A DNA stretch of 64,000 nucleotides from positions 496,001-560,000 of the forward strand of contig NZ_JAGIOI010000001.1 of NCBI RefSeq assembly GCF_017876675.1. Direction: 5' to 3'. The translations under genes were made by a program, and so were the position numbers. Below are positions 1 through 64,000 of this stretch, piece by piece; the first letter of the stretch is position 1, and every line of letters begins with the position of its first letter. The notes beneath the pieces are model-generated. The model was not told where the DNA came from, searched no databases, and worked only from the letters and a program-made list of their open reading frames with translations. This stretch comes from Arthrobacter stackebrandtii (lineage in GTDB: Bacteria > Actinomycetota > Actinomycetes > Actinomycetales > Micrococcaceae).

Positions 1-361
1 GTGTGGCATCCGGCTTGGTGCCCGATTTGGTGCCAGGTGTGGCCTTGTCGGCGCCAGGCTTGGCGTTCTCGGCGGCAGCCTTCGGTGTGGCGTTGTCAGG
101 CACGGTGTCGGGTGCGTGCTTTCCGGCCGGGGATTGACCTGCCGTGGCGCCCAGCATGGCGTACGCGGCGTCGGCGGTGGTGGCGCCGCCGGATGCGGTG
201 GGCGGCACCACGGTGGCGGGCGCGGCATCACCGGGTGCAGGCGCGGCGGCGGGTGTGGCGCTGCCGGTTGCAGGGTCGGCTGCGGGAGCCTCCTTCGCGG
301 CGGGCCGTTCAGGGAGCCTTTGCACTTCGCCGGGAACGCTCGGCTTGCGGATGTTGTCCAT
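1..361 (-). CDS. Partial CDS: Ala/Pro-rich N-terminus of a protein after the glycosyltransferase (possibly DUF5719 family)
   Basis: On the minus strand an ATG at 361 follows the TGA of the upstream glycosyltransferase gene by one base. The frame stays open for 120 codons to the window edge, so the gene is cut off at its 3' end. The visible part starts MDNIRKPSVPGEV and is then low-complexity, rich in Ala, Pro, Thr, Gly and Lys, with no membrane segment or catalytic motif. It looks like a disordered linker. In Micrococcaceae the gene after this type of glycosyltransferase is often a DUF5719 protein. That name is inferred from position only. Confidence 0.6.
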   Translation of the reverse strand, partial: MDNIRKPSVPGEVQRLPERPAAKEAPAADPATGSATPAAAPAPGDAAPATVVPPTASGGATTADAAYAMLGATAGQSPAGKHAPDTVPDNATPKAAAENAKPGADKATPGTKSGTKPDAT

Positions 362-362
362 G

Positions 363-3300
363 TCAGGCACCTCGACCAACCCTTTGCAATGATGCTTCAT
401 CCCGGTACGCACCGGTGCGGCCGCGGCGTGCCCGGACGGGCAGCGCCAACAGCAGTGTCAGGCCAAACAGCACCAGCTGCACGGCGCGGATCGCCAGGTT
501 CATGGGCTCGACGTAGCGGATCTCCAGCTGCCCGGCGCCGGCCGGCAGTTCAAAGGCCTGCGCCCAGCCGGCCGCGACCGCCTTCAGGGGTGCACCGTCC
601 AGCGTGGCTTCCCAGCCGGCGTCGAAACGCTCAGCCATGACCACCCGGCGTGCGCCGTCGGCGGCCGGGATTGCAGCGACCACCGACTGGCCGAGGGATG
701 CCACGGGTGCCACCACTGCCCCGTCGGCATCGACCAGCCGGACCCGGTTGATGACATCGCTGCTGCCGGGGTCCTTGTAGTTGGGCTTGACCCGCCAGAG
801 CCAGCCGGATTCCGTGGGGCCCACGGTGTCCAGGCCGGGCACGGCCTCCAACTCGCCGGCCAGCAGTTCGGCAGCGGTGTCGCCGGGGCGGAGCACCACA
901 AAGCCCACGCCGAGTTCAATGAGGCCGGGCCGCGGGTCGATCCCGGACTTGGAGAGAATCGTGGCAACGCTGCCCTCAAGGACGGCGGTGGCCGCATCAA
1001 CGGGGGCCAGCTGTTCCTCGCCGGGCGGTCCGGAAATCCTGGCTGCACCCGCCACCACATTGGTGGCGTCAAGCGTGGTGCCTTCGCCCTGCATGAGTGA
1101 GGCGTGCACGCCGCCGCCGGACAGCACGGTCAGCACAAGGGTGCGGCTGGCTTCGGGGCCGGTGCCACGATCCGCGGCCGTGGCGGGGATGATGCCCACT
1201 GTGGCGGCCTGCGGCAGGAACGGCCCCGTCAAGGAGGCTGCGGACAGCTGCCCCGTGAACTGCTGGGTGCTCCAGAGCCCCAGGCTGGCCACGGGCGCTG
1301 CCACCAGCAGCACGGAGAGCACGGCGGCCATGGTCCTGGCCATTCGGTGCCGGCCGGTGTCTGCACCGGCGTCCCAGGCGCGGCGGGCCAGCGCGTCAAA
1401 ACCAAGGAGGGCCGCACCCAGCAGCGCAAACAAGGCGAGAGAGATGGCGGGCCCGTTGAACGGCGTCACCAGATTGACGCCGTCGAACGCGACGGCGATG
1501 AACTTGCCGGCATAGGCGGCAGCCAGGCCCAGCATCGCCACGAGCCAGAGCACGCGGACCAGTCGGGTGCGGCGCAGGGGCAGCACCAGCGCCACTGCCG
1601 CCGCGAGCACCAGCGGTGCCCCAATGACGGCGACGGCCACCCAGCCGAGCCATGGTGCCGTGGCGAAATCGCCCAGGCCGGGGAGCCCCAGGCCCGGGTC
1701 CACCTGGTCGGGGAAGCCGAGCAGCTGCTGCCAGGCCGGTCCGGGGAAGGACACCAGCGGCATGCCGGGGTCGGCGAGCAGCGCCCGGGGGTTCTCCCAT
1801 GCGGACCAGCCCAGCGGCAGGAACAGTGCGGCCGGCGGGATGAGCGCCCACCAAATGGTCTTGCCGCGGCGGCCCGTGAACACGGCGGCCAGCACAATGC
1901 CCACCACGGCCACGGGGAACAGGCTCGGGGCGGCGGCGGTGGCCGCGGCGAGGGCCAGGCCGGCAGCGGCGGCGGCGGTCCACGAGGGGTTCCCGCCCAC
2001 GCCGGGACGGCCCAGCTTGGTGATGACCACGGTGTCGGAACCGGCTAGAGCGCCGGGAATGAGCACCGTCCTGGGTTCCGGCGCGGCGGCGGCACCCACG
2101 GCACGGATGAGCCCCAGCATGACGAGGGGGATGAGAATGTGCGCCACGACGGCGCCAAGCCGTCCCTGCCCAACGCCCACCAGCAGCACTGGCACGCCGG
2201 CCCAGAGCAGTCCGGCAACCACGCGTGGCCAGCGCCGCAGGGTCAGGGCTCCGGCGCCCAGCCAGGCGGTAAAGGCGGACAGCGGCAGCGCCAACACCAC
2301 CAGCCAGACCACGGCAGAGGAGCCGTCGCCGCCCAGGGCGGACAACACCAGGAGCACAAAGTTGAAGGGGTTGGCGGCGCCGGGCAGGCCGGAACCGAGC
2401 GATGCCCACCAGCTGGTGGCATGCGCCCAGACCTGGCCAATCTGTGCGGAGACGGGCAGCAGCGCCCCTCCGGTGAGGGCGGGCGCCCCCAGGAAGCGGG
2501 ACAGCGCCAGAACGGAAAGGATGGCCAGCAGCACGGTGAGCGCGAGGGCGCTGACGATCGGCGAGGTCTTGACGGGGGCCAGCGGTGCCACGGCCTGATG
2601 GTGCGTCTCGCCGGTTGGTTCAAGGATGGTGGGGCCGGTGCCCGGATCCTGCGAGGGGTCCTCGTCGGGATCCAGGGTCTCGCGCAGCATCTTCAGGTGG
2701 GCCCTGGCAACGCGGCCGTTCACCATCAGTCCGCGGAGGCTGGACCGCGGCTTGGTCCGTTGGGCGGCCAGCGCCCGCCGGCTGCGTAACAGTGTGACGG
2801 GGCGCAGCAGCCCGGAGCAGGTGGCGGCAAACATGCGCACGGCATGGCCGGGTGCCTTCAGGACGAAACCGGCCACCAGCCAGTACAGCGCGGCAAGAAA
2901 GGTGCCGGCGGCCAGGAACGGCACCGCCGCGGCGGGAGCGTGCTTGAGCCGCAGGAAAATACCGGCCTTCCGGGCGGCGACGGCCGACCCCGCCCCCTCC
3001 GGCCGGTGGGCCACGTGGTACATGTGGGCGTCCGGGACCACAAGGACACGGTCCCCCTGCAGCCGGACGCGGGCGCAAAAGTCCAGGTCATCCCCGGTCC
3101 CGGGAAGGGCTGGGTCGAAGCCGCCCAATTTTTCAAAGACGTCGCGGCGCACCAGCATGCCGGCGGTGTTGACGGCGAACATGTCTGCGTGGTCGTCGTA
3201 CTGGCCCTGGTCCTGCTCGTCGATGCCCACCAGCGTGAACCGGTCAAACCACTTGTCGGCCCACAGTCCCACGTCAACGAGCCGCCGGTGGTTGTCCCAG

Positions 3301-3719
3301 TCCAGCTGCTTGCAGCCAACAACAGTGGCGGTGGTGGCGCGTTCGGTTGCCTCGAGCAGCAGCCGGAGCGCGTCCGGGGCCGGCTCGGCATCGTCCTGCA
3401 GCAGCCAGATCCATTCATTGCTGCCCGCTGCGGCCGGTTCCAGCACGGCAACGCCGCCGTTGCCGCTGCGGGCAGGGGCAACGGCCCCCGCGCGCAGGCG
3501 CACCTGGTGTGCCAGGACGGCGTCGACGGCGCTTCCGTAACCTTTGCGCCCGTCAAGCGATATCACCTGGCGTTCGCCAAGCTCCTTGCGCAGCAACTCC
3601 CCCGAGTTGTCTGTGGACGCCGTGTCGGCGGCCAGCACCTGGTCCGCAGGACGGGTTTGGGCAGCAAGCGCGGCCAAAACTTTCGGGAGGTAAGCACCGC
3701 CGTTGTGGGCAACCACCAC
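363..3719 (-). CDS. Large membrane glycosyltransferase, GT2 domain plus polytopic membrane region
   Basis: 1118 residues. The first ~240 form a GT2 fold: a nucleotide-sugar start (VVAHNGG), the acidic motif WLLQDDAEP near residue 105 and GTGDDLDFCARV near 210. From about residue 258 there are roughly a dozen hydrophobic segments separated by loops, then an extracytoplasmic C-terminal part and a last helix. This suggests transfer of a sugar to a lipid-linked or cell-wall acceptor at the membrane; donor and acceptor cannot be read. It lies directly after whiB and may be co-transcribed with it. The start is uncertain: the first ATG/GTG/TTG in frame is GTG 3719, but the frame is open upstream and codes VTAVVVAHN, the usual first strand of this fold. 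The true start may therefore be a rare codon such as ATT 3746. Confidence 0.85.
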   Translation of the reverse strand: MVVAHNGGAYLPKVLAALAAQTRPADQVLAADTASTDNSGELLRKELGERQVISLDGRKGYGSAVDAVLAHQVRLRAGAVAPARSGNGGVAVLEPAAAGSNEWIWLLQDDAEPAPDALRLLLEATERATTATVVGCKQLDWDNHRRLVDVGLWADKWFDRFTLVGIDEQDQGQYDDHADMFAVNTAGMLVRRDVFEKLGGFDPALPGTGDDLDFCARVRLQGDRVLVVPDAHMYHVAHRPEGAGSAVAARKAGIFLRLKHAPAAAVPFLAAGTFLAALYWLVAGFVLKAPGHAVRMFAATCSGLLRPVTLLRSRRALAAQRTKPRSSLRGLMVNGRVARAHLKMLRETLDPDEDPSQDPGTGPTILEPTGETHHQAVAPLAPVKTSPIVSALALTVLLAILSVLALSRFLGAPALTGGALLPVSAQIGQVWAHATSWWASLGSGLPGAANPFNFVLLVLSALGGDGSSAVVWLVVLALPLSAFTAWLGAGALTLRRWPRVVAGLLWAGVPVLLVGVGQGRLGAVVAHILIPLVMLGLIRAVGAAAAPEPRTVLIPGALAGSDTVVITKLGRPGVGGNPSWTAAAAAGLALAAATAAAPSLFPVAVVGIVLAAVFTGRRGKTIWWALIPPAALFLPLGWSAWENPRALLADPGMPLVSFPGPAWQQLLGFPDQVDPGLGLPGLGDFATAPWLGWVAVAVIGAPLVLAAAVALVLPLRRTRLVRVLWLVAMLGLAAAYAGKFIAVAFDGVNLVTPFNGPAISLALFALLGAALLGFDALARRAWDAGADTGRHRMARTMAAVLSVLLVAAPVASLGLWSTQQFTGQLSAASLTGPFLPQAATVGIIPATAADRGTGPEASRTLVLTVLSGGGVHASLMQGEGTTLDATNVVAGAARISGPPGEEQLAPVDAATAVLEGSVATILSKSGIDPRPGLIELGVGFVVLRPGDTAAELLAGELEAVPGLDTVGPTESGWLWRVKPNYKDPGSSDVINRVRLVDADGAVVAPVASLGQSVVAAIPAADGARRVVMAERFDAGWEATLDGAPLKAVAAGWAQAFELPAGAGQLEIRYVEPMNLAIRAVQLVLFGLTLLLALPVRARRGRTGAYRDEASLQRVGRGA

Positions 3720-3745
3720 GGCGGTGACTTTTACTGCATCAAGAA

Positions 3746-4267
3746 TTAGACCGCTCGTTTCCGCAGCCGCCGGCGCTCACGCTCCGACAGGCCACCCCAG
3801 ATTCCAAACCGCTCGTCATTGGCCAGAGCGTATTCAAGGCACTGTGCCTTAACGTTGCACGCGCCGCAAACCTTCTTGGCATCCCGGGTGGAACCGCCCT
3901 TTTCAGGGAAGAACGCCTCCGGGTCGGTCTGTGCGCACAAGGCATCAGTCTGCCAGCCTAGTTCACCTTCATCCCCGAAGTCGTCAAGGCCTGGCGCCAG
4001 TCCCAGCCACATGGCGTCGTCATCGACGCCCGGTGCCGCCACGGGATGGGCCACGGCTGGTTCGCCGGCCTCATGCGTGGAAAGGAACAGCGAGGCCGCA
4101 TCTTCCAGCGCGGCACGGTTTGCTTGCTCATGGAATGCCGCCGCACCTGGGTCGGCCGGATCGACATACCAGTCGCTCGGCACTCCCCGTGTGCCGTAGT
4201 TGACGGCAGCCTGCGCCGCCGTTGCATCATTATGAAAATTTGTCACACTCAGCTGAGCTTGCCCCAC
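3746..4267 (-). CDS. whiB: WhiB-family Fe-S transcriptional regulator
   Basis: WhiB proteins bind a [4Fe-4S] cluster through four cysteines and partner the principal sigma factor. Here the cysteines are at about 111, 134, 137 and 143 (ALCAQTDPEAFF, VCGAC, QCLEY), followed by the GIWGG turn and a basic tail (ERRRLRKRAV). The start chosen is GTG 4267, because AGGAGG lies six bases upstream. A GTG 11 codons earlier is also in frame but lacks such a site. The 173-residue product carries a ~100-residue acidic N-terminal extension, longer than usual for the family. It resembles the WhiB2/WhmD class that affects septation in mycobacteria; that link is inferred. Confidence 0.93.
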   Translation of the reverse strand: MGQAQLSVTNFHNDATAAQAAVNYGTRGVPSDWYVDPADPGAAAFHEQANRAALEDAASLFLSTHEAGEPAVAHPVAAPGVDDDAMWLGLAPGLDDFGDEGELGWQTDALCAQTDPEAFFPEKGGSTRDAKKVCGACNVKAQCLEYALANDERFGIWGGLSERERRRLRKRAV

Positions 4268-4659
4268 AGTCGTCCTCCTGAATGTTGCTGCCGAAACCAC
4301 TATCCGGATTACCGGATCCCACAGTGTGCGGGTTTAGTGCCACTTACAGCGGATCGTGCGTCTAATTACATCCGTGTAAGTCCCATTCGTCAAGCGGCAG
4401 TGATGATAACCACCAATGCGTAAGAAGTTCCTCCACGCCACGCCCATGCCCACATATCACCACAGGCGCATGTAATCACCTGAACCGGGTGAACATCGGA
4501 TGAATTACCGAGCATCCCGTGGTTTTTGTGATCTCTTCCTCAAGTATGCCCGTGCTGCTATGTGACTCAGATCATGAAGCGGCCTTTAATTCATCCAATC
4601 GATGGTCTCCATCCGCCGGTCCGCGCGGCAAACGCCTTCCGCATGAAAAGATTGCAAGC
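4268..4659. promoter_or_regulatory. Divergent intergenic region of whiB and the TIGR03089 gene
   Basis: About 390 bases without a gene. It has AGGAGG for whiB at its left end. Two short dyads are visible: TTACATCCGTGTAA near 4366 and TCACC-N7-GGTGA at 4476-4492. Promoters for both flanking genes must lie here, but no convincing -35/-10 pair stands out. Confidence 0.4.
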
Positions 4660-5397
4660 ATGAGCCCTCTTCCGCACACGCCAGCTGCCCTCCTCGACGC
4701 CTTTCGTACCCTGAACGCCACATCCCCGCGCCTGTCCTGGTACGGCGCAGAGGGCGAGCGGGTGGAATTTTCCGGCCGGGTGCTGGACAACTGGGTGGCG
4801 AAGACCGCCAACTACCTGGTTGATGAGCTCGACGCCGAACCCGGCCAGGTCGTTGCGCTGGACCTCCCGCTGCACTGGCGTTCCATGGTGTGGCTGCTGG
4901 CAGGCTGGGCAGTTGGCGCCACGGTTGCCACGGGCGAGGTGGCGGGCGGGGCGGAGATCGTGGCCACCACGGACCCGGCTGCGGCCCACGTGCGCCTGGC
5001 CGGCGCCTCACCGGCCCCGTTGGTCGTGGCGGTTGCGCTGCCCGCCCTGGCCATGCGCTGGATGGGCGAGCTCCCTCCGCGCACCCTGGACTACTGCGGA
5101 GATGTGCGCTCCCACGGGGATCAGTTTTTCCCCGACGCCGAGCCTGGCGGCAGTGACGCCGCCTGGCGAAACGGCGACGGCGGCGCTGTGGCGGAAACCA
5201 ACTATGCGCAGCTGCTGCCGGCTGCGGAGCCCGCCGAAGCACCCCGGCGGGTGCTGCTGCAGGCTCGGGACGGTTGGGGCGCCGTCGTTCCCCAGGCACT
5301 GAAGGCCTGGGCCGCGGGCGGATCGGTGGTGCTGCTGGGCGACGGCGTGGAGGCCACGGACGCGCTGCGAAGCAGCGAGAACGTCACCGAAGGCTGA
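4660..5397 (+). CDS. TIGR03089 family protein
   Basis: 245 residues from ATG 4660 (MSPLPHTPAALLDAF). The family is actinobacterial and resembles the N-terminal part of acyl-CoA synthetase/AMP-binding enzymes, without the later adenylation motifs. Recognisable are SWYGAEGERVEFSGRVL, LDNWVAKTANYLVDEL and a hydrophobic stretch (WRSMVWLLAGWAVGATV). No catalytic function is established. The frame is open upstream to 4519, but the family length fits 4660. It is divergent from whiB and convergent with the GtrA gene, 26 bases away. Confidence 0.8.
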   Translation: MSPLPHTPAALLDAFRTLNATSPRLSWYGAEGERVEFSGRVLDNWVAKTANYLVDELDAEPGQVVALDLPLHWRSMVWLLAGWAVGATVATGEVAGGAEIVATTDPAAAHVRLAGASPAPLVVAVALPALAMRWMGELPPRTLDYCGDVRSHGDQFFPDAEPGGSDAAWRNGDGGAVAETNYAQLLPAAEPAEAPRRVLLQARDGWGAVVPQALKAWAAGGSVVLLGDGVEATDALRSSENVTEG

Positions 5398-5423
5398 GCC
5401 CTGCGGGAACCGCGCGCCAGGTG

Positions 5424-5936
5424 TCAGTGCCGGGCGGGCGGTGCCTCAGGTTCGATGAGCGCGCGGTCCCCGGCAAAGGCCGGGTCCGTGTCGAGCTCGT
5501 CGGTGAAGACCCAAAAGCGGTAGGCGAAGAAGCGGAAGATCGTGCCCAGGACCAGGCCCACCACGGAGCCGGCAACGAAGTCGGCCGTGGCCGATTCAAA
5601 GCCGAGCACCCAGTGCGAGATGTACACGCATGCGGCAGCGATGCCCAGACCGATCGCGTTCATGATGATGAACATGGTCACTTCGCGCAGCATGTTGGCC
5701 TGGCGGCGGTTGCGGAAGGTCCAGTAGCGGTTGGCCAGCCAGGAAAACACCGTGGCCACGGCTGCTGCAATGATCTTGGCGCGCGTGGGGTGGGCGCCCA
5801 TGGGCCCGTTGAGCAGCCAGATGAAAATGCCGGAGTCAATGACAAAGGCCACCCCGCCCACAACACCGAATTTGGCGACCTCGCGCCAAAACAGGCCCAC
5901 CAGCCCCTTGAAGCGGGTCACGAGCGATTGAAACAA
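5424..5936 (-). CDS. GtrA-family membrane protein
   Basis: 170 residues with four hydrophobic segments: FGVVGGVAFVIDSGIFIWLL, IIAAAVATVFSWLANRYWTF, MFIIMNAIGLGIAAACVYI and FVAGSVVGLVLGTIFRFFAY. The RYWTF and RFWVF motifs are typical of the GtrA/DPMS_2 family, proposed flippases or partners for lipid-linked sugars in envelope glycan synthesis. The start chosen is TTG 5936, four bases after GGAGG. Upstream ATGs would add an unusual tail reaching into the purK promoter. It is divergent from purK. Proximity to a large glycosyltransferase, an LCP protein and manA supports a role in envelope glycans. Confidence 0.87.
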   Translation of the reverse strand: MFQSLVTRFKGLVGLFWREVAKFGVVGGVAFVIDSGIFIWLLNGPMGAHPTRAKIIAAAVATVFSWLANRYWTFRNRRQANMLREVTMFIIMNAIGLGIAAACVYISHWVLGFESATADFVAGSVVGLVLGTIFRFFAYRFWVFTDELDTDPAFAGDRALIEPEAPPARH

Positions 5937-6154
5937 TGGTCCTCCGTTTGGCTTTGGGGCTGAACGGTGAATCACGCTGGCGCCTCCTGTCAAAAATTCT
6001 AGTCCCCAAACAGTGTCAGCCTTCATTGTTGCGTCCGCCGGGGGCTGGGAACTTCCCAACACTTCACTGACAATCGGCTCCGAATTTGCCCGTTGTGGGC
6101 CTGCCTGCCGCCGAAAAGCCAAGAAGCGGGCCGTCATTCGGTACGCTGGGGACT

Positions 6155-7309
6155 GTGACTTTTCCTGTAATCGGTGTGGTGGGCGGCGGGCAGCTGGCCC
6201 GCATGATGGCCCCCGCAGCCGTAGCCCTTGGTTTTGAATTGCGTGTCCTGGCTGAATCGCCCGACGTGTGTGCCGTGCCCGTTGTGCGGCACGCCCCCGT
6301 GGGCGACTACCTGGACCTTGACACTTTGCGTGCCTTTGCCCGCGGCGTGGACGTGCTCACCTTCGACCACGAACACGTCCCGAATGGGCACCTGCAGGCC
6401 CTGATCGCCGAAGGCGTCAACGTCCAGCCGCGCCCCGACGCCCTGGTCAACGCCCAGGACAAGCTCGTGATGCGCGCCGCGATCGAGCGCCTCGGCCTGC
6501 CCAACCCGGCCTGGGCCGCCGTCGCCTCCGTGGCGGACATCACCGCGTTCGGTGCCGCCAACGGCTGGCCCGTGGTGCTGAAGATGCCCCGCGGCGGCTA
6601 CGACGGCAAGGGCGTGAAGGTGCTGCGCTCCGCCGCCGATGCCGCGGACGCCGCCGACTGGTTCGAGGCCATGAGCCCGCTGCTGGTGGAGGAGATGGTG
6701 GACTTCTCCCGCGAGCTCTCCGCCCTGGTGGCCCGCACGCCGTCGGGCGAATCCCGCGCCTGGCCCGTGGCCGAGTCCATCCAGGTGGACGGCGTCTGCG
6801 ACGAGGTCATCGCCCCCGCCCCGGGCATCCCGCCCGAGGTTGAGGCCGCCGCCGAAGCCGCCGCCCTGCGGATCGCCGACGAGCTCGGCGTCACCGGCGT
6901 CATGGCCGCGGAACTGTTCGAGACCCCCGGCCGCGCCCCCGGCTTCCTTGTCAACGAGCTGGCGATGCGCCCGCACAACACCGGGCATTGGACCATGGAC
7001 GGTGCCGTGACCGGCCAGTTCGAGCAGCACCTGCGTGCCGTGCTGGACCTGCCGCTCGGCGCCACCGACGCCCTCGGCGACATCGTGGTCATGAAGAACT
7101 TCCTTGGCGGCGCCAACCAGGACCCGTTCAGTGCCTACCCCGCCGCCCTGGCAGCCGAGCCCGCCGTGAAGGTGCACAGCTACGGCAAGTCGGTGCGCCC
7201 CGGCCGCAAGATCGGCCACGTCAACCTGGTCGCTTCCCAGGCCGACGGAGTTGCCTCCGCCCGCTCCCGCGCCACCACCGTGGCCAACATCATCCGTGAC
7301 GGAAAGTAG
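6155..7309 (+). CDS. purK: 5-(carboxyamino)imidazole ribonucleotide synthase PurK
   Basis: ATP-grasp enzyme of purine synthesis. It makes N5-carboxyaminoimidazole ribonucleotide from AIR, ATP and bicarbonate. The N-terminal loop VIGVVGGGQLARMM, the ATP-grasp glycine loop KMPRGGYDGKGV and the later NELAMRPHNTGHWTMDG are all present, and 384 residues is normal. The start is GTG 6155 after TGGGGA; an ATG at 6086 would add 23 non-homologous residues. PurE, the next enzyme, begins ten bases downstream, so the two are surely one operon. Confidence 0.96.
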   Translation: MTFPVIGVVGGGQLARMMAPAAVALGFELRVLAESPDVCAVPVVRHAPVGDYLDLDTLRAFARGVDVLTFDHEHVPNGHLQALIAEGVNVQPRPDALVNAQDKLVMRAAIERLGLPNPAWAAVASVADITAFGAANGWPVVLKMPRGGYDGKGVKVLRSAADAADAADWFEAMSPLLVEEMVDFSRELSALVARTPSGESRAWPVAESIQVDGVCDEVIAPAPGIPPEVEAAAEAAALRIADELGVTGVMAAELFETPGRAPGFLVNELAMRPHNTGHWTMDGAVTGQFEQHLRAVLDLPLGATDALGDIVVMKNFLGGANQDPFSAYPAALAAEPAVKVHSYGKSVRPGRKIGHVNLVASQADGVASARSRATTVANIIRDGK

Positions 7310-7318
7310 GAACCAGCT

Positions 7319-7882
7319 GTGAGCACCAACACCACCCCCCTGGTGGGCATTGTCATGGGGTCCGACTCCGACTGGCCTGTCATGGAAGCCGCCGCTGCGG
7401 CCCTGTCCGAGTTTGGCATCCCGTTTGAGACCGACGTGGTCTCCGCGCACCGCATGCCCACAGAGATGATCGCCTACGGCACCGAAGCCGCCGCGCGCGG
7501 CATCCGCGTCATCATCGCCGGGGCCGGCGGCGCCGCGCACCTGCCGGGCATGCTGGCCTCCGTCACCACCCTGCCCGTGGTGGGCGTCCCCGTGCCGCTG
7601 AAAACCCTGGACGGCATGGACTCGCTGCTCTCCATCGTGCAGATGCCCGCGGGCGTGCCCGTGGCCACCGTCTCCATTGGCGGGGCCCGCAATGCCGGCC
7701 TGCTGGCCGTGCGCATGCTCGCCTCCGGCACGGACGAGCTCGCAGCCTCGCTGGCCGTGCAGCTGGCGGACTTTGCCCAGTCCCTGAACGACCAGGCCTC
7801 CGCCAAGGGCGCCGCACTGCGCGCAGCCGCGGGCGCCAACTACCCCCTGGCCGTGCCGCGGCCCGCCCCGGCCGGAGCGTGA
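7319..7882 (+). CDS. purE: 5-(carboxyamino)imidazole ribonucleotide mutase PurE
   Basis: Class I PurE, which moves the carboxylate of N5-CAIR to give CAIR. Substrate-binding motif GSDSDW at 14-19, catalytic-histidine motif SAHR at about 41-44, and [15 protein letters not shown] near 68. 187 residues, with a short Pro/Ala tail. GTG start, ten bases after purK. The LCP gene follows after ten bases, so it may be in the same transcript. Confidence 0.97.
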
Positions 7883-7892
7883 TCGCAGCAGC

Positions 7893-9491
7893 ATGAGTTT
7901 CAGCAGCCCCAAGGTGAGCCGGGCGTCCAACCGCCCGCCCGTGTTGACGAACCCGGTCCGGTACCCGGAATCGGCGTCGGCACCCGTGCGTTCCAAGCGC
8001 GCCTGGTTCCTGCTGCTGTTGACCCTCGTGCTGCCGGGCTCGGCGCAGGTCGTGGCGGGCAACAAGCGCGTTGGCCGGCTGGCCCTGCGCTTTACCTTCG
8101 CGGCCTGGGCCTTGGTGATTGGCGCCGTCGTGCTTGCCGTGGTGAACCGGGAGGCGCTGCTGAACCTGTTCACCAACCCCTGGACGTCCCTGCCCATCAT
8201 CGTGGCCATGGCCGCGGCTGCGGTGGGCTGGGCCGCGATGTTCCTGAACACGCTGAAGATCATCCGCCCCGCGCTGCTGGCACCGGGGATGCGCGCGCTG
8301 GTGGGCGGGGCGCTCGTGGTGCTCATGGTCATCACCAGCGGCACCCTGGGCTACGGCGCGTTCATGATCAATTCGGGCCGCAACGCCATCAACTCCATCT
8401 TCGCGTCCGGTCCCGACATGGAGCCGGTGGACGGGCGCTACAACTTTCTGGTCATGGGCGGCGACGCCGGGGCGGACCGCACGGGGCGGCGGCCGGACTC
8501 GATCATCGTGGTCAGCGTGGATGCCAAGACCGGCCAGGCGGCCACCATCAGCATCCCCCGCAACTTGCAGAATGCCCAGTTCTCCCCCAATTCTCCCCTG
8601 TGGGGCGTGTACCCCGAGGGATTCAACTGCGGCGACAGCTGCATCATCAACGCCCTGTACACGGACGTGACCAACAACCACCCCGCGCTCTACCCCAACG
8701 ACGCCGACCCGGGCGCGGCAGCCATGATGGATGCCGCGGGAGGCGTGCTCGGACTGACCATCCAGGGCTACGTGCTCGTCGACATGGCAGGCTTCTCCTC
8801 CCTGATTGACGCCCTCGGCGGGGTCAAGGTCAACGTGGGCGGCTGGGTGCCCATCAGCGGCGACGACGTCTACGGCAACGGCCAGCACCTGCCGCCGACG
8901 GGGTGGATTTCCCCCGGCGAACAGACCCTGAACGGATACCATGCCCTCTGGTACGCCCGCTCGCGACAGTGGGTCAACGACTACGCCCGCAGCCAGCGCC
9001 AGCAATGCATCCAGGCCGCCATCATGGCCCAGATGGACCCTGCCACCGTGCTGACGAAGTTCAACGGGATCGTGGCCGCCGGCTCCCAGGTCATGGAATC
9101 GGACCTGCCCGCGGGGCAGCTGGGCAGCTTCGCCTCCCTGGCATTGAAGGCCAAGTCCCACGACCTGGCCCGGTTGACCATTGGGCCGCCTGACTTCCCG
9201 CAGGACATGCCCACCTACCCCGACTTTGCCGTGATCCACCAGCGCGTGCAGGAACTGCTGAACCCTGCCCCGCCGGCCGATCCCGCGCCGGCCCCCGAGC
9301 CGGGGTCCGGATCTGCGGAAGCTCCGGCCGACACCCCGGCACCCGAGGCACCGGCGCCGGAAGCGCCAGCCGCGCCAGCCGCGCCGTCGGCCGACATCAC
9401 GGCGGAATACCTGCAACAATTGGCCATCAACGGTGACGACGCGACGCTGTCCGCACTGCTTGCCAACAACGGCACCTGCTCACCCGGCTAG
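7893..9491 (+). CDS. LytR-CpsA-Psr (LCP) family cell-wall ligase
   Basis: LCP enzymes move glycopolymers from a polyprenyl-phosphate carrier onto peptidoglycan outside the membrane. The 532-residue protein has four hydrophobic segments in the first ~165 residues, more than the single anchor of classical members. The LCP core follows: VMGGDAGADRTGRRPDS, SVDAKTGQAATISIPRN, an arginine-rich stretch (WYARSRQWVNDYARSQRQQ) and the acidic/arginine positions that bind pyrophosphate. The C-terminal ~100 residues are Pro/Ala/Glu-rich and probably disordered in the wall. It sits between purE and manA, close to GtrA and the glycosyltransferase, which fits wall polymer assembly. Confidence 0.92.
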   Translation: MSFSSPKVSRASNRPPVLTNPVRYPESASAPVRSKRAWFLLLLTLVLPGSAQVVAGNKRVGRLALRFTFAAWALVIGAVVLAVVNREALLNLFTNPWTSLPIIVAMAAAAVGWAAMFLNTLKIIRPALLAPGMRALVGGALVVLMVITSGTLGYGAFMINSGRNAINSIFASGPDMEPVDGRYNFLVMGGDAGADRTGRRPDSIIVVSVDAKTGQAATISIPRNLQNAQFSPNSPLWGVYPEGFNCGDSCIINALYTDVTNNHPALYPNDADPGAAAMMDAAGGVLGLTIQGYVLVDMAGFSSLIDALGGVKVNVGGWVPISGDDVYGNGQHLPPTGWISPGEQTLNGYHALWYARSRQWVNDYARSQRQQCIQAAIMAQMDPATVLTKFNGIVAAGSQVMESDLPAGQLGSFASLALKAKSHDLARLTIGPPDFPQDMPTYPDFAVIHQRVQELLNPAPPADPAPAPEPGSGSAEAPADTPAPEAPAPEAPAAPAAPSADITAEYLQQLAINGDDATLSALLANNGTCSPG

Positions 9492-9612
9492 AAGCATCCG
9501 GCCGGGGCCACGGCTGAGGGATGCCGGAGCAGAATTGTCCGGCTGGTGCGCTCCGGCGTCCGCCGCCTGCCCGCTCCAGCCGTTTCACGTGAACCAGTAA
9601 GGAACTTTTTCA

Positions 9613-10872
9613 ATGTTTGCACTGAGCAATGTCACCCGCGACTACGCGTGGGGGTCCGCCACGGCCATAGCGGACCTGCTGGGCACCACCCCCAGCGGCG
9701 GGCCCGAGGCCGAGCTGTGGATGGGCGGGCACCCGGACTCACCGTCCGTCGCAGCCACCCCGGACGGCCCCGTCCCCCTGGACCGGCTGATTGCCGAGCA
9801 CCCGGACGCGACGCTCGGCACCGAGGTGCACACCGCCTTCGGGCCGCGGCTGCCCTTCCTGGCGAAGCTGCTGGCCGCCGAGACCGCATTGTCGCTCCAG
9901 GTCCACCCCACGCAGGAACGCGCCCGGGAACGCTTCGCCGACGAAGAGGCAGCCGGGGTCCCGCGCACGGCGGCGGACCGCAACTACAAGGACGAGAACC
10001 ACAAGCCGGAAATGATCCTGGCCCTGACCCCGTTCGAGGCGTTGTGCGGTTTCCGCCCCTGCGCCGAGGCCGCGGAACTGTTCCGCGCCGTGGGGTCCGC
10101 CATTGCTGAGTCGGGGGCCGGGGTTCCGCAGCTGCTGGGCACGGTGGAGATGGCCCTGAACTCCCGCATGGCCGCACCCATGGTGGTCCGCCGGGCCTTT
10201 GAAACCCTGCTGGGCGGCGGGGCGGAAACCACCGCACTGGTGGAGCTGGCCGCGCCCGCCCTTGAGGCGCAGGCCGCCGCCGGCACGGAGCTGCCGCCCG
10301 CCCTGCTCACCGTCATTGAACTGGCCAGGCAGTATCCCGGCGACCCCGGCGTGCTGGTTTCCCTGCTGCTGAACCGGGTGTCGCTGTCCCCCGGCGACGC
10401 CATCTACCTGCCCGCCGGCAACATCCACGCCTACCTGCACGGGCTGGGCCTTGAGGTCATGGCGTCCTCGGACAACGTGATGCGCGGCGGGCTCACGGGC
10501 AAGCACGTGGACATCCCGGAGCTGCTGGAGACCGTCGACTTTGCGCCGACCGAGGTGCCGGTCGTTCCCACCCGCGTCACCGAACTGGGCCAGAAGGTGT
10601 GGGAGCCGCCGTTTGCCGAGTTCGCCCTGCAGCGTATCGAGCTCCCCGCCGACGGCGAACCTGTCCCGCTGGTGCAGAACGGCCCCCTGGTGGTGCTGGC
10701 CGTCTCCGGTTCCGTGCTGCTCGACTCGCCCCGCGGCGACCTGCAGCTGGGCCGCGGCGGATCGGCGTTTGTCCCGGCCGCCGAAAACCCCGTCATGGTC
10801 CACCCGCACGCCGATGCCGCCGGTGAAACCTCCGTGGTGTTCGCCATCACCTGTGGAGCCTTTGAGCAGTGA
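9613..10872 (+). CDS. manA: Mannose-6-phosphate isomerase, class I
   Basis: Zinc enzyme interconverting fructose 6-phosphate and mannose 6-phosphate, the entry to GDP-mannose and mannosylated envelope lipids. Metal-site motifs are LQVHPTQERA near 98, NHKPEMILALTPF near 133 and LPAGNIHAYLHGLG near 262, followed by EVMASSDNVMRGGLTGKHVD. 419 residues is normal. ATG 9613 follows AAGGAAC. Its stop overlaps the next start by four bases (GTGA), so it is coupled to the Fem-type gene. Confidence 0.96.
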   Translation: MFALSNVTRDYAWGSATAIADLLGTTPSGGPEAELWMGGHPDSPSVAATPDGPVPLDRLIAEHPDATLGTEVHTAFGPRLPFLAKLLAAETALSLQVHPTQERARERFADEEAAGVPRTAADRNYKDENHKPEMILALTPFEALCGFRPCAEAAELFRAVGSAIAESGAGVPQLLGTVEMALNSRMAAPMVVRRAFETLLGGGAETTALVELAAPALEAQAAAGTELPPALLTVIELARQYPGDPGVLVSLLLNRVSLSPGDAIYLPAGNIHAYLHGLGLEVMASSDNVMRGGLTGKHVDIPELLETVDFAPTEVPVVPTRVTELGQKVWEPPFAEFALQRIELPADGEPVPLVQNGPLVVLAVSGSVLLDSPRGDLQLGRGGSAFVPAAENPVMVHPHADAAGETSVVFAITCGAFEQ

Positions 10873-11861
10873 GCACCATTTTGCAGACACCCGTCTGGGC
10901 CCGCTTCCAGCGGCGGCTGGGCAAGATCGTCCACGAGCAGTCCGGCCCCGGCTGGAATTTTGTGGCCATCGAGGAAAAGACGCCCCTGGGCCGGTACCTG
11001 TACACGCCGTATGGTCCTGTTGCCGCCAGTGAATCTGCGCTGGTCGAGGCCCTTGCCGCACTGACCGCGCTGGCCCGGGCAAAGAAGGCCGCCTACGTGC
11101 GCGTGGAACCAGTCTCCGCGGGGCTCGGCGCCGACGCGGCACGCGTGCTCTCCGCCCGGGGCCTGGTCAGGGCGCCCAAGGACATCCAGCCGCATCTGAG
11201 CTGGAAGGTCGACCTGACACAGGACGAGGCGTCGCTGTTGAAGGGCATGCGCAGCACCAGCCGGAACCTGTTCCGGAACATCCATAAAAAGGGTGTCACC
11301 TTTGACATCTCCACCGACCCGGCGGACCTGCCCGTCCTGCTGGGCTTCCTGGAAAAGGTGGCCGGGCGTGCCGAGTTCACGGCCCAGTCCAACAACTACC
11401 TGACCCGGGCCGCCGAGGTCCTCATGCCCGAGGGAGCCGCCAAGCTGTTCATCGCCCGCCTGGACGGGGAACCCATTGCCGCCGCCCTGTCGTACGACAC
11501 TGCGGACACCCGCGTCTACGCCCATGCCGCCGCCGACGACGCCCACCGCAAGCTAAGCGCCGGCATCCCGCTGCTGGTGACCATGATGCTGGATGCCAAG
11601 GCCGCAGGAATCGCCGAGTTCGACATGTGGGGCGTCAGCCCCGAGGACGAGCCCGAGCATCCCTGGGCCGGCTTCTCCCGCTTCAAACGCTCCTTCGGGG
11701 GCTTTGAGGTGGAGTACCCGGGCACCTGGGACCTGCCGGTCAACACGCTCATGTACAACGCCTACGGTGCCAGCAGGAAGGCCCGGACCCTGCTCCGCGG
11801 CACACTGAAAACGGCCCGCACCGCTGCCGCCGGTGTCCGCGGGAAGCTGGCCAGGCCGTAG
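10869..11861 (+). CDS. FemA/FemB/FemX-family peptidoglycan bridge aminoacyltransferase
   Basis: 330 residues of the Fem family: two GNAT-like halves that use aminoacyl-tRNA to build the peptidoglycan interpeptide bridge. Typical are KDIQPHLSWKVDLTQDEASLL, MRSTSRNLFRNIHKKGV, LFIARLDGEPIAAAL and EFDMWGVSPEDEPEHPWAG, ending with FKRSFGGFEVEYPGTWDL. GTG start in a GTGA overlap with manA, so it is translationally coupled. The amino acid used is not visible; Arthrobacter relatives have Ala-, Ser- or Thr-containing bridges. It converges on glpX across a repeat region. Confidence 0.9.
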   Translation: MSTILQTPVWARFQRRLGKIVHEQSGPGWNFVAIEEKTPLGRYLYTPYGPVAASESALVEALAALTALARAKKAAYVRVEPVSAGLGADAARVLSARGLVRAPKDIQPHLSWKVDLTQDEASLLKGMRSTSRNLFRNIHKKGVTFDISTDPADLPVLLGFLEKVAGRAEFTAQSNNYLTRAAEVLMPEGAAKLFIARLDGEPIAAALSYDTADTRVYAHAAADDAHRKLSAGIPLLVTMMLDAKAAGIAEFDMWGVSPEDEPEHPWAGFSRFKRSFGGFEVEYPGTWDLPVNTLMYNAYGASRKARTLLRGTLKTARTAAAGVRGKLARP

Positions 11862-11910
11862 CTTCCGGCACCGCGCTTCTGCGTGGCACCTTCCTCTCCG
11901 CTTCAACCCC

Positions 11911-12004
11911 AAACGCCATCGCAGCAATGGCGGCTTTTCGGCCAACGCCATCGCACCGAGTGCGATGGCGTTGCGAATAAACCAGCCATTGCTGCGATGG
12001 CGTC
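11911..12004. repeat. 32-bp-type repeat, variant locus with facing arms
   Basis: Between the convergent ends of the Fem-type gene and glpX. Units starting AACGCCATCGCAGCAATGGC read rightward from 11912; mirror-image units ending GCCATTGCTGCGATGGCGTC read leftward from 12004. In the middle AACGCCATCGCA/TGCGATGGCGTT forms a 12-bp dyad around CCGAG. It is a variant of the GACGCTGTCGCA family found at 25198, 34678, 35021, 38351 and 38585, with CATCGCA in place of TGTCGCA. Confidence 0.8.
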
Positions 12005-12032
12005 GGGTGGGGCGGGAGGCTGCGGGCCGGGG

Positions 12033-13067
12033 TCAGGAGCGCCGGGCGTAGGTCTCCCACTTGTGGGCCTGGTGCTCGCCCTCGACGAAGCGGATGGTGC
12101 CGGACTTGGAGCGCATGACGATGGACTGCGTCAGGACGCGGCCCTTGTCGTAGCGCACGCCCTTGAGGAGGTCGCCGTCGGTGATGCCGGTGGCGGCGAA
12201 GTAGCAGTTGTCGCTCGTGACGAGGTCGTTGGTGGAGAGCACCCGGCTGAGGTCGTGCCCGGCATCGATGGCCTTCTGCTTTTCGTCGTCGTCCGTGGGC
12301 CAGAGTCGGCCCTGGATGACGCCGCCGAGGGTCTTGATGGCGCAGGCCGCCACGATTCCCTCCGGCGTGCCGCCCACGCCCATGAGCGCGTCGACGCCGG
12401 TGCCGGGGCGGACGGCCGCAATGGCTCCGGCCACGTCGCCGTCGAGGATGATCTTGGTGCGGGCGCCGGCGTCGCGGATTTCCTGGATCAGCGGCTGGTG
12501 GCGGTCGCGGTCCAGGACCATGACGGTGAGCTGGTTGATCTTTACGCCCTTGGCCTTGGCGATCAGGTGCAGGTTCTGCTTCACGGGCAGGCGCAGGTCC
12601 ACCATGTCGGCGGCTTCGGGACCTGTGACCAGCTTCTCCATGTAGAACACGGCGGAGGGGTCGAACATGGTGCCGCGTTCGGCCACGGCCAGCACGGCCA
12701 GGGCGTTGTTGATGCCCATCGCGGTCAGGCGGGTGCCGTCAATCGGGTCCACGGCCACATCGCATTCAGGGCCGGAGCCGTCGCCCACCACCTCGCCGTT
12801 GAACAGCATCGGGGCTTCATCCTTCTCCCCTTCGCCAATGACCACGACACCGTTGAAGTGGACCGTGGAAAGGAGGGAGCGCATGGCATCCACGGCGGCG
12901 CCGTCGGCCAGGTTCTTCTCGCCAAAGCCCACCCAGTGCCCGCCGGCAATGGCGGCAGCCTCGGTGACCCGCACCAGTTCAAGGGCCAGGTTGCGGTCCG
13001 GCTCGTCGTCTCCAACGGCCAGCGACCGGGACAATTGCGAGTAGTCAAGTTGTGCTTTTTCAGCCAC
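12033..13067 (-). CDS. glpX: Class II fructose-1,6-bisphosphatase GlpX
   Basis: Gluconeogenic phosphatase that makes fructose 6-phosphate. The phosphatase metal motif [12 protein letters not shown] lies near residue 108, with [14 protein letters not shown] upstream as metal ligands, and [19 protein letters not shown] near 230 as the substrate loop. 344 residues matches the actinobacterial GlpX, usually the only FBPase. GTG start at 13067; alternatives would lose conserved sequence. It converges on the Fem-type gene and is divergent from the DUF4245 gene. Confidence 0.96.
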
Positions 13068-13244
13068 GTGTAAACCCCATTGTTCAGGTAGGCGCAGTTT
13101 TACGGCACGCTCCGGTGCGCACCACTGACGTATTTTTGCCTACCTCCCAATGATAGGCGACAGCCGCCCAACCTTCGGGGTGAGCTGCGCCACCATCGCC
13201 GCCAGGCGGAAAGACGGGGCCGGCAAATCTGGGAAGATGGAGGG

Positions 13245-13865
13245 GTGAGTGACTCTAACCCCACCCCTGCTGTCAAGCCCGTCATTGCCGCCGGCGCGGC
13301 CAAGCGAGCCAATGCGTCGGTCATCGGCATGCTGCTGGCCATGTTCTCCACCGTGGCCATTGTGCTGACCATTGTGTGGCTTAACCCGGAGCCCAAGGCC
13401 GGCGCCTACCGCACCGAGGTGGACGTGGCGACGGTTGCCGGGCACGCCGCCGACACGGCCGGCTTCCTCCCGGTGGCCCCCGTGCTGCCCGAAGGCTGGA
13501 GCGCCAACTATGCGCGTTGGAACCCGCCCGGCACCGACGGCGTGGCGTACTGGGATGTGGGTTATGTGACGGCAGATGACACGTTCATTGCGCTGCGCGA
13601 ATCCGTCACGGCGAACCCCACCTGGATTGCGGCACAAGCCCAGCAGGCGCCCGTGACGGGCACGCGCACCATCGACGGACACGACTGGGAGCTGCGCGAC
13701 AACCCCAAGGGCGAACGGTCGCTGGTGTTCACCAGCGCCGAGACGACTATTGTTTTGACTGGTGCGGCCGACTTCAAGGACTTTGACATCCTGGCCGCCG
13801 GAGCAACCGCGCTGCTCGATGAATACGCGGCAACAGCCAACCCGACAAGCAAGGAGAGCAAATAA
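13245..13865 (+). CDS. DUF4245 family membrane-anchored protein
   Basis: 206 residues. An N-terminal helix (SVIGMLLAMFSTVAIVLTIV) is followed by an extracytoplasmic domain with FLPVAPVLPEGWSANYARW and DGHDWELRDNPKGERSLVF, typical of DUF4245. Function unknown in the family. The gene often neighbours glpX in actinobacteria, as here. GTG 13245 sits directly after GGAGGG. Its stop overlaps the carbonic anhydrase start (TAATG), so the two are coupled. Confidence 0.85.
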   Translation: MSDSNPTPAVKPVIAAGAAKRANASVIGMLLAMFSTVAIVLTIVWLNPEPKAGAYRTEVDVATVAGHAADTAGFLPVAPVLPEGWSANYARWNPPGTDGVAYWDVGYVTADDTFIALRESVTANPTWIAAQAQQAPVTGTRTIDGHDWELRDNPKGERSLVFTSAETTIVLTGAADFKDFDILAAGATALLDEYAATANPTSKESK

Positions 13866-14527
13866 TGAGCGGTGGAGGAGAAGACGGCAACATCAATGCC
13901 GTCACGGAGCACCCGCAGACGCCTGCGGAAGCTTGGGCCACGTTGATGGCCGGCAACGCCAGGTTTGTGGCAGGCACGTCCAACCACCCGAACCAGGACG
14001 CCGCCCGCCGCGCCTCCCTGCTGTCCACCCAGCACCCGTTCGTGCAGATCTTCGGCTGCTCCGACTCACGGCTGGCCGCGGAAATCATCTTCGACCTGGG
14101 CCTGGGCGACGCCTTCGTGGTCCGCACCGCCGGACACGTCGTGGACAACACGGCCCTCGGCTCCCTCGAATACGGCGTGGAGTACCTGGACGTGCCGCTC
14201 ATCGTGGTCCTGGGCCACGACTCCTGCGGCGCCGTCACGGCCACCAAGGGCGCCGTCGACACCGGCAAAATGCCCGCCGGCTTCGTCCGCGACCTCGTCG
14301 AACGCATCACCCCTTCGGTCCTCGCCTCCCTCCGCAAGGACAAGAAGAGCACCGTCAACGAAATGGTGGAGGAGCACGTCAAGCAGACGGCCGCCCGCCT
14401 CGTGGAAAACTCCCCCATCATCGCCAGCGCCGTGGCCCGCCAGCGCACCGCCGTGGTGGGCCTGACCTACCGCCTCACGGACGGCACCGCCGACCTCGTC
14501 TACAGCAACGGCCACATCGGCGCCTGA
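13865..14527 (+). CDS. Beta-class carbonic anhydrase
   Basis: Zinc enzyme for CO2/bicarbonate interconversion. The zinc ligand and catalytic dyad lie in IFGCSDSRLAAEI, the other ligands in LGHDSCGAVTATKGA. VRTAGHVVDNTALGSLEYGV, between them, is also typical. 220 residues is normal. ATG overlaps the DUF4245 stop. It could supply bicarbonate for PurK and carboxylases. A strong terminator follows at 14568. Confidence 0.95.
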   Translation: MSGGGEDGNINAVTEHPQTPAEAWATLMAGNARFVAGTSNHPNQDAARRASLLSTQHPFVQIFGCSDSRLAAEIIFDLGLGDAFVVRTAGHVVDNTALGSLEYGVEYLDVPLIVVLGHDSCGAVTATKGAVDTGKMPAGFVRDLVERITPSVLASLRKDKKSTVNEMVEEHVKQTAARLVENSPIIASAVARQRTAVVGLTYRLTDGTADLVYSNGHIGA

Positions 14528-14567
14528 ACCACCCCGCGTGCCCTGCCCAAGGCGGGCAGCAGCGTTT

Positions 14568-14615
14568 CCGGGCACGACGGCGGAACCCAGGTTCCGCCGT
14601 CGTGCCCGGCTTTTT
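14568..14615 (+). terminator. Intrinsic terminator after carbonic anhydrase
   Basis: A 19-bp perfect stem (CCGGGCACGACGGCGGAAC and its complement) around a four-base loop, followed by CTTTTT. It ends the DUF4245-carbonic anhydrase unit. Confidence 0.93.
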
Positions 14616-14686
14616 AAGGTGGCCGGCCGCGCAAAAGCGCTCCGCATGGTTTTCGGCTCGGGGCGCGGCGGCGATATGGTGGAAGC

Positions 14687-16117
14687 ATGACTGATACTGC
14701 CGCGGGCACCGCACAAGAATTCCGTATTGAACATGACACGATGGGCGAGGTCCGGGTTCCGGCCAACGCCCTGTACAGCGCACAGACCCAGCGCGCCGTG
14801 GAGAACTTCCCGATTTCCGGCATGACCCTGGAGACGGCCCACATCGCAGCACTGGCGCGCATCAAGAAGGCCGCCGCCACCACGAACGCCGAACTGGGTG
14901 TGCTCGACGCTGAGCTGGCCCGCGCGATCGAGGGCGCCGCCGACCAGGTCGCCGCAGGCAACTTTGACGGCGACTTCCCGATCGACGTGTTCCAGACCGG
15001 TTCCGGCACGTCGTCGAACATGAACATGAACGAGGTCCTGGCGACGCTGGCGAACCGCGCGCTCGTTGCCGCCGGCTCCGACAAGGTGGTCCACCCGAAC
15101 GACCACGTCAACGCCTCGCAGTCCTCCAACGACGTCTTCCCCACGTCCGTCCACGTGGCCGCCACCTCCGCCCTGATCAACGACCTGATCCCGGCACTGG
15201 CGCACCTGGCCGAGTCGCTGGAGCGCAAGGAAGCCGAATTCGCCACCGTCGTGAAGTCCGGCCGCACCCACCTGATGGATGCCACCCCGGTCACGCTCGG
15301 CCAGGAATTCGGCGGCTACGCAGCCCAGATCCGCTACGGCATCGAGCGCGTCGAATCCTCCATTGCCCGCGTGGCAGAGGTCCCCCTGGGCGGCACCGCC
15401 GTCGGCACCGGCATCAACACTCCGGCCGGCTTCCCGCAGCGCGTCATCGCCCTGCTCGCCGAGGACACCGGCCTGCCCCTGACCGAGGCCCGCAACCACT
15501 TCGAGGCCCAGGCCAACCGCGACGGCCTCATCGAAGCCTCCGGCCAGCTGCGCACCATCGCGTACTCGATCATGAAGATCAACAACGACCTGCGCTGGCT
15601 CGGCTCCGGCCCCAACACCGGCCTGGGCGAGATCAACATCCCCGACCTGCAGCCCGGCTCCTCGATCATGCCCGGCAAGGTCAACCCGGTCATCTCCGAG
15701 GCCGCCATCATGGTTGCCGCACAGGTCATCGGCAACGACACCACGATCGCACTGTCCTCCACCAACGGCGCATTTGAGCTGAACGTGGGCATCCCGGTCA
15801 TGGCCTCGAACCTGCTGCAGTCCATCCGCCTGCTGACCAACACCTCGCGTGTCATGGCCGACAAGATGATCGACGGCCTCACCGCCAACGTGGAGCGCGC
15901 CCGCTTCCTGGCCGAGGCATCGCCGTCCATTGTGACGCCGCTGAACAAGTACATCGGCTACGAGAACGGCTCCAAGATCGCCAAGCACGCCATCGCCGAG
16001 GGCTTGACCATCCGTGAAGCCGTCCTCGCGCTGGGCTTCGTGGACCGCGGCGAAATCACGCTGGAGCAGCTGGACAAGGGCTTGGACGTGCTGGCCATGA
16101 CGGTCGCACCCAAGTAG
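14687..16117 (+). CDS. fumC: Class II fumarate hydratase FumC
   Basis: Converts fumarate and L-malate in the TCA cycle; soluble homotetramer. The family signature [13 protein letters not shown] lies near 325. Other motifs: [16 protein letters not shown] near 105, [18 protein letters not shown] near 140 and [20 protein letters not shown] near 190. 476 residues; ATG 14687 is the clear start. It stands alone between a terminator and a large palindrome. Confidence 0.97.
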
Positions 16118-16137
16118 GGACCAACTCCTCCGCCGAG

Positions 16138-16197
16138 GACGTGGCAAGCGTGCGAGGGCGTAGTAAATTTACTATGCTCTCGCACGCTTGCCACGTC
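16138..16197. repeat. 60-bp near-perfect palindrome after fumC
   Basis: Arms of 19 bp (GACGTGGCAAGCGTGCGAG and complement) enclose 22 bases that are themselves nearly self-complementary, centred on AGTAAATTTACT. Only two pairs are not Watson-Crick (G/T at 16157/16178 and 16160/16175). There is no loop and no T-tract beyond it, so it is unlike the ordinary terminators in this window. It begins 20 bases after the fumC stop. Confidence 0.9.
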
Positions 16198-16289
16198 GTC
16201 AGCGGGTAGCTCCAAGCTGCCCTCAGCGGGCTGCCAAGCGACCCTCTGTGGGGAACTGGCAGTGGAAGGCAGCGAACTGGCGGGAAGCC

Positions 16290-16545
16290 ACCTTTTTCAC
16301 GAGAGGCGGACTCCCGCCATCGTGCTTTAACGGGCTCCGGCCATCGTGCTTCAGGGCCGAGGGGTCGTCGTACTTTAACGGGCTCCGGCCATCGTGCTTC
16401 ATGGGGCCGAGGGGTCGTCGTACTTTAACGGGCTCCCGCGCTCCTGCATATGGGGCCGGGCCGCCGTCCGCCCAGGCTCGCCAAGCTGCACGTCCGCCCG
16501 GTCGCGCCAAGCTGCATGTCCGCCCGGGCCCGCCGGGCACCTGGT
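16290..16545. repeat. Tandem repeats of 50 bp and 26 bp upstream of the TetR gene
   Basis: A unit containing GGGGTCGTCGTACTTTAACG occurs at 16361 and 16411, 50 bp apart, with partial copies (CCATCGTGCTTTAACGGGCT) before it. Immediately after come two units built on CGCCAAGCTGCA(C/T)GTCCGCCC with a 26-bp period (about 16480-16530). The rest of the 600-base gap between fumC and the TetR gene has no credible gene: open frames here only read the repeats, and a 50-bp period cannot keep a frame. Confidence 0.8.
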
Positions 16546-16689
16546 TTGCGCCTTTCGCCGAGAGCCAGCAGCCCGGAGAGCGTCCGGAGGTGGTTGTCGG
16601 GAATCGCCGCCGGTGGACCGGCATCCGATCCTAACCACTACCTCGGCGGCACCCAAGGACTGGCGTGGGCAACGTCACCAATCGTGGAT

Positions 16690-16726
16690 TTTGCACTTTT
16701 TGATTAATAGTGCAAACTTTTACTTT

Positions 16727-16744
<18 letters not shown>
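16690..16744 (+). promoter_or_regulatory. Operator/promoter of the TetR-MFS operon
   Basis: TTTGCACT (16690-16697) and AGTGCAAA (16709-16716) form a perfect 8-bp dyad spaced by 11 bases. A third half-site AGTGCAAAA lies at 16736-16744, across the beginning of the TetR coding region. The block is AT-rich against a GC-rich background. It fits an autoregulated TetR operator overlapping the promoter and start codon. Confidence 0.75.
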
Positions 16745-19113
<2,369 letters not shown>

Positions 19114-19122
19114 GGTCCGCTG

Positions 19123-19177
19123 AAAAGGCGCGTGCCGCCGCCGTACTTCTCCAAGTACGACGGCGGCACGCGCCTTT
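19123..19177. terminator. Terminator after the MFS gene
   Basis: AAAAGGCGCGTGCCGCC... pairs with its complement ending GGCACGCGCCTTTT: a 26-base arm with one G-T pair around CTCC. A-tract and T-tract on the two sides make it potentially bidirectional. Confidence 0.88.
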
Positions 19178-19261
19178 TGTGCATGTCCCGCCTCGTGCCG
19201 GGGTGCTGCAAACCGGTCCCGCGTGAGCATCCGGCCGATGGGTGCGGTAGCGTCGGGGAAC

Positions 19262-19663
19262 ATGGATTATGACACAACCGAAATACTGGTGGGCTCGGTG
19301 CTGGTGCTGCTGCCCATTGCGGGGGTGTCGGTGGCTGGAGGGTGGTGCCTGCGGAGACCGGAACGACGGATGCCGTGGTTCTTCTTTCTCGGACCGGTGG
19401 CAGCGGTTGCCTTGGGCTGGGCGGCCGGCGCCGCGGCGATGACGCTGTTTCCGCCGCCTTATGACGCGTATTTCGCCGGCGGCAGCGGCCTGGACCTGCG
19501 GGGACTGATCATTGTTGGCGGCGCCATGCTGGGCAGTTTCGCCGGAACCCTCACGTCGGTGGTGATTTGCGCCGGCAACCTTGTGCTCAGCCGGGTGCAG
19601 CAGCGCAGGCAGGCACGGCCACTGGTGCAGGGCCCGGTCCAGCCAAGCGCACGCCTCGGCTAG
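19262..19663 (+). CDS. Small membrane protein of unknown function
   Basis: 133 residues from ATG 19262, which follows TCGGGGAAC. Three hydrophobic segments are visible: ILVGSVLVLLPIAGVSVAGG, FFFLGPVAAVALGWAAGAAA and LIIVGGAMLGSFAGTLTSVV, with a basic C-terminus. No family is recognised. It converges on the DUF998 gene. Composition and third-position GC match its neighbours, so it is probably expressed. Confidence 0.6.
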   Translation: MDYDTTEILVGSVLVLLPIAGVSVAGGWCLRRPERRMPWFFFLGPVAAVALGWAAGAAAMTLFPPPYDAYFAGGSGLDLRGLIIVGGAMLGSFAGTLTSVVICAGNLVLSRVQQRRQARPLVQGPVQPSARLG

Positions 19664-19683
19664 CCCGGCCCGTCAGCCCTGCT

Positions 19684-20331
19684 TCAGGCCCGCGGCTCCA
19701 CCGGGCGCAGTCGGCGCAGGGCCGTGACGGAGATCCAGCCCATGCCGGCCGTGATGGCCGCACGCTGCAGCAGCCCACCGCGGGCCTTGGGATTGTCCTG
19801 CCTGCCAATCGCGGCGCCGGCAGCCACCACCGAGGCAACCGTGCCGAGTGCTGAGGCCACATCGTAAAGCGCCCAGCCCCGTCGCCCGCTGCGGACGTCC
19901 GTGACCGCGTGGATGAGCGCGGAGACGGGAACCAGCAGGAACGCGGACGAGGCACCCACGTTGTGGACCATGCCGGTGCCGGTCATTTCTTCGGGCAGAT
20001 CGGGCGTGCCGGCCGGGAATCCGCCCCCTGGCTGGCCGTTGCAGATCCCTGCGGCAATGAGCCCGGCAGCCGTGCCGCCCATGAGCCAGGTATGGGCCCG
20101 CGGGATATCCTTGCTGCGTGCCAGGCCCGCCGCGTACGCAGCGAACAGGGCACCGGCGGCCAGAAAGTTGGTCTTTTGCACCCAGCCGCCGGGGCCCAGG
20201 GACAGCGAGCTGACGGGATGTTTTTGCCAGTCATAACCTTTTCGGAAGGCTCCCTGCAGCGTGAACGATCCGATGAACGCGGGCCCGGCAGCGGCACCAG
20301 CACCCAAGCCAATGCGTTGTTTGTTGTCCAA
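19684..20331 (-). CDS. DUF998 family membrane protein
   Basis: 215 residues with about six hydrophobic segments. The DUF998 hallmarks are YDWQKHPVSSLSLGPGGWVQ, followed by NFLAAGALFAAYAAGL, and the loop CNGQPGGGFPAGTPDLPEEM before MVHNVGASSAF. The conserved charged/polar residues face the membrane, but the function is unknown. ATG 20331. The NUDIX gene lies 19 bases upstream on the same strand, so the two may share a transcript. Confidence 0.82.
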   Translation of the reverse strand: MDNKQRIGLGAGAAAGPAFIGSFTLQGAFRKGYDWQKHPVSSLSLGPGGWVQKTNFLAAGALFAAYAAGLARSKDIPRAHTWLMGGTAAGLIAAGICNGQPGGGFPAGTPDLPEEMTGTGMVHNVGASSAFLLVPVSALIHAVTDVRSGRRGWALYDVASALGTVASVVAAGAAIGRQDNPKARGGLLQRAAITAGMGWISVTALRRLRPVEPRA

Positions 20332-20350
20332 GGGTGGTCTCCGGCTGGTC

Positions 20351-20824
20351 TCAGGAACGCTGGAAGTGGGGTTCGCCGGTGAAGGCCAGGGCCCGTTGGA
20401 TGCAGTCGAGGTGCCCGGGGCGCAGGGGCGGGAGCGCGTCGATGGCGAACCAGCCGACGGCGAGGGATTCGTCGTCGTTCACGCGGGCGGTGCCGCTTTC
20501 GTAATGGCAAATGAATTCAATGTTCAGGAAGTCGCAGACGTCGCCGTTGGGAAATGTCACCGGGCCAACGGCCGCCACGCCAAGCAGGTGCTCGATCCGG
20601 GCCACGACGGCCGTTTCCTCGAAGATCTCGCGCAGCATGCCCGGGCCGGGTTCCTCCCCCGGCTCCAGGATGCCGGTGATCAGCGCCCACCCGCCGGTGT
20701 CGGAGCGTTCGCCCAGGAGCACCCGGCCGTCGCCGTCAAACACCACTGCACGCACGCCCGGGAGCCACAGCGGGTCGTGTCCGATTTTTTCGCGGAGCGC
20801 AACAATGAAGTCAGGTGATGCCAT
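20351..20824 (-). CDS. NUDIX hydrolase
   Basis: 157 residues. The NUDIX box (G-x5-E-x7-REUxEExGU) is seen as GEEPGPGMLREIFEETAVV, with the metal-binding glutamates present. The strand before it reads AVVFDGDGRVLLGERSDTGGW. These enzymes cleave nucleoside diphosphates linked to another group; the substrate is not predictable. ATG 20824. Confidence 0.92.
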   Translation of the reverse strand: MASPDFIVALREKIGHDPLWLPGVRAVVFDGDGRVLLGERSDTGGWALITGILEPGEEPGPGMLREIFEETAVVARIEHLLGVAAVGPVTFPNGDVCDFLNIEFICHYESGTARVNDDESLAVGWFAIDALPPLRPGHLDCIQRALAFTGEPHFQRS

Positions 20825-20903
20825 GCTGCCAGCCTATCGCCAGAAGGCCGCACGGCGGCTGCACCATGCGCGGTGACCGCCGGCCGGGGCACCGCTGCAG
20901 CCC

Positions 20904-20935
20904 ATCCCCTGCCCGGACAATGCTGCGACAGCATC
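20904..20935 (-). repeat. Single unit of the 32-bp repeat family
   Basis: On the minus strand GATGCTGTCGCAGCATTG matches the start of the family unit with one base changed. It lies beyond the CitMHS terminator, in the sense of that gene. Confidence 0.55.
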
Positions 20936-20953
20936 GGGTTTGGCCATGCAGAA

Positions 20954-20994
20954 GGGCCCGGCCCGGACGCCTTGCGGCGGTCCGGACCGGGCCC
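20954..20994 (-). terminator. Hairpin after the CitMHS gene
   Basis: GGGCCCGGCCCGGAC pairs with GTCCGGACCGGGCCC (one mismatch) around an 11-base loop. The minus-strand tail is only weakly T-rich. Confidence 0.65.
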
Positions 20995-21027
20995 GGCGTC
21001 TGGCGCCTGCCCCAGCGGGGATGGCAG

Positions 21028-22527
21028 CTAGCCGAAGGGGATGACCCCGATGCCGACGGCCACGACGAGCATCACAAGTGAGACCACGAGGGCACGCCAG
21101 AGCACCTTCTTGTGGTGGTCGCCCAGTTCCACCTTGGCCAGTGAGACCAGCAGCAGGATGGCAGGCACCAGGGGGCTCTGCATGTGGACCGGCTGGCCGG
21201 TGATTGAGGCCCGGGCCATGGCGGCAGGGTCGATCCCGAAGTGGGCGGCAGTTTCGCTCAGGACCGGCAGCACACCGAAGTAGAAGGCGTCGTTGCTCAT
21301 GAAAAACGTCATGGGGATGCTCAACAGGCCGGTGATGACTGCCATGTACGGGCCCATGGAGGTGGGGATGACACTGACCAGCCAGGCGGCCATGGCGTCG
21401 ACCATGCCGGTGCCGCTGAGCACGCCGGTCAGCACGGCCGCGGCCATGACCATGGAGACGACGGCGACGATGCTGCCGGCATGGGACACCAGCGCCTTGG
21501 CCTGGTCCTTCACGTTGGGGAAGTTCACAATGAGGGCGATGGCCGAACCCACCATGAACACGTAGGCCAGGGGCAGCACGTCAAGAACCAAGGTCACCAT
21601 GATGGCCACCGTCAGGACCAGGTTGAACCAGAACAGCTTGGGCCGCAGGGTGGCGCGATTGGGGTCCAGCTGCGAATCGGCCAGGCCAGTGTTCACGGAG
21701 TCCGCGTCCTGCTCGGCCACGGCGAGCACCTGGGCATCAAAGCGGGCCTGGGCTGCAGAGCGGGGTTTGTCCACAACCAGCAGGGTGCCGGAAGCTGCGC
21801 CGCGGGGCAAGCCGCTGCGGCCGTTGCCGCCCCGGGGTGCACCCGGGGTGCCGGTTCCGCCTGCGGGAATTCCGGCGTCGTCCATGTCAGCAGGCGTCCA
21901 CAACCGCCCGGCCAGCGCCAGGCGGCGGCGTTCGCGGACGCCAAGGTGCCAGGCGAAGAGGAAGATCACGATCATGCCGGCGACGAGTGAGGGGATCATG
22001 GGGACGAACACCTCGGACGGGGAGACCTTCAGTGCGGCGGCGGCGCGGGCGGTGGGCCCTCCCCACGGCAGGATGTTCATGGTGCCGTTGGCCAGGCCGG
22101 CCACGCAGGTCAGAACCACGGGGCTCAGGCCCAGGCGCAGGTAGATGGGCAGCATCGCGGCGGTGGTGAGGATGAAGGTGGTGGAGCCGTCGCCGTCGAG
22201 CGAGACGACGGCGGCCAGCACGGCGGTGCCGACAACCACCTTGGCGGGGTCGTTGCCGAGGGTGCGCAGGATCAGTTTCACGAGGGGGTCGAACAGGCCG
22301 ACGTCGATCATCATGCCGAAGAAGACGATCGCGAACATGAGCAGGGCCGCCGTGGAGGTCAGGGACTTCATGGAGTCCATGACCATGTCGCCAATGCCCA
22401 GCCCGGCGCCGGCGAAGAGGCCGAAGATCGTGGGGATCACGATCAGCGCCACGACGGGCGTTAGTTTCTTCGTCATGACCAGCGTCATGAACACCGCTAT
22501 CATGGCAAAGCCAAGGATGACCAACAT
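21028..22527 (-). CDS. CitMHS-family citrate:cation symporter
   Basis: 499 residues with about 11-12 membrane segments, beginning MLVILGFAMIAVFMTLVM. Members import metal-citrate complexes with protons. Family features: MLMFAIVFFGMMIDVGLFDP-type region near 80, AVVSLDGDGSTTFILTTAAM near 110 and NILPWGGPTARAAAALK near 155. A central hydrophilic loop (~230-290) is rich in Gly and Pro. The start is ATG 22527, eight bases after GGAG; the longer frame to 22593 lacks a site. It is divergent from a citrate-type two-component system, which strongly suggests control by it. Confidence 0.93.
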   Translation of the reverse strand: MLVILGFAMIAVFMTLVMTKKLTPVVALIVIPTIFGLFAGAGLGIGDMVMDSMKSLTSTAALLMFAIVFFGMMIDVGLFDPLVKLILRTLGNDPAKVVVGTAVLAAVVSLDGDGSTTFILTTAAMLPIYLRLGLSPVVLTCVAGLANGTMNILPWGGPTARAAAALKVSPSEVFVPMIPSLVAGMIVIFLFAWHLGVRERRRLALAGRLWTPADMDDAGIPAGGTGTPGAPRGGNGRSGLPRGAASGTLLVVDKPRSAAQARFDAQVLAVAEQDADSVNTGLADSQLDPNRATLRPKLFWFNLVLTVAIMVTLVLDVLPLAYVFMVGSAIALIVNFPNVKDQAKALVSHAGSIVAVVSMVMAAAVLTGVLSGTGMVDAMAAWLVSVIPTSMGPYMAVITGLLSIPMTFFMSNDAFYFGVLPVLSETAAHFGIDPAAMARASITGQPVHMQSPLVPAILLLVSLAKVELGDHHKKVLWRALVVSLVMLVVAVGIGVIPFG

Positions 22528-22602
22528 GAGAACTCCTTTGTACACGGCCGCAACCGCGACCCACTCATGCAAAGTTATAGTGATGCGGATCACGGCCCGG
22601 GG

Positions 22603-22636
22603 TTTAGTGCCCTTGACCCAAGTAGTGCCCGTTGAA
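22603..22636. promoter_or_regulatory. Direct repeats between CitMHS and sensor kinase genes
   Basis: AGTGCCCTTGA at 22606-22616 and AGTGCCCGTTGA at 22624-22635 are direct repeats 18 bp apart in the 154-bp divergent region. This is a plausible site for the CitB-like response regulator. Confidence 0.5.
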
Positions 22637-22681
22637 TACGTTTAGCCCATAAAACCCACCCACGCCCGGCGAGGAGGCCCC

Positions 22682-24538
22682 GTGAAACAGGCACGCACCG
22701 CGCCGCGGCTGCGGTTTGCCACGCGCGTGCTGCTGGTGCAGCTGGCGGTGGTGGCCGCCGTCGTGCTGGCCACGGCCGGCACCTTCGCGGCGCTCAGCTG
22801 CCAGTGGGCGGGTGAGCAGGCCGAGGCGCGGGCCCTGGCCGTGGCCCGGACCGTGGCCTCCTCGGACGACGTCAGGCGTGAAACCGCCCTCCTCGCGGCC
22901 GGCCCGGCGTCCGCGCTGACGCCGGAAACGCTGGCGGGCGGGGTCCTGCAGTCCGACGCCGAGACCACCCGGGAGCGCACCGGCGCCTTGTTTGTGGTGA
23001 TTACGGACGACGCCGGCCTGCGGCTTGCGCATCCCACGCCGGCTTTGCTGGGGCAAAAGGTATCAACGGACCCGTCGGTGGCGCTGGCCGGGGGCGAGGT
23101 GACCAGCCAGGAGAAGGGGACGCTGGGCCGGTCTGCACGGGCCAAGGTGCCCGTGTACGCGCCGGGGTCCGGTGGCGCCGCCGCGGACGTGGTGGGCGAG
23201 GTCAGCGTTGGCTTCTCCAGCGACGACATCTCCGCCGCAGTGCTGGCCAACATTGTGCCGCTGGTGCTGACCGCGGCCCTGTCCCTGGCCCTGGGCGTGC
23301 TGGCGTCCGTGCTGTTGGGGTCCCGGCTGCGGCGGCTGACCCTGGGGCTCGAGCCGGAGGAAATTGCCGGACTTGCGCAGGACCAGGAGGCGGTGCTGCG
23401 GGGCGTCGACGAGGGCGTGATCGGGGTGTCGGCCAACGGGACCATCACCGTTTTCAACGAGGGCGCCCGGCGGCTGCTGGCCCCTGCTTCGACCTTGCAG
23501 TACGGCGGCCTGGCCCTGGCGGACAGCGGCCTGCCGCCCTTTCTTGCCGACGCCGCTGCTGCCGGGGGCGGCGAATACGGCCCCGCCGAGCACGTGCTGG
23601 GCGACCGCGTGGTCATTGTGAGCGCCCGGGCGGTGCGGCTCGACGGAAACGGCGGGCAGGGCCTGGGCCGGGTCATCATGGTCCGCGACCGCACCGAGGT
23701 GCAGGCGCTGACCCGCCAGCTCGACGCCGTCAACGCATTGGGCACGGCCCTGCGGGCGCAGCGTCACGAGTTCGCGAACAGGCTCCACACCGTGGCCGGG
23801 CTGCTGCAGATTGACCGGGCCGAGGAAGCCCGCGAGTACGTTTCCTCCCTCGTGGCCAACGGCCCGCTGCAATATCCCGCGGCAGACCTTGCGATGCTCC
23901 GCGACCCCTACCTGGAGGCGTTCATCGGCGCCAAGAGCATCGAGGCCCATGAGCGCGGCGTCGAGTTGCGCATCGGGGCCGAAACGCTCATCCGCGGCCG
24001 CATCACCGATCCCCAGGATGTCACCGCCGTGCTCGGCAACCTCCTGGACAACGCCATTTCAGCCGCCGTATCCGGCTCATCGCCCAGCCGCTGGGTGGAG
24101 GTTGAGCTGCTCGATGAAGAACACGCCGACGGCGGGACCCTCCACATCGTGGTGGCCGACTCCGGGGACGGGCTCCCCCGGCCGGTCACGACCGGCCCGG
24201 GTGGGGCCGATGGCGCCGCAGGTTCCGGCGCCGCAGAGATGCGCGAGCTGGTGTTCACTGACGGATTCTCCACCGCCGCGCATCCCCCACCCACGGCGTC
24301 CGCCGCGGCTGCCGCACCGCCTGAAAGGCGCCCGGATCCTGCCGCCTCCCTGCCGGGGCGCTCCGGCAGTGCATCCGGGCACGGAGTGGGCCTGGCCCTC
24401 GTGCGGCACCTGGCCCGGCGCCGCGGCGGCGACGTCTGGTTCGCCGACGCCGGTTCACCACAGTCCCACGGCGCAGTCGTCTGCGCCCGCCTTCCCGGTG
24501 TCGTGTCACCGGCCGCCCCCGCCGAGGAGAGACCATGA
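22682..24538 (+). CDS. Sensor histidine kinase, CitA/DcuS type
   Basis: 618 residues. A first helix near 15-37, an extracytoplasmic sensor domain (~38-190) and a second helix (IVPLVLTAALSLALGVLASV) are followed by a PAS domain (~220-330). The kinase H-box is LRAQRHEFANRLHTVAGLLQ with His362, typical of the DcuS/CitA (HPK5) group. The ATP-binding N box is NLLDNAISAAV and the G2 box GHGVGLALVRHLARRRGG. A Gly/Ala/Pro-rich stretch of ~70 residues is inserted between the N and G boxes. GTG start after GAGGAGG. ATGA overlap with the regulator gene. Confidence 0.94.
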   Translation: MKQARTAPRLRFATRVLLVQLAVVAAVVLATAGTFAALSCQWAGEQAEARALAVARTVASSDDVRRETALLAAGPASALTPETLAGGVLQSDAETTRERTGALFVVITDDAGLRLAHPTPALLGQKVSTDPSVALAGGEVTSQEKGTLGRSARAKVPVYAPGSGGAAADVVGEVSVGFSSDDISAAVLANIVPLVLTAALSLALGVLASVLLGSRLRRLTLGLEPEEIAGLAQDQEAVLRGVDEGVIGVSANGTITVFNEGARRLLAPASTLQYGGLALADSGLPPFLADAAAAGGGEYGPAEHVLGDRVVIVSARAVRLDGNGGQGLGRVIMVRDRTEVQALTRQLDAVNALGTALRAQRHEFANRLHTVAGLLQIDRAEEAREYVSSLVANGPLQYPAADLAMLRDPYLEAFIGAKSIEAHERGVELRIGAETLIRGRITDPQDVTAVLGNLLDNAISAAVSGSSPSRWVEVELLDEEHADGGTLHIVVADSGDGLPRPVTTGPGGADGAAGSGAAEMRELVFTDGFSTAAHPPPTASAAAAAPPERRPDPAASLPGRSGSASGHGVGLALVRHLARRRGGDVWFADAGSPQSHGAVVCARLPGVVSPAAPAEERP

Positions 24539-25197
24539 GCAGCACTTACACCGTCCTGATAGTTGAGGACGACTTCCATGTGGGCCGCCTGCATGCCAGC
24601 TATGTCGACGCCGTTCCAGGGTTCCGGGCCCTGCCGCCTGCATCCACTGCGGCCCTCGGGCTCAAGGCCGTCCACGAATCGGCTCCGGACTTGGTCCTGC
24701 TGGACGTGTACCTCCCGGACGCCACCGGGCTGGATCTGCTCGGCAGCATCGATGTGGACGCCATGATGCTCAGCGCCGCCTCGGATCCGGCCACCATCCG
24801 CAAGGCCCTGCGGCGTGGCGCCCTGGGGTACCTCATCAAGCCGTTCACGGCGGAAGTGTTGGCGTCGCGGCTGCGCGGTTACGCCCGCTACCGGCGGCTG
24901 CTGTCCGACAGCGTCACCCTCACCCAGGACAGGATCGAAACTGCGTGGCAGGCACTCCATCCGGCCGCCACCACGTCGGGGCCGAAATCTGTCTCCGCAA
25001 CCGAAACGGCGGTGCTCGCCGCCCTGGCCGCCCGCCCGGACCAGTCGACGGCGGAGGTGGCCGCCGCGGTTGGGATCTCGCGGACCACCGCCCAGCGCTA
25101 CCTTTCCGCTCTGGCCGACGACGGTGCCGTCACCATTGGCCTGCGCTACGGCAGCACCGGCCGCCCGGAGCACCGCTACAGTGCGGCCACTGACTGA
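24535..25197 (+). CDS. Response regulator, CitB/DcuR type
   Basis: 220 residues. The receiver domain has the acidic pair in VEDDFHVGR, phospho-acceptor Asp57 (LVLLDVYLPD) and the conserved Lys in YLIKPFTAEVL near 101. The C-terminal helix-turn-helix reads STAEVAAAVGISRTTAQRYL. ATG overlaps the kinase stop. With the divergent CitMHS gene it forms a citrate-sensing unit: the kinase senses an external carboxylate and this protein activates uptake. Confidence 0.94.
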   Translation: MSSTYTVLIVEDDFHVGRLHASYVDAVPGFRALPPASTAALGLKAVHESAPDLVLLDVYLPDATGLDLLGSIDVDAMMLSAASDPATIRKALRRGALGYLIKPFTAEVLASRLRGYARYRRLLSDSVTLTQDRIETAWQALHPAATTSGPKSVSATETAVLAALAARPDQSTAEVAAAVGISRTTAQRYLSALADDGAVTIGLRYGSTGRPEHRYSAATD

Positions 25198-25280
25198 ACA
25201 GTGCCGCGACAGCGTCCTCGAAAAACCAGCCAGAGATGCGAGAGCGTCGGCGGAAAACCAACCAGTGCTGCGACAGCGTC
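25198..25280 (-). repeat. Three units of the 32-bp tandem repeat family
   Basis: On the minus strand GACGCTGTCGCA (25280 leftward), GACGCTCTCGCA (25248) and GACGCTGTCGCG (25216) start exactly 32 bases apart. Each is followed by CACTGG/CTCTGG, then TTGGTTTT/CTGGTTTTT. The third unit is cut short by the response-regulator stop codon. The array is in the sense of the A24 peptidase gene, whose stop is at 25296. Confidence 0.85.
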
Positions 25281-25295
25281 CTGTGCGGGGCGGGA

Positions 25296-25805
25296 TCAGA
25301 CGGGCAGCAGGAGCATGGTGGCCAGGGTCCCGGCCAGCATCGACGGGCCGAACGGGATCGCGGACTTGGCCGTTCCCCGCCGGCTGACGATGAGCGCAAT
25401 CCCCCACAGCCCACCCACCACGAAGCCCGCAGCGGTTCCCAGCACCACGTGCTGCCAGCCAAGGAAACCCAGGAACAGGCCCAGCACGCCCGCCAGCTTC
25501 ACGTCACCGAAGCCGATCCCGGCCGGCTGCACCGCCCACAGCACCCAGTACAGCGCCGCCATCGCCAGCGCGCCCGCCGCGGCCGCCCCGGCCAGGGCCG
25601 GCATTCCGCCCGCCACCGCCGCCACCAGCAACAGCACCCCCGCCACCGGATACGCAGGCAGCACCAGCCGGTCGGGCAGCGTGTGGGTGCGGATGTCGAC
25701 CACGCTCAATTGCACAGCCAGCCACACCAGGTACAGGCAGGCTGCCGCGGCGGCGAGAAACGCCGTCGTACTGTTTTCCCACAACTCGAGCAGCCGCGTG
25801 ACCAT
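25296..25805 (-). CDS. A24-family prepilin peptidase (small, TadV-like)
   Basis: 169 residues with about six membrane segments. The two catalytic aspartates of A24 peptidases are in VVDIRTHTLPDRLVLP and GFGDVKLAGVLG. It lacks the N-terminal methyltransferase domain of PilD, like the short peptidases of actinobacterial tad/flp pilus systems. No pilus genes lie nearby, so its substrates are elsewhere. ATG 25805 has no clear ribosome site; an upstream in-frame start at 25835 is possible. Confidence 0.88.
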   Translation of the reverse strand: MVTRLLELWENSTTAFLAAAAACLYLVWLAVQLSVVDIRTHTLPDRLVLPAYPVAGVLLLVAAVAGGMPALAGAAAAGALAMAALYWVLWAVQPAGIGFGDVKLAGVLGLFLGFLGWQHVVLGTAAGFVVGGLWGIALIVSRRGTAKSAIPFGPSMLAGTLATMLLLPV

Positions 25806-25863
25806 ACGCGCGATGCTACCAGCGCCCCGGACCAATTTGGCGCGCCGGGGCTAAGCTGTGGAT

Positions 25864-26673
25864 ATGACCGCCTACACCCCCGACGCCTTCAGGCACATCG
25901 CCCGCTCCTCCCCGTGGCGCTGGGACACGGTGCGGTTTGAGCTGCACAGAAAGTTCCCCAACGCGCCCGACGGCGGACCCGGGCGCAGCTGGGTGCCCTC
26001 GGCCGGGAGCGGGGCCGGGCCGGGCGGCGGGCTGCCGGACCTGGCGCTGAACTGCTGGGTGCGGCGGCCGGGCGCGCTGCGGGTCGAGACACTGGAGGGG
26101 AAGCTGCTGGCGAGCACCACGAAGATCAACGAGTCGCGGGATTCGTTGTTCATCAGCGGCAACCGGAAGCCGTGGCTGCTGCAGCCGTCGCTGGTGAACC
26201 CGGTGAAGGACGAGGACGGCTATGTGGTCCGCCGGCCGGAGGCGCGCTATGGCGAGCCGGCGTACGGGACGGGGCGCGCGTCGGCCTGCCTGGATCCGGT
26301 GGAGCTGGCCGGGGACCGCCCCGTGCCGCTCGAGGCGCCCTTTGCGAACGTGGCCGAGATTGAGGACATCGCGGCCGTGACCCACCACGGGCGGCCGGCG
26401 ATTGAGGCCGTGCTGACGCCGAACCCCAGCTACCGGCCGCTGTTTCCCGATGCGCCGCTGCTGTTTCCCGGACGGACGGCCATCCGCCTTGACCTGGAGA
26501 CGTCCATTTGCGTGGCATCGCAGTCGCTGGAGGGTGAAACCGCCGGGGCGGGGCACTGGATGGCGCTGCTGGGCATCAACGAATACATGCTCGACGACCT
26601 CTTCGAGGAGGTCAGCATGGGCCTGACAGACGTCCGCGCCCACATTCCTTGGAACCTGGGCCCGAACGCCTGA
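25864..26673 (+). CDS. Protein of unknown function
   Basis: 269 residues from ATG 25864 (MTAYTPDAFRHIARSSPWRW). No signal peptide or membrane segment is seen. Features: WRWDTVRFELHRKFPNAP at the start, a Gly/Pro-rich linker (~45-60), NCWVRRPGALRVETLEGKLL, a central LSI-type part with WLLQPSLVNPVKDEDGYVV and a C-terminal IRLDLETSICVASQSLEG. The C-terminal strand-rich half may be a ligand-binding beta fold. No catalytic motif was found. It is divergent from the A24 gene and followed by a 65-bp inverted-repeat element. Confidence 0.65.
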   Translation: MTAYTPDAFRHIARSSPWRWDTVRFELHRKFPNAPDGGPGRSWVPSAGSGAGPGGGLPDLALNCWVRRPGALRVETLEGKLLASTTKINESRDSLFISGNRKPWLLQPSLVNPVKDEDGYVVRRPEARYGEPAYGTGRASACLDPVELAGDRPVPLEAPFANVAEIEDIAAVTHHGRPAIEAVLTPNPSYRPLFPDAPLLFPGRTAIRLDLETSICVASQSLEGETAGAGHWMALLGINEYMLDDLFEEVSMGLTDVRAHIPWNLGPNA

Positions 26674-26688
26674 CCCCCCCCTCCCGGC

Positions 26689-26753
26689 TATGACGCACTT
26701 GTTGTACCGTTTTCGGGAATGTAAGCGCTATCCAGTGCATCAGCTGCGTCATA
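26689..26753 (-). repeat. 65-bp inverted-repeat element, copy 1
   Basis: Begins TATGACGCA and ends TGCGTCATA. Read on the minus strand it aligns with copies 2 and 3, sharing TGCACTGGA, AGCGCTT, CGAA and ACAA at the same positions. It lies 15 bases after the unknown gene. Confidence 0.88.
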
Positions 26754-26990
26754 GAATGTGGGGCGGGCAGGCTGTGGATAACTTTCTGCGGGCGGGACAA
26801 AAACCAGCCATGCTGGATCCATGGCTGCGTATCAAGGATTGCCCCGGAAATTTCAGGCCTCGCCGTTCACTGTGGCCGAGGCTGCCCAATCAGGGCTGAG
26901 TTATGGCAAGTTGCGCCACCGTGATGTCATGACACTCAGCCGGGGCATCAAGGCTCTCCGATCCGATGATGACGTCCCACTCGCGTTGCT

Positions 26991-26995
26991 GACCC
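26991..26995. repeat. Left copy of target-site duplication GACCC
   Basis: GACCC here and at 29939-29943 flank the insertion block. Both sit in the same codon phase of the DUF559 gene. Confidence 0.75.
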
Positions 26996-27121
26996 CCTAC
27001 GTGTCAGGCTGGGACGGTACCACGGTGAAAGAGCAAGTCCGTTTGATCGCGTGGGGCGAGAACCAGGAAACCAGTAATAATGTCTAGTCCAGTTTTGTCC
27101 GCGGTAGGCCATGATGGTGGC

Positions 27122-27514
27122 ATGAGTAGTTCCGGTCCGCGTGCCGGTGGCCCGACCCGTCGTAGGTCGTACACCCCCACGCAGAAGCTTGATTTTTTGG
27201 TCCAGTACGAGGCCGCTGTCCTCTCCAATGAAGGTGGTGCTTTCCTGCGCCGCGAGGGCTTGTATTCCTCCCAGATGACCGAGTGGCGCCGCCTGCGTGA
27301 CGCCGGTGTCCTGGAGGGCAAGAAGGCCGGGGAGTCCATCGGCAGGCTCTCCAAGGACCAGGCCGAGATCGCGCGTTTGCGCCGCCAGTTGGAGGTGACG
27401 CAGGGCCGGTTGAAGACCTCCGAGGCAGCCCTGGGTGTGCTGGGAAAACTTCACGCTCTCTTGGAGGATCTCTCCGAGAGGGAGGAAGGCGGGCCGAAGC
27501 CCGGCAAGCGCTGA
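27122..27514 (+). CDS. IS3-family transposase OrfA
   Basis: 130 residues from ATG 27122 (after GGTGG). Helix-turn-helix region RRSYTPTQKLDFLVQYEAAV, EGLYSSQMTEWRRLRDAGVL, then a leucine-rich coiled coil (IARLRRQLEVTQGRLKTSEA) used for multimerisation. The stop overlaps the OrfB start as TGATG, so OrfB is probably made by re-initiation instead of the slippery frameshift used by many IS3 elements. Confidence 0.88.
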   Translation: MSSSGPRAGGPTRRRSYTPTQKLDFLVQYEAAVLSNEGGAFLRREGLYSSQMTEWRRLRDAGVLEGKKAGESIGRLSKDQAEIARLRRQLEVTQGRLKTSEAALGVLGKLHALLEDLSEREEGGPKPGKR

Positions 27515-28288
27515 TGGCCGCCTACAAGGAACTCCTCGCAGTGGGGGTTCCCCAGCGTCGTGCCGCGGTTCTGGCCGGCGTCTCGAGGACGACCATGAAT
27601 CGGAAGCCGGCCGAGCCCCGGGACCATGCACCGGTGGTCCCGCCGAACAAGCTCAGTCCCGCCGAACGGACCGAGCTTCTGGCCGCGGTGAACTCGCCCG
27701 AGTTCGTTGATCTGGCACCCCAGCAGGTCTACACCAAGCTCCTTGATGTGGGCGTCTATCTGGGCTCTGTCTCAACGATGTACCGGGTGTTGGAGGAGAA
27801 CCAGCAGGTCAAGGAACGCCGCCGCCTGGCCAAGCATCCGCCCCGGGCCGTGCCTGAGCTCGTGGCCAACGCACCTGGCGAGGTGATCACGTGGGATATT
27901 ACGAAATTGGCTGGCCCGGTCAAGGGTAAATACTTTGACTGCTACATGGCCGTGGACATCCATTCGCGGTTCATCGTCGGCGCGCACGTGCACGCCACCG
28001 AAACCGGCGATTTGGCGGTGGAGATGATGAAGGAAATGTTCGGCATCCACGGCATCCCGCACGTCCTTCACGCCGACCGCGGCACCTCGATGACGTCGAA
28101 GACCGTGGCCACGCTGCTGGCCGATTTGGAAGTCACCCAGTCCCATTCCCGACCCCGGGTCAGCAACGATAATCCGTGTTCTGAGAGCTTGTTCAAGACA
28201 ATGAAGTTCGGCCCCACTTTCCCCGAACGCTTTGCATCCCTGCCCGATGCCAGGGCCTTCATCAGCGAGTTCGTGGACTGGTACAACT

Positions 28289-28581
28289 GTGAGACTTGTT
28301 TTAGCTGGTCTGGGACTGGCTGGCAGGATAGTTACCGGCCGCTCCACACTGCAGGCGTGACCCTTGGTACAACTGACCCTCATGGTGTCCTTTTGTGGAC
28401 TTGTCCGTCTACCAGGATGGTTCGGCCGGTACCCGTCCGGCCCACCACGGTAGCTTGATTAGAAGATTGTCCACCCTCACGGGCGTGACCCCTCACAGTT
28501 CTGTTCCGTAGTGATTCCTACCCGGACTTGTACCGGCCGTCAACGGCCACCAACCAAGTCCATCACAAAAGGAAAAGCACG
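28289..28581 (+). ncRNA. Candidate bridge RNA in the IS110 left end
   Basis: IS110 recombinases are known to use a bridge RNA from the non-coding end. Here TGGTACAACT (28365-28374) repeats exactly the left target (28279-28288), and TCATGG (28380-28385) is the complement of CCATGA at the right target (29686-29691). Both lie inside a predicted stem: TACCGGCC 28333-28340 with GGCCGGTA 28424-28431, and TCCACA 28343-28348 with TGTGGA 28394-28399. Further on, TAGAAGA (28460-28466) repeats the element's right end (29677-29683), and CAAGTC (28555-28560) complements its left end (GACTTG 28293-28298). The order target guides, then donor guides, matches known bridge RNAs. RNA ends are not defined. Confidence 0.7.
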
Positions 28582-29670
28582 GTGACCGCTCTGTCTATCG
28601 TCTCTCATTGCCACCCATTTGTCGTGGGTGTCGACACTCACGCACGCAACCACGTCTACGCCATCCTTGACGCCACCAATGGCGCACTGCTGGATACGCA
28701 GTCTTTCCCGACTACCGCGGCCGGTATCAACCGCGCCATCAAATGGGTCGCACGCCGCACCAACGCCGACGCCGATACCCTCTGGGTTATCGAGGGAGCC
28801 GCGTCCTACGGAGCGATCCTCGCCGGTACCGTAGCCGCCCATGGATTCCCCGTTACCGAGGCTCCTCGTATGGATGCCAAGAAGAACCGCGGTGTCGGTA
28901 AAACCGATGCCTTGGACGCCCACCGGATGGGCATGGCCGTGCTGTCGTTGCCGGTCGAGAAACTGCGCTGCCCCCGCTTGAATGAAGGGATCCGCCAAGG
29001 CTTGCGGATCCTGGTCACCGCCCGCGAGTCCATGACCAAGGGCCGTACCCGTTCGATCAACGCATTGAACGCTTTGGTACGAAGTAACAATCTCGGCATT
29101 GATGCCCGCAGGAAGCTCACCCCAGTCCAGATCGAGGAGATCTCACGCTGGCGTGAACGCGTGGAAGAACTGGCTTTGAGTATCGCCCGCTCCGAGGCGG
29201 TCCGCCTCGCCAAACACATCCTGGACCTCGGTGAGCAGTTGGAGTCCAACGAGCAAAAGCTGGACGAGCTGGTCAAGGTCAGCGAAGCCGCGCCCCTGCT
29301 TGAGGAGAAGGGATTCCAGGCGGTCGCCGCGGCGAAATGTCTGGTGGCGTGGTCGCACGAGGGACGGGTCCGTAGCGAGGCTGCCTTCTCCTGTCTGGCC
29401 GGCGTGAATCCCATCCCCGCATCGTCCGGGAACACCGTTCGGCATCGGCTGAACCGTGGAGGCGATAGAAGGCTCAACAGTGCTCTTCACATGGCCGCGA
29501 TCACCAGGATGACCTACGACTCTGAAACCTGCGACTACGTCGAGAAACGACGTGCCGAAGGTAAGACCGACAAAGAAATCCGACGTTGCATCAAGCGCTA
29601 TCTGGCCCGTCGGGTGTTCAGGATTCTGACTGCCGCGGCTCAGGCGACAAAGGTGCAGGAAGCGGCTTGA
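28582..29670 (+). CDS. IS110-family transposase (DEDD recombinase)
   Basis: 362 residues from GTG 28582 (after AAAGGAAAAG). The N-terminal RuvC-like DEDD domain shows Asp in FVVGVDTHARNHV, Glu in LWVIEGAASYG and two Asp in VGKTDALDAHRMG. The C-terminal domain has AFSCLAGVNPIPASSGNTV with the serine-bearing PASSG and RLNRGGDRRLNSALH, where the recombinase serine is expected. The frame is intact and catalytic motifs are present, so it could be active. An upstream ATG-type start at 28528 would run through the RNA region. Confidence 0.93.
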   Translation: MTALSIVSHCHPFVVGVDTHARNHVYAILDATNGALLDTQSFPTTAAGINRAIKWVARRTNADADTLWVIEGAASYGAILAGTVAAHGFPVTEAPRMDAKKNRGVGKTDALDAHRMGMAVLSLPVEKLRCPRLNEGIRQGLRILVTARESMTKGRTRSINALNALVRSNNLGIDARRKLTPVQIEEISRWRERVEELALSIARSEAVRLAKHILDLGEQLESNEQKLDELVKVSEAAPLLEEKGFQAVAAAKCLVAWSHEGRVRSEAAFSCLAGVNPIPASSGNTVRHRLNRGGDRRLNSALHMAAITRMTYDSETCDYVEKRRAEGKTDKEIRRCIKRYLARRVFRILTAAAQATKVQEAA

Positions 29671-29938
29671 CAGATATAGAAGAGTCCATGACCACCAACA
29701 CTCCGGAATCGGCTTCCACACACCCGCAAACGTCCACTACGGCCTCGCCGCCGAGATAGCCAGGCAACGCTCCGAAACACTCGCCGCAGCCCGGTCAAAA
29801 AACCCGATTCGCTTCAACAAAAACACTGACCCCAAGATCCTCGACCTGCCCGGGCCGGCGTGGATCAACAAACCAAAGGAAAGCACCCAGAAACAAGCCG
29901 CCTAACTCCCGTTGGTACCACCCGACTTGAAAAATTCC

Positions 29939-29943
29939 GACCC
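29939..29943. repeat. Right copy of target-site duplication GACCC
   Basis: Matches 26991-26995 and restores the DUF559 frame when one copy is removed. Confidence 0.75.
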
Positions 29944-30773
29944 GCCCCCTCACCCTTGTTACCGGATATTCCGCCGCATCCCACGCCACGGCGTTTGCCA
30001 TCTGGGAATTCCCCGGTTTCCTGCCGGGAGCAGACAGCCCACGAATCCACATCTCCCGCCAATATCCGCACACTTCTCCCAGACGGCAAGGGATCGAAGC
30101 TCATCGTGCCATGTTCCGCGACGACGAGGTTGAATTCCATGACGGGCTGTGGATCACAACCCGGGTGAGAACCTGGTTGGATTGCGCCCGCAAGATGAGC
30201 GTGGATGAACTGGTCGTGGTGGCGGATCATCTTGTCCGCGTTCCCCGTGAAGCGTTTGAAGGCCGCTCGGAACCTTACGCAACCATGCCAGAGTTGGCCG
30301 CGATGCTTGATCGACACAAGGGAACCCCCGGCATCGTCAAGGCCAGGGAGGCCCTCAGGCTTGCCAGAGTTGGCTCGGATTCGCCGCAGGAAACCAAGGT
30401 GCGGCTGGCCTGTGGGCGTGCGGGCCTTCCGGAGCCGGAGCTAAACGTGCCAACCACGTTGTCGCCCGGAGTGTCCCGAACCCCGGACCAGTCCTACCCT
30501 GAATACAAAGTCGCCTCCGAATACGACGGCGACACCCACAATGACCCCCGCCAGGTGGTGCGGGACGTTGAACGTGCCGACGACTACCGCCGGGCCGGTT
30601 GGATCGAAGTCCGGATCATGAAGACGCATATGCTCAACGATGCCAAGGAAGCGGTCCGGAAGATCCGCGACGCCCTCCACTCGCGCGGTTGGCGGAGCGC
30701 ATCGGACCACTGAGCCTGCCGTTTCTCGTGCTGCACCCCAGTCCCCACCGGGCACCTTGCCGCCCCTCCCGTC

Positions 30774-30838
30774 TATGACGCAGCAGTTGCACTGGAAAGC
30801 GCTTGCTTTCGCGAAATTGCTACAACTAGTGCGTCATA
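30774..30838 (+). repeat. 65-bp inverted-repeat element, copy 2
   Basis: Begins TATGACGCA and ends TGCGTCATA, exactly 65 bp, with GCGCTTGC in the middle. It lies between the convergent ends of the DUF559 remnant and the PhoH gene. Confidence 0.9.
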
Positions 30839-30862
30839 GACGATGGGAGAGGAAGGAAGAGG

Positions 30863-32221
30863 CTAGATTTCCGCCCGCTCCAGCATTTCCGTCACGAGCG
30901 CCGCGATCGGCGAACGCTCCGAACGGGTCAGCGTCACGTGCCCGAACAGCGGGTTGCCCTTGAGCGTCTCCACCACGGCTGCCACTCCGTCGTGCCGGCC
31001 CACGCGGAGGTTGTCGCGCTGGGCGACGTCGTGGGTGAGGACGATCTTGGAGCGCTGGCCGATCCGGCTCATGACCGTCAGCAGCACGTTTTTCTCCAGC
31101 GACTGAGCCTCGTCCACAATCACGAAGGAGTCGTGGAGCGAGCGGCCGCGGATGTGCGTCAGCGGCAGCACCTCCAGCATGCCGCGGGCCATGATCTCGT
31201 CCATGACGGTCTCGGAGACCACCGACCCCAGGGTGTCGAACACGGCCTGCGCCCACGGGTTCATTTTTTCGCTCTCAGACCCCGGCAGGTAGCCCAGTTC
31301 CTGCCCGCCCACCGCGTAGAGCGGCCGGAACACCACCACCTTGCGGTGCTCGTTGCGTTCCAGAACCGCTTCGAGCCCGGCGCACAGGGCCAGTGCGCTC
31401 TTGCCGGTGCCGGCCCGTCCGCCCAGGGACACAATGCCCACCTCCGGGTCCATGAGCAGGTCCAAGGCCAGCCGCTGCTCGGCGGAGCGCCCGTGCAGGC
31501 CGAACACCTCCCTGTCCCCGCGCACCAGCCGCACCTGCCGGTCCTCGCCCACCCGGCCCAGTGCGGAGCCGCGGTTGCTGCTGATGATCAGCGAAGTGTT
31601 GACCGGCAGCACGGCGGCATCCGGGATGGGCACGGGCTCTTGGCTGTACAGCGCCGCCACCTCATCGTCGGTGGCATCGACCTCGGCCACGCCCGTCCAT
31701 CCGGAATCGGGCACCAGCTCGTTGCGGTACTCCTCCGCGGCCAGGCCCAGCGCGGAGGCCTTGACGCGCATGGGCACGTCCTTGGAGACCACGCTGACCT
31801 CGTGCCCCTCACTGGCCAGGTTCTTCGCCACGGCAAGGATGCGTGAATCGTTGTCCATTCCCCGCATGCCCGCCGGAAGCACCTCAAGCGAAACGTGGTT
31901 GAGCTCCACACGCAACGTCCCGCCGTCGTGCCCCAGGGGAACGGGGGTGTCCAGTCCGCCGTGGGTCTCGCGCAGCTCATCCAGCAGGCGGAGGGCGGCA
32001 CGGGCGAAGTAGCCCAGCTCGGGGTCGTGGCGCTTGCCCTCCAGCTCGGAGACCACCACGATCGGCACCACCACGTGGTGTTCGGCGAAGCGCATGATGG
32101 CGCGGGGGTCGGAGAGCAAAACGGAAGTGTCGATGACGTAGGTGCGCAGCTTCGTGCCGGCCTGCGCGCCGGGGGTGTGAGGGTTGGGGGAATGCTGCTC
32201 GGTGTGCAATGTTTCAACCAC
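30863..32221 (-). CDS. PIN-PhoH family ATPase (PhoH2 type)
   Basis: About 452 residues. The N-terminal PIN nuclease domain has the first acid in [14 protein letters not shown] and others around [13 protein letters not shown] and [13 protein letters not shown]. The C-terminal PhoH ATPase has Walker [16 protein letters not shown] and Walker [13 protein letters not shown], then [18 protein letters not shown]. PhoH2 proteins are RNA helicase/RNases. The start is uncertain: GTG 32221 with GGAG nearby is preferred, and 32254 is the longest option. It converges on the DUF559 remnant. Confidence 0.92.
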
Positions 32222-32377
32222 GTCGGCTCCAGCCCTTCCGGCTGCTGGGCGCAACCGGAAATCTACTCGGTACGTCGGGCGGAGTTGCCCTCCGTTATGC
32301 CCAAACTACGCCGAAACGCCCGGCCGCGGGGGGCGCCACGCCACGGCGCCGCATGAACGTTGCGTGAACGCCGCAGG

Positions 32378-33052
32378 CTACAAAACCACGCGCGTGGCCG
32401 GCGGGCGCGGCGGATTCCGGCGGATCCAGTCGTTGAACAGCACCCCGCCCACCAACACCGCCACGGCAATCCACAGCGCGTTCAGGTTCAGCGCCAGGTA
32501 CGCCACGCCGCCAATGATCGACCCCGTCGTGAGCGAGAGCCACAGCAGCGCATACCGCTGCCACAGCGTCTTGTCACCGCCGGTCACCGCGTTGGCGATG
32601 TGCTGGCCCATCTTCACCAGCGTCCCGGTCATGTAGGTCAGGCCGATGCTGACCTCGCCGTCGCGCTCAAAAATGACGTTCTCGGCACCCATCGCCACCG
32701 CCATCATCGCCGGCGCCAGCCACCCGGCCACGCCCAAATCAAAGAGTGCGACGGCGCTGGCCAGTGCCGCTGTCACGTACAGCAGGACGGCCAGCCGCTT
32801 GCGGGACGGGACCAGCCGCCGCAGGATCGCTGCGGTGATGACGCCGAAGAGGAATGCGGCGACCAGCCCGAAGGCGATCGCGAAGCCCATCCAGTTTCCC
32901 TCGGCCAGGGACGTGCCGCCCCGGGTCGAGTTCCCGCTCATGAAGGAGACAAAGTAGCCGCCCAGGTGGATGAAGCCCACGGCGTCCACGAACCCGGCCG
33001 CGCAGGCGAGCACGGCGGCGAGGGTCATTTCGGAGCGCCGGTGTTTTTGCAC
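32378..33052 (-). CDS. YoaK family (DUF1275) membrane protein
   Basis: About 224 residues and six or seven membrane segments. DUF1275 marks: AAGFVDAVGFIHLGGYFVSF, FMSGNSTRGG, and LTYMTGTLVKMGQHI near the middle. Function unknown; the fold is transporter-like. GTG 33052 lies eight bases after the uppS stop, so the genes are probably co-transcribed. An ATG at 33028 is an alternative, and longer starts overlap uppS. Confidence 0.85.
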   Translation of the reverse strand: MQKHRRSEMTLAAVLACAAGFVDAVGFIHLGGYFVSFMSGNSTRGGTSLAEGNWMGFAIAFGLVAAFLFGVITAAILRRLVPSRKRLAVLLYVTAALASAVALFDLGVAGWLAPAMMAVAMGAENVIFERDGEVSIGLTYMTGTLVKMGQHIANAVTGGDKTLWQRYALLWLSLTTGSIIGGVAYLALNLNALWIAVAVLVGGVLFNDWIRRNPPRPPATRVVL

Positions 33053-33060
33053 GCGTGCGC

Positions 33061-33843
33061 CTAATTGCCGAAGCGGCGGCTGCGTCCGGCGTAGTCGCGG
33101 AGCGCCCGCAGGAAGTCGATCTTCCGGAACGCCGGCCACAGGGCCTCGCAGAAGTAGAACTCACTGTAGGCGCTCTGCCACATCAGGAATCCTGAGAGGC
33201 GCTGCTCCCCCGAGGTGCGGATGACCAGGTCGGGATCGGGCTGGCCGCGGGTGTAAAGGAACTTGGAGATGTCATCCACCGTCAGGGTGTCCGCAACGTC
33301 TGCCATGGTGCGCCCCGCGGAGTCCGCGTCGTGCAGGAGCTCCCGGACGGCGTCGACAATTTCCCGCCGCCCGCCGTAACCAATAGCCATGTTGACGTGG
33401 ATGCGCTCCTTGGCGGGAACGCGGGCGGTGAGCGAGGAGAGCCGTGCGGCCAGGTAGTCCGGCAGCAGTTCCGGGGCGCCCATTGCGTGGACGCTGATGT
33501 CGGTGTCGGCGTCGAGCAGGTCAAGGGTGTTGGCGATGATGCCCATGAGCTCATCAAGCTCTTCCGGCGAGCGGCTCATGTTGTCGGTGGAGAGCATGTA
33601 GAGGGTGACAACCTTGATGCCCAGGTCCTGGCACCAGCCGAGGAATTCCAGGATCTTGTCGGCGCCGGCCTGGTGGCCCTGGCTCGTGGGGGCGTTGAAC
33701 TGCTTGGCCCAGCGGCGGTTGCCGTCAACCATCACGCCTATGTGGGCGGGGACGCTGGAGAGGTCCAGCGAATTGGCCAGGCGGCGTTCGTAGAAGTTGT
33801 AGAGAATCTTTGGCATCCGCATGGACGCGGTGGACAACCGCAT
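33061..33843 (-). CDS. uppS: Isoprenyl transferase (cis-prenyl diphosphate synthase, UppS family)
   Basis: 260 residues. It adds isoprene units with Z geometry to make polyprenyl carriers for the cell wall. Signature HIGVMVDGNRRWAKQ has the catalytic Asp; later RTSGEQRLSGFLMWQSAYSE and FYFCEALWP bind the diphosphate. Product chain length is not readable; mycobacterial relatives split the work between Z-FPP and decaprenyl synthases. Several Met codons occur at the start (33843, 33822, 33816) without a clear ribosome site. Confidence 0.94.
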   Translation of the reverse strand: MRLSTASMRMPKILYNFYERRLANSLDLSSVPAHIGVMVDGNRRWAKQFNAPTSQGHQAGADKILEFLGWCQDLGIKVVTLYMLSTDNMSRSPEELDELMGIIANTLDLLDADTDISVHAMGAPELLPDYLAARLSSLTARVPAKERIHVNMAIGYGGRREIVDAVRELLHDADSAGRTMADVADTLTVDDISKFLYTRGQPDPDLVIRTSGEQRLSGFLMWQSAYSEFYFCEALWPAFRKIDFLRALRDYAGRSRRFGN

Positions 33844-33997
33844 GAAAGTGCACCGGACCTTTGCGAATAACGGCCCTGCGGCCTTACGAATCTTGCAAGC
33901 TCTAGACTACCTGCCCCGGCCAAATAATCTCATTAGGAGTTGTCTTGCTACTTTGTACCAGCGAGTAACTTAGCAGCCGTTGCGATAGGCTTCGACC

Positions 33998-34639
33998 ATG
34001 ACGAGCACCGCCGAACTCAAACCCACCTGGCGCGGCTGGCTGCATGCCGGAACGGCGCCGCTGGTGCTCATCGCCGGGATCCTGCTGGTGGTTTTTGCCC
34101 CGGGAACCGCCGCCAAGGTTACGTGTGCCATCTACATTTTCACCGGCGTGCTGCTTTTTGGCACGAGCGCGCTATATCACCGAGGGAACTGGTCCCCGTC
34201 TGCCAAGGCCACCTTGAAGCGGCTGGACCACAGCAACATCATGCTGGTGATTGCCGGAACCTACACTCCGCTGTCGTACCTGATGCTCCCCCGCCCCACC
34301 GCGACGCTGCTGCTGTGGATGATCTGGATCGGCGCCATTGCCGGCGTCATCTTCCGGGTGCTGTGGGTGGGCGCACCGCGCTGGCTGTATGTTCCCATAT
34401 ACGTGTTGCTGGGCGTGACGGCGCTGTTTTTTCTGCCCCAATTCTGGGCTGCGGGGCCGCTGCCCACCATCCTGATTTGCGCGGGCGGGGCCATGTACAT
34501 CGCGGGCGCCGTCATCTACGGCATCAAGAAGCCCAACTTCAGCCGCCGACATTTCGGCTTCCACGAACTGTTCCACGCCTTGACTGTGGCCGCCTTCGCC
34601 ACGCACTTCCTGGCCGTGGTGCTGGTAGTTTTCGCCTGA
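33998..34639 (+). CDS. Hemolysin III / TrhA family membrane protein
   Basis: 213 residues with seven membrane segments. Conserved polar motifs of the progestin-receptor-like (PAQR) fold are present: GTSALYHRGNWSP, LDHSNIMLVIAGTYTP and HFGFHELFHALTVAAFATHF, which supply the metal-binding histidines. The bacterial role is in membrane lipid homeostasis; the hemolysin name is historical. ATG 33998. Followed by facing arrays of the 32-bp repeat. Confidence 0.92.
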   Translation: MTSTAELKPTWRGWLHAGTAPLVLIAGILLVVFAPGTAAKVTCAIYIFTGVLLFGTSALYHRGNWSPSAKATLKRLDHSNIMLVIAGTYTPLSYLMLPRPTATLLLWMIWIGAIAGVIFRVLWVGAPRWLYVPIYVLLGVTALFFLPQFWAAGPLPTILICAGGAMYIAGAVIYGIKKPNFSRRHFGFHELFHALTVAAFATHFLAVVLVVFA

Positions 34640-34677
34640 CCTCCCCACCGCCAGCCCAGCCCTCGCACCCCGACCCC

Positions 34678-34773
34678 GACGCTGTCGCACCATTGGCTGG
34701 TTTTTCCTCGACGCTGTCGCACCAATGGTTGCTTTCACGCCAACCCTGTCGCACCAACGACTGGTTTCAGGCG
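34678..34773 (+). repeat. Three units of the 32-bp tandem repeat family
   Basis: GACGCTGTCGCACCATTGGC at 34678, GACGCTGTCGCACCAATGGT at 34710 and AACCCTGTCGCACCAACGAC at 34742, exactly 32 bases apart, each followed by TGGTTT or TGCTTT. In the sense of the TrhA-like gene that ends at 34639. Confidence 0.9.
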
Positions 34774-35020
34774 GACAGCGGCAATCTGGGCGGCGGGCGG
34801 GCAGGACCCTGCACACCGGATCCTGCCCGCTGCCAGGGCCAATCCCCGCCACCGCCGGCAATGGCGGCGGTTCCGATTCCCGGTGCCGGACTGACTCGCC
34901 GGGTCCGGATGAATCTCACTTTTTGCGTTTCCCCCTCGGCGAATAGTGCACGCCGCCGACTGCTGTTTCCGGCCGGCTGCAGCGGGAACCAGAAATGAGA
35001 CCTTGACTGCGACGGGGTCG
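34774..35020. other. Spacer between facing repeat arrays
   Basis: 247 bases with no credible gene. It contains a hairpin-like stretch near 34794-34842 (GGGCAGGA...TCCTGCCC) and an AT-richer part near 34920-34990. The facing arrays on both sides make the whole gap 34678-35084 a large imperfect inverted structure. Confidence 0.45.
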
Positions 35021-35084
35021 GGCAATAAATCAGCCAGTGCTGCGACAGCGTCGGAAGAAACCCAGCCAATGCTGCGACAGCGTC
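35021..35084 (-). repeat. Two units of the 32-bp tandem repeat family
   Basis: On the minus strand units start at 35084 (GACGCTGTCGCAGCATTGGC) and 35052 (GACGCTGTCGCAGCACTGGC), exactly 32 bases apart. In the sense of the ABC permease gene, whose stop is at 35097. Confidence 0.9.
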
Positions 35085-35096
35085 GGAATGGAGAAG

Positions 35097-36299
35097 CTAG
35101 AAGCGGATGGCGTCAATGACCTTTACGCGGATCGCCACGAGGGCGGGGATGGCGCCCGCAAAGGCACCCACCACCACTGCCGAGCCCAGGCCCAGCAGCG
35201 CGGCCTCCACGGGGAACGCCGGATACACGTCCAGGCCCGGAGCGATCTTTTCCTCCACCCACGGGTTCTTCACCACCGCGACGGCCAGCATGACGCCCAG
35301 GGCACCGGCCACCGTCGTGGCCACCACGGACTCCATCATGACGCCGGTAAAAATGCGCCCGGAGGTGGCCCCGAAGCTGCGCCGGATGCCGATCTCCCGC
35401 ACCCGGTAGCGCACCGTGACCATGGAAATGTTCAGCAGCCCCACGGCCCCCAGCAGCAGAATCAGCGCCGCTATCCCCGACACCGCCAGCTGCACCGGGG
35501 CAAAGGGGTCGCCCCAGGCGGCGTAGTCGCTGCGGTAGACGCCCACGTCATAGTCGGGCAGCTGCGGGGCAACCTCGCGGGTCAGCACCTCCGTCAGCTC
35601 ATCCGCCATGCCCGGCGGCACCCAGACGCGCAGCTCCCGCCCCACCGGCCCAAACATGTCCCCGCTGATCCCGAGCGCATCCACGGCCTCGGTCAGCATC
35701 ACGGCCCGCGGCCGCTCCTCCGGATACATGTTCGGCACCACGCCGATCAAAACCCCCGTCACCGGCCCCGTGCCAATCACGGTGACCTTCGGATTCGTGG
35801 TGATGTTCGGCCGTCCCGCAACTTGATAAAAAGCTTCGTTGACGACGACGGCGGGAGCCAGCCGGTCGGCGTCGTCCGCGGCAAACCAGGAACCTTGGGA
35901 GATGTCCACCCGGGTGATGTCGCCATAGGCCGGATCAACCGCCATGAGGTCCACCATCTGGACGCCGTCGGGGAACTGGAAGCGGGCCTGCGTCTGCGTG
36001 AACCGCGAGGCGTGCGTGAAACCGTAGCGGTCCACTGCGCCCTGCAGCACCTCGTCCAGCGTCGCCGTGCCGGCGTTCTCCGGACCGCGCGGGAAGGCGG
36101 TGACGGACAGGGTTGCCTCGCGGCCGCCGTTGCGCTCGGAATCCACACGCATGCCCTCGCGGGCCAGCGTGCCCATGCCCACCACGGTGGTCAGCACGGC
36201 GACGGAAAGTGCCACGCCAACCAGTGCCAGCAGCACGCGGGTCTTGTGGATGCGCAGCTCCGACCAGGCCTCCACCATGGTGGAAATGAACGCCGTCAT
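35097..36299 (-). CDS. ABC transporter permease, MacB/FtsX type
   Basis: 400 residues. One N-terminal helix (VLLALVGVALSVAVLTTVVG), a ~220-residue extracytoplasmic MacB-core domain, then three C-terminal helices of the FtsX fold (LILLLGAVGLLNISMVTVRY, FTGVMMESVVATTVAGALGV and LLGLGSAVVVGAFAGAIPAL). The motif VREIGIRRSFGA lies between the helices. It overlaps the ATPase gene by four bases. With the ATPase and the adaptor it forms a MacAB-like three-part system that moves substrates by mechanotransmission. Confidence 0.93.
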   Translation of the reverse strand: MTAFISTMVEAWSELRIHKTRVLLALVGVALSVAVLTTVVGMGTLAREGMRVDSERNGGREATLSVTAFPRGPENAGTATLDEVLQGAVDRYGFTHASRFTQTQARFQFPDGVQMVDLMAVDPAYGDITRVDISQGSWFAADDADRLAPAVVVNEAFYQVAGRPNITTNPKVTVIGTGPVTGVLIGVVPNMYPEERPRAVMLTEAVDALGISGDMFGPVGRELRVWVPPGMADELTEVLTREVAPQLPDYDVGVYRSDYAAWGDPFAPVQLAVSGIAALILLLGAVGLLNISMVTVRYRVREIGIRRSFGATSGRIFTGVMMESVVATTVAGALGVMLAVAVVKNPWVEEKIAPGLDVYPAFPVEAALLGLGSAVVVGAFAGAIPALVAIRVKVIDAIRF

Positions 36300-37114
36300 G
36301 CTCCCACCGCCACAAGGTCGGGTTCCGCGGAGGCGTCCATGGAGAGCACACCGGTGTCGAGCCGGTAGCGGGTGCGGGCGCGGGCTGCCACGTTGAGGTC
36401 GTGGGTGATGGTGACCAGGGCGGCCCCGGACTCCGTGGCGATGGTGTCGAGCAGGTCCATGACGGCCTGCCCGGTTTCCACGTCGAGGGCGCCCGTGGGC
36501 TCGTCGGCGAGGATCAGGCGGGGACGGCGAACCAGTGCACGGGCGATCGCCACGCGCTGCTGCTCACCGCCGGAGAGCATGTGCGGCTGCGTGGCTGCGC
36601 GTGCCGCCAGGCCCACCCTGTCCAGCATGTCCATGGCAATCTTGTTGCGCTGCCAGAATTCCTTCGCCGTGCCGTACATGAGCGGGGTCATGACATTCTC
36701 CAGGGCGCTGCGTCCGGGGAGCAGGTTGAACTGCTGGAACACGAATCCGATGCTGGCACCGCGCATTTTGGCGCGCGCATTGTTCCCCAGCTTCGCCACG
36801 GGCCGGCCTTCAAAGGCCATGGTGCCGGTGGTGGGCGAGTCCAGTAGGCCCAGGATGTTCAGCAGCGTGGACTTGCCGCAGCCGGAGCGGCCCACGATGG
36901 CCGTGTGGTCGCCGACCCGGATCTGCAGGTCGATGCCGCGCAGGATGTGCAGCTGCTCGTCGTCGGGCAGCAGGACGGTGCGGGTCACGTCCCGCAGGTC
37001 CACGAGCGGCGGGTTGCCCTGGCCTGCTGTGCCGCCGTCGTCCTGCGGCCAGGCTTCCGGCATGTCTTGGTCGACGGCGGATTCCTCCGGTTCGTCGTGA
37101 AAAATGCTGCTCAC
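36296..37114 (-). CDS. ABC transporter ATP-binding protein, MacB/LolD type
   Basis: 272 residues. Walker A GRSGCGKSTLLNIL near 77, Q loop FVFQQFNLLPGRSALENVM, signature LSGGEQQRVAIARAL near 180 and Walker B RLILADEPTGALD. A ~35-residue acidic N-terminal extension precedes the domain. ATG 37114 lies two bases from the adaptor stop, so the three genes form one operon in the order adaptor, ATPase, permease. Confidence 0.95.
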   Translation of the reverse strand: MSSIFHDEPEESAVDQDMPEAWPQDDGGTAGQGNPPLVDLRDVTRTVLLPDDEQLHILRGIDLQIRVGDHTAIVGRSGCGKSTLLNILGLLDSPTTGTMAFEGRPVAKLGNNARAKMRGASIGFVFQQFNLLPGRSALENVMTPLMYGTAKEFWQRNKIAMDMLDRVGLAARAATQPHMLSGGEQQRVAIARALVRRPRLILADEPTGALDVETGQAVMDLLDTIATESGAALVTITHDLNVAARARTRYRLDTGVLSMDASAEPDLVAVGA

Positions 37115-37116
37115 GG

Positions 37117-38190
37117 CTAGCCGCCAATCCGGCCGAAGCCGGCCATTTGTCCGTCTTCCGGCATCGGGGCGTCGGCGCCGGGAACAAACTCGAGCACAGA
37201 CTCCCCTTCGGCCAGGCCGGAGACAATCTCAACCTTTACGCCGTCGTTCAGGCCAAGCACCACCTCGCGCTCCTCAGGCTGGCCGGCGCCGTCCTCGGAG
37301 GGAAGCCAGACCAGCCCCTTCTGAACGCTGCCCTTAACGGATGTCAGCGGCAGGGTCAGCACGTTCTGCGACTCGCCGGCCGTCAGTGTGATGGTGGCGC
37401 CGAGCCCTGAAAACACGCGCACGTCAGCGGGAACGGCGCAGCTGACCTGCCCCGCACCGCTGCCGCCTGACTGGCTGTCCGGCCCCATGGCTCCTGCCAT
37501 CGGATCAGACGGTGCCGCCGGATCCTCGGCGGCCTCCTTGCTGCTCAAGGTCACGTTCTGGCAGCTGAACGGAGCCGGGCCGTTCACCACGGTGCCGATG
37601 GCGGTGGCGGGCTTGTCCAGAAGGCGGAACTGCTGGGCCGTGGTCAGCGTCCCGGCAATGGAAAAGGTGCCGGGGAGAACCGAGCCGGCGGTGTCGCCGA
37701 CGCTGACTTCCTGGTTCAGCAGGACCGTCAGGGAATTCAAGGTTCCGGCGGCCGGGGCCAGGACGTCCGTGTAGGTGTAGACGGGTGCCGGCGGCGCTGC
37801 CGGCGGGGCAGGCTCATCGCCTTCCGCGGGGGCCTCCGGCTGCACAATCTCAGTGGGGTCCGGCATGACCTCGGAGCGGATCTGGAACAGCTGGTCGCCG
37901 GCTGCCACCTGGGCACCCTCGTTGACGAAGAAGTAGACCACCTTGCCGACTGCCGTGACACGCACGGGAACGGCCGGATCCTCCTGGACGGCACCCTGAA
38001 GTTCAACGGTGTTGGTGACAGTGTCCACGGTGGCCGCCACCACGGGCGCCTGGATCTGGGCTTCGGGCTGCAGTTGCGCGTTTTCCTGCTGGATCCCGTC
38101 GAAGAAGGCCAGTTTGACCAGTGCCGCCGCGATGACTGCGATGAGCAACAGCCACAGGATTGGAAAAACTATTCGACGCAAGACCCGCAT
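37117..38190 (-). CDS. HlyD/MacA-like membrane-fusion adaptor
   Basis: 357 residues from ATG 38190, after GGAAGGAA. One N-terminal helix (IVFPILWLLLIAVIAAALVK) anchors an extracytoplasmic protein with barrel-sandwich and beta-barrel parts: VVYFFVNEGAQVAAGDQLFQ, TAGSVLPGTFSIAGTL and GESVLEFVPGA. A Pro/Glu/Ala-rich insert (EAPAEGDEPAPPAAPPAP) separates the halves. Gram-positive MacA-like adaptors work with FtsX-type permeases, as in this operon. Confidence 0.88.
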   Translation of the reverse strand: MRVLRRIVFPILWLLLIAVIAAALVKLAFFDGIQQENAQLQPEAQIQAPVVAATVDTVTNTVELQGAVQEDPAVPVRVTAVGKVVYFFVNEGAQVAAGDQLFQIRSEVMPDPTEIVQPEAPAEGDEPAPPAAPPAPVYTYTDVLAPAAGTLNSLTVLLNQEVSVGDTAGSVLPGTFSIAGTLTTAQQFRLLDKPATAIGTVVNGPAPFSCQNVTLSSKEAAEDPAAPSDPMAGAMGPDSQSGGSGAGQVSCAVPADVRVFSGLGATITLTAGESQNVLTLPLTSVKGSVQKGLVWLPSEDGAGQPEEREVVLGLNDGVKVEIVSGLAEGESVLEFVPGADAPMPEDGQMAGFGRIGG

Positions 38191-38350
38191 GCCTGATTCC
38201 TTCCGGATTCTCCCCACAAGTCCCCGGACGGAGAAATGCACCCCACCAATCTATCCGGATAACACCATTCGTCAGCAATACGGCGACACAAACACTACAA
38301 AAGGCGTGGCAATCACGAATCCGCCGGACCGCCAGCCTGCCATGCCTCCG

Positions 38351-38398
38351 GACCCCCTCGCAGCAATGGCCGCCTCTTCGCAGACGCTGTCGCAGGCG
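38351..38398 (+). repeat. 32-bp repeat family, one and a half units
   Basis: GACCCCCTCGCAGCAATGGC at 38351 and GACGCTGTCGCA at 38383, exactly 32 bases apart. This is the only array not in the sense of an adjacent gene end: it faces the array at 38585 across ~190 bases. Confidence 0.7.
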
Positions 38399-38584
38399 TG
38401 CGGTTGCGGCGGCCGGAGTGCCCCGGAATGTGGGGCCGGCCAAGGTATCGAACCGCTTGTCCAGGGGCTGCCACGGCGGCTTGCGGTGCAAAGCCACAGT
38501 CGCCGGACCATTGCAGGTGCTCGCCCAGCACAGCAAAGGCCGCTGCAACAGCCCCGTGCAGACCCCGTGTCCACAACCATCCTG
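38399..38584. other. Spacer between facing repeat arrays
   Basis: 186 bases with no gene visible, upstream of the adaptor operon and downstream of the DUF255 gene. Not obviously similar to the spacer at 34774. Confidence 0.4.
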
Positions 38585-38667
38585 AAATTGGTGCGACAGC
38601 GTCCGGGGAAAACCCGCCAATGATGCGACAGCGTCGAAGAAGAAGCCGCCAATGGTGCGACAGCGTC
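38585..38667 (-). repeat. Three units of the 32-bp tandem repeat family
   Basis: On the minus strand units start at 38667 (GACGCTGTCGCACCATTGGC), 38635 (GACGCTGTCGCATCATTGGC) and 38603 (GACGCTGTCGCACCAAT), exactly 32 bases apart. They begin 13 bases after the DUF255 gene stop and are in its sense. Confidence 0.9.
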
Positions 38668-38680
38668 GAGGGGGAAGGGG

Positions 38681-40879
<2,199 letters not shown>

Positions 40880-40885
40880 GCTTGG

Positions 40886-41266
40886 CTACTTGCTGTCCGG
40901 GGCGGGGCCGTCCGCGTCCGTTCCGGGAGCGGGAGCCGGCGGAACGGCGGAAGGTTCGCTGTCGGCGTCGTGCAGGTAGCTGGCTTCCTTCATGTCCTGC
41001 TCACTCATCATGGGGATGCCCATGTGCTCGGCGGCCGGACCGTGCGAACCTCCGATGTGCTCGCCCTCCACCTGGGCCCGGTAGCGGACGCGGCGGATGC
41101 GCTTGACCATGTCGCGGATCAGGAAAACCATGACCACCACGATGGCGAAGGTCATGACGAAGCCCAGCAGGCCCGGGGTGATCTGGTCCTCGGTCAGGCC
41201 GGGGCGCAGGCCGGGAGGTGAGGGGACCGCGGGGTCCGGGGTGGCCAGCAAAATCAGTGTGTGCAC
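40886..41266 (-). CDS. Small single-pass membrane protein, actinobacterial, unknown function
   Basis: 126 residues, GTG start. One helix (PGLLGFVMTFAIVVVMVFLI) follows a short outside part, then a basic stretch (DMVKRIRRVRYRAQV) and a Pro/Ala/Asp-rich tail. It is found next to mca in related actinobacteria, as here (mca 59 bases upstream). No function known. Confidence 0.75.
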   Translation of the reverse strand: MHTLILLATPDPAVPSPPGLRPGLTEDQITPGLLGFVMTFAIVVVMVFLIRDMVKRIRRVRYRAQVEGEHIGGSHGPAAEHMGIPMMSEQDMKEASYLHDADSEPSAVPPAPAPGTDADGPAPDSK

Positions 41267-41324
41267 AATTCGTCTTTCGTTTCATCCCCGCCAGGATTGG
41301 TGCATGCGGGAAAACGTCCATTGT

Positions 41325-42233
41325 CTATCGTAGGCCAGCAAACAGGTCGTTCTCTGGGAGCGTGGTGGGCACGCGGGACTCGATGAGCGAATAGTCCTCC
41401 CACGGCCATACCTTGCGCTGCATGGCGGGGCTGACGGCGAAGAAGAAACCGTGCGGGTCAACCTGGGTGGCGTGGGCGCGCAGGGCGTCGTCGCGAGTCT
41501 CGAAGTAGTCGCCGCAGTCAATCTGCGTGGTGGTGGGGTGCTTGCTCGTGGGCGGGGTGTGGCCCTCGGTATCGGCCTCGAGCCAGGCGGCCAGGCGCTC
41601 GGCGTAGGGCGAGGCCAGGCCGGCCTCCTCCAGCGCGTAGTGCAGGGCCCGGAAGCGCTGCGGGTTGAAGGCCAGGTCGTAGTACAGCTTGGACGGCTCC
41701 CAGGCGTCGCCGGTGCCGGGGTACTTCTCCGGGTCGCCTGCCGCGTTGAAGGCCTCCACGGAAATCTTGTGCGCCATGATGTGGTCCGGGTGCGGGTAGC
41801 CACCGTTCTCATCGTAGGAAACTATGACGTGCGGCCGGAAGCGGCGAACCAGGCGCACCAGCGGAGCCGCGGCAGTCTCAAGCGGCTTGGTGGCGAAGGA
41901 GTTCACCGGCAGCGGCGGCAGGGGGTCGCCCTCCGGCAGGCCCGAGTCGGTGAAGCCCAGCCACTGCTGCTGGATGCCCAGGATCCTGGCGGCCTTCGCC
42001 ATCTCCAGGCGGCGCGCCCCGCCCATGTCCCGGGCCGGGTGCGGGTCCCCGATGAGGGCCGGGTTCTGGATGTCCCCGCGCTCCCCGCCGGTGCATGTGG
42101 CAACCATCACCTCGACGCCGGAGGCAACGTAGGAGGCCATCATGGCGGCACCCTTGCTGGCCTCGTCGTCGGGGTGGGCATGAACCGCCAAAAGACGCAG
42201 GCGTTGCGCGTCCGGGTGCTCGTTGTTGTTCAC
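41325..42233 (-). CDS. mca: Mycothiol S-conjugate amidase Mca
   Basis: 302 residues. It cleaves mycothiol-toxin conjugates so that the mercapturate can be exported; mycothiol is the actinobacterial thiol. Zinc site: VHAHPDDEASKGAAMMASY (His, Asp) and the His of YPHPDHIMAHKISVEAF. YDENGGYPHPDH and ATQVDPHGFFFAVSP support Mca over the deacetylase MshB. ATG 42233; no strong ribosome site. Divergent from the DUF4307 gene, an arrangement seen in other actinobacteria. Confidence 0.95.
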   Translation of the reverse strand: MNNNEHPDAQRLRLLAVHAHPDDEASKGAAMMASYVASGVEVMVATCTGGERGDIQNPALIGDPHPARDMGGARRLEMAKAARILGIQQQWLGFTDSGLPEGDPLPPLPVNSFATKPLETAAAPLVRLVRRFRPHVIVSYDENGGYPHPDHIMAHKISVEAFNAAGDPEKYPGTGDAWEPSKLYYDLAFNPQRFRALHYALEEAGLASPYAERLAAWLEADTEGHTPPTSKHPTTTQIDCGDYFETRDDALRAHATQVDPHGFFFAVSPAMQRKVWPWEDYSLIESRVPTTLPENDLFAGLR

Positions 42234-42392
42234 GGGGGCTACCTTCGATTCTGGTCAAACTGTCAAGTGGTGAAAATCCCTGGGAGGAACAGCAGCGGCG
42301 AAATCAAGGCTAAACTTGTGGTTAGTCCAGCGCCCCGTTGACTGGGGCGGCCAGCCGCGCAAAATTGCGCGGAACAGACACAAGTGGATGCA

Positions 42393-42830
42393 GTGACAAC
42401 TTCTGATTCTCCAGCAGCTCCCAGCCTAGCCAATCGCTACGGCACACCCAAGCGCAAGGTCTCCAAAAAAACACAGGCCGTCATTCTTGCCGTGGTTGCT
42501 GCCCTGTCCCTGGGCTGGGTCCTGTGGGCATCCCTGGGCATGAACAACGGTGTCAGCAACAAGCTCCTGAGCTACAACGTGGTGGATGCAACCATGACCA
42601 CGGTGGACCTGTCTGTCAGCAAGGCCCCCGGCGACACCGCCCGCTGCGCCCTGAAGGCCATGAACGACAGCTACGCGGTGGTTGGCTGGAACGTCATCAC
42701 CATTGGCCCCAACGCCAAGGATGTGGGCAGCGAAAACGGCCGCACCACCACCGTCCGCGGGGCCATGCGGACCGACTCCCTGGCCGTGACCGGCGTCGTT
42801 GAAAGCTGCTGGATCGCCACGCCGGAGTAA
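42393..42830 (+). CDS. DUF4307 family membrane protein
   Basis: About 145 residues: a short cytoplasmic part (SLANRYGTPKRKVSKKT), one helix (AVILAVVAALSLGWVLWASL) and an extracytoplasmic domain with DTARCALKAMNDSYAVVGWN. Function unknown. GTG 42393 gives the usual MTTSDSP start; GTG 42384 is also possible. Followed by greA after ~190 bases. Confidence 0.83.
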   Translation: MTTSDSPAAPSLANRYGTPKRKVSKKTQAVILAVVAALSLGWVLWASLGMNNGVSNKLLSYNVVDATMTTVDLSVSKAPGDTARCALKAMNDSYAVVGWNVITIGPNAKDVGSENGRTTTVRGAMRTDSLAVTGVVESCWIATPE

Positions 42831-43022
42831 CACCCGCCACGTCATTTCTTGGGTTTATCGACCTTATTGACTAAACTGGACCCTATTACCACCTGCCCCG
42901 CTTGGTCAGTCTTTGAATCTTCAGCGTGTGGCATGCGCACTGCAACGCAGTGTGCTGCCTGCGAATGTTCATTGGACCGCCTGTCGCGGGGCCTTTGCTT
43001 TTGTACACTCAAGGAGAACTAC

Positions 43023-43514
43023 GTGCCTACCACCAACAGTGCGCCTTCCGCATGGCTGACGCAGGAGGCCTTCGACCGCCTGCAGGCTGAACTGACCCAC
43101 CTTTCCGGCGCCGGCCGCGCTGACATTGTCAGCAAGATCGAGCAGGCCCGCCAGGAAGGCGACCTCAAGGAAAACGGCGGCTACCACGCCGCGAAGGATG
43201 AGCAGGGCAAGATCGAGGCCCGCATCCGCCAGCTCAGCGAGATGCTGCGCAACGCGCGCGTTGGCGAAGCACCGGCCGACGACGGCGTCGTGGAGCAGGG
43301 CATGCTGGTTGTGGCGACCATTGCAGGGGACAAGACCACGTTCCTCCTCGGCAGCCGCGAGGTTGGCGCCGGCGACCTCGAGGTCTTCAGCGACCGTTCC
43401 GCACTGGGCGCAGCCATCATCGGCCACAAGGTGGGCGACAAACTCAGCTACCTGGCCCCCAACGGCCGCGACATCGCCGTGGAGATCATCTCCGCCAAGC
43501 CCTACGAGAGCTAG
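43023..43514 (+). CDS. greA: Transcription elongation factor GreA
   Basis: 163 residues. GreA enters the secondary channel of RNA polymerase and helps cleave backtracked RNA. The N-terminal coiled coil has AWLTQEAFDRLQAELTHL and the tip acids within ARQEGDLKENGGYHAAKDEQ; the C-terminal FKBP-like part has SRSALGAAIIGHKVGDKLSY-type sequence. GTG 43023 has AAGGAGAA upstream; the frame is open to 42849 but that part has no family match. A strong terminator follows. Confidence 0.96.
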   Translation: MPTTNSAPSAWLTQEAFDRLQAELTHLSGAGRADIVSKIEQARQEGDLKENGGYHAAKDEQGKIEARIRQLSEMLRNARVGEAPADDGVVEQGMLVVATIAGDKTTFLLGSREVGAGDLEVFSDRSALGAAIIGHKVGDKLSYLAPNGRDIAVEIISAKPYES

Positions 43515-43540
43515 CCTCAACGCGCCTTTCGGCGCGCCCG

Positions 43541-43590
43541 GACCCGGGCGGGCTTTACCATTAGTGGTGAAGCCCGCCCGGGTCTTTTTT
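43541..43590 (+). terminator. Intrinsic terminator after greA
   Basis: A 20-base arm GACCCGGGCGGGCTTTACCA pairs with TGGTGAAGCCCGCCCGGGTC (one G-T pair) around TTAG, then six T. Confidence 0.95.
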
Positions 43591-43611
43591 GCCTGAACTC
43601 CGCCCCACGCC

Positions 43612-43676
43612 TATGACGCAGTTGTTGCAGTGGAATGCGCTTGCCAGGGCGAATTCAGTGCAATAACTGCGTCATA
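43612..43676 (+). repeat. 65-bp inverted-repeat element, copy 3
   Basis: Begins TATGACGCA and ends TGCGTCATA, exactly 65 bp, with GCGCTTGCC in the middle. It lies between the greA terminator and the ilvA 3' end (convergent). Confidence 0.9.
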
Positions 43677-43702
43677 GACGTGCGCGGGCGGAGCGAGCCG
43701 GG

Positions 43703-44941
43703 CTAGTGCACCACGATCGGCTGGAAGCCCTCGGCGCGCAGTGCAGTCAGCACCAGTTCGCAGTGCTCGTGGCCCTTGGTTTCCAGGTTCACGGTGATGG
43801 AGACGTCGCCCATGGAGATGGAGCCTCCCACGCGGGTGTGGTCCACGCCGGTGACGTTGGCATCGTTCTCGGCGATGATGCGTGAGATTGTGGCGAGCGA
43901 GCCCGGACGGTCGTTGAGCATCATGCGCACCGTCATGAAGCGCCCGGCCGCAGCGAGACCGCGCTGGATGACCTTCAACATGAGCATGGGGTCGATGTTG
44001 CCGCCGGAGAGGATCACCGCAGTGGTGCCGGGGTTCTCGATCTTGCCCTCCATGAGCGCGGCAACGCCCACGGCGCCGGCCGGCTCAACCACCATCTTGG
44101 AGCGTTCCAGCAGGAAGATCAGGGCGCGCGCCAGCGAGTCCTCGCTGACAGTGATGACGTCGTCCACGAGCTCGCGGATGATGGAGAACGGCAGCTGGCC
44201 CGGACGCCCCACGGCGATGCCGTCGGCCATGGTGGAGACCTTCTTCAGGGGCACCAGCGCATCGGCAGCCAGGGACGGAGGGTAGGCGGCAGCGTTCTCC
44301 GCCTGCACGCCGATGACGCGGATCTCGCGCCCCAGCTCCTTCGCGCGCGCCTTCACGGCAACCGCCACACCGGCCAGCAGCCCGCCGCCGCCGACGCCCA
44401 TGATGATCGTGTCCACGTTCGGGACCTGGTCCAGGATCTCCAGCCCGATGGTCCCCTGCCCGGCCACCACGTCAACGTTGTTGAACGGGTGCACAAACAC
44501 GGCGCCGGTCTCGTTGGCGTAGCGCTCGGCCTCGGCCAGCGACTCGTCCACGTTGTAGCCGTGCAGCACCACCTCGGCGCCATGCCCGCGCGTGGCCGCC
44601 AGCTTGGGCAGCGCCACGCCAACAGGCATGTAGATCCGGGCCTTGATGCCCAGCGCCTTGGCCGCCACGGCCACACCCTGCGCATGGTTTCCGGCGGATG
44701 CCGCCACCACGCCGCGCGCCCGTTCCTCAGGCGAGAGCCGCGCCATGCGAACATACGCACCGCGCACCTTGAACGAGCCCGCGCGCTGCAGGTTCTCGCA
44801 CTTGAAGAACACCTCCGAGCCCGTCATGCGCCCCAGCGCCCGCGAACTCTCAATCGGGGTGAGCGCAATAATCTCCTGCAGCAGCTCCCGAGCCTGTTCA
44901 ACATCTGCAAGGGTGACGGGGAGATCGCTGGTTGCGTTCAC
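43703..44941 (-). CDS. ilvA: Threonine ammonia-lyase with one ACT-like domain
   Basis: 412 residues. PLP enzyme making 2-oxobutanoate and ammonia from threonine, the entry to isoleucine. PLP lysine in RAGSFKVRGAYVRM; the phosphate-binding glycine loop in IIMGVGGGGLLAGVAVAV. The C-terminal ~80 residues (FMTVRMMLNDRPGSLATISR) form one ACT-type domain, shorter than E. coli IlvA and like the TdcB-plus-ACT class. GTG 44941 was chosen; the open frame continues upstream through low-complexity sequence into the next gene. The AI-2E gene lies upstream on the same strand. Confidence 0.94.
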   Translation of the reverse strand: MNATSDLPVTLADVEQARELLQEIIALTPIESSRALGRMTGSEVFFKCENLQRAGSFKVRGAYVRMARLSPEERARGVVAASAGNHAQGVAVAAKALGIKARIYMPVGVALPKLAATRGHGAEVVLHGYNVDESLAEAERYANETGAVFVHPFNNVDVVAGQGTIGLEILDQVPNVDTIIMGVGGGGLLAGVAVAVKARAKELGREIRVIGVQAENAAAYPPSLAADALVPLKKVSTMADGIAVGRPGQLPFSIIRELVDDVITVSEDSLARALIFLLERSKMVVEPAGAVGVAALMEGKIENPGTTAVILSGGNIDPMLMLKVIQRGLAAAGRFMTVRMMLNDRPGSLATISRIIAENDANVTGVDHTRVGGSISMGDVSITVNLETKGHEHCELVLTALRAEGFQPIVVH

Positions 44942-45023
44942 GATTTGGTTCTCTTTCTCATAGGAAATGATGGTGGTGCAGTTCTCCGCCCACTCACGGC
45001 GGGAGTTTGGGGGCCTTGCGGCG

Positions 45024-46337
45024 TTAATGGTCGACGGCGGGACCTGGTTCGCGGCCTTCGGCGCCTTCGCTTTTGCCCGGCTCCGGGACGGCCCCAGAGG
45101 CGGGGGTGCCTCCGGCTTCGGCAGTGTTCTCCGCTTCGCCGATTCCGGTGGCCACAGTGCCGGGGGCGGCGCCGGCAGCGGCCGCCGCGGCAGTTGCGCC
45201 GTCGGGCACCACCTGCGGCAATCCGTAAATGTCCGGCAGGTCTGGATCGTTTTCCCAGCCGCGCGCGGCAATGTAGCGGATAAACGAGTTCGCCACCGCC
45301 AGCATGGGCACGGCGAACAGGGCGCCGAGGATGCCCGCCACTCCGGAGCCGGCGGCCACGGCCAGGATCACGGCGACCGGGTGCAGGGACACCGCGCGGC
45401 CCATGATGAAGGGCTGCAGTGCGTGGCTTTCCAGCTGCTGGACGCCAAGCACGATCGCGAGCATGATGAGTGCATTGACCCAGCCGTTGGCCACGAGGGC
45501 CAGCAGCACGGCCACGGCACCGGTCACCAGGGCACCGACGACGGGGATGAAGGAACCCACGAAGACCAGCACGCCGAGGGGCAGCGCGAGGGGCACCTGA
45601 ATGATGGCGGCGCCGGCGCCGATGCCGATGGCATCGACCGCGGCCACGAGGATCTGCACGCGGGCGTAGTTGCCGAGCGAGGTCCAGCCCTTGCGGGCGG
45701 CACCGTCGATGGCGGGGCGGGCGCGCTTGGGGAAGAACTTGACCACGAACGCCCAGATGTCCTGGCCTTCCAGCAGGAAGAACAGCAGGATGAACAGGGT
45801 CAGCAGCAGCCCCACCGTGAAGTGGCCGAGGCCGGTTCCCACGCCCAGTGCGCTGCTCAGGATTGCGCCGGTGTTGTTCTGCAGCGCCGCCAGGGCCTCG
45901 TTGAGGTACTTGGTCATTTGGTCGTTGCTCAAGCCCAGGGGGCCGCTGGTCAGCCATTCCTGGATTTGTATCAGCCCTGTGATGGCCTGTTCACTGAGGT
46001 CGCTGAAGCCCACCACCATCTGCCGGCCCACGAGCGCCAGGGCGCCGATGACCAGCAGGATCAGCCCGCCCTCGGCGATGGCGACGCTGAGGCCCTGCGG
46101 CACGCGCCACTGTTTCAGCTTCCTCACCACCGGGCGCAGCAGCGTGGCCAGGATCGTGGCGATCATGATGGGGATGATCAAGATGCTGACCTTGGCCAGC
46201 AGCCAGACCAGCATGGCGGAGACAATCAGGAGGGCGCCGATGCGCCACGACCATGCGCCCGCCACCCGCATCCCGTATGGCACCGCCATGGACTCGTTGA
46301 TGGGACTGCGCTCGTGGCGCTGCTTCTCAGGCGTCAT
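45024..46337 (-). CDS. AI-2E family transporter (YdiK/TqsA/PerM-like)
   Basis: 437 residues with about eight membrane segments. Family features: GALLIVSAMLVWLLAKVSIL near the start, LLTLFILLFFLLEGQDIW mid-protein, GSFIPVVGALVTGAVAVLLA and HALQPFIMGRAVSLHPVAVI. The C-terminal ~80 residues are Pro/Ala/Glu-rich. Family members are exporters of small molecules or sodium/proton antiporters; the AI-2 link is family naming only. ATG 46337 is preferred; ATG 46355 is possible. Confidence 0.9.
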   Translation of the reverse strand: MTPEKQRHERSPINESMAVPYGMRVAGAWSWRIGALLIVSAMLVWLLAKVSILIIPIMIATILATLLRPVVRKLKQWRVPQGLSVAIAEGGLILLVIGALALVGRQMVVGFSDLSEQAITGLIQIQEWLTSGPLGLSNDQMTKYLNEALAALQNNTGAILSSALGVGTGLGHFTVGLLLTLFILLFFLLEGQDIWAFVVKFFPKRARPAIDGAARKGWTSLGNYARVQILVAAVDAIGIGAGAAIIQVPLALPLGVLVFVGSFIPVVGALVTGAVAVLLALVANGWVNALIMLAIVLGVQQLESHALQPFIMGRAVSLHPVAVILAVAAGSGVAGILGALFAVPMLAVANSFIRYIAARGWENDPDLPDIYGLPQVVPDGATAAAAAAGAAPGTVATGIGEAENTAEAGGTPASGAVPEPGKSEGAEGREPGPAVDH

Positions 46338-46515
46338 AACCCAATAATTCCCCATGTGGGACAAATACGTTAACCCGAGTCCATTTGCGCGCGTGGCGGG
46401 TGTCCGCTTCACCCTGGCGCACGAGCCGGCCGCGGCTGCAGTCTGTGCTGCAACAGTTTCCGTTCGACGGCGTTCGGCCGCGGCCGGGTGCGTGGTGCGG
46501 CCCGGGCCCCTGCGG

Positions 46516-47445
46516 TCAGAGGGAGGACTCGATGCCCCAGTTCATGGTGAACGACTCCCCGGGCGCCAGCCAGCGCAGGCCCTCGCCGGAGTTGAACGCG
46601 TTGGCGGGCCCGGTCATGGGCTCCATGGCCACGGCCAGCGTACGTCCCGGGAACTTGTCCGTGATGTACACGTGGACGTATTCCACGCTTCCGTCATGCC
46701 ACAGGCTGACACTGCGCCCGTCCGGCGCCGACAGCGTATGCCACCCCACGCCGTCGTCCGTGACAAGGCCGGTGAAGGCCGTGTCCATGAGGCTCTCGGG
46801 GACAGGGCGGGCGGTGCGCAGGTCGAAGCGGCCCGCCACCGGCGAGGAGCCCGTGGGGATCATGCGCTCGTCGGCCTTCAGGAAGGTGTCGGCGTTGAGC
46901 TGGATGTGCAGTTCCTCGGGGGCCGTGCCGCCAAGGGTGAAGTACGGGTGTGCGCCCAGGACGAAGGGTGCGGCCGCCGCAGAGTCGTTGTGCAGGGTCT
47001 GGGCGACGCGCAGGTGCCCGTCGCCGTCAAGTTCGTAGCGGACCTGGTGGCGCAGCAGGAAAGGGTAGCCGTGCTGCGGGTGGATGGCGGCCTCGAGCAG
47101 CACGTGTTGCCCGTCATGCCCGAGCACGTGGTAGGCGGTGTTGCGCAGGAGGCCGTGGATGGCGTTGTTGAGCGGCACCTCGGTGATGTCCAGCTGCTGT
47201 GGGGCGCCGTCCAGCTGCCACAGCCCGCCGTCCACGCGGTTGGCGAACGGGGCGAGCGTGATGCCGGAGGCCCCGGGGGCAATCTGGTCCTCCGGGTAGC
47301 TCTCCACGAGTGCGGCGCCCCCGCGCGTGTAGCTGCGCAGTCCCGCAGCCAGTGCGGTGACGGTGGCGGTTGCGCCGCCGTGCTCCAGTGTGAATTGCTG
47401 CCCGGTGGCCGCGGCGTGCCCCGCGGCGCTCTCGTGAATGACCAT
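46516..47445 (-). CDS. galM: Aldose 1-epimerase (galactose mutarotase)
   Basis: 309 residues. It interconverts alpha and beta anomers of aldoses, feeding GalK. Active-site patterns: PFANRVDGGLWQLDG, NNAIHGLLRN (His), LGAHPYFTLGG (His) and AVAMEPMTGPANAFNSGEG (Glu, as general base). ATG 47445. Divergent from the deoR-galT-galK operon, so all four genes form a galactose unit. Confidence 0.94.
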   Translation of the reverse strand: MVIHESAAGHAAATGQQFTLEHGGATATVTALAAGLRSYTRGGAALVESYPEDQIAPGASGITLAPFANRVDGGLWQLDGAPQQLDITEVPLNNAIHGLLRNTAYHVLGHDGQHVLLEAAIHPQHGYPFLLRHQVRYELDGDGHLRVAQTLHNDSAAAAPFVLGAHPYFTLGGTAPEELHIQLNADTFLKADERMIPTGSSPVAGRFDLRTARPVPESLMDTAFTGLVTDDGVGWHTLSAPDGRSVSLWHDGSVEYVHVYITDKFPGRTLAVAMEPMTGPANAFNSGEGLRWLAPGESFTMNWGIESSL

Positions 47446-47508
47446 GAGCTATAGGCTACTGCAATCTTCCGGGGTCACCTGCCGGGGAATGCTTGCAAAG
47501 CCATCGGG

Positions 47509-47525
47509 CAAAATGTAAGATTTTG
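47509..47525. promoter_or_regulatory. Dyad between galM and deoR genes
   Basis: CAAAATGTAAGATTTTG is a 6-bp inverted repeat around GTAAG in an AT-rich stretch, 35 bases before the deoR start. It is a plausible operator for the DeoR-type repressor acting on both directions. AATAATAGG nearby could supply a -10 region, and GGAAGG is the ribosome site. Confidence 0.55.
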
Positions 47526-47559
47526 TTTGAATCTGTTAATAATAGGAAGGTGATGGTCC

Positions 47560-48375
47560 ATGCTGGCACCCGAACGCCAGGCACGCATCCTCAAGGAACT
47601 TCAGCTGCACGAGGCCGTGCGGGTCGCGGACATTGCGGCGGTCCTCAACGTCAGCGAAATGACCATCCGCAGGGACATTGACGCCCTGGACGGCAACGGC
47701 CTGCTGCGCAAGATCCACGGCGGCGCCACGCGGCTGGCCCGGCTCAGCGCCATTGAACCGGGCTTCCTGCTCAACGCCGACAAGCAGATTGATGCCAAGC
47801 TGGCCATTGCGGCCCAGGCCCTGGCGCTGATCCAGCCCGGCATGACGCTGGCGCTCACCGGGGGCACCACCACCTACCAGCTGGCCGTGCTCCTCGCCGC
47901 AGACCCCGAACGGCTGCACCAGCTGAGCGTGGTCACCAACTCCCTGAAGATCGCCGAGCTGCTGCACCGCCAGCAGGGCGGCGCAAGCCTGAAGGTGATC
48001 CTCACCGGAGGCGAGCGCACCCCGTCCGAGGCCCTCGTGGGCCCCGTGGCGCGGCTGGTGCTGAACAGCCTGAATACGGACCTGTGCTTTATGGGCGTCC
48101 ACGGCATCGACGCCAAGCGCGGGCTGACCAGCCCCAACTGGCTCGAGGCCGAGACCAATACGGCCTTCATTGACGCCAGCTCCCGCCTGGTAGTGCTGGC
48201 CGACAGCACCAAGTTCCATGTCCGTTCACTGGCATCCATCGCACCGCTGGACGCCGTGGACACCATCATCACGGACTCCTCCGTCGCGCCGGCAACGAAC
48301 GAGCTGTTCACCGCCCGCGTCCCCCATTTCATTGCGGCCCCGCCCGCACCAACCCCCTCCAGGAAGTCATCATGA
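47560..48375 (+). CDS. DeoR/GlpR-family sugar-responsive repressor
   Basis: 271 residues. The N-terminal helix-turn-helix reads RQARILKELQLHEAVRVADI, then AAVLNVSEMTIRRDIDALDG and LRKIHGGATRL, the DeoR signature. The C-terminal isomerase-like domain senses a phosphosugar: GMTLALTGGTTTYQLAVLLA, MGVHGIDAKRGLTSPNWLEA and SSRLVVLADSTKFHVRSL. ATG overlap (ATGA) with galT shows that it is the first gene of the gal operon and probably autoregulated. Confidence 0.95.
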   Translation: MLAPERQARILKELQLHEAVRVADIAAVLNVSEMTIRRDIDALDGNGLLRKIHGGATRLARLSAIEPGFLLNADKQIDAKLAIAAQALALIQPGMTLALTGGTTTYQLAVLLAADPERLHQLSVVTNSLKIAELLHRQQGGASLKVILTGGERTPSEALVGPVARLVLNSLNTDLCFMGVHGIDAKRGLTSPNWLEAETNTAFIDASSRLVVLADSTKFHVRSLASIAPLDAVDTIITDSSVAPATNELFTARVPHFIAAPPAPTPSRKSS

Positions 48376-49487
48376 CCCGCGCCACGACAACCCTGCTGGC
48401 CGACGGCCGCGAACTCATCTACTTTGACGACGGCGCCACCGCCAAGGACCACACGGCCGCGGACACGCGCCCCCTGGACCCGCGCCAGGAGGAGCACACC
48501 GGGGAGTTGCGCTTTGACGCCCTGACCGGCGACTGGGTGGCCATCGCCGCCCACCGCCAGACCCGCACCTACCTGCCCCCGGCCGACCAGTGCCCGCTGT
48601 GCCCCACCACGGGCAGCAACCTCTCCGAGATCCCGGCCGCCGACTACGACGTGGCCGTGTTCGAAAACCGCTTCCCCTCACTGGGTCCGGCCGTTGGAGC
48701 CATCCCGGAGAGCCCCGTGTGGGGCACCACGGGCCGCGCCTTCGGCCGCTGCGAGGTCGTGGCGTTCACCCCCGAGCACACCGGGTCCTTCGGCGGCCTG
48801 TCCACCGAGCGCGCCCGCACCGTCATCGACGCCTGGGCGCACCGCACCGAGGCCCTGAGCGCGCTGCCCGGCGTCAAGCAGGTGTTCCCCTTCGAGAACC
48901 GCGGCCAGGACATCGGCGTGACGCTGCACCACCCGCACGGGCAGATCTACGCCTACTCCTACGTCCCCCCGCGCAGCCAGGTCATGGCCAATGCTGCCCT
49001 GGACTTCTACCAGAAGAACGACGGCGCCACCCTCCTGGGCGACATCGTCGCCAAGGAGTCGGCTTCCGGAGAGCGCATGGTTGCTGAGGGGAAGCACTTC
49101 AGCGCCTATGTCCCCTTTGCTGCGCACATGCCCCTGGAAATCCACCTGACGCCGCACCGCCACGTCCCCGACTTCGCCGCGCTGACCGGTGAGGAGCGCG
49201 ACGAACTCGCCGTCATGTACCTGGACATCCTGCGCACCGTGGACGGCATCTATGACACGCCCACCCCGTACATTGCCGCCTGGCACCAGGCCCCGCTGGA
49301 CTCTGTGCTGCGCCCGGCCGGCCGCTTCCACCTGGAGCTGACCAGCCCGCGCCGCGCAGCCGACAAATTGAAGTTCCTGGCCGGCTCCGAGGCCGCCATG
49401 GGCGCCTTCATCAACGACACCACCCCGGAGCAGACCGCGGCCATGCTCCGCGAGACCGCCGCAACCATGAAAGCAGGACTGGCATGA
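48372..49487 (+). CDS. galT: Galactose-1-phosphate uridylyltransferase
   Basis: 371 residues. Swaps UMP between UDP-glucose and galactose 1-phosphate in the Leloir pathway. The zinc-type motif QCPLCPTTGSN, then VFENRFPSLGPAVG. The active-site HPH-G-Q pattern with the nucleophilic His is LHHPHGQIYAYSYVPPR, and the later PFAAHMPLEIHLTPHRHV is also typical. ATGA overlaps at both ends couple it with deoR and galK. No galE is in this window. Confidence 0.97.
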   Translation: MTRATTTLLADGRELIYFDDGATAKDHTAADTRPLDPRQEEHTGELRFDALTGDWVAIAAHRQTRTYLPPADQCPLCPTTGSNLSEIPAADYDVAVFENRFPSLGPAVGAIPESPVWGTTGRAFGRCEVVAFTPEHTGSFGGLSTERARTVIDAWAHRTEALSALPGVKQVFPFENRGQDIGVTLHHPHGQIYAYSYVPPRSQVMANAALDFYQKNDGATLLGDIVAKESASGERMVAEGKHFSAYVPFAAHMPLEIHLTPHRHVPDFAALTGEERDELAVMYLDILRTVDGIYDTPTPYIAAWHQAPLDSVLRPAGRFHLELTSPRRAADKLKFLAGSEAAMGAFINDTTPEQTAAMLRETAATMKAGLA

Positions 49488-50644
49488 GCGCCACCATCGA
49501 CGCCGCCCAGGTGGGCGCCGACTTCACCCGCACCTTCGGCACCGCGCCCGACGGCGTCTGGGCGGCACCGGGCCGGGTGAACCTGATCGGTGAGCACACC
49601 GACTACAACGAGGGTTTTGTGCTCCCGTTCGCCATCGACCGCGCCGCCGCCGTCGCCATCCGCCTCCGGGATGATTCCACGGCGCGCCTGGTTTCCAGCT
49701 ACGGCGAGCAGCTCGTGGTCGAGGTGGACCTGGACACCCTCTCCCACGACACCATGACCGGCTGGACCGCCTACCCGCTGGGCGTCGTGTGGGTCATGCG
49801 CCAGATGGGCATCGCCATCGGCGGATTCGACCTCTACCTGCACTCCACCGTGCCTTCCGGTGCCGGGCTGTCCTCCTCCGCCGCGATCGAATGCGCCGTC
49901 GCCACCGCCTTCAACGAGCTGGAAAACGCCGGGCTGAGCCTGAACGAGCTGGTCCTGGTGGGCCAGCGCGCTGAGAACGAGGTCGTCGGCGCCCCCACCG
50001 GCATCCTGGACCAGTCCGCATCGCTGCTCTCCACCGACGGCCACGCCGTGTTCCTCGACTGCCGCACCCAGGAATCCTCGCTGGTGCCGCTGGACCTGGC
50101 CGCCGCCGGCCTGCTGATCCTCGTGGTCGACACCAAGGTCACGCACGCCCACGCCACGGGCGGCTATGCTGCCCGCCGCGCCTCCTGCGAGCTCGGCGCC
50201 GAGGTTCTGGGCGTCGCAGCCCTGCGCGACATCGCCGCCGCGGACCTGCCCGAGGCCGCCGGCCTGCTGGACGAGGAGACGTTCCGCCGCGTGCGCCACA
50301 TTGTCACCGAGAACCAGCGTGTCCTGGACACCGTTGGGGTGTTGGGCGACGCCGGACCGGCCGCCATTGGTGCGCTGCTCACCGCAAGCCACGCGTCCAT
50401 GCGCGACGACTTTGAGATCTCCTGCCCCGAGCTGGATCTCGCCGTTGACACCGCGCTGGCGCAGGGCGCCCTGGGCGCCCGCATGACCGGCGGCGGCTTT
50501 GGCGGCTCCGCCATTGCCCTGATCCCGGTCGCCGACGAGGCTGCCGTCAGCGCCGCCGTCGTCCGGGCCTTTGCCGATGCAGGCTTCACCGCCCCGGACA
50601 TCTTCGCCGTCTCCCCCGCACCGGGAGCCCGCAAGGTCTCCTGA
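49484..50644 (+). CDS. galK: Galactokinase
   Basis: 386 residues of the GHMP kinase fold. Galactokinase signature GRVNLIGEHTDYNEGFVLPF, ATP loop PSGAGLSSSAAIECAV, and the third GHMP motif RMTGGGFGGSAIALI. Catalytic Arg and Asp are in the first signature and in AESSLVPLDLA-type surroundings. ATG overlaps the galT stop. Two terminators follow. Confidence 0.97.
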   Translation: MSATIDAAQVGADFTRTFGTAPDGVWAAPGRVNLIGEHTDYNEGFVLPFAIDRAAAVAIRLRDDSTARLVSSYGEQLVVEVDLDTLSHDTMTGWTAYPLGVVWVMRQMGIAIGGFDLYLHSTVPSGAGLSSSAAIECAVATAFNELENAGLSLNELVLVGQRAENEVVGAPTGILDQSASLLSTDGHAVFLDCRTQESSLVPLDLAAAGLLILVVDTKVTHAHATGGYAARRASCELGAEVLGVAALRDIAAADLPEAAGLLDEETFRRVRHIVTENQRVLDTVGVLGDAGPAAIGALLTASHASMRDDFEISCPELDLAVDTALAQGALGARMTGGGFGGSAIALIPVADEAAVSAAVVRAFADAGFTAPDIFAVSPAPGARKVS

Positions 50645-50657
50645 CCGCGCGGCACAC

Positions 50658-50706
50658 AAAAGACCCGCCGTGTTGATGTGAATTCATCAACACGGCGGGT
50701 CTTTTT
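50658..50706. terminator. Bidirectional terminator between galK and terC
   Basis: AAAAGACCCGCCGTGTTGATG pairs with its exact complement ending CGGCGGGTCTTTTT around TGAATT. Convergent genes use it from both sides. Confidence 0.95.
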
Positions 50707-50733
50707 AGGTGGATCGGCCCACAGCTCCGAGGG

Positions 50734-50767
50734 CCCCAGTGTGGCTCGCTGGCGAGCCGCACTGGGG
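50734..50767. terminator. Second hairpin between galK and terC
   Basis: CCCCAGTGTGGCTCG and CGAGCCGCACTGGGG form a 15-bp stem (one G-T) around CTGG. No T-tract. It lies 13 bases after the terC stop on the minus strand. Confidence 0.7.
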
Positions 50768-50779
50768 AGGAGCTGGGGA

Positions 50780-51967
50780 CTACGCCCCCAGGTGGTCCTT
50801 GTGGGCCTGGTGCGCCTGGGCGATTTCCGCCAGGATGGCCTCGGATTCCGGGTGCTTGTCGCGGTACTTGGGCTCCATGGCGGAGATGGTCTTTTCCTCG
50901 ACCATGAGCAGGCCGTAGACGCGCTCGCGCTCGCCCTTGTCTGCCGTGTAGTCCAGGTCCAGGTAGCTTTCCGCGTGGCGGCGGGCGTTGTTGAGCACCG
51001 TCTGGGCCTTGCCTGACTTGCTGACCAGGGAGGCGACGATGGTCAGTGTCAGGACGCCGATGATCACGGTCAGGGAAAGGCCCGTGCTGATTTCAAAGAC
51101 GGGAACCGGCTCGCCACCGTTGATGAACGGCAGGTTGTTCTCGTGGAGGGCATGCAGCACCAGCTTCACGCCGATGAAGGCGAGGATCGCGGCAAGGCCG
51201 TAGGAGAGGTAGATGAGCCGGTCCAGCAGCCCGTCGAGCAGGAAGTAGAGCTGGCGCAGGCCCATGAGGGAGAACGCGGTGGCCGTGAACACGATGTACA
51301 CGTTCTGGGTCAGGCCGAAGATGGCCGGGATGGAGTCCAGTGCAAAGAGGAGGTCTGTTCCGCCGATCGCCACCATGACCAGCAGCATGGGGGTGAGGAC
51401 CTTCTTGCCGTCGATGACGGTGGTGAGCTTGTCGCCGTCGTACTTCTCAGAGGTGTTGAACATGCGCTTGGCGGTGCGGATGATGAAGTTGTCCGCATCG
51501 TCGCCCTCGCTGTCCTCTTCCTTGAGCAGGTTTCCGGCCGTGATCAGCAGGATGATGCCGAAGATGTAGAACATCCATGACCAGGTGTTGATGAGTGCGG
51601 CGCCGGCGAAAATGAACGCGGTGCGGGCAATCAGGGCGAAGACGATGCCGAAGAGCAGCACCTTCTGCTGGTCCTCGCGGGGAACCTTGAAGCTGGCCAT
51701 GATGACCAGGAAGACGAACAGGTTGTCGACGCTGAGCGCCTTCTCGGTGATGTAGCCGGCGAAGTACTCGCCGCCCATCGTGACACCGCCGAAGGCAAGC
51801 ACCACGATGCCGAAGACGACGGCAAGGCCCACGTAGATGGAGGACCAGATGGCCGCTTCCTTCAGGGTGGGGATGTGTGCCTTGCGGATGTGGAAGAAGT
51901 AGTCAAAGGCCAGGAGGCCCAAAATGACCACAATGGTAATGCCCCAAATCAGAGGGGAGACGTTCAT
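50780..51967 (-). CDS. TerC/Alx family integral membrane protein
   Basis: 395 residues, about nine membrane segments. TerC pattern: GGEYFAGYITEKALSVDNLF with the conserved Glu and Asp, FVFLVIMASFKVP, VAIGGTDLLFALDSIPAIFG, and KLVLHALHENNLPFI. The family (Alx, MntP-like) is tied to manganese export and tellurite resistance; Alx is pH/Mn-controlled by a riboswitch in E. coli. No such element is evident here. ATG 51967. The Bax inhibitor gene lies 93 bases away on the same strand. Confidence 0.93.
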   Translation of the reverse strand: MNVSPLIWGITIVVILGLLAFDYFFHIRKAHIPTLKEAAIWSSIYVGLAVVFGIVVLAFGGVTMGGEYFAGYITEKALSVDNLFVFLVIMASFKVPREDQQKVLLFGIVFALIARTAFIFAGAALINTWSWMFYIFGIILLITAGNLLKEEDSEGDDADNFIIRTAKRMFNTSEKYDGDKLTTVIDGKKVLTPMLLVMVAIGGTDLLFALDSIPAIFGLTQNVYIVFTATAFSLMGLRQLYFLLDGLLDRLIYLSYGLAAILAFIGVKLVLHALHENNLPFINGGEPVPVFEISTGLSLTVIIGVLTLTIVASLVSKSGKAQTVLNNARRHAESYLDLDYTADKGERERVYGLLMVEEKTISAMEPKYRDKHPESEAILAEIAQAHQAHKDHLGA

Positions 51968-52013
51968 GAGCTGCTTTCGTTAGGTGCGTGCAGGGCTTGG
52001 ACGGGTCATGCAT

Positions 52014-52050
52014 CAACAACGCCCGGTCCCACCGGGGCCGGGCGTTGTTG
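52014..52050 (-). terminator. Hairpin after the Bax inhibitor-1 gene
   Basis: CAACAACGCCCGG and CCGGGCGTTGTTG form a 13-bp stem. It sits between the Bax inhibitor-1 gene and terC (both minus). The T-tract is weak. Confidence 0.7.
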
Positions 52051-52060
52051 CCTGGGGCAG

Positions 52061-52906
52061 CTAGTCGTTGCCCCGGAGAATCGCCAGGAGGCGCAGGATC
52101 TCCACGTAGAGCCAGACCAGTGTGACGGTCAGGCCGAACGCGGCGGTCCAGGAGTATTTGGCGGGCAGGCCGCGCTGGACGCCCTGCTCGATGGAGGTGA
52201 AGTCGACAATCAGGGAGAACGCGGCCAGGCCGATGGCGAACAGGCCGATCACCACGCCGAAGGGGATGTTGGTGCCCGGGATGTCCATGCCGTTGACGCC
52301 CCATGGGGTGGTGGTGACGTTGAAGATCATCAGGAAGAAGTTGATGAGCGAGAACAGGGCGTAGCCGCCCAGGGCGATCATGAAGAAGCGCGTCATCTTC
52401 GGGGTGGCGCGGACCTTGGCGTTGCGGAACAGCACCAGGGTCACCAGGAACACGCTCAGCGTGCCCAGAAGGGCCTGGATGGCAATGCCGGGGTAGATGC
52501 TGTCAAGCACGCCGGAGAGACCGCCAAGGAACAAGCCCTCGAAACCGGCGTAGGCCAGGATGAGTGCCTTGGAGGGCTCCTTCTTGAAGGAGTTCACCAG
52601 GCCCAGGACCAGGCCCACGATCATCCCGGGCCACATCAGTGCCGGGAACATCCAGCCAACGGCTGCACCAACCAGGACCAGGCCCAGGGTGGCGACGGTC
52701 TTCATGATGACGTCGTCGTAGGTCATCCGGCCGGTCTGCGAGGCGTTGGCAGACGGCTTGTTGTACAGGTCCTGCAACTGCTGGGCCGAGAACTGGGACT
52801 GGGCGGCCATGGTGTCGGCACCGGCGTTCATGTAGCCGCGCTGGCCTGCGGGCGCGTCCTTGAAGTTCTTGTTGTTGGCAAAGACCGGGTTTCCACCAAG
52901 TGCCAT
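52061..52906 (-). CDS. Bax inhibitor-1/YccA family membrane protein
   Basis: 281 residues with seven membrane segments after a ~65-residue soluble start (AGQRGYMNAGADTMAAQSQF). Typical: DVIMKTVATLGLVLVGAAVG, AYAGFEGLFLGGLSGVLDSI and FALGVVIGLFAIGLAAFSL-like region. The actinobacterial YccA group has no proven function; animal and Bacillus relatives are pH-sensitive calcium leak channels. ATG 52906 follows GGAGGAAG. Open frame to 52957 lacks a ribosome site. Confidence 0.92.
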   Translation of the reverse strand: MALGGNPVFANNKNFKDAPAGQRGYMNAGADTMAAQSQFSAQQLQDLYNKPSANASQTGRMTYDDVIMKTVATLGLVLVGAAVGWMFPALMWPGMIVGLVLGLVNSFKKEPSKALILAYAGFEGLFLGGLSGVLDSIYPGIAIQALLGTLSVFLVTLVLFRNAKVRATPKMTRFFMIALGGYALFSLINFFLMIFNVTTTPWGVNGMDIPGTNIPFGVVIGLFAIGLAAFSLIVDFTSIEQGVQRGLPAKYSWTAAFGLTVTLVWLYVEILRLLAILRGND

Positions 52907-53142
52907 GATGCTGCTTCCTCCAAAATAGGGGGTAGATAGATTGTTCAACTCTACCAAGTAGGACGTCTGCGGCGGGCCAAATGTTCCGCTGATTCAGCAT
53001 TGCCAGCGCATTCCCAGACAACACACAGGCCCAGTTCACTTTGCCGGGGTTCAAAGTGGACACTTAATGGACATTTTTGCCAAAAATAGAAGCCCAATGA
53101 GCTTCTCCCACGCTTCAAGATCCGCGGCATTGTGCAGAATTT

Positions 53143-53218
53143 TGGTACCCCCGGTCGGACTCGAACCGACACTGAATGGATTTTAAGTCCACTGCCTCTG
53201 CCATTGGGCTACGGGGGC
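53143..53218 (-). tRNA. tRNA with anticodon UAA (Leu by anticodon), short variable loop
   Basis: On the minus strand an acceptor stem GCCCCCG/CGGGGGT, a 3-bp D stem (GCC/GGC), an anticodon stem GTGGA/TCCAT with loop CTTAAAA (anticodon TAA), a five-base variable loop and a T arm GTCGG-TTCGAGT-CCGAC. The CCA end is encoded (TGG at 53143-53145). The anticodon reads UUA, which is leucine. Bacterial leucine tRNAs normally have a long variable arm, which is missing here. Confidence 0.85.
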
Positions 53219-53345
53219 GCGGCCGTCTCCGGCACATGTCAACACTACTGGATTCACCGGCGTCGGCAGAAACCCGGTGGACCGTCCCATGGCCGGCGCA
53301 GATGTACGGCCGCCGGCCAGAATTCAGGCTGGCAACACCCTCCGG

Positions 53346-53846
53346 TCACAGTGCGTTGAACGGCTCCGCGTACTTGAAGTGGCCGTGGACCCCCGGCACG
53401 TGCGCGTCCAGCGCCAGCGCCATGAAGTGCGATCCCCACGACGGGTCCGGGGAAGTGATGCCCATGGAATCGGCCGGAACAAAGCCAAACCGGGGATAGT
53501 AGTCGGTGCTGCCGAGCAGGACCAGCGTGGACTCCCCCATCGCATTGGCGGCATCGATGCTGGCCCGCATGAGCGCGGAGCCGATCCCCTGCCGCTGGCG
53601 TTGCGGCGCCACGGCAATGGGCCCCAGCCCCAGCGACGGCGTGCTGCCGATCCAGCCGCGCGTGGTGATGACGTGCCCCAAGATCTCGCCGCCCGCACCC
53701 TCGGCCACGAGCGAGAGCTGCGGCAGGTACTCCCTGGCGGCGAACAGTTCGCGCAGCAGCTGCGCCTCCACGGAGTCCGGGAAGGCTGCCTCTACGACGG
53801 CGAAAATCTCCGGCCTGTCGGGCGCGGTCTCGCGTCGAATGATCAT
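53346..53846 (-). CDS. GNAT-family N-acetyltransferase
   Basis: 166 residues from ATG 53846. The fold shows the acetyl-CoA loop LGPIAVAPQRQRQGIGSALM (Q/R-x-x-G-x-G/A) and LVLLGSTDYYPRFGFVPADS. It resembles YhbS-type acetyltransferases; the substrate is unknown. The frame extends upstream to 53882 but ATG 53846 gives the usual MIIRRETAPDRPEIF start. It lies 124 bases after the tRNA. Confidence 0.88.
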   Translation of the reverse strand: MIIRRETAPDRPEIFAVVEAAFPDSVEAQLLRELFAAREYLPQLSLVAEGAGGEILGHVITTRGWIGSTPSLGLGPIAVAPQRQRQGIGSALMRASIDAANAMGESTLVLLGSTDYYPRFGFVPADSMGITSPDPSWGSHFMALALDAHVPGVHGHFKYAEPFNAL

Positions 53847-53923
53847 GCCCCCAGCATAGCCGTGGCGGACAGCGTGGAACATGCCCGGGCGCGGATTCGA
53901 AAGGCACTGCCTCGGAGCCGGCC

Positions 53924-53974
53924 AAAGCGCGACGGCGGCCCTCCCGCATGTGGGGAGGACCGCCGTCGTGCTTG
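53924..53974 (-). terminator. Hairpin between ndh and the acetyltransferase gene
   Basis: GCGCGACGGCGGCCCTCCC pairs with GGGGAGGACCGCCGTCGTGC (two G-T or mismatched pairs) around GCATGT. It lies after the ndh stop, with a weak T-tract. Confidence 0.75.
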
Positions 53975-53986
53975 GCTCAGGTACGG

Positions 53987-55447
53987 CTACTTGGCAGCAG
54001 CAGTTTCCTTGGCGCCGTTCTTTTCTTCAGACTTTTCCGGATCGGCCTTGGCGTCCTCGGCCGGGGCCGGCTTGGCAGCAGGCTTCGGTGCCGGGGTGGC
54101 AGCCGCGACGAATGCGCCGCGCGGGTTGTCCAGGTTTTCCAGCTGGGCGAGGTCGCGGCCGGCAAACACGGCGACGAACCAGTCCATGATCACGCGGAAC
54201 TTGCGCTCCACGGTGGGCATGGCCAGGCCGTGGTAGCCGCGGTGTGCGAGCCAGGCCAGGGGTCCCTTGAGCTGGATGCCCATGATCTTGGCGACACCCT
54301 TCCACGGTCCGAAGCCTGCAACGGCGCCGAGGTTCTTGTGCTTGTAGCCCTTCAGCGGCTTGTTGAAGCGGCTGGCCCACAGGTTCTTGGCAAGGCGCTT
54401 GGCCTGGCGCAGGGCGTGCTGGGCGTTGGGGACGCAGGTGCCGTCCGGCAGGCCGCCGGTGACATCCGGAACAGCGGCGACGTCGCCGGCAGCCCAGGCG
54501 TTCGGGATGACGCCGAATTCGCCGGTGACCTGCAGGTTGGTGTTGACCGAGACGCGGCCGCGGGGTTCGATCGGGAAGCCGGTGGCGCGGACCATGGGGT
54601 TGGCCATGACGCCGGCGCACCAGATCAGGGTGTCGGCCTCGAATTCCTGGGCGACGGTCTTGTCCGGGAGGTTGATGAGCTTGATGCCCTTGCCCTCTGC
54701 GTTGTCCAGCGAGGTGTTCAGCAGGACCTCGACGCCGCGGCTGCGCAGGTGCTCCACAACCCAGACGGCCTGCTTCTCGGTGACCTCGGGCATGATGCGG
54801 CCCATGGCTTCAACGAGGACGAAGCGCAGTTCGGACTGGTCCACGCGCTTGTTGAGCTTGACGGCGGCGCGGGCCATGTCCTCGAGCTCGGCGATGGTTT
54901 CGATGCCGGCAAAGCCGCCGCCGACGACGACGAACGTCAAGGCACGCTTGCGGGCCTCGGGGTCGGTCTCCGTGGAGGCCTGCTCGATCAGGTCGAGGAC
55001 CTGGTTGCGCAGCGCTACGGCTTCTTCAATCGTCTTGAGGCCGATGCCGGCCTCGGCAAGTCCCTTGATGGGGAAGGTGCGCGTGACGGCACCGGCGGCA
55101 ATGACGACGTCGTGGTACGGCAGTTCAATGTTTGCGCCACCGTCTGCGGGTGCGACGACGGCCGTGCGGTTCTCGTGGTCGATGCTGGTGACGGAGCCCT
55201 GGATCAGCTCGGTCTGCTTGAGGTGCTTGCGGTGGGAGACCACTGCATGGCGTGCCTCGATGTTGCCACCGGCCACCTCGGGCAGGAACGGCTGGTACGT
55301 CATGTAGGGCAGTGGATCGACGAGGGTGACTATGCCACCGGAGTTCGCGATCTTCTTCTGCAGGTTAAAGGCCGTGTACAGGCCAACGTAGCCGCCGCCA
55401 ACTACAAGGACGCGCGGGCGTTCGGAAAAGGTGGGTGTGATTGCCAT
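53987..55447 (-). CDS. ndh: Type II NADH dehydrogenase (Ndh)
   Basis: 486 residues. Peripheral FAD enzyme that oxidises NADH and reduces menaquinone without pumping protons. FAD loop RVLVVGGGYVGLYTAFNLQK at the start, NADH loop FVVVGGGFAGIETIAELEDM near 175, and the second FAD motif NAWAAGDVAAVPDV. A C-terminal ~80 residues include the membrane-binding region plus a Pro/Ala/Lys tail. ATG 55447; the open frame above it has no ribosome site. The start lies 115 bases from the protease gene's end. Confidence 0.94.
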   Translation of the reverse strand: MAITPTFSERPRVLVVGGGYVGLYTAFNLQKKIANSGGIVTLVDPLPYMTYQPFLPEVAGGNIEARHAVVSHRKHLKQTELIQGSVTSIDHENRTAVVAPADGGANIELPYHDVVIAAGAVTRTFPIKGLAEAGIGLKTIEEAVALRNQVLDLIEQASTETDPEARKRALTFVVVGGGFAGIETIAELEDMARAAVKLNKRVDQSELRFVLVEAMGRIMPEVTEKQAVWVVEHLRSRGVEVLLNTSLDNAEGKGIKLINLPDKTVAQEFEADTLIWCAGVMANPMVRATGFPIEPRGRVSVNTNLQVTGEFGVIPNAWAAGDVAAVPDVTGGLPDGTCVPNAQHALRQAKRLAKNLWASRFNKPLKGYKHKNLGAVAGFGPWKGVAKIMGIQLKGPLAWLAHRGYHGLAMPTVERKFRVIMDWFVAVFAGRDLAQLENLDNPRGAFVAAATPAPKPAAKPAPAEDAKADPEKSEEKNGAKETAAAK

Positions 55448-55562
55448 GTCTCCATTGTACCCCGATTGTGAAAACATTCACTAGCCCTGTTACACGACGG
55501 CGTAACGCAACTTTTCGATGGTCGTCACCGGCGTTCCGGGCCGGGCCGGAGACGGCGGCGTG

Positions 55563-57179
55563 TCAGTGTTTGTGGCCCGGCTTTGTCTTGGCGCTGTGGC
55601 CCGGATGGCCCTGCTTGGCATCGGGCGCCGGTGTGGTGGCGGGCCCATTCTGGTCCGAAGCCGGGCCAGCAGGACCTGTCGGTGCCGTTGTGCCGGACAC
55701 GGCAGCCGTGGGGGCCCCAACGGGCGTGGCTGGTCCCGATGTCCCACTGCCGGAACCACCCGAACCGCCGGGCGCACCGCCGCCGGAGGGTCCGCCGTCG
55801 GACGGGCCGCCGGTCGCCGCCTCTTGGGCGCCTTCTGCGCGCCGCCGCGCCAGCAGAATCCGCCAGGCGCCCACACCGCCAACACCGAGGAGCAGCACGA
55901 GCGAGCCGATCACCAGTGTGGCCGGCAGTGCGCCCGAGCCCTGCGCGGCGGGGATGGGGCTCGGTGCGGCCTGGTCCACGAGTGTCGGTTCGGGCTGGGG
56001 CACCACGTTGCCGGTTTCGCCGCCCTCGGCCGGGGGCGCCTCCTGGCCGCGGCGGTGCACCCGGATCCAGTCGGAAATGCTGCCCAGCGGGTTGGCCTCG
56101 ACGACCGGGACGTCCGCCGTCAGGGCGGCCTCGGCATCGAGGATGCCGTAGCCGTAGATGGCGTTGGGGACACCGTCGCCGGCGGGCTTGGCCGTGGAGA
56201 TGATGCGGTTGATGACCTGCGCGGCGCTCATGTCCGGGTACTTGGAGCGGATCAGGGCCGCGACACCGGAGACGATGGGTGCGGCGCCGCTGGTGCCGCT
56301 CCACTGGGCGTAGCCGCCGCCGGGCAGCCCGCCGATGAGGTCTTCGGCCGGTGCACTGACGCCGAGGCTGATGCCCTGCGAGGACGAGTCGACGCTGGCG
56401 CTGCCGTCACGGTCGAGCCCGCCCACGGCCAGAACGCCGGGGATGGTGGCCGGGGCACCCACCTGTTCGCTGCCTGACTTGCGGTTGCCCGCGGCCGCCA
56501 CAATCACCACGTCGCGCTGTTCGGCGTAGGCAAAGGCGTCGTCCCAGCTCTGCGGCCAGGCGGTGGAGGTGCTGCCGAGGGACATGTTGATGACCTTGGC
56601 GCCCTGGTCGACGGCCCATTTCACGGCGGCGGGAATCTGGTCGTCAATGTTCTTCCCCGAGGGGTTGTCGCTGCCCAGCCATACCGAAACGCTCAGCAGC
56701 TCAGCTTCCGGCGCCACGCCGATGACGCCGTCCGGCCCCCCGGCTTCCGGCTCTTCCGTGGCCTTGGCGCTCGCGCTGGACTTGGCCTTGGGCTTGGCAC
56801 TTGGCTTGGCCGTCGGCGAGGCGGTCTTGTGCCCTCGCCCGCCCAGCATGGTGGCCACGAGCGTGCCGTGTTCCGGTTCGGCCCCGATCCCCTTGCTGCC
56901 GTCGGCGTCGCCGGCCCCGGAGATGTCGGTCCCGGGGCCCATGGCGCCCTTGAGGTCCGGGTGTGACTTGTCAACGCCGCTGTCGATGACGGCAACCTTG
57001 ACGCCCTCGCCCTTGGAAACCTTCCACGCCGCCTCGATGCCCGACTGCGACAGCCAGTACTGGCGGTCGCGAATGTCGTCTGCAGATGCGCCGCCGGCCC
57101 CCGCCACAACGAATGCGGCCGCGAGGGCAACGCTCATGAACGCGGCGGCGAGTGGACGCAACCGAGGGGCAAACTGCAT
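55563..57179 (-). CDS. Secreted, membrane-anchored S8 subtilisin-like protease (mycosin-like)
   Basis: 538 residues. A signal peptide (LRPLAAAFMSVALAAAFVVA), then the S8 triad: Asp in KVAVIDSGVDKSHPDL, His in PEHGTLVATMLGG and Ser in WSGTSGAAPIVSGVAAL. An insert after the His region is rich in Lys, Ala, Ser, Pro and Glu (about 30 residues). The C-terminus has a Pro/Gly-rich linker, one helix (LVIGSLVLLLGVGGVGAWRI) and a disordered tail. Domain order resembles mycosins of type VII secretion, but no other ESX gene is seen here. ATG 57179. The ppx gene lies 28 bases upstream. Confidence 0.9.
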   Translation of the reverse strand: MQFAPRLRPLAAAFMSVALAAAFVVAGAGGASADDIRDRQYWLSQSGIEAAWKVSKGEGVKVAVIDSGVDKSHPDLKGAMGPGTDISGAGDADGSKGIGAEPEHGTLVATMLGGRGHKTASPTAKPSAKPKAKSSASAKATEEPEAGGPDGVIGVAPEAELLSVSVWLGSDNPSGKNIDDQIPAAVKWAVDQGAKVINMSLGSTSTAWPQSWDDAFAYAEQRDVVIVAAAGNRKSGSEQVGAPATIPGVLAVGGLDRDGSASVDSSSQGISLGVSAPAEDLIGGLPGGGYAQWSGTSGAAPIVSGVAALIRSKYPDMSAAQVINRIISTAKPAGDGVPNAIYGYGILDAEAALTADVPVVEANPLGSISDWIRVHRRGQEAPPAEGGETGNVVPQPEPTLVDQAAPSPIPAAQGSGALPATLVIGSLVLLLGVGGVGAWRILLARRRAEGAQEAATGGPSDGGPSGGGAPGGSGGSGSGTSGPATPVGAPTAAVSGTTAPTGPAGPASDQNGPATTPAPDAKQGHPGHSAKTKPGHKH

Positions 57180-57207
57180 GAAGGCTCGTTTCGAAGAGAG
57201 GGAAAGG

Positions 57208-58161
57208 TCAGCTTTTGGCGGCACCCAGGGCAATTCCGTCAAGAATATCGTGTTCACTGGTGGTTGCCGATTCCACCCGCCCGCCGGTCACGGCCGCGAG
57301 GCGGCGCAGCACGGTGCGCCAAATAAGCGCGCCGGCGCCAATGACGTCCACGCGGCCGGGGTGCATGAAGCCCAATGCGGAACGCTCCGCACGCGTCATG
57401 CCCAGCAGTGATGTTGCGGCTGCATCGATTTTTTCCAGGGGCACGACGGCGGCATGAATCGCCTCGGGCTGGTAGTGGGCCAGGCCGAGGGCGTGGGCCG
57501 TGATGGTGGTGATGGTCCCGGCCACACCGACGACCCCGTCAACGTCGCCGAGCGGCACAGCGGCCAGGACCTCGTCCAGCTTGGCGGCGATGGCTGCTTC
57601 CGCGGCGGTGATTTCAGCTTCCGTGGGCGGGTCGCTCCTGAGGTAGCGTTCGGTGAACCGCACACAGCCCATGTCTGTGCTCAGTGCCGCACCCACCCCG
57701 GATGCGGTGCCCATGACAAATTCGGTGCTGCCGCCGCCGAGGTCCACTACGAGAATGTTGCGGTCCTCCGTCAGCGGCAGGACGCTGGCTGCCCCGGCAA
57801 AGGAAAGTGCTGCTTCCTCGTTGCCGCTGACCACTTCGGGGCCGATGCCCAGCCGGGCCCGGACGCCGGCAACAAATACGTCCCGGTTCCTTGCGTCCCG
57901 GGTGGCGCTCGTGGCAACGAAGCGCACCCGGTCCACCTCCGCAGAACGGATCAATTCCGCATACTCGTCAAGTGCCGCAAAGGTGCGTTCCAGCGCAGCC
58001 TCGCCCAGGATTCCCGTCACGTCCACGCCCTCGCCCAGCCGGACCACCCGCATGAGGCGGTGGACGTCGGAAAGGCGCGTGCCGCCGTCGTCCGTGGGGA
58101 GGACATCGGCGATGAGCAGGCGGATGGAATTGGTCCCGCAGTCGATGGCTGCAACGCGCAT
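57208..58161 (-). CDS. ppx: Exopolyphosphatase / Ppx-GppA family phosphatase
   Basis: 317 residues, ASKHA fold. Motifs: VAAIDCGTNSIRLLIADV at the start (phosphate 1), SFAGAASVLPL, and LVVDLGGGSTEFVMG (phosphate 2). The catalytic Glu is in the GNEEAALSFAG stretch. This short form, without the C-terminal domain of E. coli Ppx, is usual in actinobacteria and acts on polyphosphate or pppGpp. ATG 58161, four bases after DUF501, so these are one operon. Confidence 0.94.
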   Translation of the reverse strand: MRVAAIDCGTNSIRLLIADVLPTDDGGTRLSDVHRLMRVVRLGEGVDVTGILGEAALERTFAALDEYAELIRSAEVDRVRFVATSATRDARNRDVFVAGVRARLGIGPEVVSGNEEAALSFAGAASVLPLTEDRNILVVDLGGGSTEFVMGTASGVGAALSTDMGCVRFTERYLRSDPPTEAEITAAEAAIAAKLDEVLAAVPLGDVDGVVGVAGTITTITAHALGLAHYQPEAIHAAVVPLEKIDAAATSLLGMTRAERSALGFMHPGRVDVIGAGALIWRTVLRRLAAVTGGRVESATTSEHDILDGIALGAAKS

Positions 58162-58164
58162 GGG

Positions 58165-58797
58165 TTACTTCTCCTGCTGGTTCAGGTGCTTGACGTGGCG
58201 GCTGAGGTCCTTGTTGGGGACGGGTGCGGCGTTGTCCCAGGCGCCCTCGCAGTAGCAGCGGTCGGCGGTCCACCACGGGGCGACGGCGGCCAGTGCCTCA
58301 TCGCCGAGCGGGTTAGCGCCGGGGCCCTCAGCAAGGGCATGGCCGATCAGCACGTGCAGGCACTTGACGCGTGTGGGCATGCCTCCGGCGGAGATGCCGG
58401 CAATTTCAGGCACGGGGCCGGTGCCGGCACGCTCGCCGATGGCCTCGCGGGCAGCGATGTAGCTCAGGTGTGCTTTTTCATAGGCGGCGGCGAGTTCGTC
58501 GTCGGTGCCCAGGCGCTCGGTCATCTCGTTCATCATGCCGGCCGCTTCCAGGCGTGAGGCCGCGGCGGTCAGGACGGGGTGCGTCAGGTAAAAGGTGGTG
58601 GGGAACGGGATGCCGTTGCTCAGGCGCGGAGCCGTGGCGGCCACCAGCGGGTTGCCGCAGACGCACCGGGCCGGGATCTCGACGACGTCGCGCACCGGCC
58701 GGTTGAGCTGACGGCTGAGCGTGTCCAGGTCCTGCTGGCTGGGGACGCGCCCGTCGGGGGTGGAGCTTGCGGTTGCGGGCACGAAGGGGCCTTTCAT
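58165..58797 (-). CDS. DUF501 family protein
   Basis: 210 residues. DUF501 marks: RPVRDVVEIPARCVCGNPLV with C-x-C, PRLSNGIPFPTTFYLTHPVL, GGMPTRVKCLHVLIGHALAE and WTADRCYCEGAW. The conserved cysteines suggest metal binding. Function unknown; in actinobacteria it lies between ftsB/divIC and ppx, as here. ATG 58797 after GGAAG. Confidence 0.92.
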   Translation of the reverse strand: MKGPFVPATASSTPDGRVPSQQDLDTLSRQLNRPVRDVVEIPARCVCGNPLVAATAPRLSNGIPFPTTFYLTHPVLTAAASRLEAAGMMNEMTERLGTDDELAAAYEKAHLSYIAAREAIGERAGTGPVPEIAGISAGGMPTRVKCLHVLIGHALAEGPGANPLGDEALAAVAPWWTADRCYCEGAWDNAAPVPNKDLSRHVKHLNQQEK

Positions 58798-58873
58798 GAA
58801 ACATCTTCCGGTTGGTTCAACCAGCCATTTTAGCGTGGATCGGGAGGCCCGGCGTCTCGGGCCGGGCGGAACC

Positions 58874-59665
58874 CTACGGTGCGGGTTCGGGGTCCGCCGG
58901 ATCGGCAGCCGGCGCGCTGGCGGGATCGGCAGGCTTGTCCGCGGGCTTTTCTGCCGGCTTTTCTGCCGGGGCCTGGACCGTGGCCGACTCCTTCACGGCG
59001 CCCCACAGGTTGTCCACCCAGTGCGATTCCTTCACCTCGGTGGCCGACTTGGCACTTGTGGATTGGCCGGCGGCGGCTTGCGCCTCCTGGACAGAGTTCT
59101 CCAGCCCGGCAACGCCGTCGGCACCGTAGACCCAGTAGCCGGTCTCCCCCGGCATGAGCATGCTGACGCGGTCGCGGGCCTGCTTCTTGACGTAGGCGGG
59201 ATCGTCCCAGCGGGCCAGTTCCGCCTGGAAGTCGCCCTGCTGCGTCTCGCGGACGGCAATGTCCGCCTGAAGTGCGGAAATTTCTGCGCGCTGGGTCATG
59301 AACGTGTGGACGTTGGGGGCCAGCAGCACCGTGAACACGCCCAGTGTCAGGCCCAGGGCCAGCAGCCGGCCGGAAAATGTCCGCGCCGGGACGGGGCTGT
59401 TTTCGGCCGCATGCACCACGCCTTCCTGGCGGCTGCGGGCGTTGGGGTCCGACGCCGGCTTGCGCTCACGCTTGGGCGCATCCTTCCGCCCGCCCTTGTC
59501 GGGGCTGCCCGCACCAACCTTTTCGGAACCCTTGGCGGGCAGTCCGCCGGAGCCGGGCTCCGCCGTCGTGCCGGAAGTGGCCGGGCCGTCTCCCTCGCTG
59601 CGTGGGGCGCTGGCAATTCCTGTGGTGAATTGCGCCTTGGGCACTGAGGGCCGTCGCGTGGACAT
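58874..59665 (-). CDS. FtsB/DivIC-family septum formation initiator
   Basis: 263 residues. A long, charged, disordered N-terminal part (~100 residues, rich in Gly, Ala, Lys), one helix (LLALGLTLGVFTVLLAPNVH), then a coiled coil (AEISALQADIAVRETQQGDF) and the FtsB box DDPAYVKKQARDRVSMLMPG with GYWVYGAD. The Ala/Pro/Glu/Lys tail is long. FtsB/DivIC works with FtsL and FtsQ to activate septal wall synthesis. ATG 59665 after TAGGAG; the frame is open to 59710. Gene order eno-ftsB-DUF501-ppx is conserved in actinobacteria. Confidence 0.9.
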   Translation of the reverse strand: MSTRRPSVPKAQFTTGIASAPRSEGDGPATSGTTAEPGSGGLPAKGSEKVGAGSPDKGGRKDAPKRERKPASDPNARSRQEGVVHAAENSPVPARTFSGRLLALGLTLGVFTVLLAPNVHTFMTQRAEISALQADIAVRETQQGDFQAELARWDDPAYVKKQARDRVSMLMPGETGYWVYGADGVAGLENSVQEAQAAAGQSTSAKSATEVKESHWVDNLWGAVKESATVQAPAEKPAEKPADKPADPASAPAADPADPEPAP

Positions 59666-59774
59666 GGAACTCCTAAAAAATCCTGCTGCAAAAGACCGTG
59701 GGGACGGCAAAGCCGCGGCCAGCCGCCAAGGTCTGTTACCAACCTTAGCGAGCTGCCGCGGCCCTTGCTGTTAT

Positions 59775-61688
<1,914 letters not shown>

Positions 61689-62444
61689 ATGAAAAACTTT
61701 CCATTTTCCCCAGAATTCAATGATTCCGACCGCCGGGGACAGCGCAGCCCCCGCGCCCGGCGCCACCACGACCCCCACTCCCCCACGGGCGACGGCGAAT
61801 TTCCAGACCGCCACGGCCGCGGGCGCGACCGCGGCTTCGGCGACGAAGGCCCCAAAGGCGGCGGACGCCCCGGCGGACGCGGCTTTGGGCCCGGCGGCAG
61901 GCGCGGCCCGGGCTTCGGACCCGGCGGCCCCGGTTTCGGACCGGGCGGTTTCGGACCCGGACCGGGCGCGTTTGGCCCGGGTTTCGGTCCGGGCGGCCGT
62001 GGCGGCAGGGTCCGCAAGGGCAATGTCCGCAGCGCCATCCTGTCTCTTTTGAACCAGCACAGCTACAACGGCTACGGCATGATCCGGGCCATCGCCATGC
62101 ACACCGACGGCGCCTGGCGCCCCAGCCCCGGTTCCGTCTATCCCGCACTCGCTGCACTGCAGGCGGAGGGCCTGATTGCCTCCTCCGAGGAGGGCAAGCG
62201 CACGGAGTTCTCACTCACTGAGGCGGGCAAGGCCTATGTTGCGGAGAACCCGGACGAAATGGCGCAGGTGTGGGCCGATGTCAACGAGGAGGCGGGCGCC
62301 GGCACCGAGCTGCGGGCAGAGATGCACAAGCTCGGCGGCGCCGTGCAGCAGATCGCCATGGCGGGCACGGAGGAGCAGATCAAAAGCGCCACCGAGGCCC
62401 TCGATGCCGCACGCCGGACCATCTATCAGCTCTTGGCGGACTGA
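61689..62444 (+). CDS. PadR-family transcriptional regulator with Gly-rich N-terminus
   Basis: 251 residues. The C-terminal ~145 form the PadR winged helix: VRSAILSLLNQHSYNGYGMI, WRPSPGSVYPALAALQAEGL and GKRTEFSLTEAGKAYVAENP. The N-terminal ~105 are charged, then almost pure Gly/Pro/Phe/Arg with repeated GFGPGG, likely disordered. Only the PadR part predicts function: ligand-relieved repression, often of efflux genes. ATG 61689 lacks a ribosome site. The gene ends 19 bases inside the mazG 3' end. Confidence 0.88.
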   Translation: MKNFPFSPEFNDSDRRGQRSPRARRHHDPHSPTGDGEFPDRHGRGRDRGFGDEGPKGGGRPGGRGFGPGGRRGPGFGPGGPGFGPGGFGPGPGAFGPGFGPGGRGGRVRKGNVRSAILSLLNQHSYNGYGMIRAIAMHTDGAWRPSPGSVYPALAALQAEGLIASSEEGKRTEFSLTEAGKAYVAENPDEMAQVWADVNEEAGAGTELRAEMHKLGGAVQQIAMAGTEEQIKSATEALDAARRTIYQLLAD

Positions 62445-63112
62445 CCCGGACTTTTCCCGCCGGCCGAAGGCCGCTGCTGGAACTTGCGGACGGCCGTGCG
62501 CAGTGCGCGTTCCGCGTCCAGGCCCTGCGTCCGGGCGGCCCGCACCACCTCGAACAGCAGCTGGCCCAGCTCATCCTCGGTTTGCGGCTGACCGCCCTGA
62601 TCGCCGTCGATTCGATGGGCGGCATCGGGGGCCCTGCCGCCGGTGCGGCCCTCCACCCGGTCCAGGGTCTTGGCGGCGAGTGACAGGGCGGGCAGGGATG
62701 CCGGCAGGGAATCGAACACCGAATGTTGCGAGGACTTTTCCGTCGCCTTGGCAGCCTCATAGCTTCGCTCAATTTCGGCGATGCTTTCGGGAAAGTGATC
62801 CTGCAGGGTCCCGTCCGGACGGAATACATGGCCGTTGCGCCGGACCAGCTTGGCCCGCAGCGCCTGCGCCACGTCCCCCAGCGTGAACCCGCCCGACTCG
62901 GACTCCAGCAGCGAGTGGAGCACCACTTGGTACAGCACGTCGCCCAGCTCGCCCTGCAGTTCCTTGGCATCGAGGGGTCCCGGCGCCTCCACCACGTCAG
63001 CCAGCTCGTATGATTCCTCGATCAGGTAGGGCATGAGCGATTCGTGGGTCAGGGCCGCCGTCCACCTGCAGTGTTCGCGGAGGTCTGCAATGACGCCAAC
63101 AAGGCGGGCCAT
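62426..63112 (-). CDS. mazG: MazG nucleoside triphosphate pyrophosphohydrolase
   Basis: About 228 residues. Hydrolyses dNTPs and NTPs, and lowers ppGpp in some bacteria. MazG repeat one: SLMPYLIEESYELADVVEA with the metal acids EE..E and GELGDVLYQVVLHSLLES; repeat two near QTEDELGQLLFEVVRAAR. The usual CPW is CRW here. ATG 63112 has GAGGTGG just before it; GTG 63118 is an alternative. It follows add closely (47 bases) and overlaps the padR end by 19 bases. Confidence 0.88.
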   Translation of the reverse strand: MARLVGVIADLREHCRWTAALTHESLMPYLIEESYELADVVEAPGPLDAKELQGELGDVLYQVVLHSLLESESGGFTLGDVAQALRAKLVRRNGHVFRPDGTLQDHFPESIAEIERSYEAAKATEKSSQHSVFDSLPASLPALSLAAKTLDRVEGRTGGRAPDAAHRIDGDQGGQPQTEDELGQLLFEVVRAARTQGLDAERALRTAVRKFQQRPSAGGKSPGQSAKS

Positions 63113-63158
63113 TTCCACCTCAGTGGAATTGGCCCGCCCGTTGGCGTCCGGTGATGGA

Positions 63159-64000
63159 TTAGTCTTCAAGCTCGGATTCGTCCAGGTCTGATGCGTCGAA
63201 CGCCTCGAACTCGTCGTCGTCCTCAAAATCGTCCATTTCATCCATGACGTCGTCGTAGTGCTCGAGGATGAAGTCGGCAAGCTGTTCGCGTGCCTCGATG
63301 GGCAGGAACGATGCGTGGACCGCATTCAGCGTCAGTTCCAGCACCGTGTCCAGGCCGTAGCCGAAGGTCTCCACGAGCAGCCCGAATTCGCCGCTCAAGG
63401 TCACCCCGCTCATGAGGCGGTTGTCCGTGTTGACGGTGACATTGAAGCCCAGCTGGTGCAGCAGGTCGATCGGGTGCTCGGCAATGGTGGGGCCAAACGC
63501 AGCAGTTGCGCCGGTCTGCAGGTTGGAAGAGGGGCACAGCTCCAGCGGAATCTGGCGGTCGCGCACCCACTGCGCCAAGTCACCCAGGGTGAGGGTTCCG
63601 ACGTCGTTCCCGTCAACCTCCTCCACGTCCAGGTGGATGTCCTCGGCGATGCGCACGCCGTGGCCAAGGCGCAGGGCGCGGCCGTGGACCAGGGCGTCCT
63701 GGATGCTGTCCAGCCCGGCGCCCTCGCCGGCGTGGACGGTGGCCGGGAAGTTGTTCTCGGCCAGGTAGGTGAAAGCCTCCTTGAAGCGCGAGGGCAGGAA
63801 GCCGTTCTCGGCGCCGGCAATGTCGAAGCCGACCACGCCGTTGTCGCGGTGGCGCACGGCCAGCTGGGCGATTTCGGAGCCGCGGTCGGCATGGCGCATG
63901 GCGGTGATGATCTGGCCCACCTCGATGTAGCCGCCGGCCTCATCGACCAGGTCCATGCCCTCCTCGAGGCCCTCCTGGACGGCTTCGACGGCCTCATCCA
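63159..64000 (-). CDS. add: Adenosine deaminase, C-terminal part (start beyond the window)
   Basis: 280 residues visible to the window edge, frame open. Purine salvage: adenosine to inosine. Motifs: FDIAGAENGF, the HAGEGAGLDS zinc/substrate motif with catalytic Glu nearby, LRLGHGVRIAEDIHL, LCPSSNLQTGA and VTVNTDNRLMSGVTLSGEF with the metal Asp. The C-terminal tail is acidic (DEMDDFEDDDEFE). Probably co-transcribed with mazG. Confidence 0.94.
   Translation of the reverse strand, partial: DEAVEAVQEGLEEGMDLVDEAGGYIEVGQIITAMRHADRGSEIAQLAVRHRDNGVVGFDIAGAENGFLPSRFKEAFTYLAENNFPATVHAGEGAGLDSIQDALVHGRALRLGHGVRIAEDIHLDVEEVDGNDVGTLTLGDLAQWVRDRQIPLELCPSSNLQTGATAAFGPTIAEHPIDLLHQLGFNVTVNTDNRLMSGVTLSGEFGLLVETFGYGLDTVLELTLNAVHASFLPIEAREQLADFILEHYDDVMDEMDDFEDDDEFEAFDASDLDESELED

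What the first reader, a model, noticed from the sequence alone, without database searches (positions are those of the whole stretch)
28289..28581. IS110 left end looks like a bridge RNA whose guides match its own insertion site
The 10-mer TGGTACAACT occurs in the element's non-coding left end (28365-28374) and as the exact sequence at the left junction (28279-28288). Six bases on, TCATGG is complementary to CCATGA at the right junction (29686-29691). Both sit within two nested stems (TACCGGCC/GGCCGGTA and TCCACA/TGTGGA). Further along, TAGAAGA matches the right end of the element and CAAGTC complements its left end. Order and logic fit the target-binding then donor-binding loops of IS110 bridge RNAs. 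The gap between the two target guides is only five bases, unlike IS621, so the loop architecture may differ.
Basis: partly seen in the sequence, partly recalled or inferred. Interest (0 to 1): 0.9.

Follow-up and report, generated by a model that had tools for sequence, protein, structure and literature searches.

The report
IS110 bridge RNA targeting transposase genes
This jumping gene carries a guide RNA whose loops spell out where it lands, here a conserved stretch inside the genes of other jumping elements; the RNA is of a known kind, but its choice of victims is worth a look.

Summary
The left target guide is confirmed: TGGTACAAC (28365-28373) equals the left flank of five of the six copies in the genome and differs by one base from the sixth (four distinct contexts). 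Over 45 insertions in 32 guide groups, left flanks follow their own guide (z 10.6 or more, 0 of 20,000 permutations); 10 held-out groups agree. The true right guide is TTGTG (28393-28397), across that hairpin (0 of 20,000). The right donor guide is TCACAG (28493-28498), not CAAGTC. The layout is IS621-like, two internal loops on covarying stems, so the "five-base gap" is an artefact. What stands out is the target: WYN-motif codons of IS3-type transposases. Among relatives, transposase genes or ends of IS481, ISL3, IS256, other IS110 elements and, on weaker evidence, IS21 and IS982 are hit. New member of a known kind with an unusual target choice.

The parts
28288..29686 (+). IS110 element (1399 bp), from TGTGAGACTTG to ATAGAAGAGTC
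   Evidence: Six copies in the genome share this stretch; an uninterrupted relative of the carrier gene, L157, fixes the empty site TGGTACAAC^CATGA
28304..28531 (+). predicted bridge RNA (about 228 nt), bounded by an 11-bp closing helix (28304-28314 with 28521-28531); RNA ends are not known
   Evidence: RNAalifold consensus of 32 left ends, coordinates, pair counts; the closing helix is 99.1% paired but has no pair with a change on both sides
28344..28421 (+). target-binding stem-loop: stem 28344-28361 with 28403-28421, apical hairpin 28375-28389
   Evidence: Stem helix 4: 9 of 12 pairs with changes on both sides; apical hairpin: 4 of 6
28365..28373 (+). left target guide TGGTACAAC, same sequence as the top strand of the left flank 28279-28287
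28393..28397 (+). right target guide TTGTG, pairs with CATGA at 29687-29691 (3 Watson-Crick and 2 G-U pairs); followed by G28398 (core) and A28399-C28400 (handshake-like, facing donor GT)
   Evidence: the reading of GAC as core plus handshake is inference from PMC11208158 (passages)
28443..28513 (+). donor-binding stem-loop: stem 28443-28454 with 28503-28513, apical hairpin 28469-28489
   Evidence: helices 7 and 8
28461..28466 (+). left donor guide AGAAGA, same sequence as the right end of the element (29678-29683)
   Evidence: last base covaries with the element's right end in 30 of 30 guide groups examined (23 A/A, 7 G/G)
28493..28498 (+). right donor guide TCACAG, complement of CTGTGA at the left junction (28287-28292)
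   Evidence: invariant in all 32 rows; in held-out relatives TGTGA goes with TCACA (26 loci) and TGTAA with TTACA (4 loci), 30 of 30 recognised of 32
28582..29670 (+). IS110 recombinase gene (362 aa, GTG start)
   Evidence: PF01548 and PF02371 over cut-off, NF033542 'IS110 family RNA-guided transposase' over cut-off
29667..29672 (+). TTGACA, -35-like box overlapping the stop codon; in the circular form it would lie 17 bp from GAGACT in the left end
   Evidence: TTGAC in 30 of 32 guide groups, spacing 17 in 25 of the 30; promoter activity not tested
27514..28287 (+). 5' part of the interrupted IS3-type transposase gene, cut after ...FVDWYN
   Evidence: PF00665 and PF13683 over cut-off; NF033516 (IS3) 122.4 bits, below its 160-bit cut-off
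26995..29939 (+). 2945-bp block (IS3-like carrier plus IS110) present three times, about 99.9% identical or more, with different outer flanks

Best explanation
The left end encodes an IS621-like bridge RNA. Its target loop (9-nt left guide TGGTACAAC, about 5-nt right guide TTGTG) brings the recombinase to TGGTACAAC^CATGA, the codons of the WYNH(D/E) motif of IS3-type transposases. Its donor loop (AGAAGA and TCACAG) holds the RE-LE junction of the excised circle. Top strands are exchanged right after the C that ends the left target, which leaves LT-C^TGTGAG on the left and GAGTC^RT on the right. Shown here: guides, structure, covariation with targets and donor, and site use in this genome. Inferred from IS621: expression, RNA-protein complex, strand chemistry, circle. 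I further infer that the lineage spreads by settling in genes of other insertion sequences, which are multicopy and dispensable.
For: Six copies at four distinct contexts: five at TGGTACAAC (three of them in near-identical carriers) and one at TGGTACACC. Own guide beats permuted guides in 32 groups (left z 10.6, or 14.1 with a shift allowed; right z 12.1; 0 of 20,000 each), in 22 less related groups (z 9.9, 11.7, 11.5) and in 10 held-out groups at 54-61% protein identity (left z 7.1, right z 6.3). Right-guide agreement stops after position +5 (0.96, 0.89, 0.70, 0.62, 0.78, then 0.18). Left donor guide concordant in 30 of 30 groups; handshake-like base at position 8 beats permutation (8 of 20,000). 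Right donor guide concordant in 30 of 30 recognised held-out loci, 4 of them changed on both sides. The 66-pair structure exceeds all 500 shuffles on all five measures. Six uninterrupted TGGTACAACCATGA sites (4 of 395 family genomes) all read WYNH(D/E) in transposase-like frames, judged by eye.
Against: In the window's own element the right guide pairs with CATGA only through two G-U wobbles, and L038, with the same guides, has 3 of 5 right positions unpaired. Of 45 rows, 7 have two or more unpaired right positions of five (L009, L038, L075, L086, L106, L107, L108) and 5 agree with their left guide at 4 or fewer of 8 bases (L009, L011, L083, L093, L104); L089, left out of the counts, also fits poorly. 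One unoccupied site in the genome (L172, TGGTACAAC^TACGA) would pair fully if wobbles count, so occupancy is not explained by pairing alone. There is no RNA evidence. Only one core base (C) is common to target and donor, unlike the CT core of IS621.
Confidence: 0.96

Rival explanations
1. One reading: both target guides in one terminal loop (TGGTACAACT, five bases, TCATGG), a new bridge-RNA architecture.
For: TCATGG is an exact complement of CCATGA at the right junction of five of the six copies, a better Watson-Crick match than TTGTG.
Against: The segment forms an apical hairpin with changes on both sides in 4 of 6 pairs, and its sequence does not follow the right flank in relatives (z -1.4 over 32 groups, z -0.8 over 22; z 0.8 over 10 held-out groups). 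Close relatives L037 and L038 have TCAGGG there.
Confidence: 0.02
2. No guide RNA: the left end carries a copy of the target by chance or by capture, and the protein alone chooses the site.
For: The 10-base match alone is reached in about 1.5 to 2.4% of random draws.
Against: Two separate target guides and both donor guides covary with the flanks and ends across relatives, and the stems covary.
Confidence: 0.01
3. The preference for other insertion sequences is an accident of where repeated, dispensable DNA survives insertion, not a programme of the clade.
For: Several relatives sit in or beside ordinary genes or in DNA where nothing was recognised, and differing targets are usual for the family (PMC11187229, section read). 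No background count was made.
Against: Up to seven kinds of IS appear as targets (two of them on weak evidence), and two different guides, three bases apart in the motif, hit the YNH codons of IS3-type and IS481 transposases.
Confidence: 0.5

Closest known systems
IS621 bridge RNA (IS110 group; PMC11208160, PMC11208158; passages and one section seen)
   Same: Bridge RNA in the left end; target loop and donor loop, each with a left guide that reads the bottom strand and a right guide that reads the top strand; nine-base left guide; right guide that ends at the fifth base (IS621 positions 10-14); handshake-like bases next to the right guides; RE-LE junction that could rebuild a promoter
   Different: Last left-target base is C in 42 of 45 rows where IS621 has T of its CT core, with one base common to target and donor in the window copy; 11-bp closing helix and linker hairpin (28424-28442), which the IS621 passages I saw do not mention; protein only distantly similar (phmmer E 6e-4); target is a coding motif of IS3-type transposases rather than REP DNA
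ISCro4 recombinase (PDB 9t56)
   Same: Closest solved chain by sequence (E 2e-5)
   Different: Distant; its RNA was not compared here
IS4321/IS5075 (IS1111 group), which target the terminal repeats of Tn21-family transposons
   Same: An IS110/IS1111 element that uses another mobile element as its landing site (title of Partridge and Hall 2003 seen in the reference list of PMC11187229)
   Different: IS1111 type with subterminal inverted repeats; targets a terminal repeat, not transposase codons
ISEc21 / ISMch6 (IS110 type; PMC11187229, passages)
   Same: Upstream non-coding region, bottom-strand match before top-strand match, natural redirection by changed guide bases
   Different: One pair described in the passages seen; here 32 guide groups from one clade

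Membership tests
IS110-group element with bridge RNA | DEDD (RuvC-like) plus Tnp-domain recombinase | tested here: met
   PF01548 68.3 bits, PF02371 58.7 bits, NF033542 168.6 bits, all over cut-off
IS110-group element with bridge RNA | Long non-coding left end upstream of the gene, short right end | tested here: met
   294 nt before the GTG start, 16 nt after the stop
IS110-group element with bridge RNA | Conserved RNA structure with target loop followed by donor loop | tested here: met
   66 pairs, 96.1% of cells paired, 20 pairs with changes on both sides, 0 of 500 shuffles as high
IS110-group element with bridge RNA | Left and right target guides match the bottom and top strand of the target, in that order | tested here: met
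IS110-group element with bridge RNA | Left and right donor guides match the element ends | tested here: met
   Left: 30 of 30 groups concordant. Right: invariant in the main set, 30 of 30 recognised held-out loci concordant, 4 changed on both sides
IS110-group element with bridge RNA | Core dinucleotide shared by target and donor (CT in IS621) | tested here: inconclusive
   Last left-target base is C in 42 of 45 rows and T in 3; the base before it is A in 31, C in 6, T in 6, G in 2; donor has TC there, so in the window copy only C is shared
IS110-group element with bridge RNA | RNA is made and bound by the recombinase | not testable with these tools
   needs RNA sequencing of the purified complex
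IS110-group element with bridge RNA | Promoter rebuilt at the RE-LE junction of the circle | tested here: inconclusive
   TTGAC in 30 of 32 groups, 17-bp spacing to the left-end hexamer in 25 of 30; activity unknown
IS1111 group | Bridge/seek RNA in a long right end | tested here: not met
   RNA is in the left end, right end is 16 nt
IS1111 group | Subterminal inverted repeats of 7-17 bp | not tested
   not searched for
Rfam families | Match to a curated RNA family | tested here: not met
   0 matches at E up to 5 in 28200-29800

The most novel reading that the evidence does not exclude
A clade of actinobacterial IS110 elements has made other insertion sequences its regular landing sites. Its bridge RNAs are programmed, and repeatedly re-programmed, to conserved transposase codons (WYN in IS3-type, HYNH in IS481, C-terminal codons of ISL3) or to IS ends (IS256, probably IS21, even the right ends of other IS110 elements). 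Each insertion destroys a competitor, so the RNA-guided element may act as a natural brake on other transposons.
Probability: 0.35. Interest if true: 0.65.

Novelty: new member of a known kind. Interest (0 to 1): 0.5.

Why it matters
It is a natural experiment in bridge-RNA reprogramming: one clade, 32 guide groups, each with its target, enough to read guide lengths, register and handshake pairing from genomes alone. If the target bias holds against a background, it makes a specific question testable: whether RNA-guided IS110 elements limit the load of other insertion sequences. The clade is also a set of guide-target pairs for recombinases far from the IS621 branch.

Tried and rejected
Rfam: no match. 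Uninterrupted TGGTACAACCATGA in the genus: 0 of 23 genomes; in the family 4 of 395 genomes, 6 sites, against 2 sites of the reversed control pattern. Viral contigs: no relative. Pfam on ten further flank reading frames: nothing. Literature on IS110 elements that target IS3-type transposase genes: searches listed no paper whose title or abstract start says so; of those lists I read passages of PMC2516522 and PMC12500396, which do not say it either. Only those searches were made, and most subscription papers are not held. Hitch-hiking of the IS110 inside its carrier (three 2945-bp blocks) cannot be told from three independent insertions at the same guide-set site, so I make no claim.

Rows dropped before counts; eight loci whose ends were not recognised (L074, L084, L085, L087, L089, L091, L102, L105) left out, and one with a masked flank (L115) left out; L001, L003 and L072, L073, L077 left out as the same sites as L002 and L037, L038, L040; L118 not aligned; 32 of the 36 left ends listed were given (L009, L107, L108, L112 left out). 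L009 and L112 not recognised, so 30 of 32 groups; 17 of 32 held-out loci recognised, 15 not (among them L147); L141 then dropped because its right end looked wrong, so 16 rows in 10 groups went into. L148, L150 and L151 were fetched but not aligned.

Full report
What is there. The window lies in an unnamed 4.43-Mb single-contig genome; the closest named relatives at this locus are Arthrobacter records (6 of the 7 loci, the seventh is Paeniglutamicibacter). The element spans 28288-29686 and encodes a 362-aa protein with both IS110 Pfam domains and a match over cut-off to NCBIfam 'IS110 family RNA-guided transposase'. The nearest solved chains are ISCro4 and IS621, both distant. It interrupts an IS3-type transposase gene right after the codons for FVDWYN.

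Copies in the genome. Six copies exist, plus one distant hit of 66% over 191 bases. Three share a 2945-bp block at about 99.9% identity or more, two lie in two other IS3-type genes, one elsewhere. Left flanks are TGGTACAAC in five and TGGTACACC in the sixth; right flanks begin CATGA in five and CAGAA in the sixth. Joining flanks gives in-frame WYNH(D/E) in the three IS3-type contexts, and an uninterrupted relative of the window's carrier (L157) shows TGGTACAAC^CATGA with nothing lost or gained. The six uninterrupted TGGTACAACCATGA sites found in 4 of 395 family genomes (the reversed control pattern gave 2 sites) all read WYNH(D/E) in transposase-like frames; three of them are copies of one element in one genome, and the frames were judged by eye.

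Target guides by covariation. Relatives were taken from the listing (69 of 395 family genomes matched at E 1e-90 or better); 80 stretches were fetched, not every row. Seven bases after the right junction agree with the complement of 28391-28397 at 4.38 against 2.05 (z 12.1), the agreement lying in the first five. Each: 0 of 20,000 permutations. In 22 less related groups z is 9.9, 11.7 and 11.5. The hairpin that holds TCATGG gives z -1.4. Misfits: 5 of 45 rows agree with their left guide at 4 or fewer of 8 bases (L009, L011, L083, L093, L104), and 7 of 45 have two or more of five right positions unpaired even with wobbles (L009, L038, L075, L086, L106, L107, L108).

Donor side. The element's right end reads AGAAGA or AGAAGG, and the left donor guide has the same last base in 30 of 30 groups examined (23 A, 7 G). 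The right donor guide TCACAG is invariant in the main set; in the held-out loci a left end TGTGA goes with TCACA (26 loci) and TGTAA with TTACA (4 loci in two lineages, L010 and L142-L144), no exception among 30 recognised of 32. Bases after the right donor guide, which in IS621 pair with the incoming target strand (PMC11208158, passages), match target position 8 more often than permuted (8 of 20,000) and position 7 likewise (101 of 20,000), position 6 not (2,435 of 20,000). The nearly fixed GAC after the right target guide would pair with the donor's GTC after exchange; that is inference.

Structure. The consensus of 32 left ends has a closing helix, a 5' stem-loop, the target stem-loop, a linker hairpin, the donor stem-loop and a 3' hairpin. 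Counted over 66 pairs, 96.1% of cells pair, 20 pairs have changes on both sides, and none of 500 shuffles reaches any of the five measures; the structure was derived from the same alignment, which the tool warns favours it. The strongest support is in the target stem (9 of 12 pairs) and its apical hairpin (4 of 6). The closing helix and the linker hairpin are conserved without changes on both sides. Single-sequence folding of the window's left end is only modestly more stable than shuffles (z -2.11 and -1.87).

Targets of relatives. Flanking reading frames show an IS3-type transposase at L037, IS481 at L082 and L088 (cut after ...HHYNH), ISL3 at L080 and L114 near the C-terminus, IS256 (Transposase_mut) beginning beside L100, an IS3-type HTH_Tnp_1 frame beginning beside L092, and a weak IS982 match at L101 (24.9 bits, cut-off 130, no Pfam hit). 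Several NCBIfam scores are below cut-off because the frames are fragments; the Pfam scores of L037, L080, L082, L088, L092, L100 and L114 are over cut-off. The right flank of L041 (target shared by L039 and L078) matched 9 plasmid records over about 55 bases; of two inspected, one match lies just upstream of istA of an IS21 element and the other just upstream of a gene called transposase next to an ATP-binding protein, while the best hit lies under a DUF3644 gene, so 'IS21 end' is a weak inference. Of the 22 less related groups, 8 lie in or beside another IS by this evidence (L002, L039, L080, L082, L092, L100, L101, L114; L039 and L101 weak), 3 lie in or beside other genes (L090, L094, L117), 5 gave nothing (L011, L079, L103, L106, L116) and 6 were not scanned (L009, L040, L075, L086, L093, L109). 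No background rate was measured. In the held-out set, L142, L143 and L147 sit in the right end of another IS110, whose transposase C-terminus (30-37% identity to clade members; the window's own protein gave no hit) is encoded in the left flank, and by eye their guides match that end; L144, with the same guide as L142, does not show it.

Against a simple pairing rule. In this genome TGGTACAAC sites followed by AGGCG (L171), CAATA (L169) and CAGCA (L170) are empty, in line with 2 or 3 unpaired right positions, but TACGA (L172) is empty too although it would pair if wobbles count. The window's own target needs two wobbles on the right.

Promoter. TTGAC stands before the right end in 30 of 32 groups, 17 bp from the left-end hexamer (GAGNNT in 29 of 30) in 25 of those 30 when ends are joined, as described for the IS621 circle (PMC11208158). 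Here TTGACA overlaps the stop codon.

Known and new. Bridge RNAs, their two loops, guide lengths, natural redirection and the family's varied targets are in print (PMC11208160: section 12 and passages; PMC11187229: section 13 and passages; PMC11208158: passages). IS1111 elements that target Tn21 ends or attC sites are known. Durrant et al. also drew a bridge RNA for ISAar29 (legend seen), which may belong near this clade; I could not compare it. What I did not find, within the searches named in Tried and rejected, is a report of an IS110 lineage aimed at transposase codons of other insertion sequences.

Noticed in passing
L142, L143, L147 (left flanks): Relatives inserted in the right end of another IS110 element; by eye their guides match that end, so some bridge RNAs seem aimed at kin.
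   Followed up: partly
window 26995-29939, L164, L165: Three near-identical 2945-bp blocks (IS3-like carrier plus IS110) with different outer flanks: either the interrupted carrier still moved, helped in trans, or three carriers were hit at the same site.
   Followed up: partly
L088 right end: A second right-end-like stretch (ATAGAAGCTTC directly before ATAGAAGAGTC) suggests a scar of an insertion by an L142-like element.
   Followed up: no
L106, L107, L108, L110 (one genome): Four insertions at CAA(A/T)ACGAC^A(C/A)(C/T)T; three of the four fit the right guide poorly, and the target class is unknown.
   Followed up: no
L095-L099 (one genome): Five copies at GTACGAC^GGCGG in different surroundings, the left guide shifted by one base against the target, a clue to tolerance of the left guide.
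   Followed up: partly
window 29667-29672: TTGACA -35-like box overlaps the stop codon of the recombinase gene.
   Followed up: yes
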